Source: Nitratireductor sp. (GTDB lineage Bacteria; Pseudomonadota; Alphaproteobacteria; Rhizobiales; Rhizobiaceae). From it: a stretch of DNA of 53,834 bases. The notes below the pieces were generated by a model that had not been told where the DNA came from, searched no databases, and saw nothing but the letters and a program-made list of their open reading frames with translations. The stretch covers positions 1-53,834 of the forward strand of contig JAGRLT010000142.1 in the NCBI GenBank assembly GCA_020441665.1. Reading direction: 5' to 3'. Of the stretch, positions 1 to 53,834 are shown piece by piece (within the stretch, counting starts at the first letter, position 1; each line of letters starts with the position of its first letter). Both the position numbers and the translations under genes were made by a program.

Positions 1-127
1 AAAGGCCGAACTGCCATACTGGCTCCATCACTACAATTGGCACCGACCCCATGCCGGGATAAATAGAAATACGCCAATCAGCCGATCAGGGAGCGACGTG
101 AACAACCTATTGAGACTCCACAGCTAG
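1..127 (+). CDS. IS481-type transposase, C-terminal fragment (cut by the window edge)
   Basis: Reading from base 2, an open frame of 41 codons runs to a TAG at 125-127. The peptide contains YWLHHYNWHRPHAGI and ends NNLLRLHS, the typical C-terminus of the DDE-type transposases of the IS481 family (rve core, then a Tyr-Asn-x-x-Arg-Pro-His block). Only the extreme C-terminus is visible, so I cannot tell whether the element is intact. Its stop lies 3 bases before the stop of the convergent membrane-protein gene. The bases ACA at 120-122 would fit the usual ...ACA terminus of such elements, but no partner repeat is in view. Base composition here is more AT-rich than the neighbours, consistent with an acquired element. 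Confidence 0.8.
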   Translation, partial: KAELPYWLHHYNWHRPHAGINRNTPISRSGSDVNNLLRLHS

Positions 128-130
128 CCG

Positions 131-952
131 TCAGATCTCCCGTCCCTCCACGGTGATGCCGTAGAGCGTGGTCAGGATGCAGATGTTGAACATGAAATAG
201 AACCACTGGATCGGGATGAGCAGCACGGAGACGATGAGCGGCGGCTGCGCGGCAATGGGCGGCCCGGACGGCACGAAGGGCAGGGTGACGAGCAGGATCG
301 TGCCCCATACCGCGATCGTCATGATCACCAGAATCCAGAAGATGGCGCCGCGCTCCCGGCCGGAGGCGGCCCAGGCATCGCCAATGGAAAAGCCCGTATT
401 TTCGACCGCGATGGCGGGCAGCGACACGAACAGCCGCATCGCCACATATTGAACGAGGACCATGATCGCAAGCGTCGTCGCGAAGGACAGGACGATGCCG
501 GCAAACCCGTTGTCCGCGCCGGCGATGGCGCTGAGCAGCGGCACGATTGCGAAATTGATCAGTGTCATTGCCGCAACGGACAGGACGATCAGCAGCAGCG
601 AGATACCGGCCACGCGGGTCAGGTACGATACGGCCAATCCGTTGATGGAAATCGGAAACAGCCCCCTGGGCACCTCGTTCAGCAGGATATAGCGATGCCA
701 GGCAATCGCCACGGCACAAAACACCAGCACCAGGAACAGGGCGAGCGCAAACCCGAACAGGGCGACAACGAGACCCGTTCCCGAACCGCCCGGTCCGGCG
801 GGTCCCATCTGGAATTGGGAAACGATCAGCACGAACAGAAATATCGCCCCCGCCGCCAGCAAGAACCCGCCGAGCGAAACCTGCAGCGCCTGTTTCAGGT
901 TTCCGAAGATCAGCCGGATGGTATGCAGGATCAGTTGCAGTGCGCGCGCCAT
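131..952 (-). CDS. polytopic membrane protein of unknown function
   Basis: About 273 residues with roughly six hydrophobic segments (near residues 23-45, 60-85, 108-140, 150-175, 200-225 and 235-262), so an inner-membrane protein. The first hydrophobic block is preceded by a short amphipathic stretch (MARALQLILHTIRLIFGNLK). I chose the ATG at 952 because an AGGGAA ribosome-binding site sits just upstream. The longer frame to 1063 adds an unconvincing Cys- and Met-rich leader. The C-terminus reads LYGITVEGREI and looks natural, not truncated by the adjacent insertion-sequence end. I recognise no named family or catalytic motif. A conserved rhizobial integral membrane protein is the best description. 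Confidence 0.75.
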   Translation of the reverse strand: MARALQLILHTIRLIFGNLKQALQVSLGGFLLAAGAIFLFVLIVSQFQMGPAGPGGSGTGLVVALFGFALALFLVLVFCAVAIAWHRYILLNEVPRGLFPISINGLAVSYLTRVAGISLLLIVLSVAAMTLINFAIVPLLSAIAGADNGFAGIVLSFATTLAIMVLVQYVAMRLFVSLPAIAVENTGFSIGDAWAASGRERGAIFWILVIMTIAVWGTILLVTLPFVPSGPPIAAQPPLIVSVLLIPIQWFYFMFNICILTTLYGITVEGREI

Positions 953-1087
953 GAAGTTCCCTATCTGCCCCGATGGAAACGCAATCGTTACTGGAAAGCC
1001 ATTTCGCCAGCAAGCACAGGCTGTGAACAATGGCATCATTGAACGGGCCATTGAATGGGCCATTGAACAGGCCGCGAGGGCAAGGGT

Positions 1088-1846
1088 TTACCGCACCAGA
1101 TTGCGCGCGGCGATGTGGAAGACCCTGCCGCGGCCGAGCAGGACTGCGCTCAGCCGGTCTTCGGCGAACAGGCCGTCAAAGGCGGCATCGCGAAGGTTGA
1201 GCCCGCCCGTATAGGCGCCGAAGGAGGGCAGGATCAGCCGCCTGCCATCGGTGGCGAAGCAGGGCCGGCGGACATTCTTGGAACGTCTTGAAATCTTGCC
1301 GACCGGATGCAGATGCCCGGCCACCTCGCCGGGCGTGCTGCCCCTTTGCGGCTGGTGGCGAAAGGTCAGATTGCCGATCAGCATTTCGACGGCGCCGGTG
1401 CCGCCAAGCTCCGCCGGCGGCGCCGGATCGTGATTGCCGGTGATCCATATCCATTCGCGGCCCTTCATCAGGCCGGCCAGCGTCTCGCCGTCGCGGGGGT
1501 GAAGCCGCTCGCAGGCGAAGGGATCGTGAAAACTGTCGCCGAGCGAAATCACCCGCCCGGGCTGCCAGTGGGCGATGCGTTGCGCCAGACGGGCAAGGGT
1601 TGCCGCCGTGTCATAGGGCGGCAGGAACGGGCCGGAGCGGGCGATCGACGAGCCCTTTTCAAGATGCAGATCGGAAACGATCAGCGTTTCTTCCTCGCGC
1701 CAGTAGACGCAGCCCGCCCAGTCGCAGGTCAGCCGCTCGCCATGAACGATGATGTCGGTCTGCGGTTCGCGTTCTTCCAAGGGGATCGTTCCGCCAGTCT
1801 CAGCCGCCGCGCCGTACATGCTTCCCCGCGTCAAATGCCGTCTCAA
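1088..1846 (-). CDS. pdeM: ligase-associated DNA damage response endonuclease PdeM (metallophosphoesterase)
   Basis: A 252-residue calcineurin-like metallophosphoesterase. Metal-binding blocks appear in the family order: DLHLEKG (59-65), GDSFHD (103-108), GNHD (137-140) and GHLHP (177-181). In this family the protein is a DNA-processing phosphodiesterase encoded with a Lhr-like helicase, an ATP-dependent ligase and an MBL-fold exonuclease. Here it is translationally coupled to the helicase: the helicase stop and this start share an ATGA (1843-1846), which also decides the start. The ligase and exonuclease partners are not in this window. It acts in the cytoplasm, probably in repair of DNA ends. 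Confidence 0.9.
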   Translation of the reverse strand: MRRHLTRGSMYGAAAETGGTIPLEEREPQTDIIVHGERLTCDWAGCVYWREEETLIVSDLHLEKGSSIARSGPFLPPYDTAATLARLAQRIAHWQPGRVISLGDSFHDPFACERLHPRDGETLAGLMKGREWIWITGNHDPAPPAELGGTGAVEMLIGNLTFRHQPQRGSTPGEVAGHLHPVGKISRRSKNVRRPCFATDGRRLILPSFGAYTGGLNLRDAAFDGLFAEDRLSAVLLGRGRVFHIAARNLVR

Positions 1847-4434
1847 AGACCGGCTGCGATATCGGCAAACAATTCATCCGCCGCTTCCGCCAGCAGCGCA
1901 TCCTCCGCTTCGCCCGCTATCGTTTCGCGCCCCACTTCCAGCATGATCGGCACGGCAAGCGGCGAAATGCGGTCGAGCCCGCGATGCACCAGATGGCCCT
2001 TGATTCGCTTCAGCATATCGCCAAGCCGCCTGACATCCAACAGGCCGAAGGCGGCTTCCTGGCGGGTCGCCTGCAGCAGGATGTGATCGGGCTCATGCTC
2101 GCGCAGCACGTCATAGATCAGGTCGGAGGAGACCGTCATCTGTCGTCCGGTCTTTTCCTGCCCCGGATGGCGCTTCTCGATCAGCCCGGCAATCGTCGCG
2201 CAGTGCCGGAAAGTGCGCTTCAACATGAAGGATTCGTCGAGCCAGGTCTCGAGATCGTCTCCCAGCATGTCCTCGTCGAACAGCTGCGACAGCGGCATCT
2301 CGCCCGTCTCGATCATCCGGCCGAAATCCCTCAGCCCCCAGATGCCGAGCGCATAGTCGGTGGCGACGAAGCCGAGCGGCCGCGCCTTTGAGCGCTCCAT
2401 GCGGCGCGTCAGCAGCATGCCGAGCGTCTGGTGAGCCAGCCGCCCCTCGAACGGATAGGCGATGAGATAATGTTTCCCGCCGCGCGGGAAGGTTTCGATC
2501 AGCAGATCGTCGCGGCCTGGCAGGACCGACACCCGCCTCTGGATGGCAAGCCAGTCGGCGACCTGCTGCGGCAGTCTCTGCCAGGTTCCGGGATCGGCCA
2601 GCATCTGCCGCACCTGGTCGGCGAGATAGGTCGAGAACGGAAACTTGCCGCCGGCATAGGCGGGCACCCTTGCGTCGCTCCCCTCCGCATCCGAGACGAA
2701 GCAGGTCGCCTCGTGAATGCCCTCGAACCGTACGGTGCGTCCGGCGAAAATGAACGTGTCCCCGGCGCCCAGCGACTCGAGAAACCCCTCCTCGATCTTG
2801 CCGAGCTTGCGCCCCCCTCGAAACGTGCCGGCGCTTCGAAGCGCCTTGCCGCTCATCCGCGTCAGCCGCACTTCCAGCATCGGCGCCTCGAGGATCGTGC
2901 CGGCATTGAGACGGTATTGCTGGGCAAATCTGGGATGGGAAATCCGCCAGCTTCCATCCGCGGTTCGGCGGATCTTGGCATAGCGCTCATAGCTCCTGAG
3001 CGCGTAGCCGCCGGTGGCGACGAAATCGACCACCCGGTCGAAATCGGCCCTGTCGAGCGCCGCATAGGGGGCTGCGGTGGTGACTTCGGCATAAAGGGCG
3101 TCGGCCTGAAACGGTTCGGCCACCGCCATGCCGAGCACATGCTGCGCCAGCACGTCGAGCGACCCCTCGCGCAGCGGCGGCGTATCCTGCGCGCCGAGAT
3201 AATTGGCGTCGAGTGCCGCCTGGCATTCCAGCACCTCGAACCGGTTGGCCGGGATCAGAATGGCTTTGGACGGCTCGTCCATCCGGTGGTTGGAGCGGCC
3301 GATGCGCTGGGCAAGCCGGCTCGCCCCCTTCGGCGCGCCCACATGCACGACGAGGTCCACATCGCCCCAGTCGATGCCGAGGTCGAGCGTCGAGGTGGCG
3401 ACGATGGCGCGCAGGCCGTTTTGCGCCATCGCGGCTTCCACCTTGCGCCGCTGGCCGACGTCGAGCGAGCCGTGATGCAGCGCGATCGGCAGCGTTGCCT
3501 CATTGATCCGCCACAATTCCTGAAACAGCAATTCGGCCTGGCTGCGCGTGTTGACGAAGAGCAGCGTCGTCCTGTGATCTCGGATCGCCTCGTAGATTTC
3601 CGGCATCGCATAGCGCGCCGAATGGCCCGACCAGGGCACGTGCTCGCCGGATTTCAGAATGCTGATTTCGGGCTTCGCCCCGCCGGCAACCTCGATCAGC
3701 CCGGCCTCGCGGATTTCACCCTCCATGCCCTGCGGCACCAGCCAGCGGCACAGATCGGCCGGCTCGGCCACCGTCGCCGACAGGCCGATCGCCCTGAGCC
3801 CCGGTGCCAGCCGGTTGAGCCGGGCGAGCGCCAGCGACAGCAGATGGCCGCGCTTCGAGGTCACCAGCGAGTGCAGTTCGTCGAAGATGACGAAGCGCAG
3901 ATCCCTGAAGAACCGCGTTGCGTCTTTCGAGGCGATCAGCAGGGAGACCTGCTCGGGCGTCGTCAGCAGGATGTCCGGCGGATCGAGCTTCTGGCGCTGG
4001 CGGCGATGGCTTGGCGTGTCGCCGGTGCGGGTTTCGATGTCGATGTCGAGCCCGATCTCGCCGATCGGGGTCGACAGGTTGCGGTGAATGTCGACCGCCA
4101 GCGCCTTGAGCGGCGAGATGTAGAGCGTGTGCACGCCGCGAAACGCTTCCCCCGGCCTGCGTTTCGGCCGCTGGTCGAGATCGGTGAGCGAGGGCAGGAA
4201 ACCGGCCAGCGTCTTGCCGGCCCCGGTCGGCGCGATCAGCAATGTGGAGCCGCCCGCTTCGGCGCGTTTGAGCAGTTCGAGCTGATGGCGGCGCGGCCGC
4301 CAGCCCTTGGCCGCAAACCAGGCGGCAAAGCGCTCCGGCAGCAGCGCCGGCAGTTCCAGTTGGGTTTGCGTGGGTGCGGCAGGCTTGTTCACAGGCCGCA
4401 GGATAGTCGCGCCGGCCGGTCCGGTCGACCGCAA
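1843..4434 (-). CDS. ligase-associated DNA damage response DEXH-box helicase (Lhr-like)
   Basis: An 863-residue superfamily 2 helicase. Walker A APTGAGKT is at residues 68-75, the DEXH box IFDELHSL at 183-190 and motif III (GLSATV) at 217-222. Motif VI is in QRIGRSNHRMDEPS in the second RecA domain, followed by the winged-helix and C-terminal domain typical of Lhr-core proteins. Family members translocate 3' to 5' on single-stranded DNA and are linked to DNA-damage tolerance. It overlaps pdeM by 4 bases, so the two form an operon. The divergent neighbour starts 118 bases away, so the operon promoter must lie in 4435-4552. The first ATG at 4434 has no strong ribosome-binding site, and a start about 14 codons downstream is possible. 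Confidence 0.9.
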   Translation of the reverse strand: MRSTGPAGATILRPVNKPAAPTQTQLELPALLPERFAAWFAAKGWRPRRHQLELLKRAEAGGSTLLIAPTGAGKTLAGFLPSLTDLDQRPKRRPGEAFRGVHTLYISPLKALAVDIHRNLSTPIGEIGLDIDIETRTGDTPSHRRQRQKLDPPDILLTTPEQVSLLIASKDATRFFRDLRFVIFDELHSLVTSKRGHLLSLALARLNRLAPGLRAIGLSATVAEPADLCRWLVPQGMEGEIREAGLIEVAGGAKPEISILKSGEHVPWSGHSARYAMPEIYEAIRDHRTTLLFVNTRSQAELLFQELWRINEATLPIALHHGSLDVGQRRKVEAAMAQNGLRAIVATSTLDLGIDWGDVDLVVHVGAPKGASRLAQRIGRSNHRMDEPSKAILIPANRFEVLECQAALDANYLGAQDTPPLREGSLDVLAQHVLGMAVAEPFQADALYAEVTTAAPYAALDRADFDRVVDFVATGGYALRSYERYAKIRRTADGSWRISHPRFAQQYRLNAGTILEAPMLEVRLTRMSGKALRSAGTFRGGRKLGKIEEGFLESLGAGDTFIFAGRTVRFEGIHEATCFVSDAEGSDARVPAYAGGKFPFSTYLADQVRQMLADPGTWQRLPQQVADWLAIQRRVSVLPGRDDLLIETFPRGGKHYLIAYPFEGRLAHQTLGMLLTRRMERSKARPLGFVATDYALGIWGLRDFGRMIETGEMPLSQLFDEDMLGDDLETWLDESFMLKRTFRHCATIAGLIEKRHPGQEKTGRQMTVSSDLIYDVLREHEPDHILLQATRQEAAFGLLDVRRLGDMLKRIKGHLVHRGLDRISPLAVPIMLEVGRETIAGEAEDALLAEAADELFADIAAGL

Positions 4435-4552
4435 ACCCTCGGTTGGACAGGCAATCCGCGCGGCAAGCGCTGAAACAATTCGTGATTGTGCCGCACGAAC
4501 ATTGCCGCAAAGGGCCGGTTTCTATCCTGTCTGGACAATTGGAGGTCAAACG

Positions 4553-4840
4553 ATGCGAAACTGGAACAAGAACCGCAACAGATGGGCCGCTCCGGCCGTA
4601 TTGGCGCTGACTCTGGCGCTAAGCGGCTGCGACACGGTCGACCGCGACAATGCGGTGCTGGGCGGCGCGGCGGGCGCCGTCATCGGCGGCGTTGCCACCG
4701 GCTCCCTGGAAGGGGCGGCGGTCGGCGGGGCGATCGGCGCAAGCGCCGCGGTATTGCTCGGCCGGGTCGCCAACTCGCTGACCGATTGCCGCTATCGCAA
4801 CCGGCGCACCGGTCGCGTCTTCATCGCCCGCTGCCGATAG
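4553..4840 (+). CDS. glycine-zipper lipoprotein (YMGG-like)
   Basis: A 95-residue lipoprotein. The N-terminus carries a short basic stretch, a hydrophobic core and the lipobox LALSGC, with Cys near residue 26. A glycine-zipper segment follows, with repeated GGAAGAVIGG and GGAIGA patterns (residues 34-65), as in small outer-membrane-associated glycine-zipper proteins. It ends in a Cys/Arg-rich tail. The ATG at 4553 is chosen because GGAGG lies 6 bases upstream. A longer in-frame extension to 4307 overlaps the helicase gene antisense and is rejected. Its role is unknown; such proteins are usually envelope-associated. Confidence 0.85.
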   Translation: MRNWNKNRNRWAAPAVLALTLALSGCDTVDRDNAVLGGAAGAVIGGVATGSLEGAAVGGAIGASAAVLLGRVANSLTDCRYRNRRTGRVFIARCR

Positions 4841-4841
4841 T

Positions 4842-5390
4842 CTAATCGAAGCCGATCATCAGCAGGACGGCGGCGTGGCAGAGCGCTACCGCCGCCGTCA
4901 GCAGGATGCGCAGGGGCGCGAACCAGCGCGGCAGGCCGCCGCCCCGTGCGGAGAAATGGGCCGAGAAATGGGCTGAAAAACTGTCCCAGACGCCCTGAAT
5001 GCAGAACGCGATCAGCAGCAGCGCGATCGCCGCCGAGCGCGGCAGGAACAGGGCACCCCAGCCGAGAACCACCGGCAGGACGGAAAGGCAGAGCACGACC
5101 GGCCCGGCGCGGTGCCCGGTGCTGTGTCCGGCGCCGTCGTCGTCCTGGCGCGGCATGACATGGCCCCAGCGGATGCCGCCGAGAAACGACAGCACGGCGA
5201 TCGAATAGGCTGTGAAGATGTCGCCGACCGGCCGGACAAGGGCGCCGCTCGCGAGCGAGAAATACAACAGAGCGACGCAGGCAAGGAACGGCAGCAGGCC
5301 GGCGAAGCCGAGCAGATAGGCGGTTTTCTCAAACCGCTTGGCGGCTCTGTCCGCGGCCGCCTGTCCGGCGCCCTGATCATCGCTTGTCAT
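4842..5390 (-). CDS. DUF3429 family membrane protein
   Basis: A 182-residue protein with about five transmembrane segments. Features that match DUF3429 are YLLGFAGLLPF near the start and SIAVLSFLGGIRWG in the middle. No biochemical function is established for the family. It converges tail to tail with the glycine-zipper lipoprotein (1 base between stops). The PodJ-like gene ends 16 bases upstream of its start on the same strand, so co-transcription from that gene is plausible. A repeated FSAHFSAHFSA near residue 140 is an internal tripeptide repeat. Confidence 0.8.
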   Translation of the reverse strand: MTSDDQGAGQAAADRAAKRFEKTAYLLGFAGLLPFLACVALLYFSLASGALVRPVGDIFTAYSIAVLSFLGGIRWGHVMPRQDDDGAGHSTGHRAGPVVLCLSVLPVVLGWGALFLPRSAAIALLLIAFCIQGVWDSFSAHFSAHFSARGGGLPRWFAPLRILLTAAVALCHAAVLLMIGFD

Positions 5391-5406
5391 GGCGCCGTCT
5401 CACCGT

Positions 5407-8400
5407 TCAGGCAGCAAGCTTTGCCAGCGTGTTGACCAGTTCCTGCGTGATCTTGCCATTGACCTTCAGCCCGTTCGACTTCTGGAAATCGCGGATCGCC
5501 TGTTCGGTCTTGGCGCCCATGATGCCGTCGGCGGGGCCCGCATCATAGCCCATCTTGCCGAGGGCGTATTGCGTCTGGCGGACGAGTTCGGGCTCGGCCT
5601 TGCTCGACTGCTTCGGCGCGGTCTCCTGTTTCCACTCATCCCGGACATGGGCGACATTGGCAGCGCGGTTGAGCTGGGCCGGCTGCCACAATTCGGCTTC
5701 GCCGCGCGCGCGCTCGAGCTGGTCGGGCCGCATGTTCTTGGCCACCGTGTCGCGCTTGCTGGCAGCGTCGTTATCGCCTCCCTTGGCCGCGATGGCGAAC
5801 CATTTATAGGCCTGTTCGAGATCAGCCTCGACGCCCATGCCGCGGGTATAGAGAATGCCGAGATTGACCTGGCTGTTCTTGACGCCGAGATTGGCGGCCT
5901 TTTCGAACCAGCCGATCGCCGTTTCCATGTCGGGGTCGCTGCCGAGCTTGCCGCTGACATTGAGAACGGCGAGATTGTGCATGGCGAGCGCATTGCCGGC
6001 CGCCGCCGCCGTCGCATACCATTTGGCGGCCTCTTCGATGCTGGCTTCGACGCCATGGCCGTTTTCGTAGAAATTGCCGAGCCGGTACTGCGCCGGAGCG
6101 TGGCCGGCCTTGGAGGCGGCAAGATACCATTCGGCGGCTTTTGAAAGATCGCGGGTCACCCCTTCGCCCTCGGTATAGCGGCGGGCGATTTCGAACAGCG
6201 CATTGCCATTGCCCGATGCCGCCGCCGCAAGCAGAGCCTCGTTGCCGGCTTCCTTCGGCAGGGAGGCGATATCCATGACGGGCTTGCCGGCGGTGTTCGC
6301 CGTTTCCGCCGTATCTTCCACGGCTTTGCCCTCGGTTTCGATCGAGGCGGCTTCCGCCCCGGGCGCCGCCTTCGTCATGGCGTCGTCTTCGCCGGAGGCC
6401 GCGAGGTCATTTGCCGGCTCATGGCCATCGGCGGCCATCATTTCGTCCGGCTCGCCATCCATCGCCTCGCCGTCATCGGCCATCGCGTCGTCGCCGTCTG
6501 CAATGGCGTCATCGACCGGTTCCGCACCGGCGACCTTTTCCTGCTGCGCCTGCGGGTCGCTCATGCCGCTGTCTGCGGCCCGGCTTGCCATATCCTCGCT
6601 CGCGGCCGGTTCGACCGATTGGGAAACGGCGGCCGGATGCGAGTTGCCGAGGAATTTCGGTACGATGACCCAGCCGGCAACCGCCACGACGACGGCGGCC
6701 GCCGTCAGCATCAGCGCCTTGCGCCCGCCAAAGACCGGCATCCTTACGCCGGGCAGCTTGACGCCCGGCAGCCTGCGGCCCTTCGGAGGCTTCGCCCCCT
6801 CGCGCAGGTCGTCGCGGTGCAGGTCGGCGGAAGTCTGCTGCGAGGCGGCGCGCGCCGCGCGCCGGGCCGCCGCCATCAATTCGTTGATGCCGTCATCTTC
6901 ATTGCCGCCTTCGGCATTGGGCGCCTTTGCCGCGCCGCGCTTGCGGTCACTCGCCATGCGCACCAGCGCCTCGAGATCCGGCATGCCGGAGCCCGGTTCG
7001 AGCGGAATGTCCTCCGCCTCGCCTTCCGGCTGTTCGGGCAGCAGGCTGTGCGCCGCGCTGCCGGCCGTATCGGCCTCGGCGGCATGCTGCATGGCGCCGG
7101 CCGGCAAGGCCGTGTCGACCGCGTCGGACGGATGGGCTTCGGCGTATTCGGGCGCCATGGAGGGCGCGTCCAACTCCGGCAGGTGGAGATCGGCGGCGGC
7201 CATCGCCATCTCGTCAGGCGCTGCGGCATGCAGCGGGGCCGCCGGAAGGCCGCCGATATCCGCAAGACGGACCTGAATGTCCTGGATCGCCCGGCCGATC
7301 TCGCCGAGCACGCGTTCGGAAGGCTGTTCCTCGCTGGCGGCGCGCAACAGGCGCAGTTCGGCAAGGATGGTGTCGATCTGTTCGGACTGTTCCGCCGTCA
7401 TCCCGGCCGGGACGCCGGACAGGCCGGCACCCTGGCCGGCGGAGCCGATCGCCTTCTGCGCGGCATCGTTGGCGATGTCGATCGCGATGTCGCGGCTGGC
7501 GGCGATCTGGCCCTCCAGATTGTCGAGGCGCTCGGTGATCGGCGACATGTCGAAGGCGGAGACCGGGCCGCCCGCTGCGGAAAGAGAGCCCAGTTGGGCG
7601 GTAATCGCGGAAAGCTGGTTTTCAAGTCCCGACAGTCGGTCCTGGTCGAACCCGCCCGGACCGGGAGCCGCATCGCCATCCATCGCCGAGGCTTCGGCGG
7701 CGATGCGTTCGATCGCTTCGACCCTGCCGACCAGATCGCGCAATACCGAAAGGATTTCCTGGCTGCTGCCATTGGGGTTTTCGCCAAGCCCGTCGGCCAT
7801 GCCCGAACCCAGCGCGTCGAAACGGCCGGCCAGTTGTGCGATGCTTTCTTCCAGAGCCCTGAAATTGCTGGAAAAATCAGCTCCCTCAAAACCGGCATGA
7901 ACCGCCGCCGGCGCATTGGCCAGACCCTCGACGCCCGCCGCGATGAGGCCGAGTTCGCCTTGAAGCCCATCGATCCGCGTGGCGAGCGCCTGAATGTCCT
8001 CGACAATCTGCGGGTGCGCGTCGCCGCCCGCATGCATCGCATCGAGCCGTTCGGAAAGCCGCGCCAGTTCGCTGACCACGCTTTCCTGATACCCTGCCCA
8101 GTCCGGCTGGTCGCCGATCGCCGCAAGGCCGCCGGCCTCCTGAATTTCGTTGACCGCCTTGGCAAGGCTCTGCAGCCGCGCCTCGATCCGTTCGAGTGCG
8201 TGCTGGTCGAGCGCGTCCTGTGGCGCGACGCTCATCGAAACGACGGCACGGCTCACCTCGGCAAGCCGCTCCTGAACGGTCCTGAATTCCGGCATATAGT
8301 CGGGAAGCCGGATCTCCGGCAGTTCGCTGCCGCGCTGTGCCAGCACCTGGTCGAGCTTGTTGACGATTTCCGAGTAACCGCTTTCGATCGACCGCGAGAC

Positions 8401-9045
8401 ATCGGAAAGGTCGATCGCGCCCGCCGCAATACCCGACGCGGCCGCCGATGCGGCACTGGCCTGGTGGTATGAAATCTGTTCGACGCCCTGCTTGAGCGCC
8501 CGCAATTCGGCCTGCATCGCATCGACATAGTCGGGATGCACGGTGCTGCTCTGCTGCAGGGTCGCAATGCCGTCGGCAATCCGCTTGAGATCGCTGGTCA
8601 GCGTTCCCTCGATCTCCTGCCGCGAGCGGTTCATCTCCGCCCGCATCTGTTCGAGGCCGCGGTTGAGCTCGCCACGCAGGGCCGCCATCTCGGCGCTGCC
8701 CGCAGCCTGCGGGGCGGCAGGGCGTGGAGCGGCCACCGGCAGAGAGGCTGCCGCCTGGCGCGGCATTGCCGAGATGCGCGCGGTCAGGTCATCGAGGCTG
8801 CGGTGGATCGCATCGAGTTCGAGCGAGGTCCGGCGCGACGCAACGCCGCCCTCCTGGGCAGGGGCGGGGGTAAGGCCGGGGGCAGGGGGATAAGCCTGCC
8901 GGGGAGCGGCCGAGGCGGCCTGGTCGGAGGCGGCCTGGTCGGAGGCGGCCTGATTGGAGGCGGCCCGGTCGGAGGCGGATCGTCTCAGGCTACCGGTCGC
9001 ACGATCTGCTGCGATCATGTCAAGATGAGATCGAATCCTGCTCAT
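5407..9045 (-). CDS. podJ: PodJ-like polar localisation protein (coiled coil, TM, SEL1 repeats, peptidoglycan-binding domain)
   Basis: About 1212 residues. Order: an Ala/Gln/Asp-rich N-terminal tract with short repeats, a very long coiled-coil and acidic region (to about residue 770), one transmembrane segment (near 775-798, MLTAAAVVVAVAGWVIVP), an acidic linker, SEL1-type repeats (about 945-1100) and a C-terminal PG_binding_1 domain (last 55 residues, containing GPADGIMGAKTEQAI). This is the PodJ architecture: cytoplasmic coiled coil and periplasmic SEL1 plus peptidoglycan-binding parts. In Caulobacter PodJ organises a cell pole, and in Agrobacterium it affects polar growth. The start at 9045 has GGAG 6 bases upstream; ATGs at 9060 and 9120 are alternatives. 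Two GANTC sites (9033-9037, 9151-9155) flank the start, hinting at cell-cycle control. Confidence 0.8.
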   Translation of the reverse strand: MSRIRSHLDMIAADRATGSLRRSASDRAASNQAASDQAASDQAASAAPRQAYPPAPGLTPAPAQEGGVASRRTSLELDAIHRSLDDLTARISAMPRQAAASLPVAAPRPAAPQAAGSAEMAALRGELNRGLEQMRAEMNRSRQEIEGTLTSDLKRIADGIATLQQSSTVHPDYVDAMQAELRALKQGVEQISYHQASAASAAASGIAAGAIDLSDVSRSIESGYSEIVNKLDQVLAQRGSELPEIRLPDYMPEFRTVQERLAEVSRAVVSMSVAPQDALDQHALERIEARLQSLAKAVNEIQEAGGLAAIGDQPDWAGYQESVVSELARLSERLDAMHAGGDAHPQIVEDIQALATRIDGLQGELGLIAAGVEGLANAPAAVHAGFEGADFSSNFRALEESIAQLAGRFDALGSGMADGLGENPNGSSQEILSVLRDLVGRVEAIERIAAEASAMDGDAAPGPGGFDQDRLSGLENQLSAITAQLGSLSAAGGPVSAFDMSPITERLDNLEGQIAASRDIAIDIANDAAQKAIGSAGQGAGLSGVPAGMTAEQSEQIDTILAELRLLRAASEEQPSERVLGEIGRAIQDIQVRLADIGGLPAAPLHAAAPDEMAMAAADLHLPELDAPSMAPEYAEAHPSDAVDTALPAGAMQHAAEADTAGSAAHSLLPEQPEGEAEDIPLEPGSGMPDLEALVRMASDRKRGAAKAPNAEGGNEDDGINELMAAARRAARAASQQTSADLHRDDLREGAKPPKGRRLPGVKLPGVRMPVFGGRKALMLTAAAVVVAVAGWVIVPKFLGNSHPAAVSQSVEPAASEDMASRAADSGMSDPQAQQEKVAGAEPVDDAIADGDDAMADDGEAMDGEPDEMMAADGHEPANDLAASGEDDAMTKAAPGAEAASIETEGKAVEDTAETANTAGKPVMDIASLPKEAGNEALLAAAASGNGNALFEIARRYTEGEGVTRDLSKAAEWYLAASKAGHAPAQYRLGNFYENGHGVEASIEEAAKWYATAAAAGNALAMHNLAVLNVSGKLGSDPDMETAIGWFEKAANLGVKNSQVNLGILYTRGMGVEADLEQAYKWFAIAAKGGDNDAASKRDTVAKNMRPDQLERARGEAELWQPAQLNRAANVAHVRDEWKQETAPKQSSKAEPELVRQTQYALGKMGYDAGPADGIMGAKTEQAIRDFQKSNGLKVNGKITQELVNTLAKLAA
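8912..8982. repeat. 15-bp tandem repeat inside the PodJ-like gene, about 4 units
   Basis: The unit GGAGGCGGCCTGGTC is repeated about four times with one or two changes per copy. On the coding strand it encodes AASDQ-type pentapeptide repeats near the N-terminus. The unit length is a multiple of three, so copy-number change would keep the frame. It is a coding minisatellite, not a CRISPR, since there are no spacers. Confidence 0.85.
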
Positions 9046-9609
9046 TCTCTGCTCCGTCATTCCGCTCGCCGGAAGCGCCGCTGGCTGGAGGAACGCTCGC
9101 CATGATCCTGCTGAAACCATCCGCAGGCGGCTTGGCCCGCCACGACAAACGAATCACACGCCTGCGACGGTGTTCCGGTTGGTTCCACCTTTCACAAAAC
9201 AGGGTAAACAAGCCGTTAATGGATCGCCGGGAGAGAGCCGGCCCGGCGGGCCCTATGGTTGGCGGCGGGCCGGGATGCGCTGCCGGCGGAAGCTCTCGAC
9301 CGCCGCGCCATGCAGCAATTGGCGGCCATCGTCGGCGATGGGGCCGGAGCCAAACCGGAACCGGGCGCGAAGCCGGAGCGGTGCGTGCCTGGGGGTCGCG
9401 GGAAAGAAATTTTCAGGGAACCTGCAACCGGCGGTATACTGGATGGTGTCGGTCCCCGCTTAGGTACCCGCAAATCCCGAAAATCTCACAGGACAAGCCG
9501 CCGAAAGCGGGTGCCTTGCTTGATAGAAGTGAAAATTATTTATACACCGCTACCTGGGCGGTGGTGTGGAAAGTTGACACCGTCCGAACGGGGCAACAGG
9601 GGTCTCAAG
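9046..9609. other. long intergenic region between the PodJ-like gene and the merR gene
   Basis: 564 bases with no convincing gene; the open frames here lack family features and ribosome-binding sites. What can be seen is a GANTC site at 9151-9155, a one-mismatch CtrA-like motif at 9205-9219 (TAAA-N7-TTAA, about 160 bases upstream of the PodJ-like start), an AT-rich patch at 9520-9546 and the merR promoter candidate. No further structure was recognised between 9220 and 9510. Confidence 0.5.
9516..9565 (+). promoter_or_regulatory. candidate merR promoter with a nearby dyad
   Basis: TTGCTT at 9516-9521 and TATACA at 9541-9546 are separated by 19 bases, the long spacer typical of promoters controlled by MerR-family proteins. 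A small dyad CACCGC...GCGGTG (about 9545-9563) overlaps the -10 side. This would fit autoregulation of the gene at 9610, but the motif is weak and not tested. Confidence 0.35.
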
Positions 9610-10044
9610 ATGAAGGAACGCACCGCGACAGGCGGTCTTTTGGCGCTGGTCAGGGATCACGGCGAGGAAAAGACCGATATAGTTTATCGTATAGGCGATC
9701 TTGCCAGAGAGTTCAATGTTACTTTACGGACGCTTCGCTTTTATGAAGATCGTAAGTTGATAGAGCCGAAAAGGTCTGGGTCTACCAGGTTATACAATCG
9801 TGACGATCGCGAAAGACTAAAGCTGATCTTGCTTGCAAAGCGGTCCGGCTTTTCCCTGATCGAGATCGAGGAAATCCTTGCGCTCAACGATCAGGGCGCG
9901 CTGAGCCCGGGCGCGATCGAGAACCTGGTCGGCAGGTTCGAGCGCCAATTGGCGGCCCTCCTGGAACACAGGCGGGAATTGGATGCGGCGGCCGAAGAGG
10001 TCGGCGATGCCATCACCTATCTGAAGGGCCGTATCGCCGGATAG
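9610..10044 (+). CDS. MerR family transcriptional regulator
   Basis: A 144-residue protein. The winged-helix DNA-binding domain occupies about residues 25-95 (IVYRIGDLAREFNVTLRTLR, then a YEDRKLI turn and an RLYNRDDRERL wing). A C-terminal dimerisation coiled coil follows. There is no large ligand-binding domain and no Cys cluster for metal sensing, so this is a short MerR of the type found beside acyl-CoA catabolism genes (LiuR-like). It lies 414 bases upstream of the beta-oxidation operon on the same strand and is its likely regulator. The ATG at 9610 is chosen because homology begins there; the in-frame extension upstream to 9259 is non-coding in character. Confidence 0.88.
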   Translation: MKERTATGGLLALVRDHGEEKTDIVYRIGDLAREFNVTLRTLRFYEDRKLIEPKRSGSTRLYNRDDRERLKLILLAKRSGFSLIEIEEILALNDQGALSPGAIENLVGRFERQLAALLEHRRELDAAAEEVGDAITYLKGRIAG

Positions 10045-10261
10045 GGCGCTTGCTTGCAGCCGGCTGCGACGCGTTTCCCGGCCAACGGATTGTCGCGGCC
10101 GGGCTTCGGGCATTGATGCATCACAATGCCGCCTGCGGGACGGTCCGTCGGCACCGGCGCGATCCGCTTTGACCCGATCTGCATTGACCCGGATCGACCC
10201 GCAGCGATCTGCCGGGCGGGCTTGCACGGCGGAAAAGCGCCTGTGACAAAATCGAAAAATT

Positions 10262-10283
10262 TTGACGTTTACGGAAGCGTAAG
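10262..10283. promoter_or_regulatory. candidate MerR operator and -35 region of the beta-oxidation operon
   Basis: TTGACG at 10262-10267 could be a -35 box. Immediately after it is an inverted repeat TTTACG-GAAG-CGTAAG (10268-10283, one mismatch in 6+6). A dyad just downstream of the -35 is the normal MerR operator position. A GCTACAAG at 10289-10296 resembles the alphaproteobacterial -10 (GCTANAWC), but the spacing is long. The remaining bases of the 10045-10458 gap show no gene or other clear signal. Confidence 0.5.
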
Positions 10284-10458
10284 AATTTGCTACAAGCGAC
10301 CCGTCTCTTGATGCCGCATGCCAAAGGCACAGATACAACGCAGACAGAATGAAATCTCCGGCTCCTGCCGCGCCACCCCGGTTTCAGATCCCAGATCGCC
10401 GGCTTGCGAATGAGGCGCTTGAACCAGGGGTGGAGCCAGCCAAGCCAACGAGGTTCCC

Positions 10459-12255
10459 ATGCCCAGCTACCACGCCCCGGTCGAAGATTCCCTCTTCCTC
10501 GTCAACGAACTCCTCAATCTGGAGAAATACCACAACCTGCCCGGTTTCGAGGAGGCGACACCCGACCTGATCGAAGCCATTCTGGGCGAGGCGGCGAAAC
10601 TGTGCGAGGGCGTGCTCCATCCGCTCAACCAGTCGGGCGACCAGGAGGGCTGCACCCGCCACGACGATGGCTCGGTGACGACGCCCAAGGGCTTCAAGGA
10701 GGCCTATCAGGCCTACCGCGAAGGCGGCTGGATGGGGCTTTCCGCCGATCCCGAATATGGCGGCCAGGGCCTGCCCTACACGCTGCATTCGGCCGTCGGC
10801 GAATATCTTTCCGCCTCCAACATGGCTTTTTCCATGTATCCGGGACTGACCCAGGGTGCCATCGCCGCCATTCAGGTGCACGGTTCCGGCGAGCAGAAAC
10901 GGGCCTATCTGCCGAGGATGATCGAGGGCGCCTGGACCGGCACCATGAACCTCACCGAGCCCCATTGCGGCACCGATCTCGGCATGCTGCGCACCAAGGC
11001 GGTTCCCGCCGGCGACGGCAGCTACAGGATCTCCGGCCAGAAGATTTTCATCTCCGCCGGCGAGCACGACATGTCGGACAACATCATCCATCTGGTGCTT
11101 GCCCGCATCGAGGGCGCCCCCGAGGGCACCAAGGGCATTTCGCTCTTCATCGTCCCCAAATTCATTCTGGATGCCGACGGCAATCCCGGTGAGCGCAACG
11201 GCGTGTCCTGCGGCGCCATCGAGGAGAAGATGGGCATCCACGCCAATTCCACCTGCGTCCTCAATTATGACGGGGCAACCGGCTATCTGATCGGCGAGGA
11301 GAACCGCGGCCTCAACGCCATGTTCGTCATGATGAACGAGGCGCGCCTCGGTGTCGGCATGCAGGGGCTGGCGATTTCCGAGATCGCCTATCAGAACGCC
11401 GTCGCCTATGCCAATGAGCGCATTCAGGGCCGTGCCCTGACCGGCCCCAAATTCCCCGACCGCAAGGCCGACCCGATCATCGTCCATCCCGATATCCGCC
11501 GCATTCTGATGACCATCAGGGCGATCAACGAGGCCGGCCGCGCCTTCATGCTGTGGACCGCGCTCAAGGGCGACATCTCGCACCGCTCGCCGGACGAGGC
11601 CGAGCGCCAGGCCGCCGACGATATCATGGGCCTCGTCACCCCGATCGTCAAAGGCGTGCTCACCGACAAGGGCTTCGAGAACACCGTCATGGCGCAGCAG
11701 GTCTATGGCGGCCATGGCTATATCGAGGAATGGGGCATGAGCCAGTTCGTGCGCGATGCCCGCATCGCCATGATCTATGAGGGTGCCAACGGCATTCAGG
11801 CGCTCGATCTCGTCGGCCGCAAGCTGGCCAAGGATGGCGGCCGCGCCATGCAGGCGCTGCTGGCCGAGATCAACGGCTTCACCAAGAAGCACATGGAAAA
11901 CGAGGCAATGGCGCCCTTCACAAAGCCGCTGCGTGGCGGCACCAAGGCGCTTGAGGCCGCGACCCTGTGGCTGATGCAGAACGGCATGAAGAACCCGGAC
12001 AATGCGGGAGCGGCCTCGACCGACTACATGCATCTCTTCGGCCTCGTCGTGCTCGGCTATATGTGGGCGATGATCGCCGAAAAGGCGCTGGAAGCCCTCG
12101 CCAACGGTGCCGGCGACCGCAAGGCGTTCTACGATAACAAGCTCGCCACCGGCCGCTTCTTCTTCGAGCGCATCATGCCCGAGGCGCAGGCCCATCTGGC
12201 GCGCATCGAAGCGGGCGCGGATTCCCTGATGGCCCTCGACGCCGAAGCGTTCTAA
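10459..12255 (+). CDS. acyl-CoA dehydrogenase with C-terminal extension (DmdC-like)
   Basis: A 598-residue flavoprotein, longer than classical acyl-CoA dehydrogenases (about 380) and matching the DmdC/AidB-like group with an extra C-terminal domain. It has the FAD/substrate region [16 protein letters not shown] and the catalytic-base block [14 protein letters not shown] with Glu441. It catalyses alpha,beta-dehydrogenation of an acyl-CoA, passing electrons to ETF. The family includes 3-methylmercaptopropionyl-CoA dehydrogenase, but no other DMSP genes are nearby, so a fatty acyl-CoA substrate is more likely. It is the first gene of the operon, with an ATG just after GAGGTTCCC. Confidence 0.9.
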
Positions 12256-12287
12256 GCTTCCACTCGCAACAGGGAGGAAATTGCGAG

Positions 12288-13454
<1,167 letters not shown>

Positions 13455-13466
13455 GGAGAACCTGGA

Positions 13467-13760
13467 ATGCCCAAGGGATATTGGATCGCCCACATCAACG
13501 TGCACGACCCGGAAAGCTACAAGAACTATGTCGCCGGCGCGATGCCGGCCTATCAGGAATATGGCGCGAAATTCCTGGTGCGCGGCACGCCATCCGAACA
13601 GGTCGAGGGCGAGGGGCTGGGGCCGCGCCATGTGGTGATCGAGTTCCCGACCATCGAGGCGGCGAGAGCCTGTTACGAAAGTGCGACCTATCGCGCGGCC
13701 CGCGAACACCGGCTCGCCGCGTCGACGGGCCATATCATCATCAGCGAGGGAGCGGAATAA
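13467..13760 (+). CDS. DUF1330 family protein, copy 1
   Basis: A 97-residue protein with a dimeric alpha-beta barrel fold (DUF1330): MPKGYWIAHINVHDPESYK, then YGAKFLVRG, RHVVIEFPTIEAARACYES and the terminal TGHIIISEG. Biochemical function is not established; the fold is shared with small monooxygenases and lyases. It lies 12 bases after the second dehydrogenase and overlaps the next gene by 1 base (TAATG), so it is co-translated. It is about 64% identical by eye to the next protein, a tandem duplication. Confidence 0.88.
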   Translation: MPKGYWIAHINVHDPESYKNYVAGAMPAYQEYGAKFLVRGTPSEQVEGEGLGPRHVVIEFPTIEAARACYESATYRAAREHRLAASTGHIIISEGAE

Positions 13761-14053
13761 TGCCCAAGGCCTATTGGATCGCCCATGTCGATGTGCGCGA
13801 CCCCGAACAATACAAGCTCTACGTCGAGGGCGCCGGCCCGGCCTTTGCCGAATACGGCGCGAAATTCCTTGCCCGGGGCGGCGCGAGCGAATCCGTCGAC
13901 GGCATGGATCTGGGCACCCGCCATGTGGTGATCGAGTTCAAGGATCTGGAAACGGCAAGGGCCTGTTTCAATTCCGAGACCTATCAGAAGGCGCGTGCCC
14001 ATCGCCTGCCGGTCTCGACCGGTCATCTCGTGCTGGTCGAGGGGATCGAGTAA
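13760..14053 (+). CDS. DUF1330 family protein, copy 2
   Basis: A 97-residue paralogue of the preceding gene, same length, starting MPKAYWIAHVDVRDPEQYK. Its ATG overlaps the upstream TAA, and its own TAA overlaps the ATG of the following GST gene, so three genes are chained by 1-base overlaps. Differences from copy 1 are spread through the protein, with the core blocks (EYGAKFL, RHVVIEF, TGH) kept in both. This suggests an old duplication with both copies under selection, perhaps forming a heterodimer. Confidence 0.88.
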   Translation: MPKAYWIAHVDVRDPEQYKLYVEGAGPAFAEYGAKFLARGGASESVDGMDLGTRHVVIEFKDLETARACFNSETYQKARAHRLPVSTGHLVLVEGIE

Positions 14054-14700
14054 TGGCGGATTATACGCTCCATTGCTTTCTGGAATCCGGCAATTCCTAC
14101 AAGCCGGCGCTGATGCTGACGCTTGCCGGTTGCAACTGGCAGCCCTCCTGGGTCGACTACTTCCAGGGCGCCCACCGCACGCCGGAATACCGCGCCCTCA
14201 ACGAAATGGGCGAGGTGCCGGTACTGATCGATCACACCGAGAACGATCTGACGCTCAGCCAGTCCGGCGTCATCCTCTACCACCTTGCCGGCAAGACCGG
14301 GAAATTCATGCCCGAAACGCCGCAGGAAGAGCGCGAAGTGCTGCGCTGGATCCTGTTCGACAACCACAAGCTGACCGGCTACATCTCGGTCTTCCGCTTC
14401 CTGAACCGCTTCCTCGGCAAGGGCGACACGGCGGAAGGCCAGTTCATGAAGGGCCGGATGATCTCGGCGCTCAAGACCCTGAACCACCATATGAGCGGCC
14501 GCGACTGGGTGGCCGCCGACCGGCCGACCATCGCTGACATTTCCCTGTGCGGCTACCTCTTCTGGCCGGATCACTACGACACCGATTGGGCTGACTACCC
14601 CTATATCGGCGCATGGCTTGAGCGCATCAGGACCCTCGACAACTGGGCTGCGCCGGAGGCGCTGCTGCCGACCGCGCCCACCGCCGCTCAGGTTGCCTGA
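14053..14700 (+). CDS. glutathione S-transferase family protein
   Basis: A 215-residue protein: an N-terminal thioredoxin-like domain (LHCFLESGNSYKPALMLTLA, with a Ser/Asn near the usual activating position and GEVPVLIDH holding the cis-Pro) and an all-helical C-terminal domain (from about residue 90, with DWVAADRPTIADISLCGYLF as the N-capping/hydrophobic-staple region). It probably conjugates or deglutathionylates a small electrophile. Its place inside the beta-oxidation operon, coupled to two DUF1330 genes, suggests it handles a reactive intermediate of the same pathway. That is an inference. Confidence 0.88.
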   Translation: MADYTLHCFLESGNSYKPALMLTLAGCNWQPSWVDYFQGAHRTPEYRALNEMGEVPVLIDHTENDLTLSQSGVILYHLAGKTGKFMPETPQEEREVLRWILFDNHKLTGYISVFRFLNRFLGKGDTAEGQFMKGRMISALKTLNHHMSGRDWVAADRPTIADISLCGYLFWPDHYDTDWADYPYIGAWLERIRTLDNWAAPEALLPTAPTAAQVA

Positions 14701-14735
14701 AGACAGAACCTGACCAGAACAAACGGAGCTGAAGA

Positions 14736-15944
14736 ATGGCCGACGCTTACATTTACGATCACGTCCGAACCCCGCGCGGGCGCGGCAAGAAGGATGGTTC
14801 CCTGCACGAAGTGCCCGCGGTGCGGCTTGCCGCCAAGGCGCTGGAGGCGCTGCGCGACCGTAACGGCATCGATACCCGAACCGTCGATGACGTCCTCATG
14901 GGATGCGTCGATCCGATCGGCGAGGCGGGGTCCGATATCGCCCGCGCCGCCGTCTTCGAGGCGGGTTACGACAATTCCGTGCCCGGCATGCAGATCAACC
15001 GCTTCTGCGCCTCGGGGCTCGACGCGGTCAATTTCGGTGCCGCGAAGATCCAGTCCGGCATGGACGACATCGTCATTGCCGGCGGCGTCGAATCGATGAG
15101 CCGCGTCGGCATGGGCATGTCGGGCGGCGCCTGGCCGATGGATCCCTCCGTCGCCATTCCCTCCTATTTCATGCCGCAGGGTATTTCCGCCGATCTGATC
15201 GCCACCAAATACGGCTTTTCCCGCGACGATGTGGATGCCTATGCGATCGAGAGCCAGAAGCGCTCGGCCCGGTCCTGGGAGGAAGGCCGCTTCAAGAATT
15301 CGGTCATTCCGGTCAAGGACCAGAACGGCATCACCCTTCTCGACCGCGACGAGCACATGCGCCCCGGCACCGACATGCAGTCGCTCGCCTCGCTCGATCC
15401 CTCCTTCGTCATGATGGGCGAAATGGGCGGCTTCGATGCGGTGGCGATTGCCGCCCACCCCGATGTCGAGGCGGTCCGGCACGTTCACCATGCCGGCAAT
15501 TCCTCCGGTATCGTCGATGGTTCCGGCCTCGTTCTCCTCGGCTCGAAGAAGGGCGGCAAGGCGATGGGGCTGACGCCGCGGGCGAAGATCCGCGCCTTCA
15601 CCAATATCGGCTCCGATCCGGCGCTGATGCTGACCGGGCCGATCGACGTCACGGAGAAACTCCTGAAACAGGCGAAGATGAAGATTTCCGACATCGACCT
15701 GTTCGAGTTGAACGAGGCCTTTGCCTCGGTCGTGCTGCGCTTCATGCAGCATTTCGAGATTTCCCATGACCGGATGAATGTCTGCGGCGGGGCGATCGCC
15801 ATGGGCCATCCGCTGGGTGCTACCGGCGCGATGATCCTCGGCACGGTGCTGGACGAGTTGGAACGCCGCGGCGAACAGACCGCGCTGGTGACATTGTGCA
15901 TCGGCGCCGGCATGGGCACGGCGACGATCATCGAGCGGGTTTGA
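14736..15944 (+). CDS. fadA: acetyl-CoA C-acyltransferase (thiolase)
   Basis: A 402-residue thiolase. The nucleophilic Cys91 lies in NRFCASGLDAVN, NEAFA is present, His358 is in GHPLGATGA and the second catalytic Cys388 is in LCIGAGMGT. It cleaves 3-ketoacyl-CoA with CoA to give acetyl-CoA, the last step of beta-oxidation. It lies 35 bases after the GST gene and 23 bases before the multifunctional enzyme, the usual thiolase/FadB pairing. The symbol follows function; a fadI-type name would fit equally well. Confidence 0.9.
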   Translation: MADAYIYDHVRTPRGRGKKDGSLHEVPAVRLAAKALEALRDRNGIDTRTVDDVLMGCVDPIGEAGSDIARAAVFEAGYDNSVPGMQINRFCASGLDAVNFGAAKIQSGMDDIVIAGGVESMSRVGMGMSGGAWPMDPSVAIPSYFMPQGISADLIATKYGFSRDDVDAYAIESQKRSARSWEEGRFKNSVIPVKDQNGITLLDRDEHMRPGTDMQSLASLDPSFVMMGEMGGFDAVAIAAHPDVEAVRHVHHAGNSSGIVDGSGLVLLGSKKGGKAMGLTPRAKIRAFTNIGSDPALMLTGPIDVTEKLLKQAKMKISDIDLFELNEAFASVVLRFMQHFEISHDRMNVCGGAIAMGHPLGATGAMILGTVLDELERRGEQTALVTLCIGAGMGTATIIERV

Positions 15945-15967
15945 GAAATTCAGGACAGAGCAACCAC

Positions 15968-18190
15968 ATGACCTACACCAATTTCACCCTTGAAACCGAT
16001 GCCGACGGCATCGCCCTCGTCACCTGGGACTCGCCCGGCAAGTCGATGAACGTGATCGACCGGTCGGTAACCGAGGAATGGGCGAAGATCATCGACCGGG
16101 TCGCTTCCGACGAGGCGATCAAGGGCGTCGTCTTCACCTCCGGCAAGAAGGCCTTCGGCGCCGGCGCCGACCTTTCCATGCTGGGCATGATGATGGGGCA
16201 ATACGAGAAGCTTAAGGCAAAGGATCCGGAAGCCGCCGCCAGGACCCTGTTCGAACAGGCCGCCCATCTGTGCCTCCTGCTGCGCCGGCAGGAGACCTGC
16301 GGCAAGCCCTTTGCGGCTGCCATCAACGGCCAGGCGCTGGGCGGCGTCTTCGAAATGCTGCTCGCCTGTCATGGCCGCGTACTGGCGAACGATCCGGCCG
16401 CCAAGCTCGGCCTGCCGGAAGTCAAGGTCGGCCTGCTGCCCGGTGCCGGCGGCACCCAGCGCCTGCCGCGCCTGATCCACACGCAGGAAGCGCTGCAATA
16501 CCTGTTGCAGGGCAAGAACTTCTCGCCGGACAAGGCGAAGAAACTGGGCGTCGTTCACGAACTGGTCGAACCGGGCCAGGAAGTGGAAGCCGCCAAGAAG
16601 ATGATCCGCGACGGATTGAAACCGGTTCAGCCCTGGGACGAAAAGGGCTTCAAGCTGCCCGGCGGCGCGGTCTATTCGCCGGCCGGCTTCCAGCTCTTCC
16701 CGCCGGCGAACGCCATCTATCGCCGCGAGACCCAGGACAATTATCCCGGTGCCCGCGCGATCATGAAATGCGTCTATGAAGGCCTGCTGCTGCCGATGGA
16801 CACGGCGCTGCGCGTCGAAAGCCGCTATTTTGCCAACGTGCTGCGGTCGACCGAGGCAAAGCACATGGTGCGCTCGCTGTTCCTTTCCCTGCAGGCGCTC
16901 AACAAGGGCGCGCGCCGTCCCGAAGGCGTCGAGAAATCCAGCATCAGGAAGGTCGGCATTCTGGGCGGCGGCGGCTTCATGGGCGCCGGCATCGGCTATG
17001 TGACGGCGAAGGCCGGCATCGAGGTCGTGTTGCTCGACCGCGACCAGGCGGCGGCCGAAAAGGGCAAGGCGCATGCCGCCGGCATCGAAGACAAGGCCAT
17101 GGCCAAGGGTCGCTCCACGGCGGATGCCAGGGAAGCCCTGCTGTCGCGCATCCACTGCACGACGGACTATGCCGCGCTTGCCGATTGTGATCTCGTCATC
17201 GAGGCGGTGTTCGAGGATTCGAACGTCAAGAAAGCCGTCACCGAACAGGCCGAGGCCCATATGCGCAAGGATGCGATCTTTGCTTCGAACACCTCGACCA
17301 TCCCGATCACCTCGCTGGCGAAGAATTCCAAACGGCCGGGCCAGTTCATCGGCATCCACTTCTTCTCGCCGGTCGACCGCATGATGCTGACCGAAATCAT
17401 CCTGGCGAAGAAAACCGGCGACAAGGCGCTGGCGGTGGCGCTCGACTACGTTCTGGCGGTCAGGAAGACACCGATCGTCGTCAACGACACGCGCGGCTTC
17501 TACATCAACCGCATGGTGCTGCGTTATATGAGCGAAGCCTATAACATGCTGATCGAGGGCGTTCCGCCGGCGATGATCGAGAACGTCGCCAAGCAGGCCG
17601 GCATGCCGGTCGGTCCGCTGGCGCTCAACGACGAGACGGCGATCGATCTCTCCCACAAGATCCTGCACCAGACGATCCGCGATCTGGGCGAGAAGGCCGT
17701 CGATCCGCGCCATGTGGAACTGGTGGACAGCCTGGTGGAAAAGCACGGGCGCTTCGGTCGCAAGAACGGCAAGGGCTTCTACGATTATCCCGATAAGCCG
17801 GCGAAGAAGCATCTATGGCCCGATCTCGCGACGCTCTATCCCCAGCAGGACGCGGACCGGATCGACGTGCGGGAACTGCGCAACCGCTTCCATGCCGTGA
17901 TCGCGCTCGAAGCCGCGCGCTGCGTCGAGGAAGGCGTCGTCACCGATATGCGCGAAGCCGATGTCGGCTCGATCCTCGGTTTCGGCTTCGCGCCGTTCAC
18001 CGGCGGCGCCATCAGCTATATCGACGGCATGGGCACGGCGGCCTTCGTTGCCATGTGCAGGAAGCTGCAGAAGAAATACGGCGCCCAGTTCAAGCCGAAC
18101 AGACTGCTGATCGACATGGCGAAGACCGACGAGAAGTTCTACGACCGCTTCAATCCCGAAAGCGATACGCCGCGCAGGCAAGCCGCCTGA
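15968..18190 (+). CDS. fadJ: fatty acid oxidation multifunctional enzyme (enoyl-CoA hydratase / 3-hydroxyacyl-CoA dehydrogenase)
   Basis: A 740-residue FadB/FadJ-type protein. The N-terminal crotonase domain has the two acid/base glutamates Glu129 (GGVFEMLLACH) and Glu151 (LGLPEVKVG). A Rossmann domain begins near residue 333 with the glycine-rich loop ILGGGGFMGAGI. The dehydrogenase His is in GIHFFSPVDRM, and the C-terminal 3HCDH domains follow. It hydrates trans-2-enoyl-CoA and oxidises L-3-hydroxyacyl-CoA with NAD. The ATG at 15968 marks the start of homology. It is the last gene of the operon, followed by a strong terminator. Confidence 0.93.
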   Translation: MTYTNFTLETDADGIALVTWDSPGKSMNVIDRSVTEEWAKIIDRVASDEAIKGVVFTSGKKAFGAGADLSMLGMMMGQYEKLKAKDPEAAARTLFEQAAHLCLLLRRQETCGKPFAAAINGQALGGVFEMLLACHGRVLANDPAAKLGLPEVKVGLLPGAGGTQRLPRLIHTQEALQYLLQGKNFSPDKAKKLGVVHELVEPGQEVEAAKKMIRDGLKPVQPWDEKGFKLPGGAVYSPAGFQLFPPANAIYRRETQDNYPGARAIMKCVYEGLLLPMDTALRVESRYFANVLRSTEAKHMVRSLFLSLQALNKGARRPEGVEKSSIRKVGILGGGGFMGAGIGYVTAKAGIEVVLLDRDQAAAEKGKAHAAGIEDKAMAKGRSTADAREALLSRIHCTTDYAALADCDLVIEAVFEDSNVKKAVTEQAEAHMRKDAIFASNTSTIPITSLAKNSKRPGQFIGIHFFSPVDRMMLTEIILAKKTGDKALAVALDYVLAVRKTPIVVNDTRGFYINRMVLRYMSEAYNMLIEGVPPAMIENVAKQAGMPVGPLALNDETAIDLSHKILHQTIRDLGEKAVDPRHVELVDSLVEKHGRFGRKNGKGFYDYPDKPAKKHLWPDLATLYPQQDADRIDVRELRNRFHAVIALEAARCVEEGVVTDMREADVGSILGFGFAPFTGGAISYIDGMGTAAFVAMCRKLQKKYGAQFKPNRLLIDMAKTDEKFYDRFNPESDTPRRQAA

Positions 18191-18216
18191 TCGCGCCCGG
18201 CTTTGGTGGAAAACGG

Positions 18217-18246
18217 CCCCGGCACACGAACTGTGCCGGGGTTTTT
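18217..18246 (+). terminator. intrinsic terminator of the beta-oxidation operon
   Basis: A perfect 10-bp stem CCCCGGCACA / TGTGCCGGGG (18217-18226 and 18232-18241) with a 5-base loop, followed by TTTTT at 18242-18246. It starts 27 bases after the fadJ stop. Its T-tract overlaps the stop codon of the convergent SDR gene. Confidence 0.92.
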
Positions 18247-19007
18247 CATTGCCGCAATGCCGGCAGGCCGATGCCGGTGCCCTCGAAGCCGCCGTCGACC
18301 GAGAGCAACTGCCCGGTGATGTAGCTCGCCTGGTCGGAACACAGGAACCAGATCGCATTGGCGAGTTCATCTTCGCTGCCATAGCGGTTGAGCGGGATCG
18401 CATCGTGATAGGCGTCGATGATGTCCTGGCTATGCACCGCCATGGCCAGCTTGGTGCGCACCGGCCCCGGCGCCACCGCATTGCAGCGTATGCCGTATTC
18501 GCCCAGTTCCGCCGCCTGTTGCAGGGTGAGCTGGATCACCGCCGCCTTCGACGTGCCATAGGCGACCCGCAGGGTCGAGGCGCGCAGCCCCGAGATCGAG
18601 GCGATGTTGACGATTGCGGCGCCGCCCGCCGCCTTGTGCCGGCGGAGCAGGCGGATTGCCGCCTGCGACATCAGGAAGACGCCGTCGAGATTGGTTTCCA
18701 TCACCCGGCGCCAGCGCTCGAACGTGGTTTCCTCGATGGGGCCGAAATCGGCGACGCCGGCATTGTTGACCAGCGCGTGCAGGCCGCCGAATCGGCTTTC
18801 GATCTGCGTGAAGAAGTCTTCCATGCGGGCCGGGTCGGAAACATCGCCCTCGATCATCAGCGCGCCGGGGAGCTCGGCTTCCGCCTTTTTCAGTTCCGGG
18901 CCGTCGATGTCGACCACGGCGACATTCCAGCCTTCCTTCAAAAAGCGCTTTGCCGTCGCGAGCCCAATGCCGCGCGCAGCCCCCGTTACCAATGCGGTTC
19001 TTTTCAT
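18246..19007 (-). CDS. SDR family NAD(P)-dependent oxidoreductase
   Basis: A 253-residue classical short-chain dehydrogenase. The cofactor motif TGAARGIG is near residues 7-14, an acidic residue after the second strand (VVDIDGPEL) favours NAD, and NNAG is near residue 87. The catalytic set is Ser (SISGLRAS), Tyr-x-x-x-Lys (YGTSKAA) and the following PGPVRT. The substrate is unknown; position next to the beta-oxidation operon hints at a hydroxyacyl or alcohol substrate. It is convergent with that operon and divergent from the fatty-acid-hydroxylase-like gene, sharing the TTAA-N7 array at 19026-19051 upstream of its start. Confidence 0.9.
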   Translation of the reverse strand: MKRTALVTGAARGIGLATAKRFLKEGWNVAVVDIDGPELKKAEAELPGALMIEGDVSDPARMEDFFTQIESRFGGLHALVNNAGVADFGPIEETTFERWRRVMETNLDGVFLMSQAAIRLLRRHKAAGGAAIVNIASISGLRASTLRVAYGTSKAAVIQLTLQQAAELGEYGIRCNAVAPGPVRTKLAMAVHSQDIIDAYHDAIPLNRYGSEDELANAIWFLCSDQASYITGQLLSVDGGFEGTGIGLPALRQ

Positions 19008-19025
19008 CCATCCCTCCGTGCCCGG

Positions 19026-19051
19026 TTAACCACCCCTTAAATATATCTTAA
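19026..19051. promoter_or_regulatory. triple TTAA-N7 array, candidate tandem CtrA boxes
   Basis: TTAA occurs at 19026-19029, 19037-19040 and 19048-19051, each pair separated by exactly 7 bases. This makes two overlapping copies of the CtrA consensus TTAA-N7-TTAA. A fourth TTAA lies at 19063-19066. The region separates the divergent SDR and fatty-acid-hydroxylase-like genes. In a GC-rich genome exact 7-base phasing of three TTAA words is unlikely by chance. Confidence 0.7.
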
Positions 19052-19098
19052 AGCCTCAAGGGTTAAGCCTGCCAGTGACAAGCACACAGGGTTTGGTC

Positions 19099-20043
19099 AT
19101 GGCGCTTCCGGCAGCAGCAACCATCGAGACGGACAGGACGCTCTCCCTGTTCGAGATCGGCGAACAGATGGTCCGGCTCCTCACGTCCAGGGAAATGGTC
19201 CTGCTCTATGCCGGTTCCGTCGCGCTGCTGTTCCTCGCCGCCTGGCGGCAGGGATGGCGCGAGACCTTCACCCGGCGAGCGCTTTCCGGCACGCTCGCCA
19301 CCCTTGGCGTGACGGTCGTCAACCTGCTCTTCGTGCCCGTGGTGGTGATGGCGTCGCAATGGCTGCAATCCGGCTATGACCGGCTGGGCATCGCGCAAAT
19401 CCCCTCCAGCTTCTGGGACGGCGTTCACTGGCTGCCGCTGGCCCTTGTCGTCATCGTGGTCAAGGATTTCGCCGACTACTGGAACCACCGCGCCATGCAT
19501 CTCAAATGGCTGTGGCCGCTGCATGCCATTCACCATTCCGACGAGGAAATGAACGGGTTCACCACCCTGCGGGTCCATTTCCTCGAGGGCTTCGTCATGG
19601 CCGCAAGCTATGTCTTCATCCTCTCCTGGCTGAACCTGCCCGCCGGCGCCGCCGCGGGGTCCGGCATTCTGGTGGTGCTGCACAACGCCTATGTGCACAC
19701 CAATCTCGACTGGGACCATGGCCCCCTGCGCTGGCTCGTCGCCTCGCCGCGCTATCACCGCTGGCATCATGCGAAGAATCCGGCTGCCTATGGCAAGAAC
19801 CTCGCCAATGTCATTCCGGCCTATGACTGGATGTTCGGCACCTATTACAACCCCCATCCCTGCCGCGACGCCATCGGTGCCGACGGCGTACCCCATGCCG
19901 ATGTGACCGGGTTGATGACCTATCCCTTCGTGCAATGGGGCCGCATGATCCGGCAAGGCCCGGCCGCCGGCAGGTCGGATTTTGAGCCGCAAGACGACCG
20001 CGCGCCGGACGCAGGCCGCGCAGCGCCGATGCGCGGCGCATAG
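19099..20043 (+). CDS. sterol desaturase / fatty acid hydroxylase family protein, copy 1
   Basis: A 314-residue integral membrane diiron protein with about four transmembrane segments. His clusters appear in family order: NHRAMH, HAIHHSD, a middle NAYVHTN and SPRYHRWHHAK. The family hydroxylates or desaturates lipids such as sterols, hopanoids, carotenoids or fatty acids; the substrate here is unknown. The ATG at 19099 has AGGG 7 bases upstream; a GTG at 19075 is an alternative. The Arg-rich, low-complexity tail is probably cytoplasmic. It is divergent from an SDR, with a candidate CtrA array in between. Confidence 0.88.
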   Translation: MALPAAATIETDRTLSLFEIGEQMVRLLTSREMVLLYAGSVALLFLAAWRQGWRETFTRRALSGTLATLGVTVVNLLFVPVVVMASQWLQSGYDRLGIAQIPSSFWDGVHWLPLALVVIVVKDFADYWNHRAMHLKWLWPLHAIHHSDEEMNGFTTLRVHFLEGFVMAASYVFILSWLNLPAGAAAGSGILVVLHNAYVHTNLDWDHGPLRWLVASPRYHRWHHAKNPAAYGKNLANVIPAYDWMFGTYYNPHPCRDAIGADGVPHADVTGLMTYPFVQWGRMIRQGPAAGRSDFEPQDDRAPDAGRAAPMRGA

Positions 20044-20132
20044 CGGCCCGATCATCGTCCGCAGCAGATCGTCACCCTGCGCTCTTTCGAGGCGATTTGC
20101 AGCTTTCGCCGAATGGGCGTAGAATCCGAGCC

Positions 20133-20765
20133 ATGAGAAGGCTTCGGGCCATGCTTGCCGGTCTGGCAGCGAGCATCGCCGTCGCGGGATCACAACCTTC
20201 GGCGGCCGCCGAAAGCGCGCGCCCGTTCGAACGCCCGGACCTGCCGCAGCATCAGTGGCAGGCGGGAACTTTCCTGTTTTCCGACGAGTTGGGCGGCTTC
20301 ACCATCAACGCCGTTCGCGGCAGCGGATCGCGGTCCGATCCCGTCGTGATCACCCAGAGCATCCATTCCGTCGGACCGAGCGTGCTGACCGTCCGCATGG
20401 TCGACACCACCCGCGCCATGTTCGATCTCGGCAGCACCTGGAAGACGCTCTACCTTCAGCTCGAAACGCTCAATTCAAGCCCGGCGGGCTGGATCGGCTA
20501 CGGCCTCGAACTGCAGAAGGTCCGCGGCGAGCCGAGCATTTACGGCGACGGCCTGTCCTTCAACCAGTTGAACCGGGATGAATCGGCGATTGTCTCCGAC
20601 CGGTTCGCCAGATACGAGGTCGAATACGAGCCCGGCGACCGGCTGGTCTTCACCGGCGGATGGGTCGATCCGCGCATGGCGGCCCGCTTCCGCCTGTTTC
20701 TGCTCGATCTCTCCCCCAACGGCGTTTTCTACATCGAGCAGCAGCCGCAACTGCCGGCTTTCTGA
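20133..20765 (+). CDS. exported protein of unknown function
   Basis: About 210 residues. A typical signal peptide (MRRLRAMLAGLAASIAVAGS, with likely cleavage after PSAAA) is followed by a beta-rich soluble domain with no motif I recognise. The mature part contains HSVGPSVLTVRMVDTTRAMF and YEPGDRLVFTGGWVDPRMA. It is predicted periplasmic. The start is the ATG at 20133, where the signal peptide begins; the longer TTG frame adds nothing convincing. It lies 90 bases after the fatty-acid-hydroxylase-like gene on the same strand. Confidence 0.75.
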   Translation: MRRLRAMLAGLAASIAVAGSQPSAAAESARPFERPDLPQHQWQAGTFLFSDELGGFTINAVRGSGSRSDPVVITQSIHSVGPSVLTVRMVDTTRAMFDLGSTWKTLYLQLETLNSSPAGWIGYGLELQKVRGEPSIYGDGLSFNQLNRDESAIVSDRFARYEVEYEPGDRLVFTGGWVDPRMAARFRLFLLDLSPNGVFYIEQQPQLPAF

Positions 20766-20960
20766 CGGTGCCGCGGCGATACGGTCCGTTCATCCCCCGT
20801 TATTCAAATGACAGGGTGCCGGATTGCAAATGCTGGACTCGCCTCCCATTCATTGCTAACAAGGAATAATTTCCTGCCGGATGCGCCTCCCCGGCATCCG
20901 CTTCGCCGTTCGCCAAACCGATTTCGCCGCGCCTCCGTGGCGCTTGTCATGGAATTCGAC

Positions 20961-21623
20961 ATGCTGTCGCACGACCGTATCTGGGCCGCCATCGATGCGC
21001 TTGCCAGCAGCCACTCCCTCTCCGCCTCGGGCCTTGCCCGCAAGGCCGGTCTCGACCCGACCTCGTTCAACAAGTCGAAACGCTTCACCGGCGAAGGGCG
21101 GCCGCGCTGGCCGTCGACCGAAAGCGTCGCCAAGGCCCTGCGCGCCACTGGCACGTCGTTGGGCGATTTCCTCGGCATGGTCGAGGACCGCAAGCCGGAC
21201 GTGACGGAAATCACCTCGCGCTACGCCATGATGCCGTCGCGCAACGTCCCGTTGCTGGGATTTGCCGAGGCCGGCACTGGCGGGTTTTTCGACGATGGCG
21301 GCTTTCCCGTCGGCCAGGGCTGGGACGAGGTGCAGTTTCCCGGCCCCGAGGGCGATACGATCTATGCGCTCGAGGTTTCCGGCACCTCCATGGAACCGCT
21401 CTACCGCGATGGCGACATCATCATCGTTCAGCCCGATGCCAATGTGCGCAAGCGCGACCGGGTGGTGGTGCGCACCCATGAGGGCGAGGTGATGGCCAAG
21501 GAACTGGTGCGCAAGACGGCGACCCAGATCGAGTTGAAATCCCTCAATCCCGAGCATGAGGACCGCGTCATCGCGATGCAGGATGTGGAATGGGTGGCGC
21601 GCATCGTCTGGGCAAGCCAGTAG
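20961..21623 (+). CDS. HTH / S24 family peptidase-type transcriptional regulator
   Basis: About 220 residues: an N-terminal helix-turn-helix (MLSHDRIWAAIDALA...GLARKAGLDPTSFNKSKR) and a C-terminal LexA/CI-type peptidase domain. The Ser nucleophile is in SGTSMEPLYRDGD and the Lys in EGEVMAKELV, so the Ser-Lys dyad looks intact. Such proteins are repressors that may self-cleave. No other phage gene is present, so a chromosomal regulator is more likely than a prophage repressor. The start could be the ATG at 20949 or 20961; homology starts at MLSHD. It overlaps the next gene by 34 bases. Confidence 0.87.
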   Translation: MLSHDRIWAAIDALASSHSLSASGLARKAGLDPTSFNKSKRFTGEGRPRWPSTESVAKALRATGTSLGDFLGMVEDRKPDVTEITSRYAMMPSRNVPLLGFAEAGTGGFFDDGGFPVGQGWDEVQFPGPEGDTIYALEVSGTSMEPLYRDGDIIIVQPDANVRKRDRVVVRTHEGEVMAKELVRKTATQIELKSLNPEHEDRVIAMQDVEWVARIVWASQ

Positions 21624-22297
21624 TCGTCGGCATCCTGCTTGCCGCAGCGATGGCGCTCGGCGCGTGCGACGACCCGAAGCCCGCCGCCGGGGGCGGCAGC
21701 GGCGCAGATGCGGATGCCGCTGCGCCGATCGTACCCGGCCCGCCGATCCAGGCACGGGAGGCGTCGCCGACACACGAGCCTGCGAAAGAGGATGTGCGCA
21801 TCATCGGCGGCGGCAAGTTGACCGGTCCCACCGAGGCGCCGGAGGGCGAACTGATCCGCCTGCCCGCCGAACACGCCGCCGAAGAGGCCAACCGGCGCGA
21901 GGCAGCACGCCTGCCGAAGGCGCCGACGAGCTTTGCCCGCCCTCTGGCGATCGACGCTGCGACGCTGCGATCGGGCGGCACGGTGATCGAACTCGCGGGG
22001 GTCAGGGCCCATCCCGCCACCCATCGCTGCGAAATCGGTGGCGCTTCCTGGCCTTGCGGCAACTTCGCCCGCGCCGCCCTGCAGCGGCTGATCCGCGCGC
22101 GCTCGATCGCCTGTGACGGCGAATTCACCGGCGAAGCCCGCTTTCGCGGGCAATGCCGTCTCGGCGGAACGGATCTCGCCGCCTGGCTCGTCGCTCAGGG
22201 CTGGGCAGCGGCCGCAACGGATGATCTCAAACCGCTCGAAGCCGAGGCGCGCAAGGCCGGAAGAGGCATCTGGCGCAGCACGCCGCCGCCGCAATGA
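21590..22297 (+). CDS. thermonuclease-like (SNase fold) lipoprotein
   Basis: About 235 residues with a lipobox (AMALGACDD, Cys near residue 26), a Pro/Ala-rich linker and a C-terminal staphylococcal-nuclease-like domain. That domain includes VIELAGVRAHP, CGNFARAALQRLIRARSIAC, RGQCRLGGTDLAAWLVAQGW and the terminal EAEARKAGRGIWR. The second catalytic Arg region is present, but I do not see a clear canonical RYxG-type segment, so activity is uncertain. The ATG at 21590 overlaps the S24 regulator by 34 bases in another frame, so the pair is translationally linked. Confidence 0.78.
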   Translation: MGGAHRLGKPVVVGILLAAAMALGACDDPKPAAGGGSGADADAAAPIVPGPPIQAREASPTHEPAKEDVRIIGGGKLTGPTEAPEGELIRLPAEHAAEEANRREAARLPKAPTSFARPLAIDAATLRSGGTVIELAGVRAHPATHRCEIGGASWPCGNFARAALQRLIRARSIACDGEFTGEARFRGQCRLGGTDLAAWLVAQGWAAAATDDLKPLEAEARKAGRGIWRSTPPPQ

Positions 22298-22301
22298 TCC
22301 G

Positions 22302-23933
22302 TTACGCTACGAGCTTGCCGGCAAGCGCCTTGGCGATCAGCTCGCGCGATTGTTCGATGCCGTAGAGCGCCACGAAGGAACCGAAGCGCGGCCCCTGATC
22401 CTGGCCGAGCAAGATCTGGTAGAGCGCCTGGAACCATTCGCGCAAATTCTCGTAGCCGTGATCTTTTCCGGTGGCAAAGACCTCGGTCTGGATCGTTTCG
22501 GCATCGGTATTGGCGGGCAGTGCCGCCAGCCTTCCGTCGAGATCGGCAAGCGCTGTCCGCTCGGCCTCGTCCGGCGCGCGGAACTGCTTGGCCGGTTTGA
22601 CGAAATCCTCGAAATAGCGGATCGCATAGCCGACCAGTTCATCGAGCTTGGGATGGCTTGCCGGCGACAGGGCCTTGTCATAGTTCGAGATGAAGCCCCA
22701 CAGCGTCGCCTTGTCATGGGCATTGGCCGCGCTGACCAGGTTGAGCAGCATGGAAAAGCTCAGCGGCATCGGCTGCTGCGGAACCTTGCCGCTGTGAATG
22801 TGCCAGACCGGATTGTTGAGCTGCTGGGCGATATCCTGCCGGTGAAAGGCGTCGAGCTGCTGGAAATATTCATCCACCGCCCGCGGGATCACGTCGAAAT
22901 AGAGCCGCTTCGCGGTGCGCGGCTTCTGGAACATGTAATAGGCGAGGCTTTCGGTCGGCGCATAGGTCAGCCATTCGTCGATGGTCAGCCCATTGCCTTT
23001 CGACTTGGAGATCTTCTGGCCCTGATCGTCGAGGAAAAGTTCGTAGACGAAATGCTCCGGCGGCCTGCCGTCCAGCGCCGAGCAGATCCGGTCATAGACC
23101 ACCATATTGGGCCCGTGATCCTTGCCGAACATCTCGAAGTCGACGCCGAGGGCTGCCCAGCGCGCGCCGAAATCGGGCTTCCATTGCAGCTTCACCTTGC
23201 CGCCGGTGACAGGCAGCGTCACCTCGCTGCCATCCTCGTCGTCGAAGGTGATGGTGCCGGCTTCGGCATCGACGCGCTTCATCGGCACATAGAGCACCCG
23301 GCCGGTGGTCGGCGAGATCGGCAGGAACAGCGAATAGGTCGCCTGGCGCTCCTCGCCCAGCGTCGGCAGCATGATCGCCATCACCTTGTCGTAGTTTTCG
23401 GCGGCCCTCTTCAGGATGCCGTCGAACCTGCCGGACTTGTAGTAATCGGTGGCGCTGGCGAATTCGTAGTCGAAGCCGAACGTGTCGAGAAAGCGGCGCA
23501 GCATCGCATTGTTGTGGTGGCCGAAGCTTTCATAGTCGCCGCCGAAGGGGTTGGGTACGACGGTGAGCGGCTGATGCAGATAGGGTTCGAGCGCCGCCTT
23601 GTCCGGCACGTTGTCCGGGATCTTGCGCATGCCGTCCATGTCGTCGGAAAAGCACAGCAGCCGGGTGGCGACCTTGTCCTCCGTCAGCAGGCGGAAGGCG
23701 GTGCGCACCATGGTGGTGCGGGCGACCTCGCCGAAAGTGCCGATATGCGGCAGGCCGGAGGGACCGTAACCGGTCTCGAACAGCACTTCGGCCGGAAAGC
23801 CGCTTTTTTCATAGCGTTTGACGATCTTGCCGGCTTCCTCGAACGGCCAGGCCTTGGAAGCGCGCGCGGCCGCGACCGCTTCCGCGGAAAGGTCGAGTTC
23901 GGGCAGATTTGCGCGCAGATTTTCTCCGGGCAT
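22302..23933 (-). CDS. lysS: lysine--tRNA ligase, class I
   Basis: A 543-residue class I lysyl-tRNA synthetase, the archaeal-type enzyme common in alphaproteobacteria. The class I ATP-binding signatures are PHIG (62-65, HIGH equivalent) and KISKS (307-311, KMSKS equivalent). The Lys-pocket/zinc-like region [12 protein letters not shown] is present, and a helical anticodon-binding domain fills the C-terminal third. It charges tRNA-Lys. The start at 23933 ([13 protein letters not shown]) is where homology begins; the frame continues 24 codons upstream without support. Confidence 0.93.
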
Positions 23934-24187
23934 GATGGTGTCTCTCAATTCGGCTGATGCGGGGCGAACGGGCACGGATCGCTGCCGGCATTCGCTGTTT
24001 TGCAAGCCGTTTACTTCAAGGCAGAGCGGATTCCAAGCCTGCGGACCGGATTTGGCGCGGCTACCTTCATCGCAAGACCTGCGACAGATTTCCCGCCGCT
24101 TTCACCGATCTTTGACTTGTCATCGCCGCTCTGGCGCACGACCTTGCACCCTGCCGGCGACAGGCGCCGGGGACAGGAAGAAAGCCA

Positions 24188-24988
24188 ATGCCGGAACTTG
24201 CCGAACCGCAACTGCGACTAGGGGTCTTCATCGGGCTCTTCCTCGTTCTGGCGGCGCTTGAGGTTTTCGTGCCGCGGCGCCGGCCGAAGCCCGTCAAGGC
24301 GCGCCGTTGGCTCATCAACTGGGCCATCGTCGTCATCGATTCCGTGTTTCTGCGCCTGCTGTTCAAATCCGCGGCGGTGGGCGGCGCGCTATGGGCGGCC
24401 GACAACGGCATCGGGCTGTTCAACCTCGCAGGCGCGCCCGTCTGGCTTGCCTTCGCCCTATCCTTCATCGTGCTCGATTTCGCCGTCTGGCTCTCCCATC
24501 TCGCATCCCACAAGGTGCCGCTGTTCTGGCGCATCCACCGCATGCACCATTCCGACATCGATTTCGATGTCACCACGGCGATCCGCTTTCACCCCATCGA
24601 GATCGTGCTGTCCATGCTGTGGAAATATGCCGTCGTGCTGGCGCTCGGCGCGCCGCCGGCATCGGTTTTGTTCTTCGAGATCGTGCTCAATGGCGGAGCC
24701 ATGTTCAACCATTCCAATTTCAGACTGCCGCTTGCCGCCGACCGCTGGCTGCGCCTCCTCATCGTGACGCCCGACATGCACCGGGTGCACCATTCCGTCG
24801 AGCGGCGCGAGCATGACAGCAATTACGGTTTCAACCTCTCGGTCTGGGACCGGCTGTTCCGGACCTATACCGCCCAGCCGGATAAGGGCCATGACGGCAT
24901 GCGGATCGGCCTTGAAAAATGGCAGGACGAGCGGCCCGTCAATCTTGCCTGGACGCTGGGCGTACCGTTCAACGGCGACAGGCAATAG
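24188..24988 (+). CDS. sterol desaturase / fatty acid hydroxylase family protein, copy 2
   Basis: A 266-residue membrane diiron protein. The His clusters are WLSHLASH, HRMHHSD, a middle FNHSN and HRVHHSVERREHD, followed by NYGFNLSVWDRLFRTY. It is a distant paralogue of the gene at 19099 and belongs to a different subgroup (alkylglycerol monooxygenase-like length and spacing). The substrate is unknown. AGGAAG lies 8 bases before the ATG. It is divergent from lysS, separated by 254 bases in which I see no gene. Confidence 0.88.
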   Translation: MPELAEPQLRLGVFIGLFLVLAALEVFVPRRRPKPVKARRWLINWAIVVIDSVFLRLLFKSAAVGGALWAADNGIGLFNLAGAPVWLAFALSFIVLDFAVWLSHLASHKVPLFWRIHRMHHSDIDFDVTTAIRFHPIEIVLSMLWKYAVVLALGAPPASVLFFEIVLNGGAMFNHSNFRLPLAADRWLRLLIVTPDMHRVHHSVERREHDSNYGFNLSVWDRLFRTYTAQPDKGHDGMRIGLEKWQDERPVNLAWTLGVPFNGDRQ

Positions 24989-25002
24989 CGGCGACAGGCA
25001 AT
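24973..25002. repeat. 14-bp direct repeat at the stop codon of the second desaturase-like gene
   Basis: CGGCGACAGGCAAT occurs at 24973-24986 and again at 24989-25002, a 16-base period. The first copy encodes the last residues (GDRQ) before the TAG. It looks like a recent slippage duplication. Confidence 0.8.
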
Positions 25003-25007
25003 CGGTA

Positions 25008-25856
25008 TCAGAACAGCCCGAGCGGAAAATAGCGCAGATACAGTTCCTCGAACTTGCCGCTGTCGTTGATCGTCTTCAGCGCGTAGTTGAAGGCGTCGGC
25101 CAGTTCCCGGTCGCCCTTCTTCACCGCGATCGCCAGCCCCCGGCCGAAATATGCTTCGGACAGATAGGGCCCGCCGGCAAACTCGCAGCATCCCTCCGCG
25201 CCGGAAGAGGAGAGCCAGAAGGCGGCCGACACCGCATCGGTGAACATGGCGTCGATCTCGCCGTTCTTCAGCGCCAGAAAGGCCGACTGCCGGGTTGGAA
25301 AGGTCTTGGCGGTTCGGCCCTGAAAGCTCGCCTCGAAATAGGCCTGATGGCCGGAACCCTCGACGACGCCGATCGTCTTGCGGAACAGCGCCTCATAGAC
25401 CGGCTCGCCGATGCCGCTGTCGCGGCGCACGACGAAACGGCCCGGTATCTGAAGGAAGGAGCGCGAGAAATCATATTTTTCCCGTGCCTGCGCGGTCACG
25501 GCGAGGCCGGCGATGATCGCCTCGCCCTTGCCTTCCTCCATGGCCTTGTCGAGTTCGTCCCAGGGCAGCGCCTGGATCTGGCAGCGCCCGATAATGTCGA
25601 GCGCGTTGCAGATTTCGCGCGCCAGATCGACATGAAACCCCGACAGCCGCTTCTTGCGGTCGACGAAGTTGAAGGGCGGAAAATCGGTCGTCGTCAGGAA
25701 CAGGACGCGCTGGCGCTTGCCGAGATCGGGTTTGACGAACCGTTCGTTGGGGTCCCAGAAATTCGGGATGGTGAGCGTCTGCGCGATCGCCGCACCCATG
25801 CCCATCGCCATCAGCAGCGCCGCCACAAGGCCCCGAAGAGCGGTTCGTTTCAACAT
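25008..25856 (-). CDS. periplasmic substrate-binding protein (amino-acid ABC-type, SBP_bac_3)
   Basis: A 282-residue exported protein. The signal peptide (MLKRTALRGLVAALLMAMGM, cleavage after AIAQ) precedes a type II periplasmic binding fold. Visible hallmarks are TTTDFPPFNFVDRKKRLSGF, AIIAGLAVTAQAREKYDFS and the hinge-crossing GKIGVVEGSG-like segment. It should bind an amino acid or small organic acid. No ABC permease or ATPase genes flank it, so it is an orphan, which may mean it acts in sensing or with distant transporter genes. It is convergent with the second desaturase-like gene. Confidence 0.85.
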   Translation of the reverse strand: MLKRTALRGLVAALLMAMGMGAAIAQTLTIPNFWDPNERFVKPDLGKRQRVLFLTTTDFPPFNFVDRKKRLSGFHVDLAREICNALDIIGRCQIQALPWDELDKAMEEGKGEAIIAGLAVTAQAREKYDFSRSFLQIPGRFVVRRDSGIGEPVYEALFRKTIGVVEGSGHQAYFEASFQGRTAKTFPTRQSAFLALKNGEIDAMFTDAVSAAFWLSSSGAEGCCEFAGGPYLSEAYFGRGLAIAVKKGDRELADAFNYALKTINDSGKFEELYLRYFPLGLF

Positions 25857-26011
25857 CGTGCCTGTCTTTACTTGCCGTATCTTTTTCCGGATACTCTTTC
25901 AGGGGCTGGTGCCCGCCATTGCTGCCGGGTGAAGAGTCATGGGGTCATAGCAGTTTGCACGGGGCAGGGGAACACCGGCAATCCTTGGGTCTTGGTCGCG
26001 ACCTCCGGGAG

Positions 26012-27520
26012 ATGTCGCTGCTCAGCAGGGCGCCGCCCGTGGACCGGCACGAAGACCCGGCCACGATCGCATCTGAAACGCGCGACTTTCTGCTGCTGCG
26101 GGAAGAAGCCAGCGCAAAGCGGGTGATGACGCGCGGCCAGTTCGCCGTCTTCCTCGTTCTTTTCGCGGCCATCATCGCCTTTGCCGGGGTTTCGCCGCAA
26201 TACGCGATCCTTGCGCTCTCCATCCTGTTCAGCCTGTTCTATATCTCGGTCATTCTGTTCCGCTCGGTGGTTCTGGCCGCCATCGACAGGCTCGGCCGCG
26301 ACCAATGGCTCCCGGTGCCCCGCCTGGTGGATTTCTCGCTGCCGGACGGGCGCTACGTCATTCTCTCCGCACTCTACCGGGAGGCCGATCAGGTCGCCGA
26401 TCTCGTCGAAAGCCTCGAGCGGCTGCGCTGGCATGTGCATCGCCGGATGATCGTGCTGGTCTGCGAGGAGGGGGATGGCGAGACGATCGCGGTCATCGAG
26501 CGCATGCTGCCCCGGCCGGGGCTGCGCCTGCTGGTCGTTCCGGCCGGCTCGCCGCGCACCAAGCCCCGGGCGCTGAGCTATGCCCTGCGCCATGTCGAGG
26601 GGGAATATCTGGTTGTCTACGATGCCGAGGACCGGCCCTATCCCGATCAGTTGATCGAGGCTGCCCGGCGCTTCGAGGCCGGCAGCGACAGGCTTGCCTG
26701 CCTGCAATCGCCGCTGATGATCGACAATGTCGCCGCCTCCTGGCTCGCCCGGCTGTTTGCCATCGAATACGACACGCTGTTTCGCGGCATCCTGCCGACG
26801 CTGGCCCGCTGGGGCGCGCCGATACCGCTGGGCGGCACCTCGAACCATTTCCGGCTGCCGCTGCTGATTGAGGCGGGCGGCTGGGATTCCTACAATGTCA
26901 CCGAGGACGCCGATCTCGGCATAAGGCTGGCGCGGCGCGGCTTTTCCTGTGGCACGCTGATCTGCCCGACGCTGGAGGAGGCGCCGTCGCGCCTCGGGCC
27001 CTGGACCTTTCAGCGCACCCGCTGGCTCAAGGGCTGGATGCAGACCCTGCTGGTCCATCTTCGCCAGCCGCTGGTGACGGCGCGCGAGATGGGCTGGCGC
27101 AACTTCCTGCTTTTCCAGATCATCCTCACCTCGCTCGTCGTTTCCGTTCTGGTCCACCCGCTCTTCCTGATCGCCTATGGCTACCAGATGGCGCTGCTGG
27201 CCTCCGGCGCCAAGATCGGCACGCTTGCCCTCATCATCATGGGGATCAGCAATTTCAACCTCGCCGCCGGATACCTGATCTACGGTTCGCTCGCCTATGC
27301 CGTCGAGACCCGGCTCCGACGCCGCGAATATCTGTCGCTCGGCATGGCCGGCGCCCTGCTGCTGACGCCGATCTACTGGATGCTGATCTCATGGGCCGGC
27401 TGGCGGGCGCTGTTCCAGTTGATCCGCGATCCCCATGTCTGGGAGAAGACACCCCATGGCTGCAGCCACCGCACGCGGCCCTGGTGGATGTCGAAAAAGC
27501 CGGGCCGAACGCCTACTTGA
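26012..27520 (+). CDS. processive family 2 glycosyltransferase (cellulose-synthase-like)
   Basis: About 502 residues. Two N-terminal transmembrane segments (near 44-62 and 66-90) precede a GT2 catalytic domain with the D,D,D,Q-x-x-R-W pattern: YDAEDRPYPDQL (204-207), TEDADLG (297-303) and QRTRW (334-338). Several C-terminal membrane helices follow. This is the signature of processive enzymes such as cellulose, chitin or mixed-linkage glucan synthases. The product cannot be read from sequence, and no BcsB/PilZ or export partner is adjacent. Start: ATG 26012 follows CGGGAG closely, while upstream TTG or downstream ATG 26126 are possible. It overlaps dcd by 8 bases tail to tail. Confidence 0.85.
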   Translation: MSLLSRAPPVDRHEDPATIASETRDFLLLREEASAKRVMTRGQFAVFLVLFAAIIAFAGVSPQYAILALSILFSLFYISVILFRSVVLAAIDRLGRDQWLPVPRLVDFSLPDGRYVILSALYREADQVADLVESLERLRWHVHRRMIVLVCEEGDGETIAVIERMLPRPGLRLLVVPAGSPRTKPRALSYALRHVEGEYLVVYDAEDRPYPDQLIEAARRFEAGSDRLACLQSPLMIDNVAASWLARLFAIEYDTLFRGILPTLARWGAPIPLGGTSNHFRLPLLIEAGGWDSYNVTEDADLGIRLARRGFSCGTLICPTLEEAPSRLGPWTFQRTRWLKGWMQTLLVHLRQPLVTAREMGWRNFLLFQIILTSLVVSVLVHPLFLIAYGYQMALLASGAKIGTLALIIMGISNFNLAAGYLIYGSLAYAVETRLRRREYLSLGMAGALLLTPIYWMLISWAGWRALFQLIRDPHVWEKTPHGCSHRTRPWWMSKKPGRTPT

Positions 27521-28610
27521 AATGCTTGGACAGTTTCAGGCCCTGGGCCTGGTAGTTGGAGCCGAGATCGGTGCCGTAGAGCGCGCGGGGCTTTTCCAGC
27601 ATGCGTTCATAGACCAGCCGGCCGATGATCTGGCCGTGTTCGAGGATGAACGGCACCTCATGGCTGCGGACTTCCAGCACGCCGCGCGCGCCCAGCCCGC
27701 CGGCCGCCGCATGGCCGAAGCCCGGATCGAAGAACCCGGCATAGTGCACCCGGAACTCGCCGACCAGCGGATCGAACGGCACCATCTCGGCGGCATAGAG
27801 CGGCGGCACATGCACCGCCTCGCGCGAGACGAGAATGTAGAACTCGTCGGGGTCGAGCACGATGTCGCGATTGCCCCGGTTGTAGATTGGTTCCCAGAAG
27901 TCATGCACCGAAAGGGCCGCCTTGCGGTCGACATCGACGACGCCCGTATGGCGCTTGCCGCGATAGCCGACGAGCCCGTTCGCGTCGCCGGTCAGGTCGA
28001 TCGACAGGCCGATACCCTGATTGTGGATATTGGGGTCGGCGGTCGCCACCAGCGTTTCGTCACGGTGCAGTCGGGCCAGTTCGTCGTCGCTCAAAAGCGT
28101 ATGGCCGCGGCGGAAGCGGATCTGTGACAGGCGCGAGCCGGTTCTGACGACCACCGGAAACGTGCTCGGACTGATTTCCAGATAGAGCGGCCCGCGATAG
28201 CCGGCGGCGATCTGGTCGAACCCCTGGGTATGGTCGGTGATCACCCTTGTGAAGATGTCGAGCCGGCCGGTGGAGCTCTTCGGATTGGCGGAAGCCGAGA
28301 TTTCCTCAGGCAGGTCGAGGCTCTCGAGCAGCGGCACGATATAGACGCAACCGGTCTCGAGCACGGCGCCTTCCTCGAGGCTGAAGGCATGCAGTTTCAG
28401 GCGCTCGAGCTTTTCCTCGACGCTCGATCTGCCGGGCAGAAACGAGGCACGCACCCGGTAGGCGGTTTCCCCCAGCCTCAGGTCGAGGCTCGCCGGCTGG
28501 ATCTGGTCGGCGTCGAGTTCGCGGCGCGACGACAGCGCGCCGGAAGCGAACAACTCACCGATCATCCGGTCCGGCAAGATTCCCGAATTGCTGCCGCTTG
28601 TTTCCGTCAT
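27513..28610 (-). CDS. dcd: 2'-deoxycytidine 5'-triphosphate deaminase
   Basis: A 365-residue alphaproteobacterial-type Dcd, almost twice the length of the E. coli enzyme, with two dUTPase-fold halves. The first half carries NPKSSTGRLDIFTRV; the second carries FDPGFGHAAAGGLGARGVLE and GQIIGRLVYERM, with the candidate catalytic Glu in GVLEV. It converts dCTP to dUTP for dTTP synthesis. It is divergent from metZ, sharing the 248-base region that holds the metZ riboswitch. Confidence 0.9.
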   Translation of the reverse strand: MTETSGSNSGILPDRMIGELFASGALSSRRELDADQIQPASLDLRLGETAYRVRASFLPGRSSVEEKLERLKLHAFSLEEGAVLETGCVYIVPLLESLDLPEEISASANPKSSTGRLDIFTRVITDHTQGFDQIAAGYRGPLYLEISPSTFPVVVRTGSRLSQIRFRRGHTLLSDDELARLHRDETLVATADPNIHNQGIGLSIDLTGDANGLVGYRGKRHTGVVDVDRKAALSVHDFWEPIYNRGNRDIVLDPDEFYILVSREAVHVPPLYAAEMVPFDPLVGEFRVHYAGFFDPGFGHAAAGGLGARGVLEVRSHEVPFILEHGQIIGRLVYERMLEKPRALYGTDLGSNYQAQGLKLSKHFK

Positions 28611-28668
28611 GCGAAGTCTTTTTCCCGCTCGCCTGGCCCGTCTCCCCCTGCTCTAATCAATCCTCCCA

Positions 28669-28697
28669 TTGACGCAAAGGGGTTTCGCCGGTAAACC
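28669..28697 (+). promoter_or_regulatory. candidate metZ promoter
   Basis: TTGACG (28669-28674), a 17-base spacer and TAAACC (28692-28697). It lies 25 bases before the SAM-II aptamer, so transcription would start close to the aptamer 5' end. Confidence 0.5.
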
Positions 28698-28721
28698 ACC
28701 GAAACTTGCACCAGGGTGCAT

Positions 28722-28774
28722 TGTGGTGATTTGGGCCGGCCGGCTTGCAGCCACGTTAAAAAACTCGCTAAAAG
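28722..28774 (+). ncRNA. SAM-II riboswitch aptamer (metA motif)
   Basis: The sequence contains the conserved blocks in order: GTGGTGATTTG (28723-28733), a short hairpin GCCGGCCGGC region, CTTGCAGCCACGTTAAA (28744-28760) and CGCTAAA (28766-28772). GTGG pairs with CCAC as P1, and the A-rich CGCTAAA strand forms the pseudoknot. SAM-II controls metA and metZ in alphaproteobacteria, binding S-adenosylmethionine to switch off expression. Placement directly upstream of metZ fits. Confidence 0.9.
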
Positions 28775-28811
28775 GGCCGCCTGTGTGGACGACAACAACC
28801 CATGGGATCGG

Positions 28812-28843
28812 AATCCGGCTAGCGGTACGCGGCCGGATTTTTT
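28812..28843 (+). terminator. intrinsic terminator between the SAM-II aptamer and metZ (expression platform)
   Basis: Stem AATCCGGC / GCCGGATT (28812-28819 and 28832-28839) with an inner GCG-GTA-CGC extension, followed by TTTTTT (28838-28843). It sits 38 bases after the aptamer and 16 bases before the start codon. GGCCGC at 28775-28780, just after the aptamer, can pair with GCGGCC at 28829-28834 and would break the terminator, so an antiterminator is possible. Confidence 0.75.
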
Positions 28844-28858
28844 GTTGGAGCATGTGTG

Positions 28859-30070
28859 ATGACGGTATCTGAAAAGCGCAAGACCGCGGGAAGCAACTGG
28901 GGCGCGGCCACCAAGCTGGTCCATGGCGGCACGATGCGTTCGCAGTTCGGCGAGACTTCCGAGGCGCTCTATCTCACCCAGAGCTTTGTCTATGACAGCG
29001 CGGAAGCCGCCGAGGCCCGGTTCAAGGGCGAGGAGGAGGGCTTCATCTATTCGCGCTACGCAAACCCGACCGTCGACATGTTCGAAAAGCGCATGTGCCT
29101 GCTGGAGGGTGCCGAGGACGCCCGCGCCATGGCTTCCGGCATGGCCGCGGTGGCGGCTGCCATCGGCTGTCAGGTAAAGACCGGCGATCACATTGTCGCC
29201 GCCCGCGCGCTGTTCGGCTCCTGCCGCTGGGTGGTCGAGAAGCTGATGCCGAGCTACGGCATCGCCTGCACCCTGGTCGATGGCCGGGACATCGAGCAGT
29301 GGAAGGCGGCGGTGCGGCCGGAGACCAGGGTCTTCTTCTTCGAGACGCCGACCAATCCGACGCTCGAACTGGTCGACATCGAGGCGGTCTCAAGCCTCGC
29401 CCATGAGAACGGCGCGACGGTGGTCATCGACAATGTGTTCGCGACCCCGGTATTGCAGCAGCCGCTGGAACTGGGCGCCGACATCGTCTGCTATTCGGCG
29501 ACCAAGCACATTGACGGCCAGGGCCGCTGCCTCGGTGGCATCGTCCTGTCGTCGAAACAGTGGATCGATGACAATCTGCACGATTATTTCCGCCATACCG
29601 GCCCCTCGCTGAGCCCGTTCAATGCCTGGGTGCTGCTGAAGGGGCTTGAGACCATGCCCTTGCGGGTGCGCCAGCAGACGGAGTCGAGCGGCCGGGTTGC
29701 CGAGTATCTCTCCGGCCACAAGGCAGTCGGCCGCGTGCTCTATCCCGGTCTTGAGAGCCATCCGCAGTATGAACTCGCGCAACGCCAGATGAAGGGCGGC
29801 TCGACCCTCGTCGCGTTCGAACTGACGGGCGGCAGGGATGCCGCCTTCCGGTTTGAAAACGCGCTCGAGATCATCGGCATCTCCAACAATCTGGGCGATG
29901 CCAAGAGCCTCGTCACCCATCCTGAGACGACCACCCACAAGAACCTGTCGCCGGAGGATCGGGCCGAGCTCGGCATCTCGGCCGGCCTGGTGCGCCTGTC
30001 GATCGGGATCGAGGACGTCGAGGATCTGATCGGCGACATCGATCAGGCGCTGGCCGCCGCGAGCCGGTAG
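28859..30070 (+). CDS. metZ: O-succinylhomoserine sulfhydrylase
   Basis: About 403 residues, a Cys/Met-metabolism PLP enzyme. The PLP-binding Lys is in YSATKHIDGQGRCLGG, and other family blocks are SRYANPTVDMFEKRM, ASGMAAVAAAI and VTHPETTTHKNLSPEDR. It makes homocysteine from O-succinylhomoserine and sulfide. GGAG at 28847-28850 lies 8 bases before the ATG; a GTG one codon earlier is an alternative. Control is by a SAM-II riboswitch with a downstream terminator. Confidence 0.93.
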   Translation: MTVSEKRKTAGSNWGAATKLVHGGTMRSQFGETSEALYLTQSFVYDSAEAAEARFKGEEEGFIYSRYANPTVDMFEKRMCLLEGAEDARAMASGMAAVAAAIGCQVKTGDHIVAARALFGSCRWVVEKLMPSYGIACTLVDGRDIEQWKAAVRPETRVFFFETPTNPTLELVDIEAVSSLAHENGATVVIDNVFATPVLQQPLELGADIVCYSATKHIDGQGRCLGGIVLSSKQWIDDNLHDYFRHTGPSLSPFNAWVLLKGLETMPLRVRQQTESSGRVAEYLSGHKAVGRVLYPGLESHPQYELAQRQMKGGSTLVAFELTGGRDAAFRFENALEIIGISNNLGDAKSLVTHPETTTHKNLSPEDRAELGISAGLVRLSIGIEDVEDLIGDIDQALAAASR

Positions 30071-30111
30071 CAACCGCCACGGGATGGGATTGCGGCAGCG
30101 CTGCCGCCGGC

Positions 30112-31989
30112 TCAGGCTTCCCGCCGGCCTTCCGCGATCTCTGGCGCGATCTCTGGCGCGATCCCGCGCGCGATCTTCGGCGCGATCTTGGGCCCGATCT
30201 TGGATAGCGGGCCGAGATTGGCCGCAAGCCAGGTGGTCGCCAGGACCGCGATTGCCGCCGTCAGTCCGTACAGGCCGCCGAGGCTGCCCGGCAGCGGGCC
30301 CGTCAGGCCGAACAGGCTGACGGCGATCTCGTCGCCATTGCCCGCGATGAGATCGATGCCGACGGTCGAAAGGATGAAAAACAGCAGCGTTACCGCAAAG
30401 CCGGCGCCGATCGCCGAACTGACCGCCACCTTGCCGAAGGCCGGCAGATAGAGCGAGACCAGCAGGGCCGGCAGCGCGGTGGCCGCGATGAGGGAAAAGC
30501 CGAGCAGCAGCGGCTCATAGCCGTCGGGCGCACCGCTGCCGGCATAGGTCGCAAGCGCCACCAGCAGCGTCGCCAGCAGCCGGTTCCAGAACACCCGGCG
30601 GCTGCCGGTCGCCTTCTTCTTGGTGGCATAGAAGGCACCGGTGATCGTGTTGGCGGCCGCCAGCGCCTGAAACCCCGCAATGGCGATCAGAACCAGCAGA
30701 AAGGAGGTCGCCAGCAGGGCGGTGATCGCCAGCGGCTGGCCGTTGAGATCGGGTGCGGCGACCGCGAACAGGCCGCCGGCAATCGACAGATCGCCGGTAT
30801 CGACAATGTGGCTGCCGCCGCCATTGCAGGCTTCCATCAGGCCGTCCGGCGTCACGACGGCCTTGCCGCACACGGTGATGAGCGGCGGCTGGTGGTGGGA
30901 CCAGGAATAGAGGACCGGTGCTTCGACGCGCGCTTCGCTGACCGGCAGGCCGAGCATCGTCTGATAGAAGCCGAAGCCGGCAAACATCAGGAAGGCGAAG
31001 AAGGACAGGGTGAAAAAGGCGCTCGCCGCCATGCCGCGCGCCGCCACCCGGCCGGCCCTTTGCGGCTCGGCGCAGCTTGCGTAGAGATGCAGCGCCGGCG
31101 GAAAGGCGATGAGGCCGAGGATGAGCGTGATCCCGGCGGCGATGTGAACATCGGCGCCAAGCGCCTGAAACCCCGCAGCGCCGCCCAATACGCCGGCAAG
31201 GCGGGCAATTCCCAGGCTGCGCAACTGGTCCTCGAGATCCCACATCGGCTCGACCGCATTGCTGCCGACGCTCAGCTGGCCGACCGGAAAGCCGCCGGTA
31301 TCGAGCACCAGCAGCAGCAGCGCCAGATTGACGGAGATCAGCAGCACGACGAAGGCGACGGCACCCAGCCGGGTGGCCGAGTACAGGCCGCCCAGGATGG
31401 CGCTGAGCGCCACCAAGGCTGCGATCGCCACGGAGGTGGCAAGCGGGGAGGAGGCGAAATACCAGCTCGCAAGACGGGTTGCCGCTGCGATCGCAGGCAG
31501 CATGAGCAGCACCAGCGCCAGCGCCATTGCCGGCGCCATCAGGCGGCCTGGAAGGCGCGATTGATAGCGCCGGAAGAGATATTCGCCGAGATCGCTCTGG
31601 CCGGCGGCATTGAAACGCCGGCTCACCAGCAGGGCCGAAAGGGCGAGCCCGCTGGAGACCGCCCCCGCCAGGCAGACCAGCAGGCCCGGATTTGCCGCCG
31701 CGAGCAGGCCACCATCGGAGAAGAGGACCGGCAGGGTGACCGCGCATCCCAGTGCTGTTGCGGCGATGGCCGGGTTCACCGAACCGTCGGCCAGCAGGAA
31801 CCGCCGCGCCCGCGTCGTGCCGCCCGAAAAGGCGGCGACCGCCCAAAGGCCGAGCGCGAAAAAGGCGCTGAGCCCGATGCCGTAGGAGCGCGGCACGCCG
31901 ATCTTCTCCATCGTGTAGACGATGATGGTGAAAAGAATGCAGGCCGTTACGAGCGCAAACCCGGCTTTGGAAGGATTGACGCTGTCCAT
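30112..31989 (-). CDS. sodium:solute symporter (VC_2705-like)
   Basis: About 625 residues with 13 or more transmembrane segments of the SSS/LeuT-fold family. It contains FLLADGSVNPAIAATALGCA near residue 65 and a large periplasmic insertion with PVLYSWSHHQPPLITVCGKA and EACNGGGSH. Family members carry acetate, proline or other organic solutes with sodium. The start at 31989 forms a TGATG overlap with the small upstream gene; a longer frame to 32427 is artefactual. The C-terminal tail holds repeats of the type IGPKIAPKIARGIAPEIAPE, a low-complexity cytoplasmic end. The substrate is unknown. Confidence 0.88.
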   Translation of the reverse strand: MDSVNPSKAGFALVTACILFTIIVYTMEKIGVPRSYGIGLSAFFALGLWAVAAFSGGTTRARRFLLADGSVNPAIAATALGCAVTLPVLFSDGGLLAAANPGLLVCLAGAVSSGLALSALLVSRRFNAAGQSDLGEYLFRRYQSRLPGRLMAPAMALALVLLMLPAIAAATRLASWYFASSPLATSVAIAALVALSAILGGLYSATRLGAVAFVVLLISVNLALLLLVLDTGGFPVGQLSVGSNAVEPMWDLEDQLRSLGIARLAGVLGGAAGFQALGADVHIAAGITLILGLIAFPPALHLYASCAEPQRAGRVAARGMAASAFFTLSFFAFLMFAGFGFYQTMLGLPVSEARVEAPVLYSWSHHQPPLITVCGKAVVTPDGLMEACNGGGSHIVDTGDLSIAGGLFAVAAPDLNGQPLAITALLATSFLLVLIAIAGFQALAAANTITGAFYATKKKATGSRRVFWNRLLATLLVALATYAGSGAPDGYEPLLLGFSLIAATALPALLVSLYLPAFGKVAVSSAIGAGFAVTLLFFILSTVGIDLIAGNGDEIAVSLFGLTGPLPGSLGGLYGLTAAIAVLATTWLAANLGPLSKIGPKIAPKIARGIAPEIAPEIAEGRREA

Positions 31990-32225
31990 CAGCGCTCCCG
32001 GCGGTTCATGCGGTTGAGCACCCATTCGACCAGCAGGAACAGGAGGCCCGGCAGGATCAGAAGCGCATAGGACCAGGTCGCCGGAAGGCCGAACAGCGTT
32101 GCTGCCTGGCGTTCCTGCAACGCCGAACCCAGACCGATCGCAGCCAGCACCGCCACGATCCCCACCGCCAGCCAGAACACCGGCGCTGTGGAGCGCTTCA
32201 AGCTGTACCAGTTCGCGAGTTTCAT
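31989..32225 (-). CDS. small membrane subunit of the sodium:solute symporter (DUF4212-like)
   Basis: 78 residues with two transmembrane helices (near 13-33 and 45-66), ending in the basic NRMNRRER. Its position one base ahead of the symporter gene, two-helix topology and length fit the small subunits (DUF4212 or YjcH type) that accompany SSS symporters. The family assignment is by context and shape. The ATG at 32225 (MKLANWYSLKR) is chosen; the upstream frame to 32372 runs into repeat sequence. Confidence 0.72.
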   Translation of the reverse strand: MKLANWYSLKRSTAPVFWLAVGIVAVLAAIGLGSALQERQAATLFGLPATWSYALLILPGLLFLLVEWVLNRMNRRER

Positions 32226-32351
32226 GCCGGTTTTCCGCCTTTGGCCGTCTTGCTGGGAGATTTTCTGGCGAGGCAACCGTCGATAGCATAACTCGGTGAA
32301 GGTCATAACCCCCCACTTGCGTTTCCCGCCGCTTTTGGCAACACTCCCCGC

Positions 32352-32405
32352 CGAGGACCAAACTCCCTGCATTCAAACGATTCCGGCCGAGCGTGAAAGG
32401 CTTCA
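32352..32405 (+). repeat. decayed right end of the hairpin-rich repeat element
   Basis: GACCAAACTCCC, then CAAACGATTCC and GCGTGAAAGGCT, match in order and spacing the right end of the element at 33056-33389. No left end is nearby. It lies in the divergent promoter region between the symporter genes and the response regulator, and its last bases (GTGAAAGG) supply the ribosome-binding site and possible GTG start of that regulator. Confidence 0.75.
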
Positions 32406-32407
32406 GC

Positions 32408-33058
32408 TTGTCGAATGAACTGACCATTCTGGTTGCTGACGATCATCCTTTGTTTCGCGACGCGTTGCAAAGCGCGATCGACGGTCTCGGCAGAAAGGTG
32501 TTCGTCAAGATGTCGGGGACCTTCGGCGAGGCGATCGAAACGCTCGAAGACGGCTCGGGCGCCGACCTTCTCCTGCTCGATCTCAACATGCCGGGTTCGC
32601 AGGGCCTGACGGGGCTCACCCAGATCAGAACCCGGTTTCCCGACGTGCCGGTCGTCGTCGTTTCGGCTACCGAGGATGCGGCGACGATCCGCAAGTCGCT
32701 CCGGCTCGGGGCCTCTGGCTATGTCCCCAAATCCTCGAGCCTCGGCGACATTCGCCGGGCCATCGATACGGTGCTTGCCGGGGATCTGGCGGTGCCCGCC
32801 GATATCGATCTCGAAGCCGGGGACCATGACGAGACGGCCGAGTTTCTCGAGCGCCTGCAGAGCCTGACGCCGCAGCAGATGAAGGTGCTCGGCATGCTGG
32901 GACAGGGGCTGCTCAACAAGCAGATCGCCTATGAGCTCGGCGTTTCGGAGGCGACCGTCAAGGCCCATGTTTCGGCCATCCTGCTGAAACTCAATGTCGA
33001 CAGCCGCACCCAGGCCGTCATCGCCTATTCCCGCCTTGGTCAGGGCGCCGCCGGCTAG
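32408..33058 (+). CDS. LuxR-family response regulator
   Basis: About 216 residues. The receiver domain has the acidic pair in VADDHPLF (11-12), phospho-acceptor Asp58 in LLLLDLNMPG, and Lys108 in GYVPKSSS. A NarL/LuxR helix-turn-helix follows (LTPQQMKVLGMLGQGLLNKQ and ELGVSEATVKAHVSAILLKL). No sensor kinase is adjacent. It is divergent from the sodium:solute symporter pair and probably regulates it, as response regulators often do beside such symporters. The start is a TTG at 32408 with AAAGG 7 bases upstream; GTG at 32393 is an alternative. The TAG stop lies in the left end of the downstream repeat element. Confidence 0.87.
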   Translation: MSNELTILVADDHPLFRDALQSAIDGLGRKVFVKMSGTFGEAIETLEDGSGADLLLLDLNMPGSQGLTGLTQIRTRFPDVPVVVVSATEDAATIRKSLRLGASGYVPKSSSLGDIRRAIDTVLAGDLAVPADIDLEAGDHDETAEFLERLQSLTPQQMKVLGMLGQGLLNKQIAYELGVSEATVKAHVSAILLKLNVDSRTQAVIAYSRLGQGAAG

Positions 33059-33389
33059 AGCCTTTCACGCTCAGATGGAAGCAGTTTGAATGGACGGATT
33101 TTTCGCCTCTGACGAGGAGAATACCGCAGAGCGATGCCCCTTGGTTCATTGGGCATCGGTCGAGGATTTCGACAAAGTCAGAGCGGAAAGGACACCACAG
33201 CAGGGAGTTCAGGCATTTGAAAAATAAATGGTTTCTGCAATCGTCTGAACTTGGTTCTTTGACCTTCGGCCATGGGTGTTCTTTGGGTCGCGAAAAGCTA
33301 ACAGTGCCTGCACTGCGTCGCTTTCCGCTTCTAGCCGAAGACCAAACTCCCGGCGTCCAAACGATTCCATCTGGGCGTGAAAGGCTCTA
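33056..33389. repeat. TA-flanked hairpin-rich repeat element with terminal inverted repeats (MITE/RIME-like)
   Basis: About 334 bp. The left end TAGAGCCTTTCACGCTCAGA (33056-33075) and the right end, read in reverse complement, match over about 26 bases with one mismatch through GATGGAA. Both ends are bounded by TA, as in elements that target TA. Inner hairpins are CGATGCCC/GGGCATCG (33132-33158), GTTCAG/CTGAAC (about 33208-33250), CAGTGC-CT-GCACTG (33302-33315), and a module bounded by CTTCGGC and GCCGAAG (33264 to about 33340). No open frame inside looks real. The right 128 bases recur in inverse orientation at 53709-53834. The 33390-33507 remainder of this gap holds only a weak small open frame. 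Confidence 0.82.
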
Positions 33390-33391
33390 GA

Positions 33392-33523
33392 ATGTCGGAA
33401 GACCAGCGGGGGCCGCGATCATCGGCACGTCTGTTTCGCCTTGATCTGACCCGTTTCACCGCTTACCTCATCGGCAAACGGCGCATCATCTCAGGGAACA
33501 AAGCATCATGGCCGACAGGCTGA
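33392..33523 (+). CDS. possible small protein, 43 residues
   Basis: ATG at 33392 with GAAAGG 9 bases upstream (within the repeat end), open for 43 codons to a TGA at 33521-33523. The peptide begins MSEDQRGPRSSARLFRLDLT and is Arg-rich. It overlaps the DUF6460 gene start in another frame. There is no known family, so coding is uncertain. It could equally be the untranslated leader of the next gene. Confidence 0.2.
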   Translation: MSEDQRGPRSSARLFRLDLTRFTAYLIGKRRIISGNKASWPTG

Positions 33524-33774
33524 CGGATTTTCTCGGCGATACACCGGGCCGCACGCTCATCAAGCTGATCGTCATCTCGCTGGTGGTCGGCATCATCATG
33601 AGCGCCATCGGCTATACGCCGGTCGATGTCTGGCACGCGATCACCGGCTTTTTCGAACGCCTGTGGCAATTGGGCTTCCGCGCCTTCGGCCGCTTCGGCG
33701 AATATCTGATCTACGGCGCCATGGTGGTCGTGCCGCTGTTCCTGCTGACCCGGCTGCTCTCGATGCGGCGATAG
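33508..33774 (+). CDS. DUF6460 family small membrane protein
   Basis: 88 residues with two transmembrane helices (near 18-36 and 63-82). The block GRTLIKLIVISLVVGIIMSA and the central ITGFFERLWQLGFRAFG match a small conserved alphaproteobacterial family of unknown function (DUF6460). It ends with a basic LLSMRR. It is convergent with the HDAC-like gene (3 bases between stops). Confidence 0.8.
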   Translation: MADRLTDFLGDTPGRTLIKLIVISLVVGIIMSAIGYTPVDVWHAITGFFERLWQLGFRAFGRFGEYLIYGAMVVVPLFLLTRLLSMRR

Positions 33775-33777
33775 GGA

Positions 33778-34680
33778 TCAGGCAAATTCCGCCGCGACGT
33801 GGTGCACGATGGTGTGGCGGCGGGCGATCTCGGCAACATCGCTGGAATAGCCACCGCCCTGGACGCAGGCGACCGGAATGGCGCGCTGGCGAAAGAAGCC
33901 GATCACCGCCCGGTCGCGGCGGGCGAGCCCCTCATCGGTCAGCGCCAGCCGTCCCAGCCGGTCGTCGCCATGGGGATCGACGCCGGCATTGTAGAAGACG
34001 AGATCGGGCAGGCCGAAGGCAAGCGCCCGGTCAAGCGTATCCTGCACCGTTTCCAGATAGGCGTCGTCGCGGACGTGATCGGGCAGGCCGACATCGAGGT
34101 CGGAGGCGATCTTGCGCAGCGGATAATTCTTCTCGTTGTGGATCGAGACGGTGACGACCCGCCGGTCGCCGCGAAAGATGTCGGCGGTGCCGTCGCCCTG
34201 ATGGACGTCGCAATCGAACACCAGAATGCGCCGGGCCTCGCCGCCGGCGATCAGATTGGCGGCGGCAATGGCGACATCGTTGAAGACGCAGAAGCCGGCG
34301 CCCTGTGTCCGCCTGGCATGGTGCGAGCCGCCGGCGGTGGAGGTGGCGATGCCGAGCGCGAGCGCCAGACGCCCCGCCGCAAGGCTTGCGCCCGAAGACA
34401 ATCGCGCGCGGCGCGCGACGGCGGGGGAAACATCGAAACCGATCTCCCTCGCGATCCGGCCATCGACCCTGGCATCGAAGACCTGGCGAACATAGGCCGG
34501 GTCATGGGCGCGGGCCGCCTGATCGAACTCGACCGGCTCCGGCTGAACGAAATCCGATGCGGCGAGGAGACCGTCCTCAACCAGATAGCGGGCGATCAGC
34601 CCGTATTTTGCCATCGGAAAACGGTGGCCCGGGGCGAGGTCGGCCTGAAAGTCGGGATGGTGCAGAACCGCAAGCGTCAT
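33778..34680 (-). CDS. histone deacetylase family (acetoin utilisation-like) amidohydrolase
   Basis: A 300-residue arginase/deacetylase-fold protein. It has the His-His pair in [14 protein letters not shown] (120-121), the zinc-ligand block [11 protein letters not shown] (Asp158, His160) and a third ligand region [13 protein letters not shown]. Bacterial members deacetylate polyamines, acetylated small molecules or proteins. Start: ATG at 34680. The frame stays open far upstream antisense to the MATE gene, but homology begins at [11 protein letters not shown]. Substrate unknown. Confidence 0.9.
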
Positions 34681-34776
34681 GACTGCCAACGATAGCGCCG
34701 GCGGGCGCGCGGGCAAGCCCCGCGGGCGCGTGAAAATTCGATTGGCCTGCCTCGTGAATGCTGATAGCGCAACGCC

Positions 34777-36141
34777 ATGGACACGCCGTTTCCACCCCTT
34801 TCCCCGCAGCCTTCGCAACACCCGGCAAGACCGTTCGACGTCACCCATCGCATGGTGCTCGGCCTTGCCGTGCCGATGACGCTTGCCTATCTGACGACGC
34901 CGGTTCTGGGCCTGGTCGACACTGCCGTGGCGGGCCGTCTCGGCAGCGCGGCGGCGATTGGCGGGCTTGCGGTCGGCGCCGTCATCATCGACGTCGCCTA
35001 TACGACGATGAATTTCCTGCGCTCGGGCACGACCGGGCTGACGGCGCAGGCGGTGGGCGCGGGCGAAGAGAAGGAAAAACAGGCCGTCCTGTTCCGCTCG
35101 CTGCTGATCGCGCTCGCCGCCGGGCTCCTGATCATTGCGCTCGCGCCGGCGATCCTCCGGGCCGGCCTCGGCCTGATGGCGCCGGGTGAGGCGGTCGCCG
35201 GCGCCACCCGCCGCTATTTTGAAATCCGGGTCTTCGGCTCGCCCTTCGCCTTCGCCAACTATGCCCTGCTCGGCTGGCTGATCGGCCTTGGCCGAGCCGG
35301 CCTCGGCCTGACGCTGCAACTGGTGCTCAACGGCACCAATGTCGCGCTGTCCGTCCTGCTCGGCCTGACGCTGGGCTACGGCCTGCCGGGAATCGCGGCG
35401 GCGACCCTGATCGCCGAATTCACCGCGATGGTGATCGGCGGCGCGATCTGCTGGCGGCTGCTCGATCCGGCGGTTCGGCCGTCCTGGGCGCGGGTCAGGG
35501 ACAAGGCGGCGCTGATGCGCATCGCCAATCTCAACGCCGACATCATGCTGCGCTCCTTCCTGCTGCTGTTTGCCTTCGCCTTCTTCACCGCCCAGGGCGC
35601 CAAACTGGGCGAGACAGTGCTGGCGGCCAATGCGGTCCTGTTCAATTTCTTCCTGATCGCCGGCTATTTTCTCGATGGCCTGGCGACGGCGGCCGAACAG
35701 ATCGTCGGACGGGCGGTGGGCGCCCGGCACCGCGAAAGCTTCTGGCGCGGCATCTGGCTCAGCTCGCTGTGGAATGGCGGCATGGCGCTGGCGCTCACCG
35801 TCTTCCTGCTGGTCTTCGGCTACTGGCTGATCGATCTCATCACGACGCTCGAGCCGGTGCGCGAGGAAGCCTATCGCTGGATGACGCTGGCCGCGCTCAC
35901 GGCGCTGACCGGCGTCGCGGCCTTCCAGATGGACGGCATCTATATCGGCGCCACCTGGTCGCGGGAGATGAGCATGATGATGGTGGTCTCCTTCATCCTC
36001 TACCTTGCCGTCTGGTGGCTCCTGAGGGACTGGGGCAATCTCGGCCTGTGGCTGTCGCTGCACGTCTTTCTGGCGGCGCGCGGGATCACCCTGTCGCTGC
36101 GGCTGCCGGTCCGGGCGCGGCAGATCTTCGGCACCGAATAG
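34777..36141 (+). CDS. MATE family efflux transporter (DinF-like)
   Basis: A 454-residue, 12-helix transporter. The two MatE halves are visible, the first with [20 protein letters not shown] and the second with [20 protein letters not shown]. DinF-type members export cationic or toxic compounds in exchange for sodium or protons. It is divergent from the HDAC-like gene (96 bases) and convergent with arsC. Its TAG stop runs straight into the short hairpin at 36142-36156. Confidence 0.9.
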
Positions 36142-36156
36142 AGCCTGAAAGGCTCA
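36142..36156. terminator. short hairpin between convergent MATE and arsC genes
   Basis: GAGCCT-GAA-AGGCTC, a 6-bp stem with a 3-base loop, bridging the two stop codons. The T-tract is poor on both strands, so it may only be a weak bidirectional terminator. Confidence 0.4.
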
Positions 36157-36507
36157 AATGATTTCCAGCACCTTTTCGGGCGGGCGGCCGATCACCGCTT
36201 TGCCCTTGTGGAAGACCACCGGCCGCTCGATCAGGACGGGATGAAGGTGCATGGCGGCGATCAGCTTTTCGCCATCGGCCTCATCCGCCAGATGCAGATC
36301 GCGATAGACCGCCTCGCCGGTGCGCATCAGCGCGCGCGGCTCGATGCCGAGAACATCGAGCGCGCCGGCAATCTGGCTCTTTTCCGGCGGCGTCTTCTGA
36401 TAGTCGACAACGTGCGGCTCGATACCGCGATCGCGCAGCAATTGCAGCGTCTGGCGCGACTTGCTGCAGCGCGGATTGTGCCAGATGACGGTCCTTGCTT
36501 CACTCAT
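36154..36507 (-). CDS. arsC: arsenate reductase (glutaredoxin type)
   Basis: A 117-residue ArsC with the catalytic Cys14 in HNPRCSKSRQTL and the Arg-containing block RPVVFHKGKAVIGRPPEKVL. It reduces arsenate to arsenite using glutathione and glutaredoxin. No arsB, arsH or arsR is adjacent, so a housekeeping role or loose arsenic link is possible. It lies 3 bases after pyrD on the same strand. Confidence 0.9.
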   Translation of the reverse strand: MSEARTVIWHNPRCSKSRQTLQLLRDRGIEPHVVDYQKTPPEKSQIAGALDVLGIEPRALMRTGEAVYRDLHLADEADGEKLIAAMHLHPVLIERPVVFHKGKAVIGRPPEKVLEII

Positions 36508-36510
36508 CGG

Positions 36511-37608
36511 TCAATTCTCCAGTGATCCGCCTTCCAGCGGTTTGGCGGCCCATTCGGCGCTGGCGCGGCCGGTCAGTTCCGAGATCGCGCCGATCTTCTC
36601 GCGGTCCATGCGGGCGATCAACCCCTTGCAGATGTCGCGCGCCACGAACGGCCCCTCATAGACCATGCGCGAATAGAGTTGCACCAGCGCGGCGCCGGCT
36701 TCGAATTTCGCCCAGGCCGTGGCGGCATCGCCGACCCCGCCAATGCCGATCAGCGGCAGGGTCGCGGGCAATTGCTGCCGGAAGCGGGCCAGCATGACGG
36801 TCGAGCGCTGAAACAATGGGCGGCCGGAAAGTCCGCCCGCCTCGCCCGCATGGCGATGGCCTTCGACGCCGGACCGCGAAAGCGTTGTGTTCGAGATCAT
36901 CACGCCGTCAAGCGGAGAAGCGGCGATGACCCCGGCGATCTCGCCAACCGCCGCGGCGTCGAGATCGGGCGCGAGCTTCAGGAAGACCGGCGGGCGGCGG
37001 CCCTGCTGCGCAAGCGCCTCGAAAACCGCGTCGAGCAGGCGCTTCAGCGCTTCGCCGGCCTGCAGGTTTCTCAGCCCCGGCGTGTTGGGCGAGGAAATGT
37101 TGACGGTGAAATAGGATGCGAGATGGCTGAAGGCGCGAATGCCGGCGACGTAATCGGCGACGAAATCCCCGCTGTCCTTGTTGGCGCCGATATTGACGCC
37201 GACAATGCCGGACCTGCCGCCACGCGCCTCGAGACGGCGCAGCACCGCGTCATGGCCCTCATTGTTGAAGCCGAGCCGGTTGATCACGCCCTCGTGCTCG
37301 ACAAGGCGGAAGAGCCGCGGCTTCGGATTGCCGGATTGCGCGCGCGGTGTCACCGTACCGACCTCGGTAAAGCCGAAGCCGAGCCGCAACAGGGCATCCG
37401 GCACTTCGCCATTCTTGTCATAGCCGGCGGCAAGGCCCACCGGATTGGGGAAGGCCAGCCCGGCAAGGGCAACTTCCAGGCGCCGGTCGGCCACCGGCGG
37501 GCAGGTTGGCAGCAATCCGCTCCTGAGCCCGGCGATCGAAACGCCGTGAGCGGTTTCGGGATCGAGGGTGAAGAGCGCCTTGCGGCCAAGCGCGGAAAAC
37601 AGGCTCAT
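36511..37608 (-). CDS. pyrD: quinone-dependent dihydroorotate dehydrogenase (class 2)
   Basis: A 365-residue TIM-barrel FMN enzyme. It has the N-terminal membrane-association helix region, GFTEVGTVTPRAQSGNPKPR, NRLGFNNEG, the catalytic Ser block NISSPNTPGLR and FMN-phosphate loop IGIGGVGDAATAWAK. It oxidises dihydroorotate to orotate, passing electrons to quinone at the inner membrane. The ATG at 37608 overlaps the DUF952 gene by 4 bases, so they form one operon with arsC. Confidence 0.93.
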   Translation of the reverse strand: MSLFSALGRKALFTLDPETAHGVSIAGLRSGLLPTCPPVADRRLEVALAGLAFPNPVGLAAGYDKNGEVPDALLRLGFGFTEVGTVTPRAQSGNPKPRLFRLVEHEGVINRLGFNNEGHDAVLRRLEARGGRSGIVGVNIGANKDSGDFVADYVAGIRAFSHLASYFTVNISSPNTPGLRNLQAGEALKRLLDAVFEALAQQGRRPPVFLKLAPDLDAAAVGEIAGVIAASPLDGVMISNTTLSRSGVEGHRHAGEAGGLSGRPLFQRSTVMLARFRQQLPATLPLIGIGGVGDAATAWAKFEAGAALVQLYSRMVYEGPFVARDICKGLIARMDREKIGAISELTGRASAEWAAKPLEGGSLEN

Positions 37609-37973
37609 GCGCCGCCTTCCTCTTCCACAAACCAGCGCGGCAGGACGTGGCCGCCATCCGCCCGCATCTCCATCTCTTCCCAGATCACCGCGTCGGATAC
37701 CGGCAATCGGGCGTAGAGATGGGGGAAGAGATCGCCGCCGCGGGATGCTTCCATCCGGTAGTGGCGGGCCATCGACGCGGTCGCGACCTTGATCAGGAAC
37801 AGGCCGTCCCTGCCCCGGAAATGCCTTGCGGCGGTCTCGCACACCTGCGCGGCGGTGGAAAAATGGATGAAGCCGTCGGCAAGATCGACGGGCGCGCCGT
37901 CAAACGTGCCCTTTTCGAGCGCCGCATCCCATTCCTCGAAGGTCGCAATCTTGTACACATGTTCGGGTAGCAT
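37605..37973 (-). CDS. DUF952 family protein
   Basis: A 122-residue DUF952 protein: YKIATFEEWDAALEKGTF near the start, DLADGFIHFSTAAQV, and HLYARLPVSDAV. The fold resembles ADP-ribosyl-transferase-like small domains, but the function is unknown. It is the first gene of a DUF952-pyrD-arsC operon and overlaps pyrD by 4 bases, an arrangement I expect to be common in Rhizobiales. Confidence 0.88.
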   Translation of the reverse strand: MLPEHVYKIATFEEWDAALEKGTFDGAPVDLADGFIHFSTAAQVCETAARHFRGRDGLFLIKVATASMARHYRMEASRGGDLFPHLYARLPVSDAVIWEEMEMRADGGHVLPRWFVEEEGGA

Positions 37974-38091
37974 GGAGGGGTCCGCCGGTTGGAAACGGTG
38001 CAGGATGCACGCCTTTTGCCCCGGAAATCACACCGGGCGCAACCTGCCACAGCTACCGGCTTGTGTATTATTGCACTGCACGCGGCGTGAG

Positions 38092-38113
38092 ACCGGTTAG
38101 AACCGGTTTGACG
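38092..38113. promoter_or_regulatory. 16-bp palindrome next to a TTGACG box
   Basis: ACCGGTT-AG-AACCGGT (38092-38107) is a perfect palindrome overlapping by one base with TTGACG (38108-38113). No clear -10 follows at normal spacing. It could be an operator for the exported protein at 38244 or for the divergent DUF952-pyrD operon. The rest of 37974-38243 shows nothing else I can name. Confidence 0.4.
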
Positions 38114-38243
38114 CCGGGTGTATCCGGATCATGCCCGAGGGACCAGATCCGACGGGCCAGATCTGGCGGACCCAACCCGCCGAACAGGGTGTTTCGGCAA
38201 CGACACCGCCCTGACAAGACCGCTCTGACAAGGGAGCCAACCG

Positions 38244-38756
38244 ATGAGACCTTCCGCAACCGGCCGTGCCTGGTTTCGCAGCCAGCTTCGAAACGGCACC
38301 GCGACGAGGCGCCTTGGCGTGCTGGCAGTGCCGCTCACCCTGGCGGCACTCGCCGTGACCGGCCTTTCTGGTGCCCTTGCGGCCAATGACGGCAAGACCG
38401 CGGAAAGCGGGAACGGCAACCGTTTCACCATGATGCGCGATGGCGACGACATCATTCGCATGGACAATGAGACCGGCCAGATGTCGGTCTGCAAGCGGCG
38501 TGGCGAACAGTTGGTGTGCCAGATGGCGGCCGATGACCGCGCGGTGATCGAGGAGGAGTTCGAAACCCTGCTCGGCCGCATCGACCGGCTGGAGAAGGAT
38601 CGCGTCGCCCGCAACAGCGATGACGAGGATTGGGATCACGATCCCGATTTCAAGCAGTTCGACAAGGATCTCGACACGCTGCTGCGCTATTCGACCCGGG
38701 CGATCAAGCGCTTTCGCGGCACGATCCAGGAACTCAACCGCGACACCTATGATTGA
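38244..38756 (+). CDS. exported acidic protein of unknown function
   Basis: 170 residues with a signal-peptide-like N-terminus (long n-region, core LAVPLTLAALAVTGLSG, cleavage near ALAAND). The mature part has DDIIRMDNETGQMSVCKRRG and two Cys residues that could form a disulfide, a helical acidic region (IEEEFETLLGRIDRLEKD) and a charged tail. No family was recognised. GGGAG is upstream of the ATG at 38244. It is convergent with the CDP-alcohol phosphatidyltransferase gene. Confidence 0.78.
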   Translation: MRPSATGRAWFRSQLRNGTATRRLGVLAVPLTLAALAVTGLSGALAANDGKTAESGNGNRFTMMRDGDDIIRMDNETGQMSVCKRRGEQLVCQMAADDRAVIEEEFETLLGRIDRLEKDRVARNSDDEDWDHDPDFKQFDKDLDTLLRYSTRAIKRFRGTIQELNRDTYD

Positions 38757-38768
38757 GCGGCGCTCCGC

Positions 38769-39383
38769 CTACTCCACATCACGAAACGTGCTGCGCGCCT
38801 GCAGGATGCGGGCGAGCGCCGTGTAGAAGCAGATCGCCGCAAAGACCCAGGCGAGAACGGCAAACCAGGCCGGAAACAGGCAGGCGAGCACGAACACGGC
38901 GAGCGTCTCGGTCGCCTCGGCCAGTCCGGTGGTGAAGAAGAAGCTCTTCGTCCCGCGAATGGCGGTCGCAAGCTGCCGTTTCTCCGCCAGGGTGGCATAG
39001 GCGAGAAAGCTCGCCCCGTTGACATAGAAGGAAAAGATCAGGGTGGCGCCGGCCAGCGCGTTGGCGGACGGATCGACAAAGACGAAGCCGAGCGGAATGA
39101 TGCCGTAAAATCCGAAATCGAGCACGATGTCGAGATAGCCGCCGAAATCCGTCGGGCGGGTCAATTTGGCGAGCGACCCGTCGAGCCCGTCGGCAAGCCT
39201 GCTTGCGAGCAGCAGGACGAGGCCGGTCCAGAACCCGCCAAGGGCAATCGCCAAGGCCGCCGCCAGGCCGATCACAAAGCCGGCGACCGTCACCTGATCG
39301 GCCGTTATCCCGGCGCGGGCGAGCAAGCCGGCAAGCCGCATCAGCAATGGATCGATCTTCCTGCGGGCGAACCCGTCCAGCAT
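38769..39383 (-). CDS. CDP-alcohol phosphatidyltransferase family protein
   Basis: About 204 residues with six membrane helices. The CDP-alcohol motif is present as DGLDGSLAKLTRPTDFGGYL plus DIVLD, with Lys where the consensus DGxxAR has Arg. The enzyme condenses a CDP-linked lipid headgroup in phospholipid synthesis; the alcohol is unknown. The start at 39383 (MLDGFARRKID) has GAGGA 7 bases upstream and is preferred over 39422. A still longer frame would begin inside the repeat element at 39452. Confidence 0.83.
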   Translation of the reverse strand: MLDGFARRKIDPLLMRLAGLLARAGITADQVTVAGFVIGLAAALAIALGGFWTGLVLLLASRLADGLDGSLAKLTRPTDFGGYLDIVLDFGFYGIIPLGFVFVDPSANALAGATLIFSFYVNGASFLAYATLAEKRQLATAIRGTKSFFFTTGLAEATETLAVFVLACLFPAWFAVLAWVFAAICFYTALARILQARSTFRDVE

Positions 39384-39451
39384 GGCGATTTCCTCAACCG
39401 GTTTTCCCAGCAGGACCGTCATAGGCAATTTCCATCGCCGGGAAAACGCTT

Positions 39452-39722
39452 TAGGCTGTATCGACATTCAGGATTGGTGCGCGGTAGGGATGAAAATCGG
39501 CCAGTTTCAGGAGCGGAGCCGCGGCAAGGCCGGTCGCCTTTCAAGGCTCCGCGACGCCGAAATGGGCGATTTTCGCCCTATCCCTGCGGGACGCGGCGGA
39601 TTTTTGCCCCTGGCTGCGTTGAAAACCCCTTATGGTGGGCGGCACCATGGCGGTCTTTTCGCCTTGCCAGAGACAAAATCCGTCTCGCGCCGCGCCCGAA
39701 ACCTGAAGGTCGATACAGCCTA
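39452..39722. repeat. TA-flanked 271-bp fold-back element (MITE-like), second family
   Basis: The left end TAGGCTGTATCGACATTCAG (39452-39471) and the reverse complement of the right end agree over 24 bases with two mismatches, and each end abuts TA. The inside folds into two long imperfect hairpins. One (about 39480-39590) pairs AGGGAT with ATCCCT, AAAATCGGCC with GGGCGATTTT and CGGAGCC with GGCTCCG. The other pairs GGATTTT with AAAATCC. There is no transposase frame. It shares no sequence with the other element. Its right end is 10 bases upstream of the apaG start. Confidence 0.82.
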
Positions 39723-39732
39723 GAGTCCTGCC

Positions 39733-40125
39733 ATGTACCGAGAGACCACCCGCAAGATTTCCGTCAGCGTGCTACCCGTCTATATCGACGAGCGGTCGGA
39801 TCCCGAGCGCAATCTGTATTTCTGGGCCTACCGGGTGCTGATCGAGAATGGCGGCGAGGAACCGGTTCAGCTCGTCAACCGCTACTGGCACATCACCGAC
39901 GAGACCGGCTCGATCGAAGAAGTATCGGGCGACGGCGTCGTCGGCGAACAGCCGGTGATCAAGCCGGGCGAAGCGTACGAATATACCAGCGGCTGCCCGC
40001 TATCGACGCCATCGGGCATCATGGTCGGCCATTACGGCATGCGCTCGGCCTCGGGCGCCGATTTCACCATCGCCATTCCCGCCTTCTCGCTGGACCTGCC
40101 CGATGCCAAGCACGTCTTCAATTGA
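39733..40125 (+). CDS. apaG: Co2+/Mg2+ efflux protein ApaG
   Basis: A 130-residue ApaG with a single immunoglobulin-like domain: SVLPVYIDERSDPERNLYFW, YRVLIENGG, LVNRYWHITDETG and GEAYEYTSGCPLSTPSGIM. The biochemical role is poorly defined; the name comes from metal-resistance phenotypes. Only 10 bases separate the start from the upstream repeat element, with no good ribosome-binding site (TAGAGTCCTGCC). Leader and promoter are therefore probably supplied by the element. It overlaps trkH by 23 bases. Confidence 0.92.
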   Translation: MYRETTRKISVSVLPVYIDERSDPERNLYFWAYRVLIENGGEEPVQLVNRYWHITDETGSIEEVSGDGVVGEQPVIKPGEAYEYTSGCPLSTPSGIMVGHYGMRSASGADFTIAIPAFSLDLPDAKHVFN

Positions 40126-41590
40126 CCTCAGGCCGCAGCACGGCCTGCTGCAGGCGATCCGGCCGATCCTGCTGGTCAACGGCCTGTTGCTGGCGACGCT
40201 CGGCGTCTCCATGCTGCTGCCGGCGGTGGTCGATCTCGTCGCCGACAATGACGACTGGCAGGTCTTCGCCACGGCCAGCATGGTGACCATTCTGGTCGGC
40301 GCCGGCATGTATGGCGGGGCGCGCGGAACGGTGACCGACATGAGCACGCGGCAGGCCTTCGCCCTGGTGACCTGTGCCTGGATCCTGCTGCCGCTGTTCG
40401 GCGCGCTGCCCTATATGTGGTCGGGCATGGTGCCGAGCTTCACCGATGCGGCCTTCGAATCGATGTCGGGCATCACCACGACCGGTTCGACCGTGATGAC
40501 CGGGCTCGACTTCGCGCCGCCCGGCATCTTGCTGTGGCGCGGCATCCAGCAATGGCTCGGCGGGCTCGGCATCATCGTCATGGCGGTCGCCGTGCTGCCG
40601 ATGCTGCAGGTCGGCGGCATGCAATTGTTCAAGATCGAGGCCTTCGACACGGCGGAGAAGATCATGCCGAGGGCGACCCAGATTTCCGGCTCGCTCACCG
40701 CCATGTTCGCCTTCATCACCCTGTTGTGCGCGCTTGCCTATCTTGCCACCGGCATGGCGGTGGACGATGCGGTGATCCACGCCATGACGACGGTGGCGAC
40801 CGGCGGGTTCTCCACCAAGGATGCGTCGCTGGCCCATTTCGACAGCTTCGCCATCGACGGGGTGGCGACGCTGTTCATGATCGCCGGCTCCATTCCCTTC
40901 ATCTTCTATGTCCAGGCGATGCGCGGCCAGCCCCAGGGCCTGTTTCGCAATTCGCAGATCCGCGTCTTTCTCGTCACGCTTGCGGTGCTCACCCTGTTTG
41001 GCTGGTGGCTGCATCCCGAACCCGACAATCCGCTGCGCGGCTTCTTCCATTCGCTGCTCAACGTCACCTCGCTGGTGACCGGGACAGGCTATACGACGAC
41101 GGATTACAGCTCCTGGAGCTCGGCCTCGCAGGTGTTCTTCTTCCTGATCATGTTCATCGGCGGCTGCGCGGGATCGACCTCCTGCGGCATCAAGATCTTT
41201 CGCTTCCAGATCGCCTTCGAGACCATCCGGCAGCATTTGTGGCGCACGGTGCGGCCGAACGGCATCGTCGTCATGCGCTATAACGGCCTGCCGCTGAAGG
41301 ACGAGGTCTCGGCGGCGGTGATGAACTTCTTCTTCCTGTTCGCACTGGTCTATGCGGTCGTCACCCTGGCGCTCAATCTTGCCGGGCTCGATTTCATGAT
41401 GGCCTCGTCGGCCGCCGCCACCGCGCTTGCCAATGTCGGCCCGGGCATGGGCGACGTGATCGGACCGGTGGGCAATTTCCAGAGCCTCAACGATACGTCG
41501 AAATGGATCCTGACGCTGGCGATGATGATCGGGCGGCTCGAGCTCCTGACCGTGCTCGTCTTGTTCATCCCCGCCTTCTGGCGGGCATGA
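40103..41590 (+). CDS. trkH: Trk-type potassium uptake protein TrkH
   Basis: A 495-residue TrkH/KtrB-type transporter with four M1-P-M2 repeats. The filter segments are visible: GITTTGSTVMTG, TTVATGGFS, TGTGYTTTDYS and ANVGPGMGDVIGP, each with its conserved Gly. It moves potassium (with sodium or protons) and normally works with TrkA, which is not here. The ATG at 40103 lies inside apaG (23-base overlap), implying coupled translation. It is convergent with hslO. Confidence 0.92.
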   Translation: MPSTSSIDLRPQHGLLQAIRPILLVNGLLLATLGVSMLLPAVVDLVADNDDWQVFATASMVTILVGAGMYGGARGTVTDMSTRQAFALVTCAWILLPLFGALPYMWSGMVPSFTDAAFESMSGITTTGSTVMTGLDFAPPGILLWRGIQQWLGGLGIIVMAVAVLPMLQVGGMQLFKIEAFDTAEKIMPRATQISGSLTAMFAFITLLCALAYLATGMAVDDAVIHAMTTVATGGFSTKDASLAHFDSFAIDGVATLFMIAGSIPFIFYVQAMRGQPQGLFRNSQIRVFLVTLAVLTLFGWWLHPEPDNPLRGFFHSLLNVTSLVTGTGYTTTDYSSWSSASQVFFFLIMFIGGCAGSTSCGIKIFRFQIAFETIRQHLWRTVRPNGIVVMRYNGLPLKDEVSAAVMNFFFLFALVYAVVTLALNLAGLDFMMASSAAATALANVGPGMGDVIGPVGNFQSLNDTSKWILTLAMMIGRLELLTVLVLFIPAFWRA

Positions 41591-41608
41591 TGCCCCTTCG
41601 GGCGGCGC

Positions 41609-42619
41609 CTATTCCATGTCTTGCGGCAGGATGGTGTATTTCGTGCTGCAGAACTCGCAATTGGTGGCGATGACGCCATCCTGCCAGGATTGCGCCAGTT
41701 CGTCCTGCGGCAGCGATTTCAGCACGGTGATGATGCGCTCGCGCGAGCACGAGCAGCGGTCCTCGACCAGGCTCGGCTCATGGACATGGACGCCGTGTTC
41801 GTGGAACAGGCGGTAGAGCAGGCGCTCGGAGCCGATCTCGGGATCGGTCAGTTCGTCGTCCGAAATCGTTTCGGCGAGCAGGCGCGCCTCGACCCAGCTA
41901 TCGTCGGTTTCCTCGCTTTGCGGCTCCTCGGCATCGTCGGGCCTGTCGCCGCCCGGAATGTCGCGTACCGTCAGCCGCTCCTCCTGCTCGGGCAGGAACT
42001 GGACGAGCACGCCGCCGCCGCGCCAGGTCCTGGAGGAACCGCCGCCGCTGGCCGGCGTGACCAGCCTGGAAACGGCGAGGCGGACATGGGTCGGGATCTG
42101 TTCCGACTGGCGGAAATAGGCCTGCGCCACTTCTTCGAGCGTCGCGCCCGCCAGTTCGACGATGCCCTGATAGCGCTGGGTGTGGGCGCCCTGATCGATG
42201 GTCATCGCCAGGATACCCTTGCCAAGCAGATCCTCGGGCCTGGCTTCGCCATCGGCAACGGCGCCGGCGATCCGCTCCTCGTCGAAGCTTGCATAGGCGC
42301 GCACGTCGCCCGGCGTCTTGAAGTCGACGACGAGCAGCGAGACCGGGCCGTCGGTCTGGGTCTGGACGGTGAAGCGGCCGTTGAACTTGAGCGAGGTACC
42401 GAGCAGCACGGTCAGCACGATCACCTCGCCGAGCAGGCGCGAAACCGGCTCGGGATAGGCATGGCGATCGAGGATCGAGGACAGCATCGGGCCGAGCTGC
42501 ACCGCGCGGCCGCGCACATCGAGCGGCGCGACGTGAAAGGGCAGAACGCGGTCATCGCCGGCAAGGCCGGTATCGCCGGAACGGTTCTCGGCGTCGGAAT
42601 GGAGCACGGGCTCACGCAT
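41609..42619 (-). CDS. hslO: Hsp33 family redox-regulated chaperone
   Basis: A 336-residue Hsp33. The folded N-terminal domain is followed by a linker and a C-terminal zinc switch with Cys pairs in RCSCSRERI and NCEFCSTKY. Oxidation of these cysteines releases zinc and activates holdase activity against unfolded proteins. It is last in an argD-argF-hslO operon, 33 bases after argF. An acidic insert (GGDRPDDAEEPQSEETDDS) lies between the domains. Confidence 0.93.
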   Translation of the reverse strand: MREPVLHSDAENRSGDTGLAGDDRVLPFHVAPLDVRGRAVQLGPMLSSILDRHAYPEPVSRLLGEVIVLTVLLGTSLKFNGRFTVQTQTDGPVSLLVVDFKTPGDVRAYASFDEERIAGAVADGEARPEDLLGKGILAMTIDQGAHTQRYQGIVELAGATLEEVAQAYFRQSEQIPTHVRLAVSRLVTPASGGGSSRTWRGGGVLVQFLPEQEERLTVRDIPGGDRPDDAEEPQSEETDDSWVEARLLAETISDDELTDPEIGSERLLYRLFHEHGVHVHEPSLVEDRCSCSRERIITVLKSLPQDELAQSWQDGVIATNCEFCSTKYTILPQDME

Positions 42620-42652
42620 CGGGAAAACTCTCTTGAAACCGCCCTGCCCGGG

Positions 42653-43579
42653 TCACCTGTCGAGGCCCAGGCACCAGGCGATGATGCCCTTCTGGGCATG
42701 GAGGCGGTTTTCCGCTTCATCGAACACCACCGAATGGGGGCCGTCGATCACCGCATCGGTCACCTCCTCGCCGCGATGGGCCGGCAGGCAATGCATGAAC
42801 AGGCTGTCGGGCCGGGCCTTTTCCATCAGCGCCTCATTGACCTGATAGGGCGTGAAGACGTTGTGGCCGCGGGCGCGGTGCTCCTGGTTCATCGACACCC
42901 AGCAATCGGTAAAGACCGCATCGGCATCGCTGACGGCGGCCTGCGGATCGTTGGTCACCACGACGGTGCCGCCATTGGCGCGCGCCCAGTCGACATAGGA
43001 TTGTTCGGGCTCCGAACCCTGCGGCACCGCGACGTGCATTTCGTAGCCAAAGCGGGCAGATCCCTCGATCAGCGAATGCAGCACGTTGTTGCCGTCGCCC
43101 GACCAGGCGAGTTTGCAGCCCCTGAGATCGCCGCGATGCTCGCGGAAGGTCATCAGATCGGCCATGATCTGGCAGGGATGGGTGTCGTCGGTAAGGCCGT
43201 TGATCACCGGCACGGTGGCGTATTCGGCAAGCTCGGTCAGGCGCTCATGGTCGGTGGTGCGCATCATGATGATGTCGACATAGCGCGACAGCACCCGGGC
43301 GGTGTCGGCAATCGTCTCCGACCGGCCAAGCTGCATTTCCGTGCCCGAAAGGACAAGCGTCTCGCCGCCCAGTTGGCGCATGCCGACGTCGAAGGAGACG
43401 CGGGTGCGCGTCGAGGGCTTTTCGAAGATCATCGCCAGCACCTTGCCGGCCAGCGGCTTGTCGGCGCCCTCGCCGGCCTTCAGGGCCGACTTGATCGAAG
43501 AGGCCTGATGGAGAATGCCATCCAGCGTGGGGCTGTCGAGCTTGGAAAGATCGAGAAAATGCCGGGGTTGATCCGTCAT
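42653..43579 (-). CDS. argF: ornithine carbamoyltransferase
   Basis: A 308-residue OTCase. Signatures are the carbamoyl-phosphate loop [23 protein letters not shown] and the catalytic Cys block [13 protein letters not shown]. It converts ornithine and carbamoyl phosphate to citrulline in arginine biosynthesis. It lies 40 bases after argD in the same operon. Confidence 0.95.
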
Positions 43580-43619
43580 TGCATGTTCCAGTCCTGACGT
43601 TTTCGTATTACTTGCCCAA

Positions 43620-44828
43620 TCAGGCCGTTTTCTGTGCCGGAGCCGACAGGCTGCCGAGTGCTGCCATCATCTTGTCGCGCGCCTCGCGCAGATCGTCGCG
43701 GGTGACGATCAGAGCCGGCGCGAAGCGCACGACATTGTCGCCGGCGCCGATCGCCAGCAGTTTCTCGCCGCGAAGCGCCGCGATGATGTCGGTGTTGGGG
43801 ATCTTTCCCTTGAGCCCCATCAACAGGCCCCTGCCGCGGACATCCTCGATGAGATCGGGATAGCGGTCGGCGACCTCGGCCAGCAATTGCTTGAGCGCGA
43901 TGGCCTGTTCGCGAACGGTTTCGAGAAAACCCTCGGCGGTGACGATCTCCAGCACCTTGGCGGCGACCGCCATGGCGAGCGGGTTGCCGCCGAAGGTCGT
44001 GCCGTGGGAGCCGGTCGTCATCGCCGCCGCCACTTCCTCGCGCGCCAGGCAGGCGCCGACCGGGAAGCCGCCGCCGAGCCCCTTGGCGAGCGCCATGATG
44101 TCGGGCGCGGCCTCGCCGTTTTCGCCGGCCCATTCATGGGCAAAAAGCTTGCCGGTGCGGCCGATGCCGGTCTGCACCTCGTCATAGATCAGCAGGATGC
44201 CATGCTTGTCGCACAGTTCGCGCAATCCCCTCAGGCACTGGCCGGGCACCTCGCGGATGCCGCCCTCGCCCTGGATCGGCTCGACCAGGATGGCGGCGGT
44301 CTCCTCGTTGATCGCGGCATGAAGCGCGTCGTGATCGCCGAAGGGAAGCGAGATGAAACCCGGCGCCCTGGGACCGAAGCCCTCGAGGTATTTTTCCTGG
44401 CCGCCGGCCGCGATGGTCGCCAGGGTGCGGCCATGGAAGGCCCCCTGGAAGGTCAGGATGTCGACCCGCCCGGGCCGGCCGTTGGCGTAGTGATAGCGCC
44501 GCGCGGTCTTGATCGCGCATTCGAGCGCCTCGGCGCCGGAATTGGTGAAGAACACACGGTCGGCGAAACTGTTGGCGCAGAGGATTTCGCTGACCTTTTC
44601 CTGGCCCTTGATCGAGAACAGATTGGCGGTGTGCCAGAGCTTGCCGGCCTGCTCGGTGAGCGCGGCGATCAGCTCGGGATGGGCATGGCCGAGCGCGTTG
44701 ACGGCGATGCCGCTGGTCAGGTCGAGATAGGCATTGCCCTCGCTGTCGAACATGCGCACGCCCTCGCCTCGCACGAACTCCACGTCGGGATGCGCGTAGG
44801 TCGGAAAGACATGCGTGTCGGCGCTCAT
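43620..44828 (-). CDS. argD: acetylornithine aminotransferase
   Basis: A 402-residue class III PLP aminotransferase. It has [20 protein letters not shown], the PLP-binding Asp region [14 protein letters not shown] and the Schiff-base Lys in [15 protein letters not shown]. It makes N-acetylornithine for arginine synthesis. Start: ATG at 44828 with GGAG 5 bases upstream; an ATG four codons earlier (44840) is possible. It is divergent from gcrA across a 556-base gap. Confidence 0.94.
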
Positions 44829-45108
44829 GGCAGTCTCCATTCAACAGCAGGCGAGCCGGTCTCGATCGCTGGCGGGTACCTGCCGGGCGTATCTGACGAT
44901 AGCTGCCGGGAATTTCCCGCCCCAGAAAGCAAACAGCCCGCCCATGGGCGAGCCGATTGCTGCATTTGGCCGCATATATCGCGGCGAAAGCGCGAAATGT
45001 CAAACAAATCCATGAAACGGGCAAGCAGCAAGGACCGCCCTGTGCAGCCGTTTGCGGAGCCGGTTTGCGGCGAGGGAGGGTGGTCATCCCGCAGCGGCGC
45101 CCGGCGCT

Positions 45109-45248
45109 GTGGAAAATTGCAACACACCGGGCAAATCCGATTCCCCTTTCCACAGTTATCTGGAATTCGATTCCCGAAGATGGGGATAAACTGAAAAATC
45201 GATTCTGATCGCCCCGGTGCCGCTTGTCTAGGAGTCAAGCGCTACGCT
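45109..45248 (+). promoter_or_regulatory. gcrA upstream region: DnaA-box-like site, four GANTC sites, promoter
   Basis: A DnaA-box-like TGTGGAAAA (45109-45117; reverse TTTTCCACA, one mismatch to TTATCCACA) is followed by GANTC sites at 45139-45143, 45169-45173, 45201-45205 and 45232-45236. GANTC is the CcrM methylation site. A promoter-like TTGTCTA-N10-GCTACGCT (45224-45248) holds the last GANTC in its spacer, as at GcrA/CcrM-controlled promoters. The rest of 44829-45108 shows no gene. Confidence 0.65.
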
Positions 45249-45301
45249 AGGGTTTTTCGATCCCGAGAATAGCAAGGGACCCGGGAGGAATAATTTTGGG
45301 G

Positions 45302-45343
45302 ACCCGACAGCAGGGTTGGCCTTTGCCAGCCCCGGGTTTTTTT
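45302..45343 (+). terminator. terminator-like hairpin in the gcrA leader
   Basis: Outer stem ACCCG/CGGGT (45302-45306 with 45333-45337) around an inner GTTGGC-CTTT-GCCAGC stem (45315-45330), then seven T (45337-45343). It lies between the promoter-like sequence and the gcrA start at 45385. A second ACCCG just upstream (near 45280) could compete for CGGGT. A GGGAGG ribosome-binding site (45283-45288) and TTG (45296) open a short frame through the hairpin. It may be an attenuator or the end of a small RNA. Confidence 0.55.
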
Positions 45344-45384
45344 GCGGCAGAAATGGCGGCGGCGGAAGTTACAGGACATCGACT

Positions 45385-45918
45385 ATGGGATGGACAGACG
45401 AACGGGTTGAATTGCTCAAGAAGCTGTGGATGGAAGGCCTGAGCGCCAGCCAGATCGCCGCGGAACTTGGCGGCGTGACCCGCAATGCGGTGATCGGCAA
45501 GATCCACCGGATCGGCCTTTCCGGACGGGCCAAGGGCACCGCTTCGAACGCGGCGCGGCGCAAGCCCGCGGCTACCCGCAGCACGGCCTCACCCAAGGCG
45601 GCACGTCAGACGAACGGCACGCGCAGCACGTCGCAGCCGGTCGCCGTGGTCAAGACGGCGGCCGCCACCGATATCGAGAAGCCGGAAATGCTGCTGCTCG
45701 ATCTGCTGCAGCTGACCGAGCAGACCTGCAAGTTTCCCATCGGCGACCCGCAGGAAGAAAACTTCGCCTTTTGCGGCGTTCGCTCCAAGGATGGCGAACC
45801 TTATTGCGAATACCATTGCAGCCTGGCCTATCAGCCCAATGCCGACCGGCGCAACCGCGCGTCGCGCGGCGCTGCAAAGTCGCCAGCGGCGGCATCGGGT
45901 ACCTATCGGGCGGTGTAA
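45385..45918 (+). CDS. gcrA: GcrA family cell cycle regulator
   Basis: A 177-residue GcrA. The N-terminal DNA-binding domain MGWTDERVELLKKLWMEGLS, with GVTRNAVIGKIHRIGLSGRA, is diagnostic. A basic Ala/Thr linker follows, then the C-terminal RNA-polymerase sigma70-binding part with CKFPIGDP, FCG and PYCEYHCSLAYQP. GcrA binds methylated GANTC promoters with sigma70 to drive S-phase genes in alphaproteobacteria. The ATG at 45385 begins the conserved MGWT; the longer frame upstream crosses the leader hairpin. Confidence 0.95.
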   Translation: MGWTDERVELLKKLWMEGLSASQIAAELGGVTRNAVIGKIHRIGLSGRAKGTASNAARRKPAATRSTASPKAARQTNGTRSTSQPVAVVKTAAATDIEKPEMLLLDLLQLTEQTCKFPIGDPQEENFAFCGVRSKDGEPYCEYHCSLAYQPNADRRNRASRGAAKSPAAASGTYRAV

Positions 45919-45952
45919 GCCACAACAAACCGGCATGGTTTTCGGACGGATG

Positions 45953-45980
45953 AGGCGCGGCGCGGGGCCGCGCCTTTTTT
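45953..45980 (+). terminator. intrinsic terminator of gcrA
   Basis: Perfect stem AGGCGCGGC / GCCGCGCCT (45953-45961 and 45967-45975) with a 5-base loop, followed by TTTTTT. It begins 35 bases after the gcrA stop. Confidence 0.92.
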
Positions 45981-46076
45981 GTTGCGGCGCGCCGGCGACC
46001 GTGGAAGTCTGTCGGCGATTGCCCGCCAGCCTGGCCGCCCCACATCCAGCCTGGCCAACCCATACGGAGACCTCCC

Positions 46077-46943
46077 TTGAATATTCCCGATGCCCCTGTC
46101 GTCGAGCTCGATATCGACGGTATCCAGCGCAGCTTCGATCTCGACGATCCGGCGCTGCCGGACTGGGTCAAGGACGAGGCCTTTGCGAGCGACGGCTATC
46201 CCTATGGCAAGAAGCTCGGGCGCAGGAAGTATGAAAAGACGCTCTACGCGCTGCAGGCCGAACTGGTGAAGGTGCTGTTCTGGCTGCAGGAGAGCGGCGG
46301 GCGGGTCATGGCGGTGTTCGAAGGCCGGGACGCGGCAGGCAAGGGCGGCACGATCAATGCGATCCGCGCCAATCTCAATCCGCGCCATGCGCGCGTGGTG
46401 GCGCTGTCGAAGCCGTCCGATACCGAGCAGGGCCAGTGGTACTTCCAGCGCTATGTCGACCATTTCCCGACCCGCGGCGAAATCGTGCTGTTCGACCGCT
46501 CCTGGTACAACCGCGCCGGCGTCGAACCGGTCATGGGGTTCTGCACGCCCGAACAGCATGCCAAGTTCCTGGCCGAGACCCCCATCTTCGAGAAGATGAT
46601 CACCGGCGAGGGCATTCACTTCTTCAAGTTCTGGCTGACCATCGGCCAGGAGATGCAGCTGAAGCGGTTTCACGACCGGCGGCACGACCCGGTCAAGGTC
46701 TGGAAGCTGTCACCGATCGACATCAAGGCGCTGGCGAAGTGGGATGCCTATGCATTGGCGCGCGACCAGATGTTCACCGCCACCCACAGCGCCTATGCGC
46801 CCTGGACGATCGTGCGCTCGAACGACAAGCGGCGGGCGCGGATCAATGTGATCCGCGCCATCCTTCACGCCCTGCCCTATGACGGCAAGGATGAGCGCGT
46901 CATCGGCGAGATCGACCCGCAGATCGTCAGCGCGCCGGAGTAA
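46077..46943 (+). CDS. ppk2: polyphosphate kinase 2
   Basis: A 288-residue class I PPK2. Walker A is [11 protein letters not shown] (to residue 91), and the Walker B/lid block [11 protein letters not shown] is at 140-150, followed by [17 protein letters not shown]. It transfers phosphate between polyphosphate and nucleoside diphosphates, usually making GTP or ATP from polyP. The start codon is TTG (46077) with GGAG 7 bases upstream; no in-frame ATG exists nearby. It is an independent unit after the gcrA terminator. Confidence 0.92.
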
Positions 46944-46988
46944 GCCGTCAAATCCGATCGGCTCTCCCCGAATTGCTTCCCGAACGGT

Positions 46989-47288
46989 TCAATGGCGGGC
47001 GACGAGGACGAGATTGTTCTCGAAGGCGAAGGCGCCGGCTTCCGCCATGCCCTGGCAGACGGCGGCCAGATTGCCGGTCGCCGAAAACACGCCGATCCCG
47101 CTTACCGTTTCACCGGGATGGTTCTCGCTGTCGGGATGGGGCACAGATACCGGCCTGAGATAGGCGATATGCCCCTCGCCCAGCAGCCGCAATTCCTGCT
47201 CGGCGACAGCCGTGATGTTGGCATCGGCGCCCTCGCCGGAGACCGGATCGAGGGGGCCGGTGTTGCGGTTGTCCTTGATGTCGATCAT
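46989..47288 (-). CDS. DUF1150 family protein
   Basis: A 99-residue DUF1150 protein with LRLLGEGHIAYLRPV in the centre and ENHPGETVSGIGVFSATGNL. Function is unknown; the family is common in alphaproteobacteria next to small heat-shock genes. It is 5 bases downstream of hsp20 on the same strand, so the two are co-transcribed. Confidence 0.9.
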   Translation of the reverse strand: MIDIKDNRNTGPLDPVSGEGADANITAVAEQELRLLGEGHIAYLRPVSVPHPDSENHPGETVSGIGVFSATGNLAAVCQGMAEAGAFAFENNLVLVARH

Positions 47289-47293
47289 CGGAC

Positions 47294-47749
47294 CTACTCC
47301 TTACTACTCGCTGGACTCGCCGGGCTCTTGTCGGCCGCATTGATCTGGATCCGCCGCGCCGTCTGCTGCGGCTTGGGCCCGATCAGTTCGATGGCAAGAA
47401 GGCCGTTTTCCAGTTCCGCTCCCGCGATCTCGATGCCGTTGGCCAGCACGAAGGTCTTCTGGAACTGGCGCGCGGCGATGCCGCGATGGAGGTATTCGCG
47501 CGACGGATCGTTTTCCTGCCGGCCCGAAATCACGAGCTGGTTGTTTTCGACCGAGACGTCGAGTTCGTCGCTCGCGAAACCGGCGACCGCGAGCGTGATG
47601 CGCAGCCGCGTCGCGCCATCCTTGTCAAGGCGCTCGATGTTATAGGGCGGATAGCCGTCTGCGTTGGAGCGGGCGATTTTTTCAACCATCCGCTCGATCT
47701 CCTCGAATCCGAGCAGCAGCGGGCTGGCAAGTTGCGTAAGGCGCGTCAT
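47294..47749 (-). CDS. Hsp20 family small heat-shock protein
   Basis: A 151-residue small heat-shock protein of the IbpA class. The alpha-crystallin domain (about 35-130) has LRITLAVAGFASDELDVSVE, VISGRQEND and YLHRGIAARQFQKTFVLANG, and the C-terminal I-x-I/V type anchor may be RRIQIN. It holds unfolding proteins as an ATP-independent chaperone. The start at 47749 has AGGA 7 bases upstream. A longer frame to 47866 lacks support. Confidence 0.9.
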   Translation of the reverse strand: MTRLTQLASPLLLGFEEIERMVEKIARSNADGYPPYNIERLDKDGATRLRITLAVAGFASDELDVSVENNQLVISGRQENDPSREYLHRGIAARQFQKTFVLANGIEIAGAELENGLLAIELIGPKPQQTARRIQINAADKSPASPASSKE

Positions 47750-47832
47750 GTCTTTTTCCTGATCCCTGGCCGACGCGGACGGACCGCAACCGGATGGCAA
47801 TCGTCTCGGGCGGCCCGGATGGCACCGCCTGT

Positions 47833-47856
47833 CCCGCAATATGGGGATATTGCGGG
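47833..47856. promoter_or_regulatory. perfect 24-bp inverted repeat in the hsp20-glcB intergenic region
   Basis: CCCGCAATAT-GGGG-ATATTGCGGG: a perfect 10-bp stem and 4-base loop with no T-tract on either strand, so not a simple terminator. It lies 84 bases upstream of hsp20 and 146 bases upstream of glcB. It may be a protein-binding palindrome or an RNA leader hairpin for hsp20. Confidence 0.6.
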
Positions 47857-48001
47857 GCTGCTTCAAGATTGGGTAATTGGCCGCTCATCTGTCTCGAAGG
47901 GATGACAAAACCCTTGATGCTGACTATGAACGGGCGTCATATCGGCCGCTGCGATCCGCAGGCGGTTGTTTTCGAGAGAGTCGCAACATTGGAGAGAGTA
48001 T

Positions 48002-50191
48002 ATGAATGCTCCCAGGTCAGCCGGCCGCGTCAAGGCCGGCGGATTGCAGGTCGATGCGAATTTGTATGAATTCATCAACCGCGAGGCCCTGCCGGGCAGC
48101 GGGGTCAGCAAAGCGGACTTCTGGAAGGGCTTCGGCGAGATCGTTCACGCGCTCGCGCCGCGGAACCGCAAGCTCCTCGACAAGCGCGACCGGCTCCAGG
48201 CGCTGATCGACGACTGGCACCGGGCCCATCCCGGCCCGGTCGAAAGCCCGAGGGCCTACAAGGCCTTCCTGAAGAACATCGGCTATCTCGTCGAGGAAGG
48301 CCCGGCCTTCGAGATCAGCACCCGGAATGTCGACCCGGAACTTTCCACCATTGCCGGCCCGCAGCTTGTCGTGCCGGTGATGAATGCGCGCTACGCGCTC
48401 AACGCCGCCAATGCGCGCTGGGGCTCGCTCTACGACGCGCTGTACGGCACCGATGCGATCCCGCTCACCGGCAAGACGAAGCCCAGCAAGGGCTACAATC
48501 CGGCGCGCGGCCGGGCGGTGATCGCCTGGGCAAAGGACTTTCTCGACGCGTCGGCGCCGCTTGCAGGCACCGACAAATGGGCCGATGCGACCGGTCTCAC
48601 GGTCGAGAACGGCGCCCTTTGCGTTGCCATCGGCAGCCGGAAAACGGTGCTCAGGAATGCCGGCCAGTTCGCCGGCTATCGCGGCAAGCCGGAAGCGCCG
48701 ACGGCCATACTGCTTGAAAACAACGACCTGCATATCGAGATCGCGCTCAATCCCGGCCATCCGATCGGCAAGACCGACCCGGCCGGCATCAGCGACATGA
48801 TCATCGAAGCGGCGCTCACCGCGATCATGGATTGCGAGGATTCGGTCGCCGCCGTCGATGCCGAGGACAAGATCGTCGCCTATCGCAACTGGCTCGGCCT
48901 GATGAAGGGCGACCTCGCCGATACGTTCGAGAAGGGCGGCCGGACCGTCATCCGCAAGCTCAATGCGGACCGCGAATACCTGTCGGCGAAGGGCAAGCCG
49001 TTTTCGCTGCCCGGCCGGGTCGTCATGCTGGTGCGCAATGTCGGCCACCTGATGACCAATCCGGCGATCCTGGACGGCGAGGGCCGCGAGGTGCCGGAGG
49101 GCATCATGGACGGGGTCATCACCGCGCTCATCGCGCTGCAGGATGTCGGGCCGAAGGGCCGCGGCGAGAATTCGCGCACCGGCTCGGTCTACATCGTCAA
49201 ACCGAAAATGCACGGACCGGAGGAAGTCGCCTTCGCCAACACGCTGTTCAGCAGGATCGAGAGGCTGCTCGGCATGAAGGCCAATACGCTCAAAATGGGC
49301 ATCATGGACGAGGAGCGCCGCACCACCGTCAACCTCAAGGAATGCATCCGCAAGGCAAAGTCGCGGGTGGTCTTCATCAATACCGGCTTCCTCGACCGTA
49401 CGGGCGATGAAATCCACACCTCCATGCTGGCCGGGCCGATGATCCGCAAGGGCGACATGAAGACCGCCACTTGGATCGGCGCCTATGAGGACTGGAACGT
49501 CGATACCGGCCTTGCCTGCGGCCTTGCCGGCAAGGCGCAGATCGGCAAGGGCATGTGGGCGATACCCGACCGGATGGCGGACATGCTGGCAACCAAAATC
49601 GGCCATCCGAAAGCCGGCGCCAACACCGCCTGGGTGCCCTCCCCGACGGCGGCGATCCTGCATGCGACCCATTATCACCGGGTCAATGTGGCCGCGGTGC
49701 AGGAAAAGCTGAAATCGCGCAAGAAGGCGAAACTGGACGATATCCTGACCATTCCGGTGGCCGTGCGCCCCAATTGGGACAAGGACGAGATCAGGCGCGA
49801 ACTCGACAACAACGCCCAGGGCATTCTGGGCTATGTGGTGCGCTGGGTCGACCAGGGCGTCGGCTGCTCGAAAGTGCCCGACATCAACAATGTCGGCCTG
49901 ATGGAAGACCGCGCGACCTTGCGCATTTCCTCGCAGCATATGGCAAACTGGCTCTATCACGGCGTGTGCAGCGAGAAGGACATCATGGCCTCGCTGAAGC
50001 GCATGGCGAAAATCGTCGACAAGCAGAACAGGGACGATCCCGCCTACCGGCCGATGGCGGCGGACTTCGAGGGATCGATCGCCTTCCAGGCGGCCTGCGA
50101 TCTCGTCCTGAAGGGCATCGAGCAGCCCTCCGGCTATACCGAGCCGGTCCTGCACCGGCGGCGGCTGGAACTCAAAGCAGCGCAATCGTAA
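48002..50191 (+). CDS. glcB: malate synthase G
   Basis: A 729-residue monomeric malate synthase G. Family blocks include [34 protein letters not shown] and [17 protein letters not shown]. The C-terminal region has [20 protein letters not shown] and [12 protein letters not shown]. It condenses glyoxylate and acetyl-CoA to malate in the glyoxylate bypass or glycolate use. GGAGAG is just before the ATG at 48002. It may use acetyl-CoA from the beta-oxidation operon; isocitrate lyase is not in the window. Confidence 0.95.
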
Positions 50192-50206
50192 GACGAAGCT
50201 GAAATG

Positions 50207-50232
50207 AAAAGCCCGCCATCCGGCGGGCTTTT
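50207..50232. terminator. bidirectional intrinsic terminator after glcB
   Basis: AAAAGCCCGCC-ATCC-GGCGGGCTTTT, a perfect 11-bp symmetric stem-loop with A and T runs on both sides. It serves glcB on the plus strand and the convergent L,D-transpeptidase on the minus strand. Confidence 0.93.
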
Positions 50233-50254
50233 CATATCCGATATCGAATGCAGC

Positions 50255-50962
50255 CTACTGCTTGACGATCACCCTGGCGCTGCCCTGGACCCGGTCGTAG
50301 AGATCGATGATGTCCTGGTTCATCAGCCGCACGCAGCCGGAGGAAGCGGCCGTGCCGATCGAATTCCATTCCGGCGTGCCGTGCAGGCGATAGAGCGTAT
50401 CCTTGCCGTCCTGGAACAGGTAGAGCGCGCGGGCGCCGAGCGGGTTTCCGACGCCCGGGTCCATGCCGCCGTTTTCGGCGCTGTATTTGACCAGTTCGGG
50501 CTTGCGCGCGATCATCGTGTCGGGCGGCGTCCAGCGCGGCCATTTCTGCTTCCAGCCGATATAGGCGGTTCCCGACCACTCGAAACCCTGACGGCCGACG
50601 CCGACGCCATAGCGCATGGCGGTGCCGCCCTGCTCGACCAGATAGAGGAAGCGGTTGGAAACGTCGACGATGATCGTGCCCGGCTTTTCGCGCGTCTCAT
50701 AGGCGACGCGCTGGCGCAGATAGCGCTCATCCATCTTTTCGACCGGGATGCGCGGCAGTTCGAACCCGTCGTCCACCAGGGCGGCATATTGCGCCTTGAA
50801 ATTGGTCGGGCTCTGATGGCGGCGGAAATCGAATTTCGGGAAATTGGCGACGAAGGCGGCGCGGCCCTGCTGGCCGCCGGTAGAGCTGCAGCCGGTCAGC
50901 AGCAGCGAGAGGCCCATGACGGCCAACAGGGCCGCAGTGCCGGTGTTCAGGGTCTTGATCAT
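50255..50962 (-). CDS. L,D-transpeptidase lipoprotein (YkuD)
   Basis: A 235-residue lipoprotein with lipobox SLLLTGCSS and a YkuD catalytic domain carrying HGTPEWNSIGTAASSGCVRL, which holds the catalytic His and Cys. Such enzymes make 3-3 peptidoglycan cross-links or attach proteins to the wall, and are central to polar growth in Rhizobiales. The start at 50962 precedes the signal sequence; the longer frame is rejected. It is divergent from mmcB. Confidence 0.92.
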   Translation of the reverse strand: MIKTLNTGTAALLAVMGLSLLLTGCSSTGGQQGRAAFVANFPKFDFRRHQSPTNFKAQYAALVDDGFELPRIPVEKMDERYLRQRVAYETREKPGTIIVDVSNRFLYLVEQGGTAMRYGVGVGRQGFEWSGTAYIGWKQKWPRWTPPDTMIARKPELVKYSAENGGMDPGVGNPLGARALYLFQDGKDTLYRLHGTPEWNSIGTAASSGCVRLMNQDIIDLYDRVQGSARVIVKQ

Positions 50963-51201
50963 GTTCGGGGTCCGCAAGCAGGCGTCAGGCACCGCGACCG
51001 CATATCGGGCGTCACTGTCCGCAGGCGGGCCAATACCAGATTTGCCGGCACCGCTCCAAGCGGATTTCACCCGGCCCTTTCATTTGCCCTAACGTAATGT
51101 TGCAAAAATAGCACGAGGCGCACGGCAGCGGCAGCGGTTTGTCCGGCGCGCTTACGGTGGTAGGCTGGCGGTCTGATACGCTTGGAGAGATTCGAACGCC
51201 C

Positions 51202-51720
51202 ATGCCGCTGATCGCGATCAACGAGGCCAATCCGCTGACCGATGGCCGCCAGTCGGAAAAGGCGCTGACGGTGCAACGCGTGATGATCCGCCATCTCGAA
51301 CAGGCGGGTCACGCCGTGCTGGCGGAGTTTCCGCTCGTCAGCGGCAGGCGGGCCGACCTTCTGTCGCTCGACCGCAAGGGCCGCTTTACCCTGATCGAGA
51401 TCAAGTCCTCGGTGGAAGACTTCCGGGTCGACCGCAAATGGCCGGAATATGCCGCCTTCTGCGATTGTTTCGCCTTCGCCACCTGGCATGGCGTGCCGGT
51501 CGACATCTTTCCGCAAAGCGAGGGGCTTTTCGTTACGGATGGCTATCAGGCGGAAATGCTGCGCGAGCCCGGCGGCGAACCGATGCATGCGGCAAGCCGC
51601 AAGGCGCTCACCCTGCGCTTTGCCCGGCTGGCGGCGCGACGGGCCGAACGGGTGACCCGCTATGCGGAGGCCAACAATCTGCTGGGCGGCCTCACTGGCG
51701 ACGATGACGGCGATTTGTGA
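51202..51720 (+). CDS. mmcB: MmcB family DNA repair protein
   Basis: A 172-residue PD-(D/E)xK nuclease-fold protein with GRRADLLSLDRKGRFTLIEI followed by KSSVEDF, which supplies the Asp, Glu and Lys of the motif. In Caulobacter MmcB is linked to mitomycin C resistance. The ATG at 51202 starts the conserved region. A GANTC site lies at 51189-51193, just before the start. It is convergent with actR. Confidence 0.88.
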   Translation: MPLIAINEANPLTDGRQSEKALTVQRVMIRHLEQAGHAVLAEFPLVSGRRADLLSLDRKGRFTLIEIKSSVEDFRVDRKWPEYAAFCDCFAFATWHGVPVDIFPQSEGLFVTDGYQAEMLREPGGEPMHAASRKALTLRFARLAARRAERVTRYAEANNLLGGLTGDDDGDL

Positions 51721-51739
51721 GACGGTCTTGGTGAAAGGG

Positions 51740-52306
51740 TCAGCGCGGCGCGCGCTTGGCGAGAATGCGCTGCAGGGTGCGGCGGTGCATGTTGAGGCGG
51801 CGCGCCGTCTCCGAGACATTGCGGTCGCACAGTTCATAGACCCGCAAGATGTGTTCCCAGCGCACCCGGTCTGCCGACATCGGGTTTTCCGGCGGTTCGG
51901 CCCGCTCCTCGGGCTTACGCATCAGCGCGGCATAGACATCGTCCGCGTCGGCCGGCTTCGAGAGGTAGTCGACGGCGCCCATCTTGACCGCGGTGACCGC
52001 CGTGGCGATGTTGCCGTAGCCGGTCAGGATGATCGCCCGGCAATCGGGCTTCGCCTTGCGGATGATTTCGATCACGTCGAGCCCGTTGCCATCGCCGAGC
52101 CGCATGTCGACCACGGCGAAGTCCGGCGCATTGGCGCGCACGGCGGCAATCGCCTCGGAAAGGGTCTCGGCGGTATCGATCGTGAAGCCGCGCGTTTCCA
52201 TGGCTCGGGCGAGCCGCGTCAGGAACGGCCGGTCGTCATCGACCAGCAGCAGTCGGCCATCGGCCGGCAGCGTGTTCTCGGGCTCATGCGCATCGCTCAT
52301 GAACAT
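51740..52306 (-). CDS. actR: redox response regulator ActR (PrrA/RegA family)
   Basis: A 188-residue protein. The receiver domain has the acidic triplet in LLVDDDRPF, phospho-acceptor Asp67 in VVDMRLGDGNG and Lys in VDYLSKPADAD. A proline-containing linker and a Fis-type helix-turn-helix follow (ETARRLNMHRRTLQRILAKR). It regulates genes for redox balance, respiration and acid tolerance. An ATG two codons later (52300) is an alternative start. It lies 69 bases downstream of actS on the same strand. Confidence 0.93.
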   Translation of the reverse strand: MFMSDAHEPENTLPADGRLLLVDDDRPFLTRLARAMETRGFTIDTAETLSEAIAAVRANAPDFAVVDMRLGDGNGLDVIEIIRKAKPDCRAIILTGYGNIATAVTAVKMGAVDYLSKPADADDVYAALMRKPEERAEPPENPMSADRVRWEHILRVYELCDRNVSETARRLNMHRRTLQRILAKRAPR

Positions 52307-52375
52307 CTTTTAGTGTCCGCCGGCAAATTAGAAAACCCCTGATGACGCAATCCCGGTACGGCAAAATTGCAGGCG

Positions 52376-53692
52376 TTACGGCCGCTTTTCAAACTCGTCG
52401 CGCGGCCAGACGATGGTGACCTCGGCGCCCGCCCCGCCCTGGCGGTTGTCGAACCGCAATTGCGCTCCGCTGCGTTCCAGCAACGTCTTGGCGATGAACA
52501 GGCCAAGCCCCATGCCGCCGCCGGTTTCGGCCCGCTCATCGTCGCGGCGCGACAGATAGGGCTCGCCGATCCTTTCCAGAATGGCGGGCGTGAAGCCCGG
52601 CCCGTCGTCGAGAATGCGGAAGGTCACCTGGTCCTGATCCCAGCGGGCCTCGAAACGGACCGTCTCGCGGGCAAAGTCGGCGGCGTTTTCCATCAGGTTG
52701 CCGAGCCCGTAGATGATCGAGGCGTTGCGCCGGACGACGGGTATCGGCGGATCGCCCTGGCAATCGATCTCGATCTTGCCGGCACCGTAGCGGTGCGGCT
52801 CGGCCACTTCCTCCATCAGCACCGGCACCGAGAGCCGGGCGATATTGTCGTCGCCCTCCGAGGACAGGGTCGAAATCTTGCGCAGGATTTCGCGGCAGCG
52901 CTCGGCCTGGCTGCGCAGCAGGGTCAGGTCCTCGTGCTGGGGCGTGCCTTTGCGCGAGTCGCGCAGCATCTCCTTGGCGACGAGGGCGATGGTTGCCAGC
53001 GGCGTTCCCAGTTCATGGGCGGCGGCGGCGGCAAGCCCGTCGAGGTTCGAGACGTGCTGCTCGCGCTCCAGCACCAGTTCGGTCGCCGCCAGCGCATCGG
53101 CGAGCTTGCGCGATTCGTCGGCCACCCGGAAAGCGTAGACGGCGGTGAACGCCATGGCGCAGGCGATCGCCACCCACATGCCGACCTTGAGCTCGATCGC
53201 CAGTTCCAGCCCGCCCGGCTCGAACCAGGGCAGCGGCTGATGGAAGAAGACCAGCACGGTTGCCGAAGCGAGTGCCAGCAGGAACAGGAGCAGCGTGAAG
53301 CGCATGCGCTGGGTCGCCGCCGAGACCACGACCGGCACGATCAGCAGGATCGAAAACGGGTTCTGCACCCCGCCGGTCAGGAAGAGCAGGGTCGCAAGCT
53401 GAATGATATCATAGGAGAGAAGCCCGGTAAGGGCCGGACCGCGCCAGCGCTCATTGCCCGGATAGCGCAGCCGCAGGAAGATGTTGAGCCAGGCCGACAG
53501 GCCGATCACCAGCAGGCAGGGCAGGAGCAGAAGTTCGAACTCCATGACGAAGTGGACGAACAGGACGGCCAGGGTCTGGCCGACAATGGCAAGCCAGCGG
53601 ATGCGGATCGTCGTGTTGAGGCGGACGACGAGATTGTCCCGCTCGTTGCCGGCAGACTGCATGCCCGTCGTCTCGACCTTCAGCAGGCGCAT
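52376..53692 (-). CDS. actS: redox-sensing histidine kinase ActS (PrrB/RegB family)
   Basis: A 438-residue, six-helix sensor kinase. The quinone-binding heptad GGVQNPF is at 107-113, the phospho-acceptor His226 is in AAAHELGTPLATI, and the redox-active Cys266 is in SQAERCREIL. The N, G1 and G2 boxes follow (NLMENAADFA, ILDDGPGFTPA, GMGLGLFIAKTLLE). In RegB both the quinone site and the Cys sense the respiratory state. A copy of the repeat element begins 17 bases upstream of its start, within the region expected to hold its promoter. Confidence 0.93.
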   Translation of the reverse strand: MRLLKVETTGMQSAGNERDNLVVRLNTTIRIRWLAIVGQTLAVLFVHFVMEFELLLLPCLLVIGLSAWLNIFLRLRYPGNERWRGPALTGLLSYDIIQLATLLFLTGGVQNPFSILLIVPVVVSAATQRMRFTLLLFLLALASATVLVFFHQPLPWFEPGGLELAIELKVGMWVAIACAMAFTAVYAFRVADESRKLADALAATELVLEREQHVSNLDGLAAAAAHELGTPLATIALVAKEMLRDSRKGTPQHEDLTLLRSQAERCREILRKISTLSSEGDDNIARLSVPVLMEEVAEPHRYGAGKIEIDCQGDPPIPVVRRNASIIYGLGNLMENAADFARETVRFEARWDQDQVTFRILDDGPGFTPAILERIGEPYLSRRDDERAETGGGMGLGLFIAKTLLERSGAQLRFDNRQGGAGAEVTIVWPRDEFEKRP

Positions 53693-53708
53693 GGTTCGTC
53701 ATTCACTT

Positions 53709-53834
53709 TAGAGCGTGTCTTGTTTAGATGGAATCGTTTGAACGCCGGGAGTTTGGTCTTCGGCTAGGAGCGGAAAGCGACGCGGTGTGAACACCGTTAG
53801 CTTTTCGCGACCCAAAGAACACCCATGGCCGAAG
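53709..53834 (-). repeat. inverse copy of the hairpin-rich repeat element (right half, cut by the window edge)
   Basis: Read in reverse complement, these bases follow 33264-33389 almost throughout: CTTCGGCCATGGGTGTTCTT, the GTCGCGAAAAGCTAAC block, a small hairpin, GCGTCGCTTTCCGCT and GACCAAACTCCCGGCGT. The outermost 15 or so bases next to the TA differ. The element continues beyond the window. It lies directly upstream of actS. Confidence 0.88.

Follow-up and report, generated by a model that had tools for sequence, protein, structure and literature searches.

A gene-free miniature element with IS630-type ends and a folded core in Nitratireductor

A stretch of 53,834 nucleotides from Nitratireductor sp. 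(contig JAGRLT010000142.1, here called the window) contains, at positions 33056-33389, what is very probably a gene-free miniature element with IS630-type ends, insertion at TA within YTAR, and a folded core that resembles an inverted dimer; its movement by IS630 transposases and the role of its fold are what we infer about it. A MITE of an IS630 transposon is a kind of element already known and, as such, this one is ordinary. Unusual is the core, which is kept as a shape behind the ends of two transposase families. MITEs are commonly regarded as the worn-out remains of transposons and are defined by their ends, whereas here the ends change and the folded middle persists across a bacterial class. 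If the fold acts at the level of DNA and is needed for movement, the question why self-complementarity is so frequent among bacterial miniature elements becomes open to testing. It is now also possible to recognise, as one family, unannotated repeats that interrupt assemblies and occupy stop codons.

The element and its relatives in the window

The whole element (33056-33389, minus strand, both TA copies included) is delimited by its inverted ends, its TA borders and its BLAST copies. The reference strand of the family, called the E strand (left end GGAATC..., right end GGAAGC...), corresponds to the minus strand of the window. The inverted arms, 33055-33089 and 33356-33390, are 35 nt long and 86% complementary, and TA is present at the left and the right border. 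An ORF scan detected no open reading frame of 60 aa or more inside. The terminal inverted repeats, the border TAs and the lack of an internal transposase, all described in the initial annotation, are thus found as stated, and so is the likeness to MITEs in style: the element is short, transposase-free and multicopy, with inverted ends.

One neighbor is a LuxR-type response regulator (PF00072 and PF00196; ORF 32393-33058) and the other a DUF6460 gene (PF20061; 33508-33774). The stop codon of the regulator is a TAG made of the border TA and the first G of the element, as had been proposed. The regulator has not been shortened, as its C-terminus (AYSRLGQGAAG) ends at nearly the same residue as those of two relatives (AYSRLGGSAE and AYSRLGGSAA).

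Related sequence recurs in the window. The left 126 bases of a further copy, of the TAGAGCGTGTCTTGTTTAG type, occupy 53709-53834 on the plus strand, where the contig end cuts the copy. Covariance model R1 describes the folded unit of the right half, which in the 33056 copy spans 33087-33204 on the minus strand (97.8 bits); it also matches the left half of the 53709 copy on the opposite strand (53739-53832, 21.7 bits). Starts of 125 bases identical to that copy are found at the ends of contigs C125 and C22, which suggests that recent copies have broken the assembly. A decayed end fragment, detected by BLAST on the minus strand at 32350-32402, lies just upstream of the response regulator, which therefore has element sequence on both sides. 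A third relative, absent from the list in the initial annotation, is a divergent superfamily member at 39452-39722 (plus strand) with an R1 core at 39587-39691 (41.2 bits). Its ends (TAGGCTGTATCGAC..., arms 20/22) are unrelated to those of the 33056 copy and represent a further end type.

Copies and host genomes

The genome that contains the window is an incomplete assembly of 3.34 Mb in 173 contigs. It gave at least 51 BLAST matches with E<=1e-3 among the 40 of 54 first-look candidates that were scored, some of these rows being the opposite arm of one and the same copy. Together with the recurrence from 53709 and at 32350-32402, this bears out the earlier suggestion of a dispersed family; the possibility then allowed, that only the first copies exist, is removed by copies in many genomes, and no copy was noticed, in passing, inside a larger transposon. 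At 16 of the 30 own-genome loci taken, the match reaches to within 8 bases of a contig end, which indicates that the repeat breaks the assembly. Some partial copies in this genome are identical, three of them over 125 bases and two pairs over 126 and 127 bases respectively, which points to recent movement. Two end types coexist in it. With 3 mismatches allowed, TAGAGCCTTTCACGCCCAG was found at 35 places and its reversed pattern, the control, at 1; for TAGAGCGTGTCTTGTTTAG the places number 25 and the control 0.

DNA matches were obtained in 15 of 151 related genomes, the own genome included, with at most 4 candidates scored per genome. The complete genome G004 has at least 40 places, full or partial, 40 of its 92 candidates having been scored. 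A pattern scan of GTDB contigs matched 70 stretches from taxa that include Ahrensia, Oricola, Notoacmeibacter, Nitratireductor, Mesorhizobium and Cohaesibacteraceae, and further a 'Rhodobacteraceae' MAG and Hyphobacterium (order Maricaulales). The viral_contigs set had no match to the exact core pattern. Among plasmids there was one partial match, in Hoeflea sp. IMCC20628; the surrounding 6.3 kb contain a single mobile gene, which encodes an IS6 transposase and lies about 2 kb from the match.

A set of 91 distinct full-length copies was assembled, in which identical sequences are counted once and L092 and L119 are left out. The length is 307-314 bp in 82 of the 91 and exactly 311 bp in 37. The element thus has the many dispersed copies expected of a MITE. 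Two copies of G004, L103 and L115, have mismatched arms from different end subtypes, as if recombined. At L183:64-372 the right border abuts another GAGCGTTGTT start, and the two copies apparently share one TA.

Insertion sites and gene context

For ten insertion sites, the two flanks were joined and the resulting sequence was sought in seven genomes of the genus. At the site that L009 occupies in the own genome, G005, G001 and G004 have an unbroken sequence with a single TA; the G005 relative of the interrupted gene is LysE-type (PF01810). The sites of L088 and L073 are empty in G005 and read GACTAG and CGCTAG, with one TA each, the right flanks diverging soon after the junction. Insertion at these three sites was therefore precise and duplicated TA, and the check suggested by the initial annotation turned out in favor of TA duplication. 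The verdict rests on L009, L088 and L073, with L002, L005, L006, L007 and L011 outside it; divergence prevented a clean alignment of L073 and L088 with G004, and of L004 and L001 with two genomes each. The letters TA at 33056-33057 and 33388-33389 are read as the two copies of a target duplication, which itself is demonstrated at the empty sites of other copies.

The G005 reading frames at the L088 and L073 sites are open for 288 and 227 codons and end exactly at the TAG of CTAG, so that these two insertions hit and rebuilt stop codons. Of 72 copies, 65 lie in a YTAR target (CTAG 36, TTAG 15, CTAA 9, TTAA 5), 19 of the 91 having been dropped for want of two TA borders or of six flanking bases, and YTAR tetramers make up 4.8% of the TA sites in the window. 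The base after the left TA is G in 71 of these 72 copies. After the right TA this base is variable, with G in 55 copies, A in 14, T in 2 and C in 1, and the duplication is therefore TA, not YTAR.

Gene context was determined for the 84 copies that have 400-base flanks (7 of 91 were dropped) with home-made gene calls, which replaced a cruder home-made caller that had left many sides uncalled. The flanking genes are codirectional at 45 copies, convergent at 26 and divergent at 11, with one side uncalled at 2. Their orientation is weakly biased: right neighbors point toward the element in 54 cases and away from it in 28, with 2 uncalled, and the corresponding numbers for left neighbors are 44 and 40. 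At 33 borders, 22 of them right and 11 left, the element's own TAG serves as the stop of the abutting frame; at least one of the genes concerned (L009) was cut by the insertion, so not all of these stops are natural stop codons. One copy, L006 (G000:C9:5388-5698), has inserted in the middle of a sequence whose inverted arms are CTTCTCCCCC and GGGGGAGAAG and which may be a terminator.

The ends and the IS630 family

The right end of the window copy (33056-33082, plus strand) has TAGAGC, TC at positions 10-11 and GAAGC at positions 23-27, and its IS630 PWM score is 23.7. The left end (33363-33389, minus strand) has the same TAGAGC and TC with GAATC at 23-27, and scores 20.0. The matrix consists of 17 ends; 7 of 12 plasmid IS630 loci, ISRm2011-2 among them, gave clear TA ends, and the 5 loci without such ends were left out. 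Positions 1-6, 10, 11, 16, 23-25 and 27 are shared, in register, by the IS630 ends and those of the element. At positions 7-27 the element ends (22 each) stand at z 15.8 (left) and 15.6 (right) against shuffles. At position 26, 86 of the 91 left ends of the element have T and 85 of the 91 right ends have G. This difference, GAATC on the left and GAAGC on the right, is also found in the IS630 ends, where GAATC occurs in 9 of 9 left ends and GAAGC in 4 of 8 right ends.

The element thus combines TA duplication with an end sequence of the IS630 type, as an IS630-derived element should. It resembles the IS630 insertion sequences of Hyphomicrobiales (ISRm2011-2 and relatives), which are TA-bounded and have TAGAGC..TC.....GGAATC/GGAAGC in the same register, and part of which share the left/right difference. 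These are about 1.03-1.06 kb long and carry a transposase, whereas the element has a folded core and no transposase. The agreement in register and the shared left/right difference lead us to read it as a non-autonomous element moved by IS630, and comparison of the sequences provides good evidence that IS630-family transposases are what would mobilise it. The initial annotation had considered the element not identifiable as a described family; its ends now connect it to a described transposon group.

IS630 transposases were searched for with the PF13358 profile in the own genome (G000), G001, G004 and G087. No intact IS630 was detected by this profile among G000, G001 and G004, the last being the genome rich in element places. 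The one match in G000 is a truncated relic in which the first reading frame is open, the second is shortened and the left end is TAGAGCGGATCATTTTCTGACTGAATC; an autonomous partner is thus represented in this incomplete assembly by a relic only. G087 has two matches, one below the family cut-off, and its IS630 is 1027 bp long and TA-bounded, with ends TAGAGCGTGTCACTTGCTGACTGAATC and TAGAGCGCGTCACGTATTGATTGAAGC. Both the G087 IS630 and the G000 relic start with TAGAGC...TC...GACTGAATC. The IS5 and IS1182 transposases of G004 and G000 were considered as partners and rejected, since the inverted repeats around them are not TAGAGC ends. According to a table in PMC3281130, elements of the IS5/IS427 group also leave 2-bp duplications; this group was looked for through PF01609 only. 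At L234 (G004:C1:16881-17324) the reading frame of an IS5-family transposase continues into the final part of a ZntA-like P-type ATPase.

The fold and its strand symmetry

The region 33056-33389 folds with -151.4 kcal/mol on the plus strand and -144.1 kcal/mol on the minus strand. Both values lie at z of about -8 relative to 100 shuffles each, none of which folds as low, and the earlier description of a structured element is upheld. The structure was analysed in 22 representatives (mean pairwise identity 0.66) over the 77 pairs common to the consensus folds of both strands. In this structure 93.3% of the cells are paired (77.7% in shuffled sequences), 52 of the 77 pairs have changes on both sides (33.7 shuffled), and covariation is 0.462, compared to 0.169 for shuffled and 0.081-0.114 for slid alignments. 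Strong covariation spans 8 helices.

Such a pattern could belong to a strand-specific structured RNA gene (a riboswitch, guide RNA or sRNA) dispersed by chance, and both the strong covariation in 8 helices and the near-constant length of the copies would agree with it. Selection on an RNA should, however, cause G-U exceptions to far exceed A-C exceptions on the strand of that RNA. Counted over strand-neutral pairs, exceptions in the element number 55 G-U and 44 A-C, and those in RNase P 81 and 13 (Fisher p=3.4e-6); the internal helices alone have 46 and 29 (p=3e-4 against the same control), and both p-values are optimistic because the cells count sequences, not events. The control consisted of 17 RNase P genes treated by the same procedure (mean identity 0.74, 13 of them from genomes of the element alignment), with the split gene of G138 and a second G113 gene left out. 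In an alignment of 55 copies, from which L092, L119 and L096 were left out, the counts are 125 and 91. The G-U excess expected of a strand-specific RNA is therefore not seen in the helices.

The symmetry is not perfect. Each strand's own best fold favors that strand, and on its own best fold the E strand has a mild G-U excess of 127 to 52 (RNase P, 157 to 15) and folds slightly better than the opposite strand. The orientation of the flanking genes is, as described above, only weakly biased, and no Rfam family reached its gathering score at 8 loci and the window region, where weak matches to MS2 and sR32 were dismissed as far below their cut-offs. An RNA gene on a single strand was consequently rejected as the main reading on the G-U and A-C counts against RNase P, and is very unlikely.

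The balance is compatible with a fold that acts in the RNA of whichever strand is transcribed, since selection on both strands would also equalise G-U and A-C. The hairpins would then determine where an mRNA ends at its 3' side, how stable it is or whether RNase III cleaves it, effects attributed to Correia elements in PMC2649163. The position of most copies behind genes, codirectional or convergent, and the 33 borders at which an abutting frame stops at the element's TAG would suit such a role, but a preference for YTAR together with the loss of gene-breaking insertions can explain the same positions, and we consider this reading rather unlikely.

Equally, the pairing might not be selected at all: the arms would change together under one transposase, and the internal hairpins would be perfected by arm copying through template switching. 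The changes are mostly whole Watson-Crick swaps, and the terminal helix is balanced (G-U to A-C, 9:15 in the 22 representatives and 31:30 in the 55 copies). For the terminal helix, co-evolution of two ends read by one transposase is sufficient; the internal helices need more. The covariance model still recognises the internal fold across the class, and loops, unpaired motifs and length would not be expected to persist under drift alone. Unselected pairing is thus also improbable, to a similar degree.

A core that works as DNA is the most likely reading, if still a tentative one. Foldback at the DNA level is somewhat likelier than either the role in RNA of both strands or the unselected copying of arms, and the three are not firmly separated.

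Proposed mechanism of movement

By combining these observations, it is possible to outline how the element might move. An IS630-family transposase, made elsewhere, would recognise both ends by the TAGAGC tip, the TC at positions 10-11 and the GGAATC or GGAAGC at positions 22-27. Where the DNA is single-stranded or supercoiled, either strand may fold back and so bring the two ends together as a pair for the transposase. The transposase would then excise the element and join it to a TA within YTAR, the TA being duplicated in the process. Insertion into a C-TAG stop codon would rebuild the stop, and the gene would thereby be spared.

Relation to other bacterial repeats

The bacterial MITEs Correia/CREE, ERIC, RUP and QMITE have transcripts that are predicted to fold. 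They and the present element are alike in being short, gene-free, multicopy and mostly intergenic, with inverted ends. Unlike them, the element keeps its core fold through paired changes across orders while the letters turn over, keeps it nearly alike on both strands, and consists of two similar inverted halves.

The RIMEs are about 100 bp long, much shorter than the element. Membership in the RIME or AB,C palindromic repeats of rhizobia would agree with the same order and the same intergenic style, but is highly improbable in view of this length. For S. meliloti, PMC2573895 mentions RIMEs, Sm-repeats and AB,C palindromes. No description of the present family was found in the open-access literature searched, most subscription papers being outside the scope of the search.

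A core resembling an inverted dimer across the class

The left half of the window copy (approximately 33230-33369, minus strand) is a diverged inverted homologue of the right unit. Aligned with the reverse complement of the right half, the left half gives z 7.7 for the consensus and z 1.1 to 10.2 for single copies, 17 of 22 copies being above 4. After removal of the 36 end positions the consensus remains at z 6.2 and 15 of 22 copies are above 3, the lowest being at -0.3. These alignments suggest a core made of two copies of a single folded unit of roughly 130 nt, inverted relative to each other and diverged.

Building a covariance model had been recommended at the start. Searched with model R1 of the right unit (E<=1e-4, a maximum of 10 candidates being scored in each genome), 385 genomes of the class yielded 30 with matches, the own among them; 20 of these 30 have more than one match. 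Two adjacent R1 matches on opposite strands occur at L266, L271, L284 and L265, and partly at L274. Ends were classified by cut-offs of our own at 20 of 29 class-wide loci, 6 having given no ends and L272, L275 and L282 having doubtful ones (15/22): 11 are IS630-like, 3 IS1380-like and 6 others. The others include L270, framed inside its true end and IS630-like in appearance; for L281 two end searches chose different ends.

The core-bearing elements of G438 and G514 have IS1380-type ends, TAGCCCGCATTTCTCACC. This assignment is based on comparison with an IS1380-family element with its transposase in G206 (G206:C46:15454-17099; NF033539, E 2e-121), whose ends, TAGCCCGGATTTCTCAC, are 1646 bp apart. 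IS1380 insertion sequences have ends of the form TAGCCCG(C/G)ATTTCTCAC, equal or nearly equal to those of the G438 and G514 elements and different from those of the window copy at 33056. Related ends and TA borders were found at 5 of 6 plasmid IS1380 loci, the Acetobacter locus being the one without. For IS1247, a member of IS1380, a table in PMC3281130 gives a 5-bp duplication.

A possible, somewhat more doubtful reading of the core as a whole is that of a class-wide DNA parasite, whose heritable part would be the folded inverted-dimer shape, refitted with the ends of unrelated transposases and outliving each of them. Such a parasite would carry IS630 ends at most of the loci examined, IS1380 ends at others, and further types, for example that of 39452-39722 in the window.

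The IS1380-type end TAGCCCGCATTTCTCACC also occurs near the ends of two viral contigs of IMG/VR, L318 and L319, and in L319 it is found at both ends.
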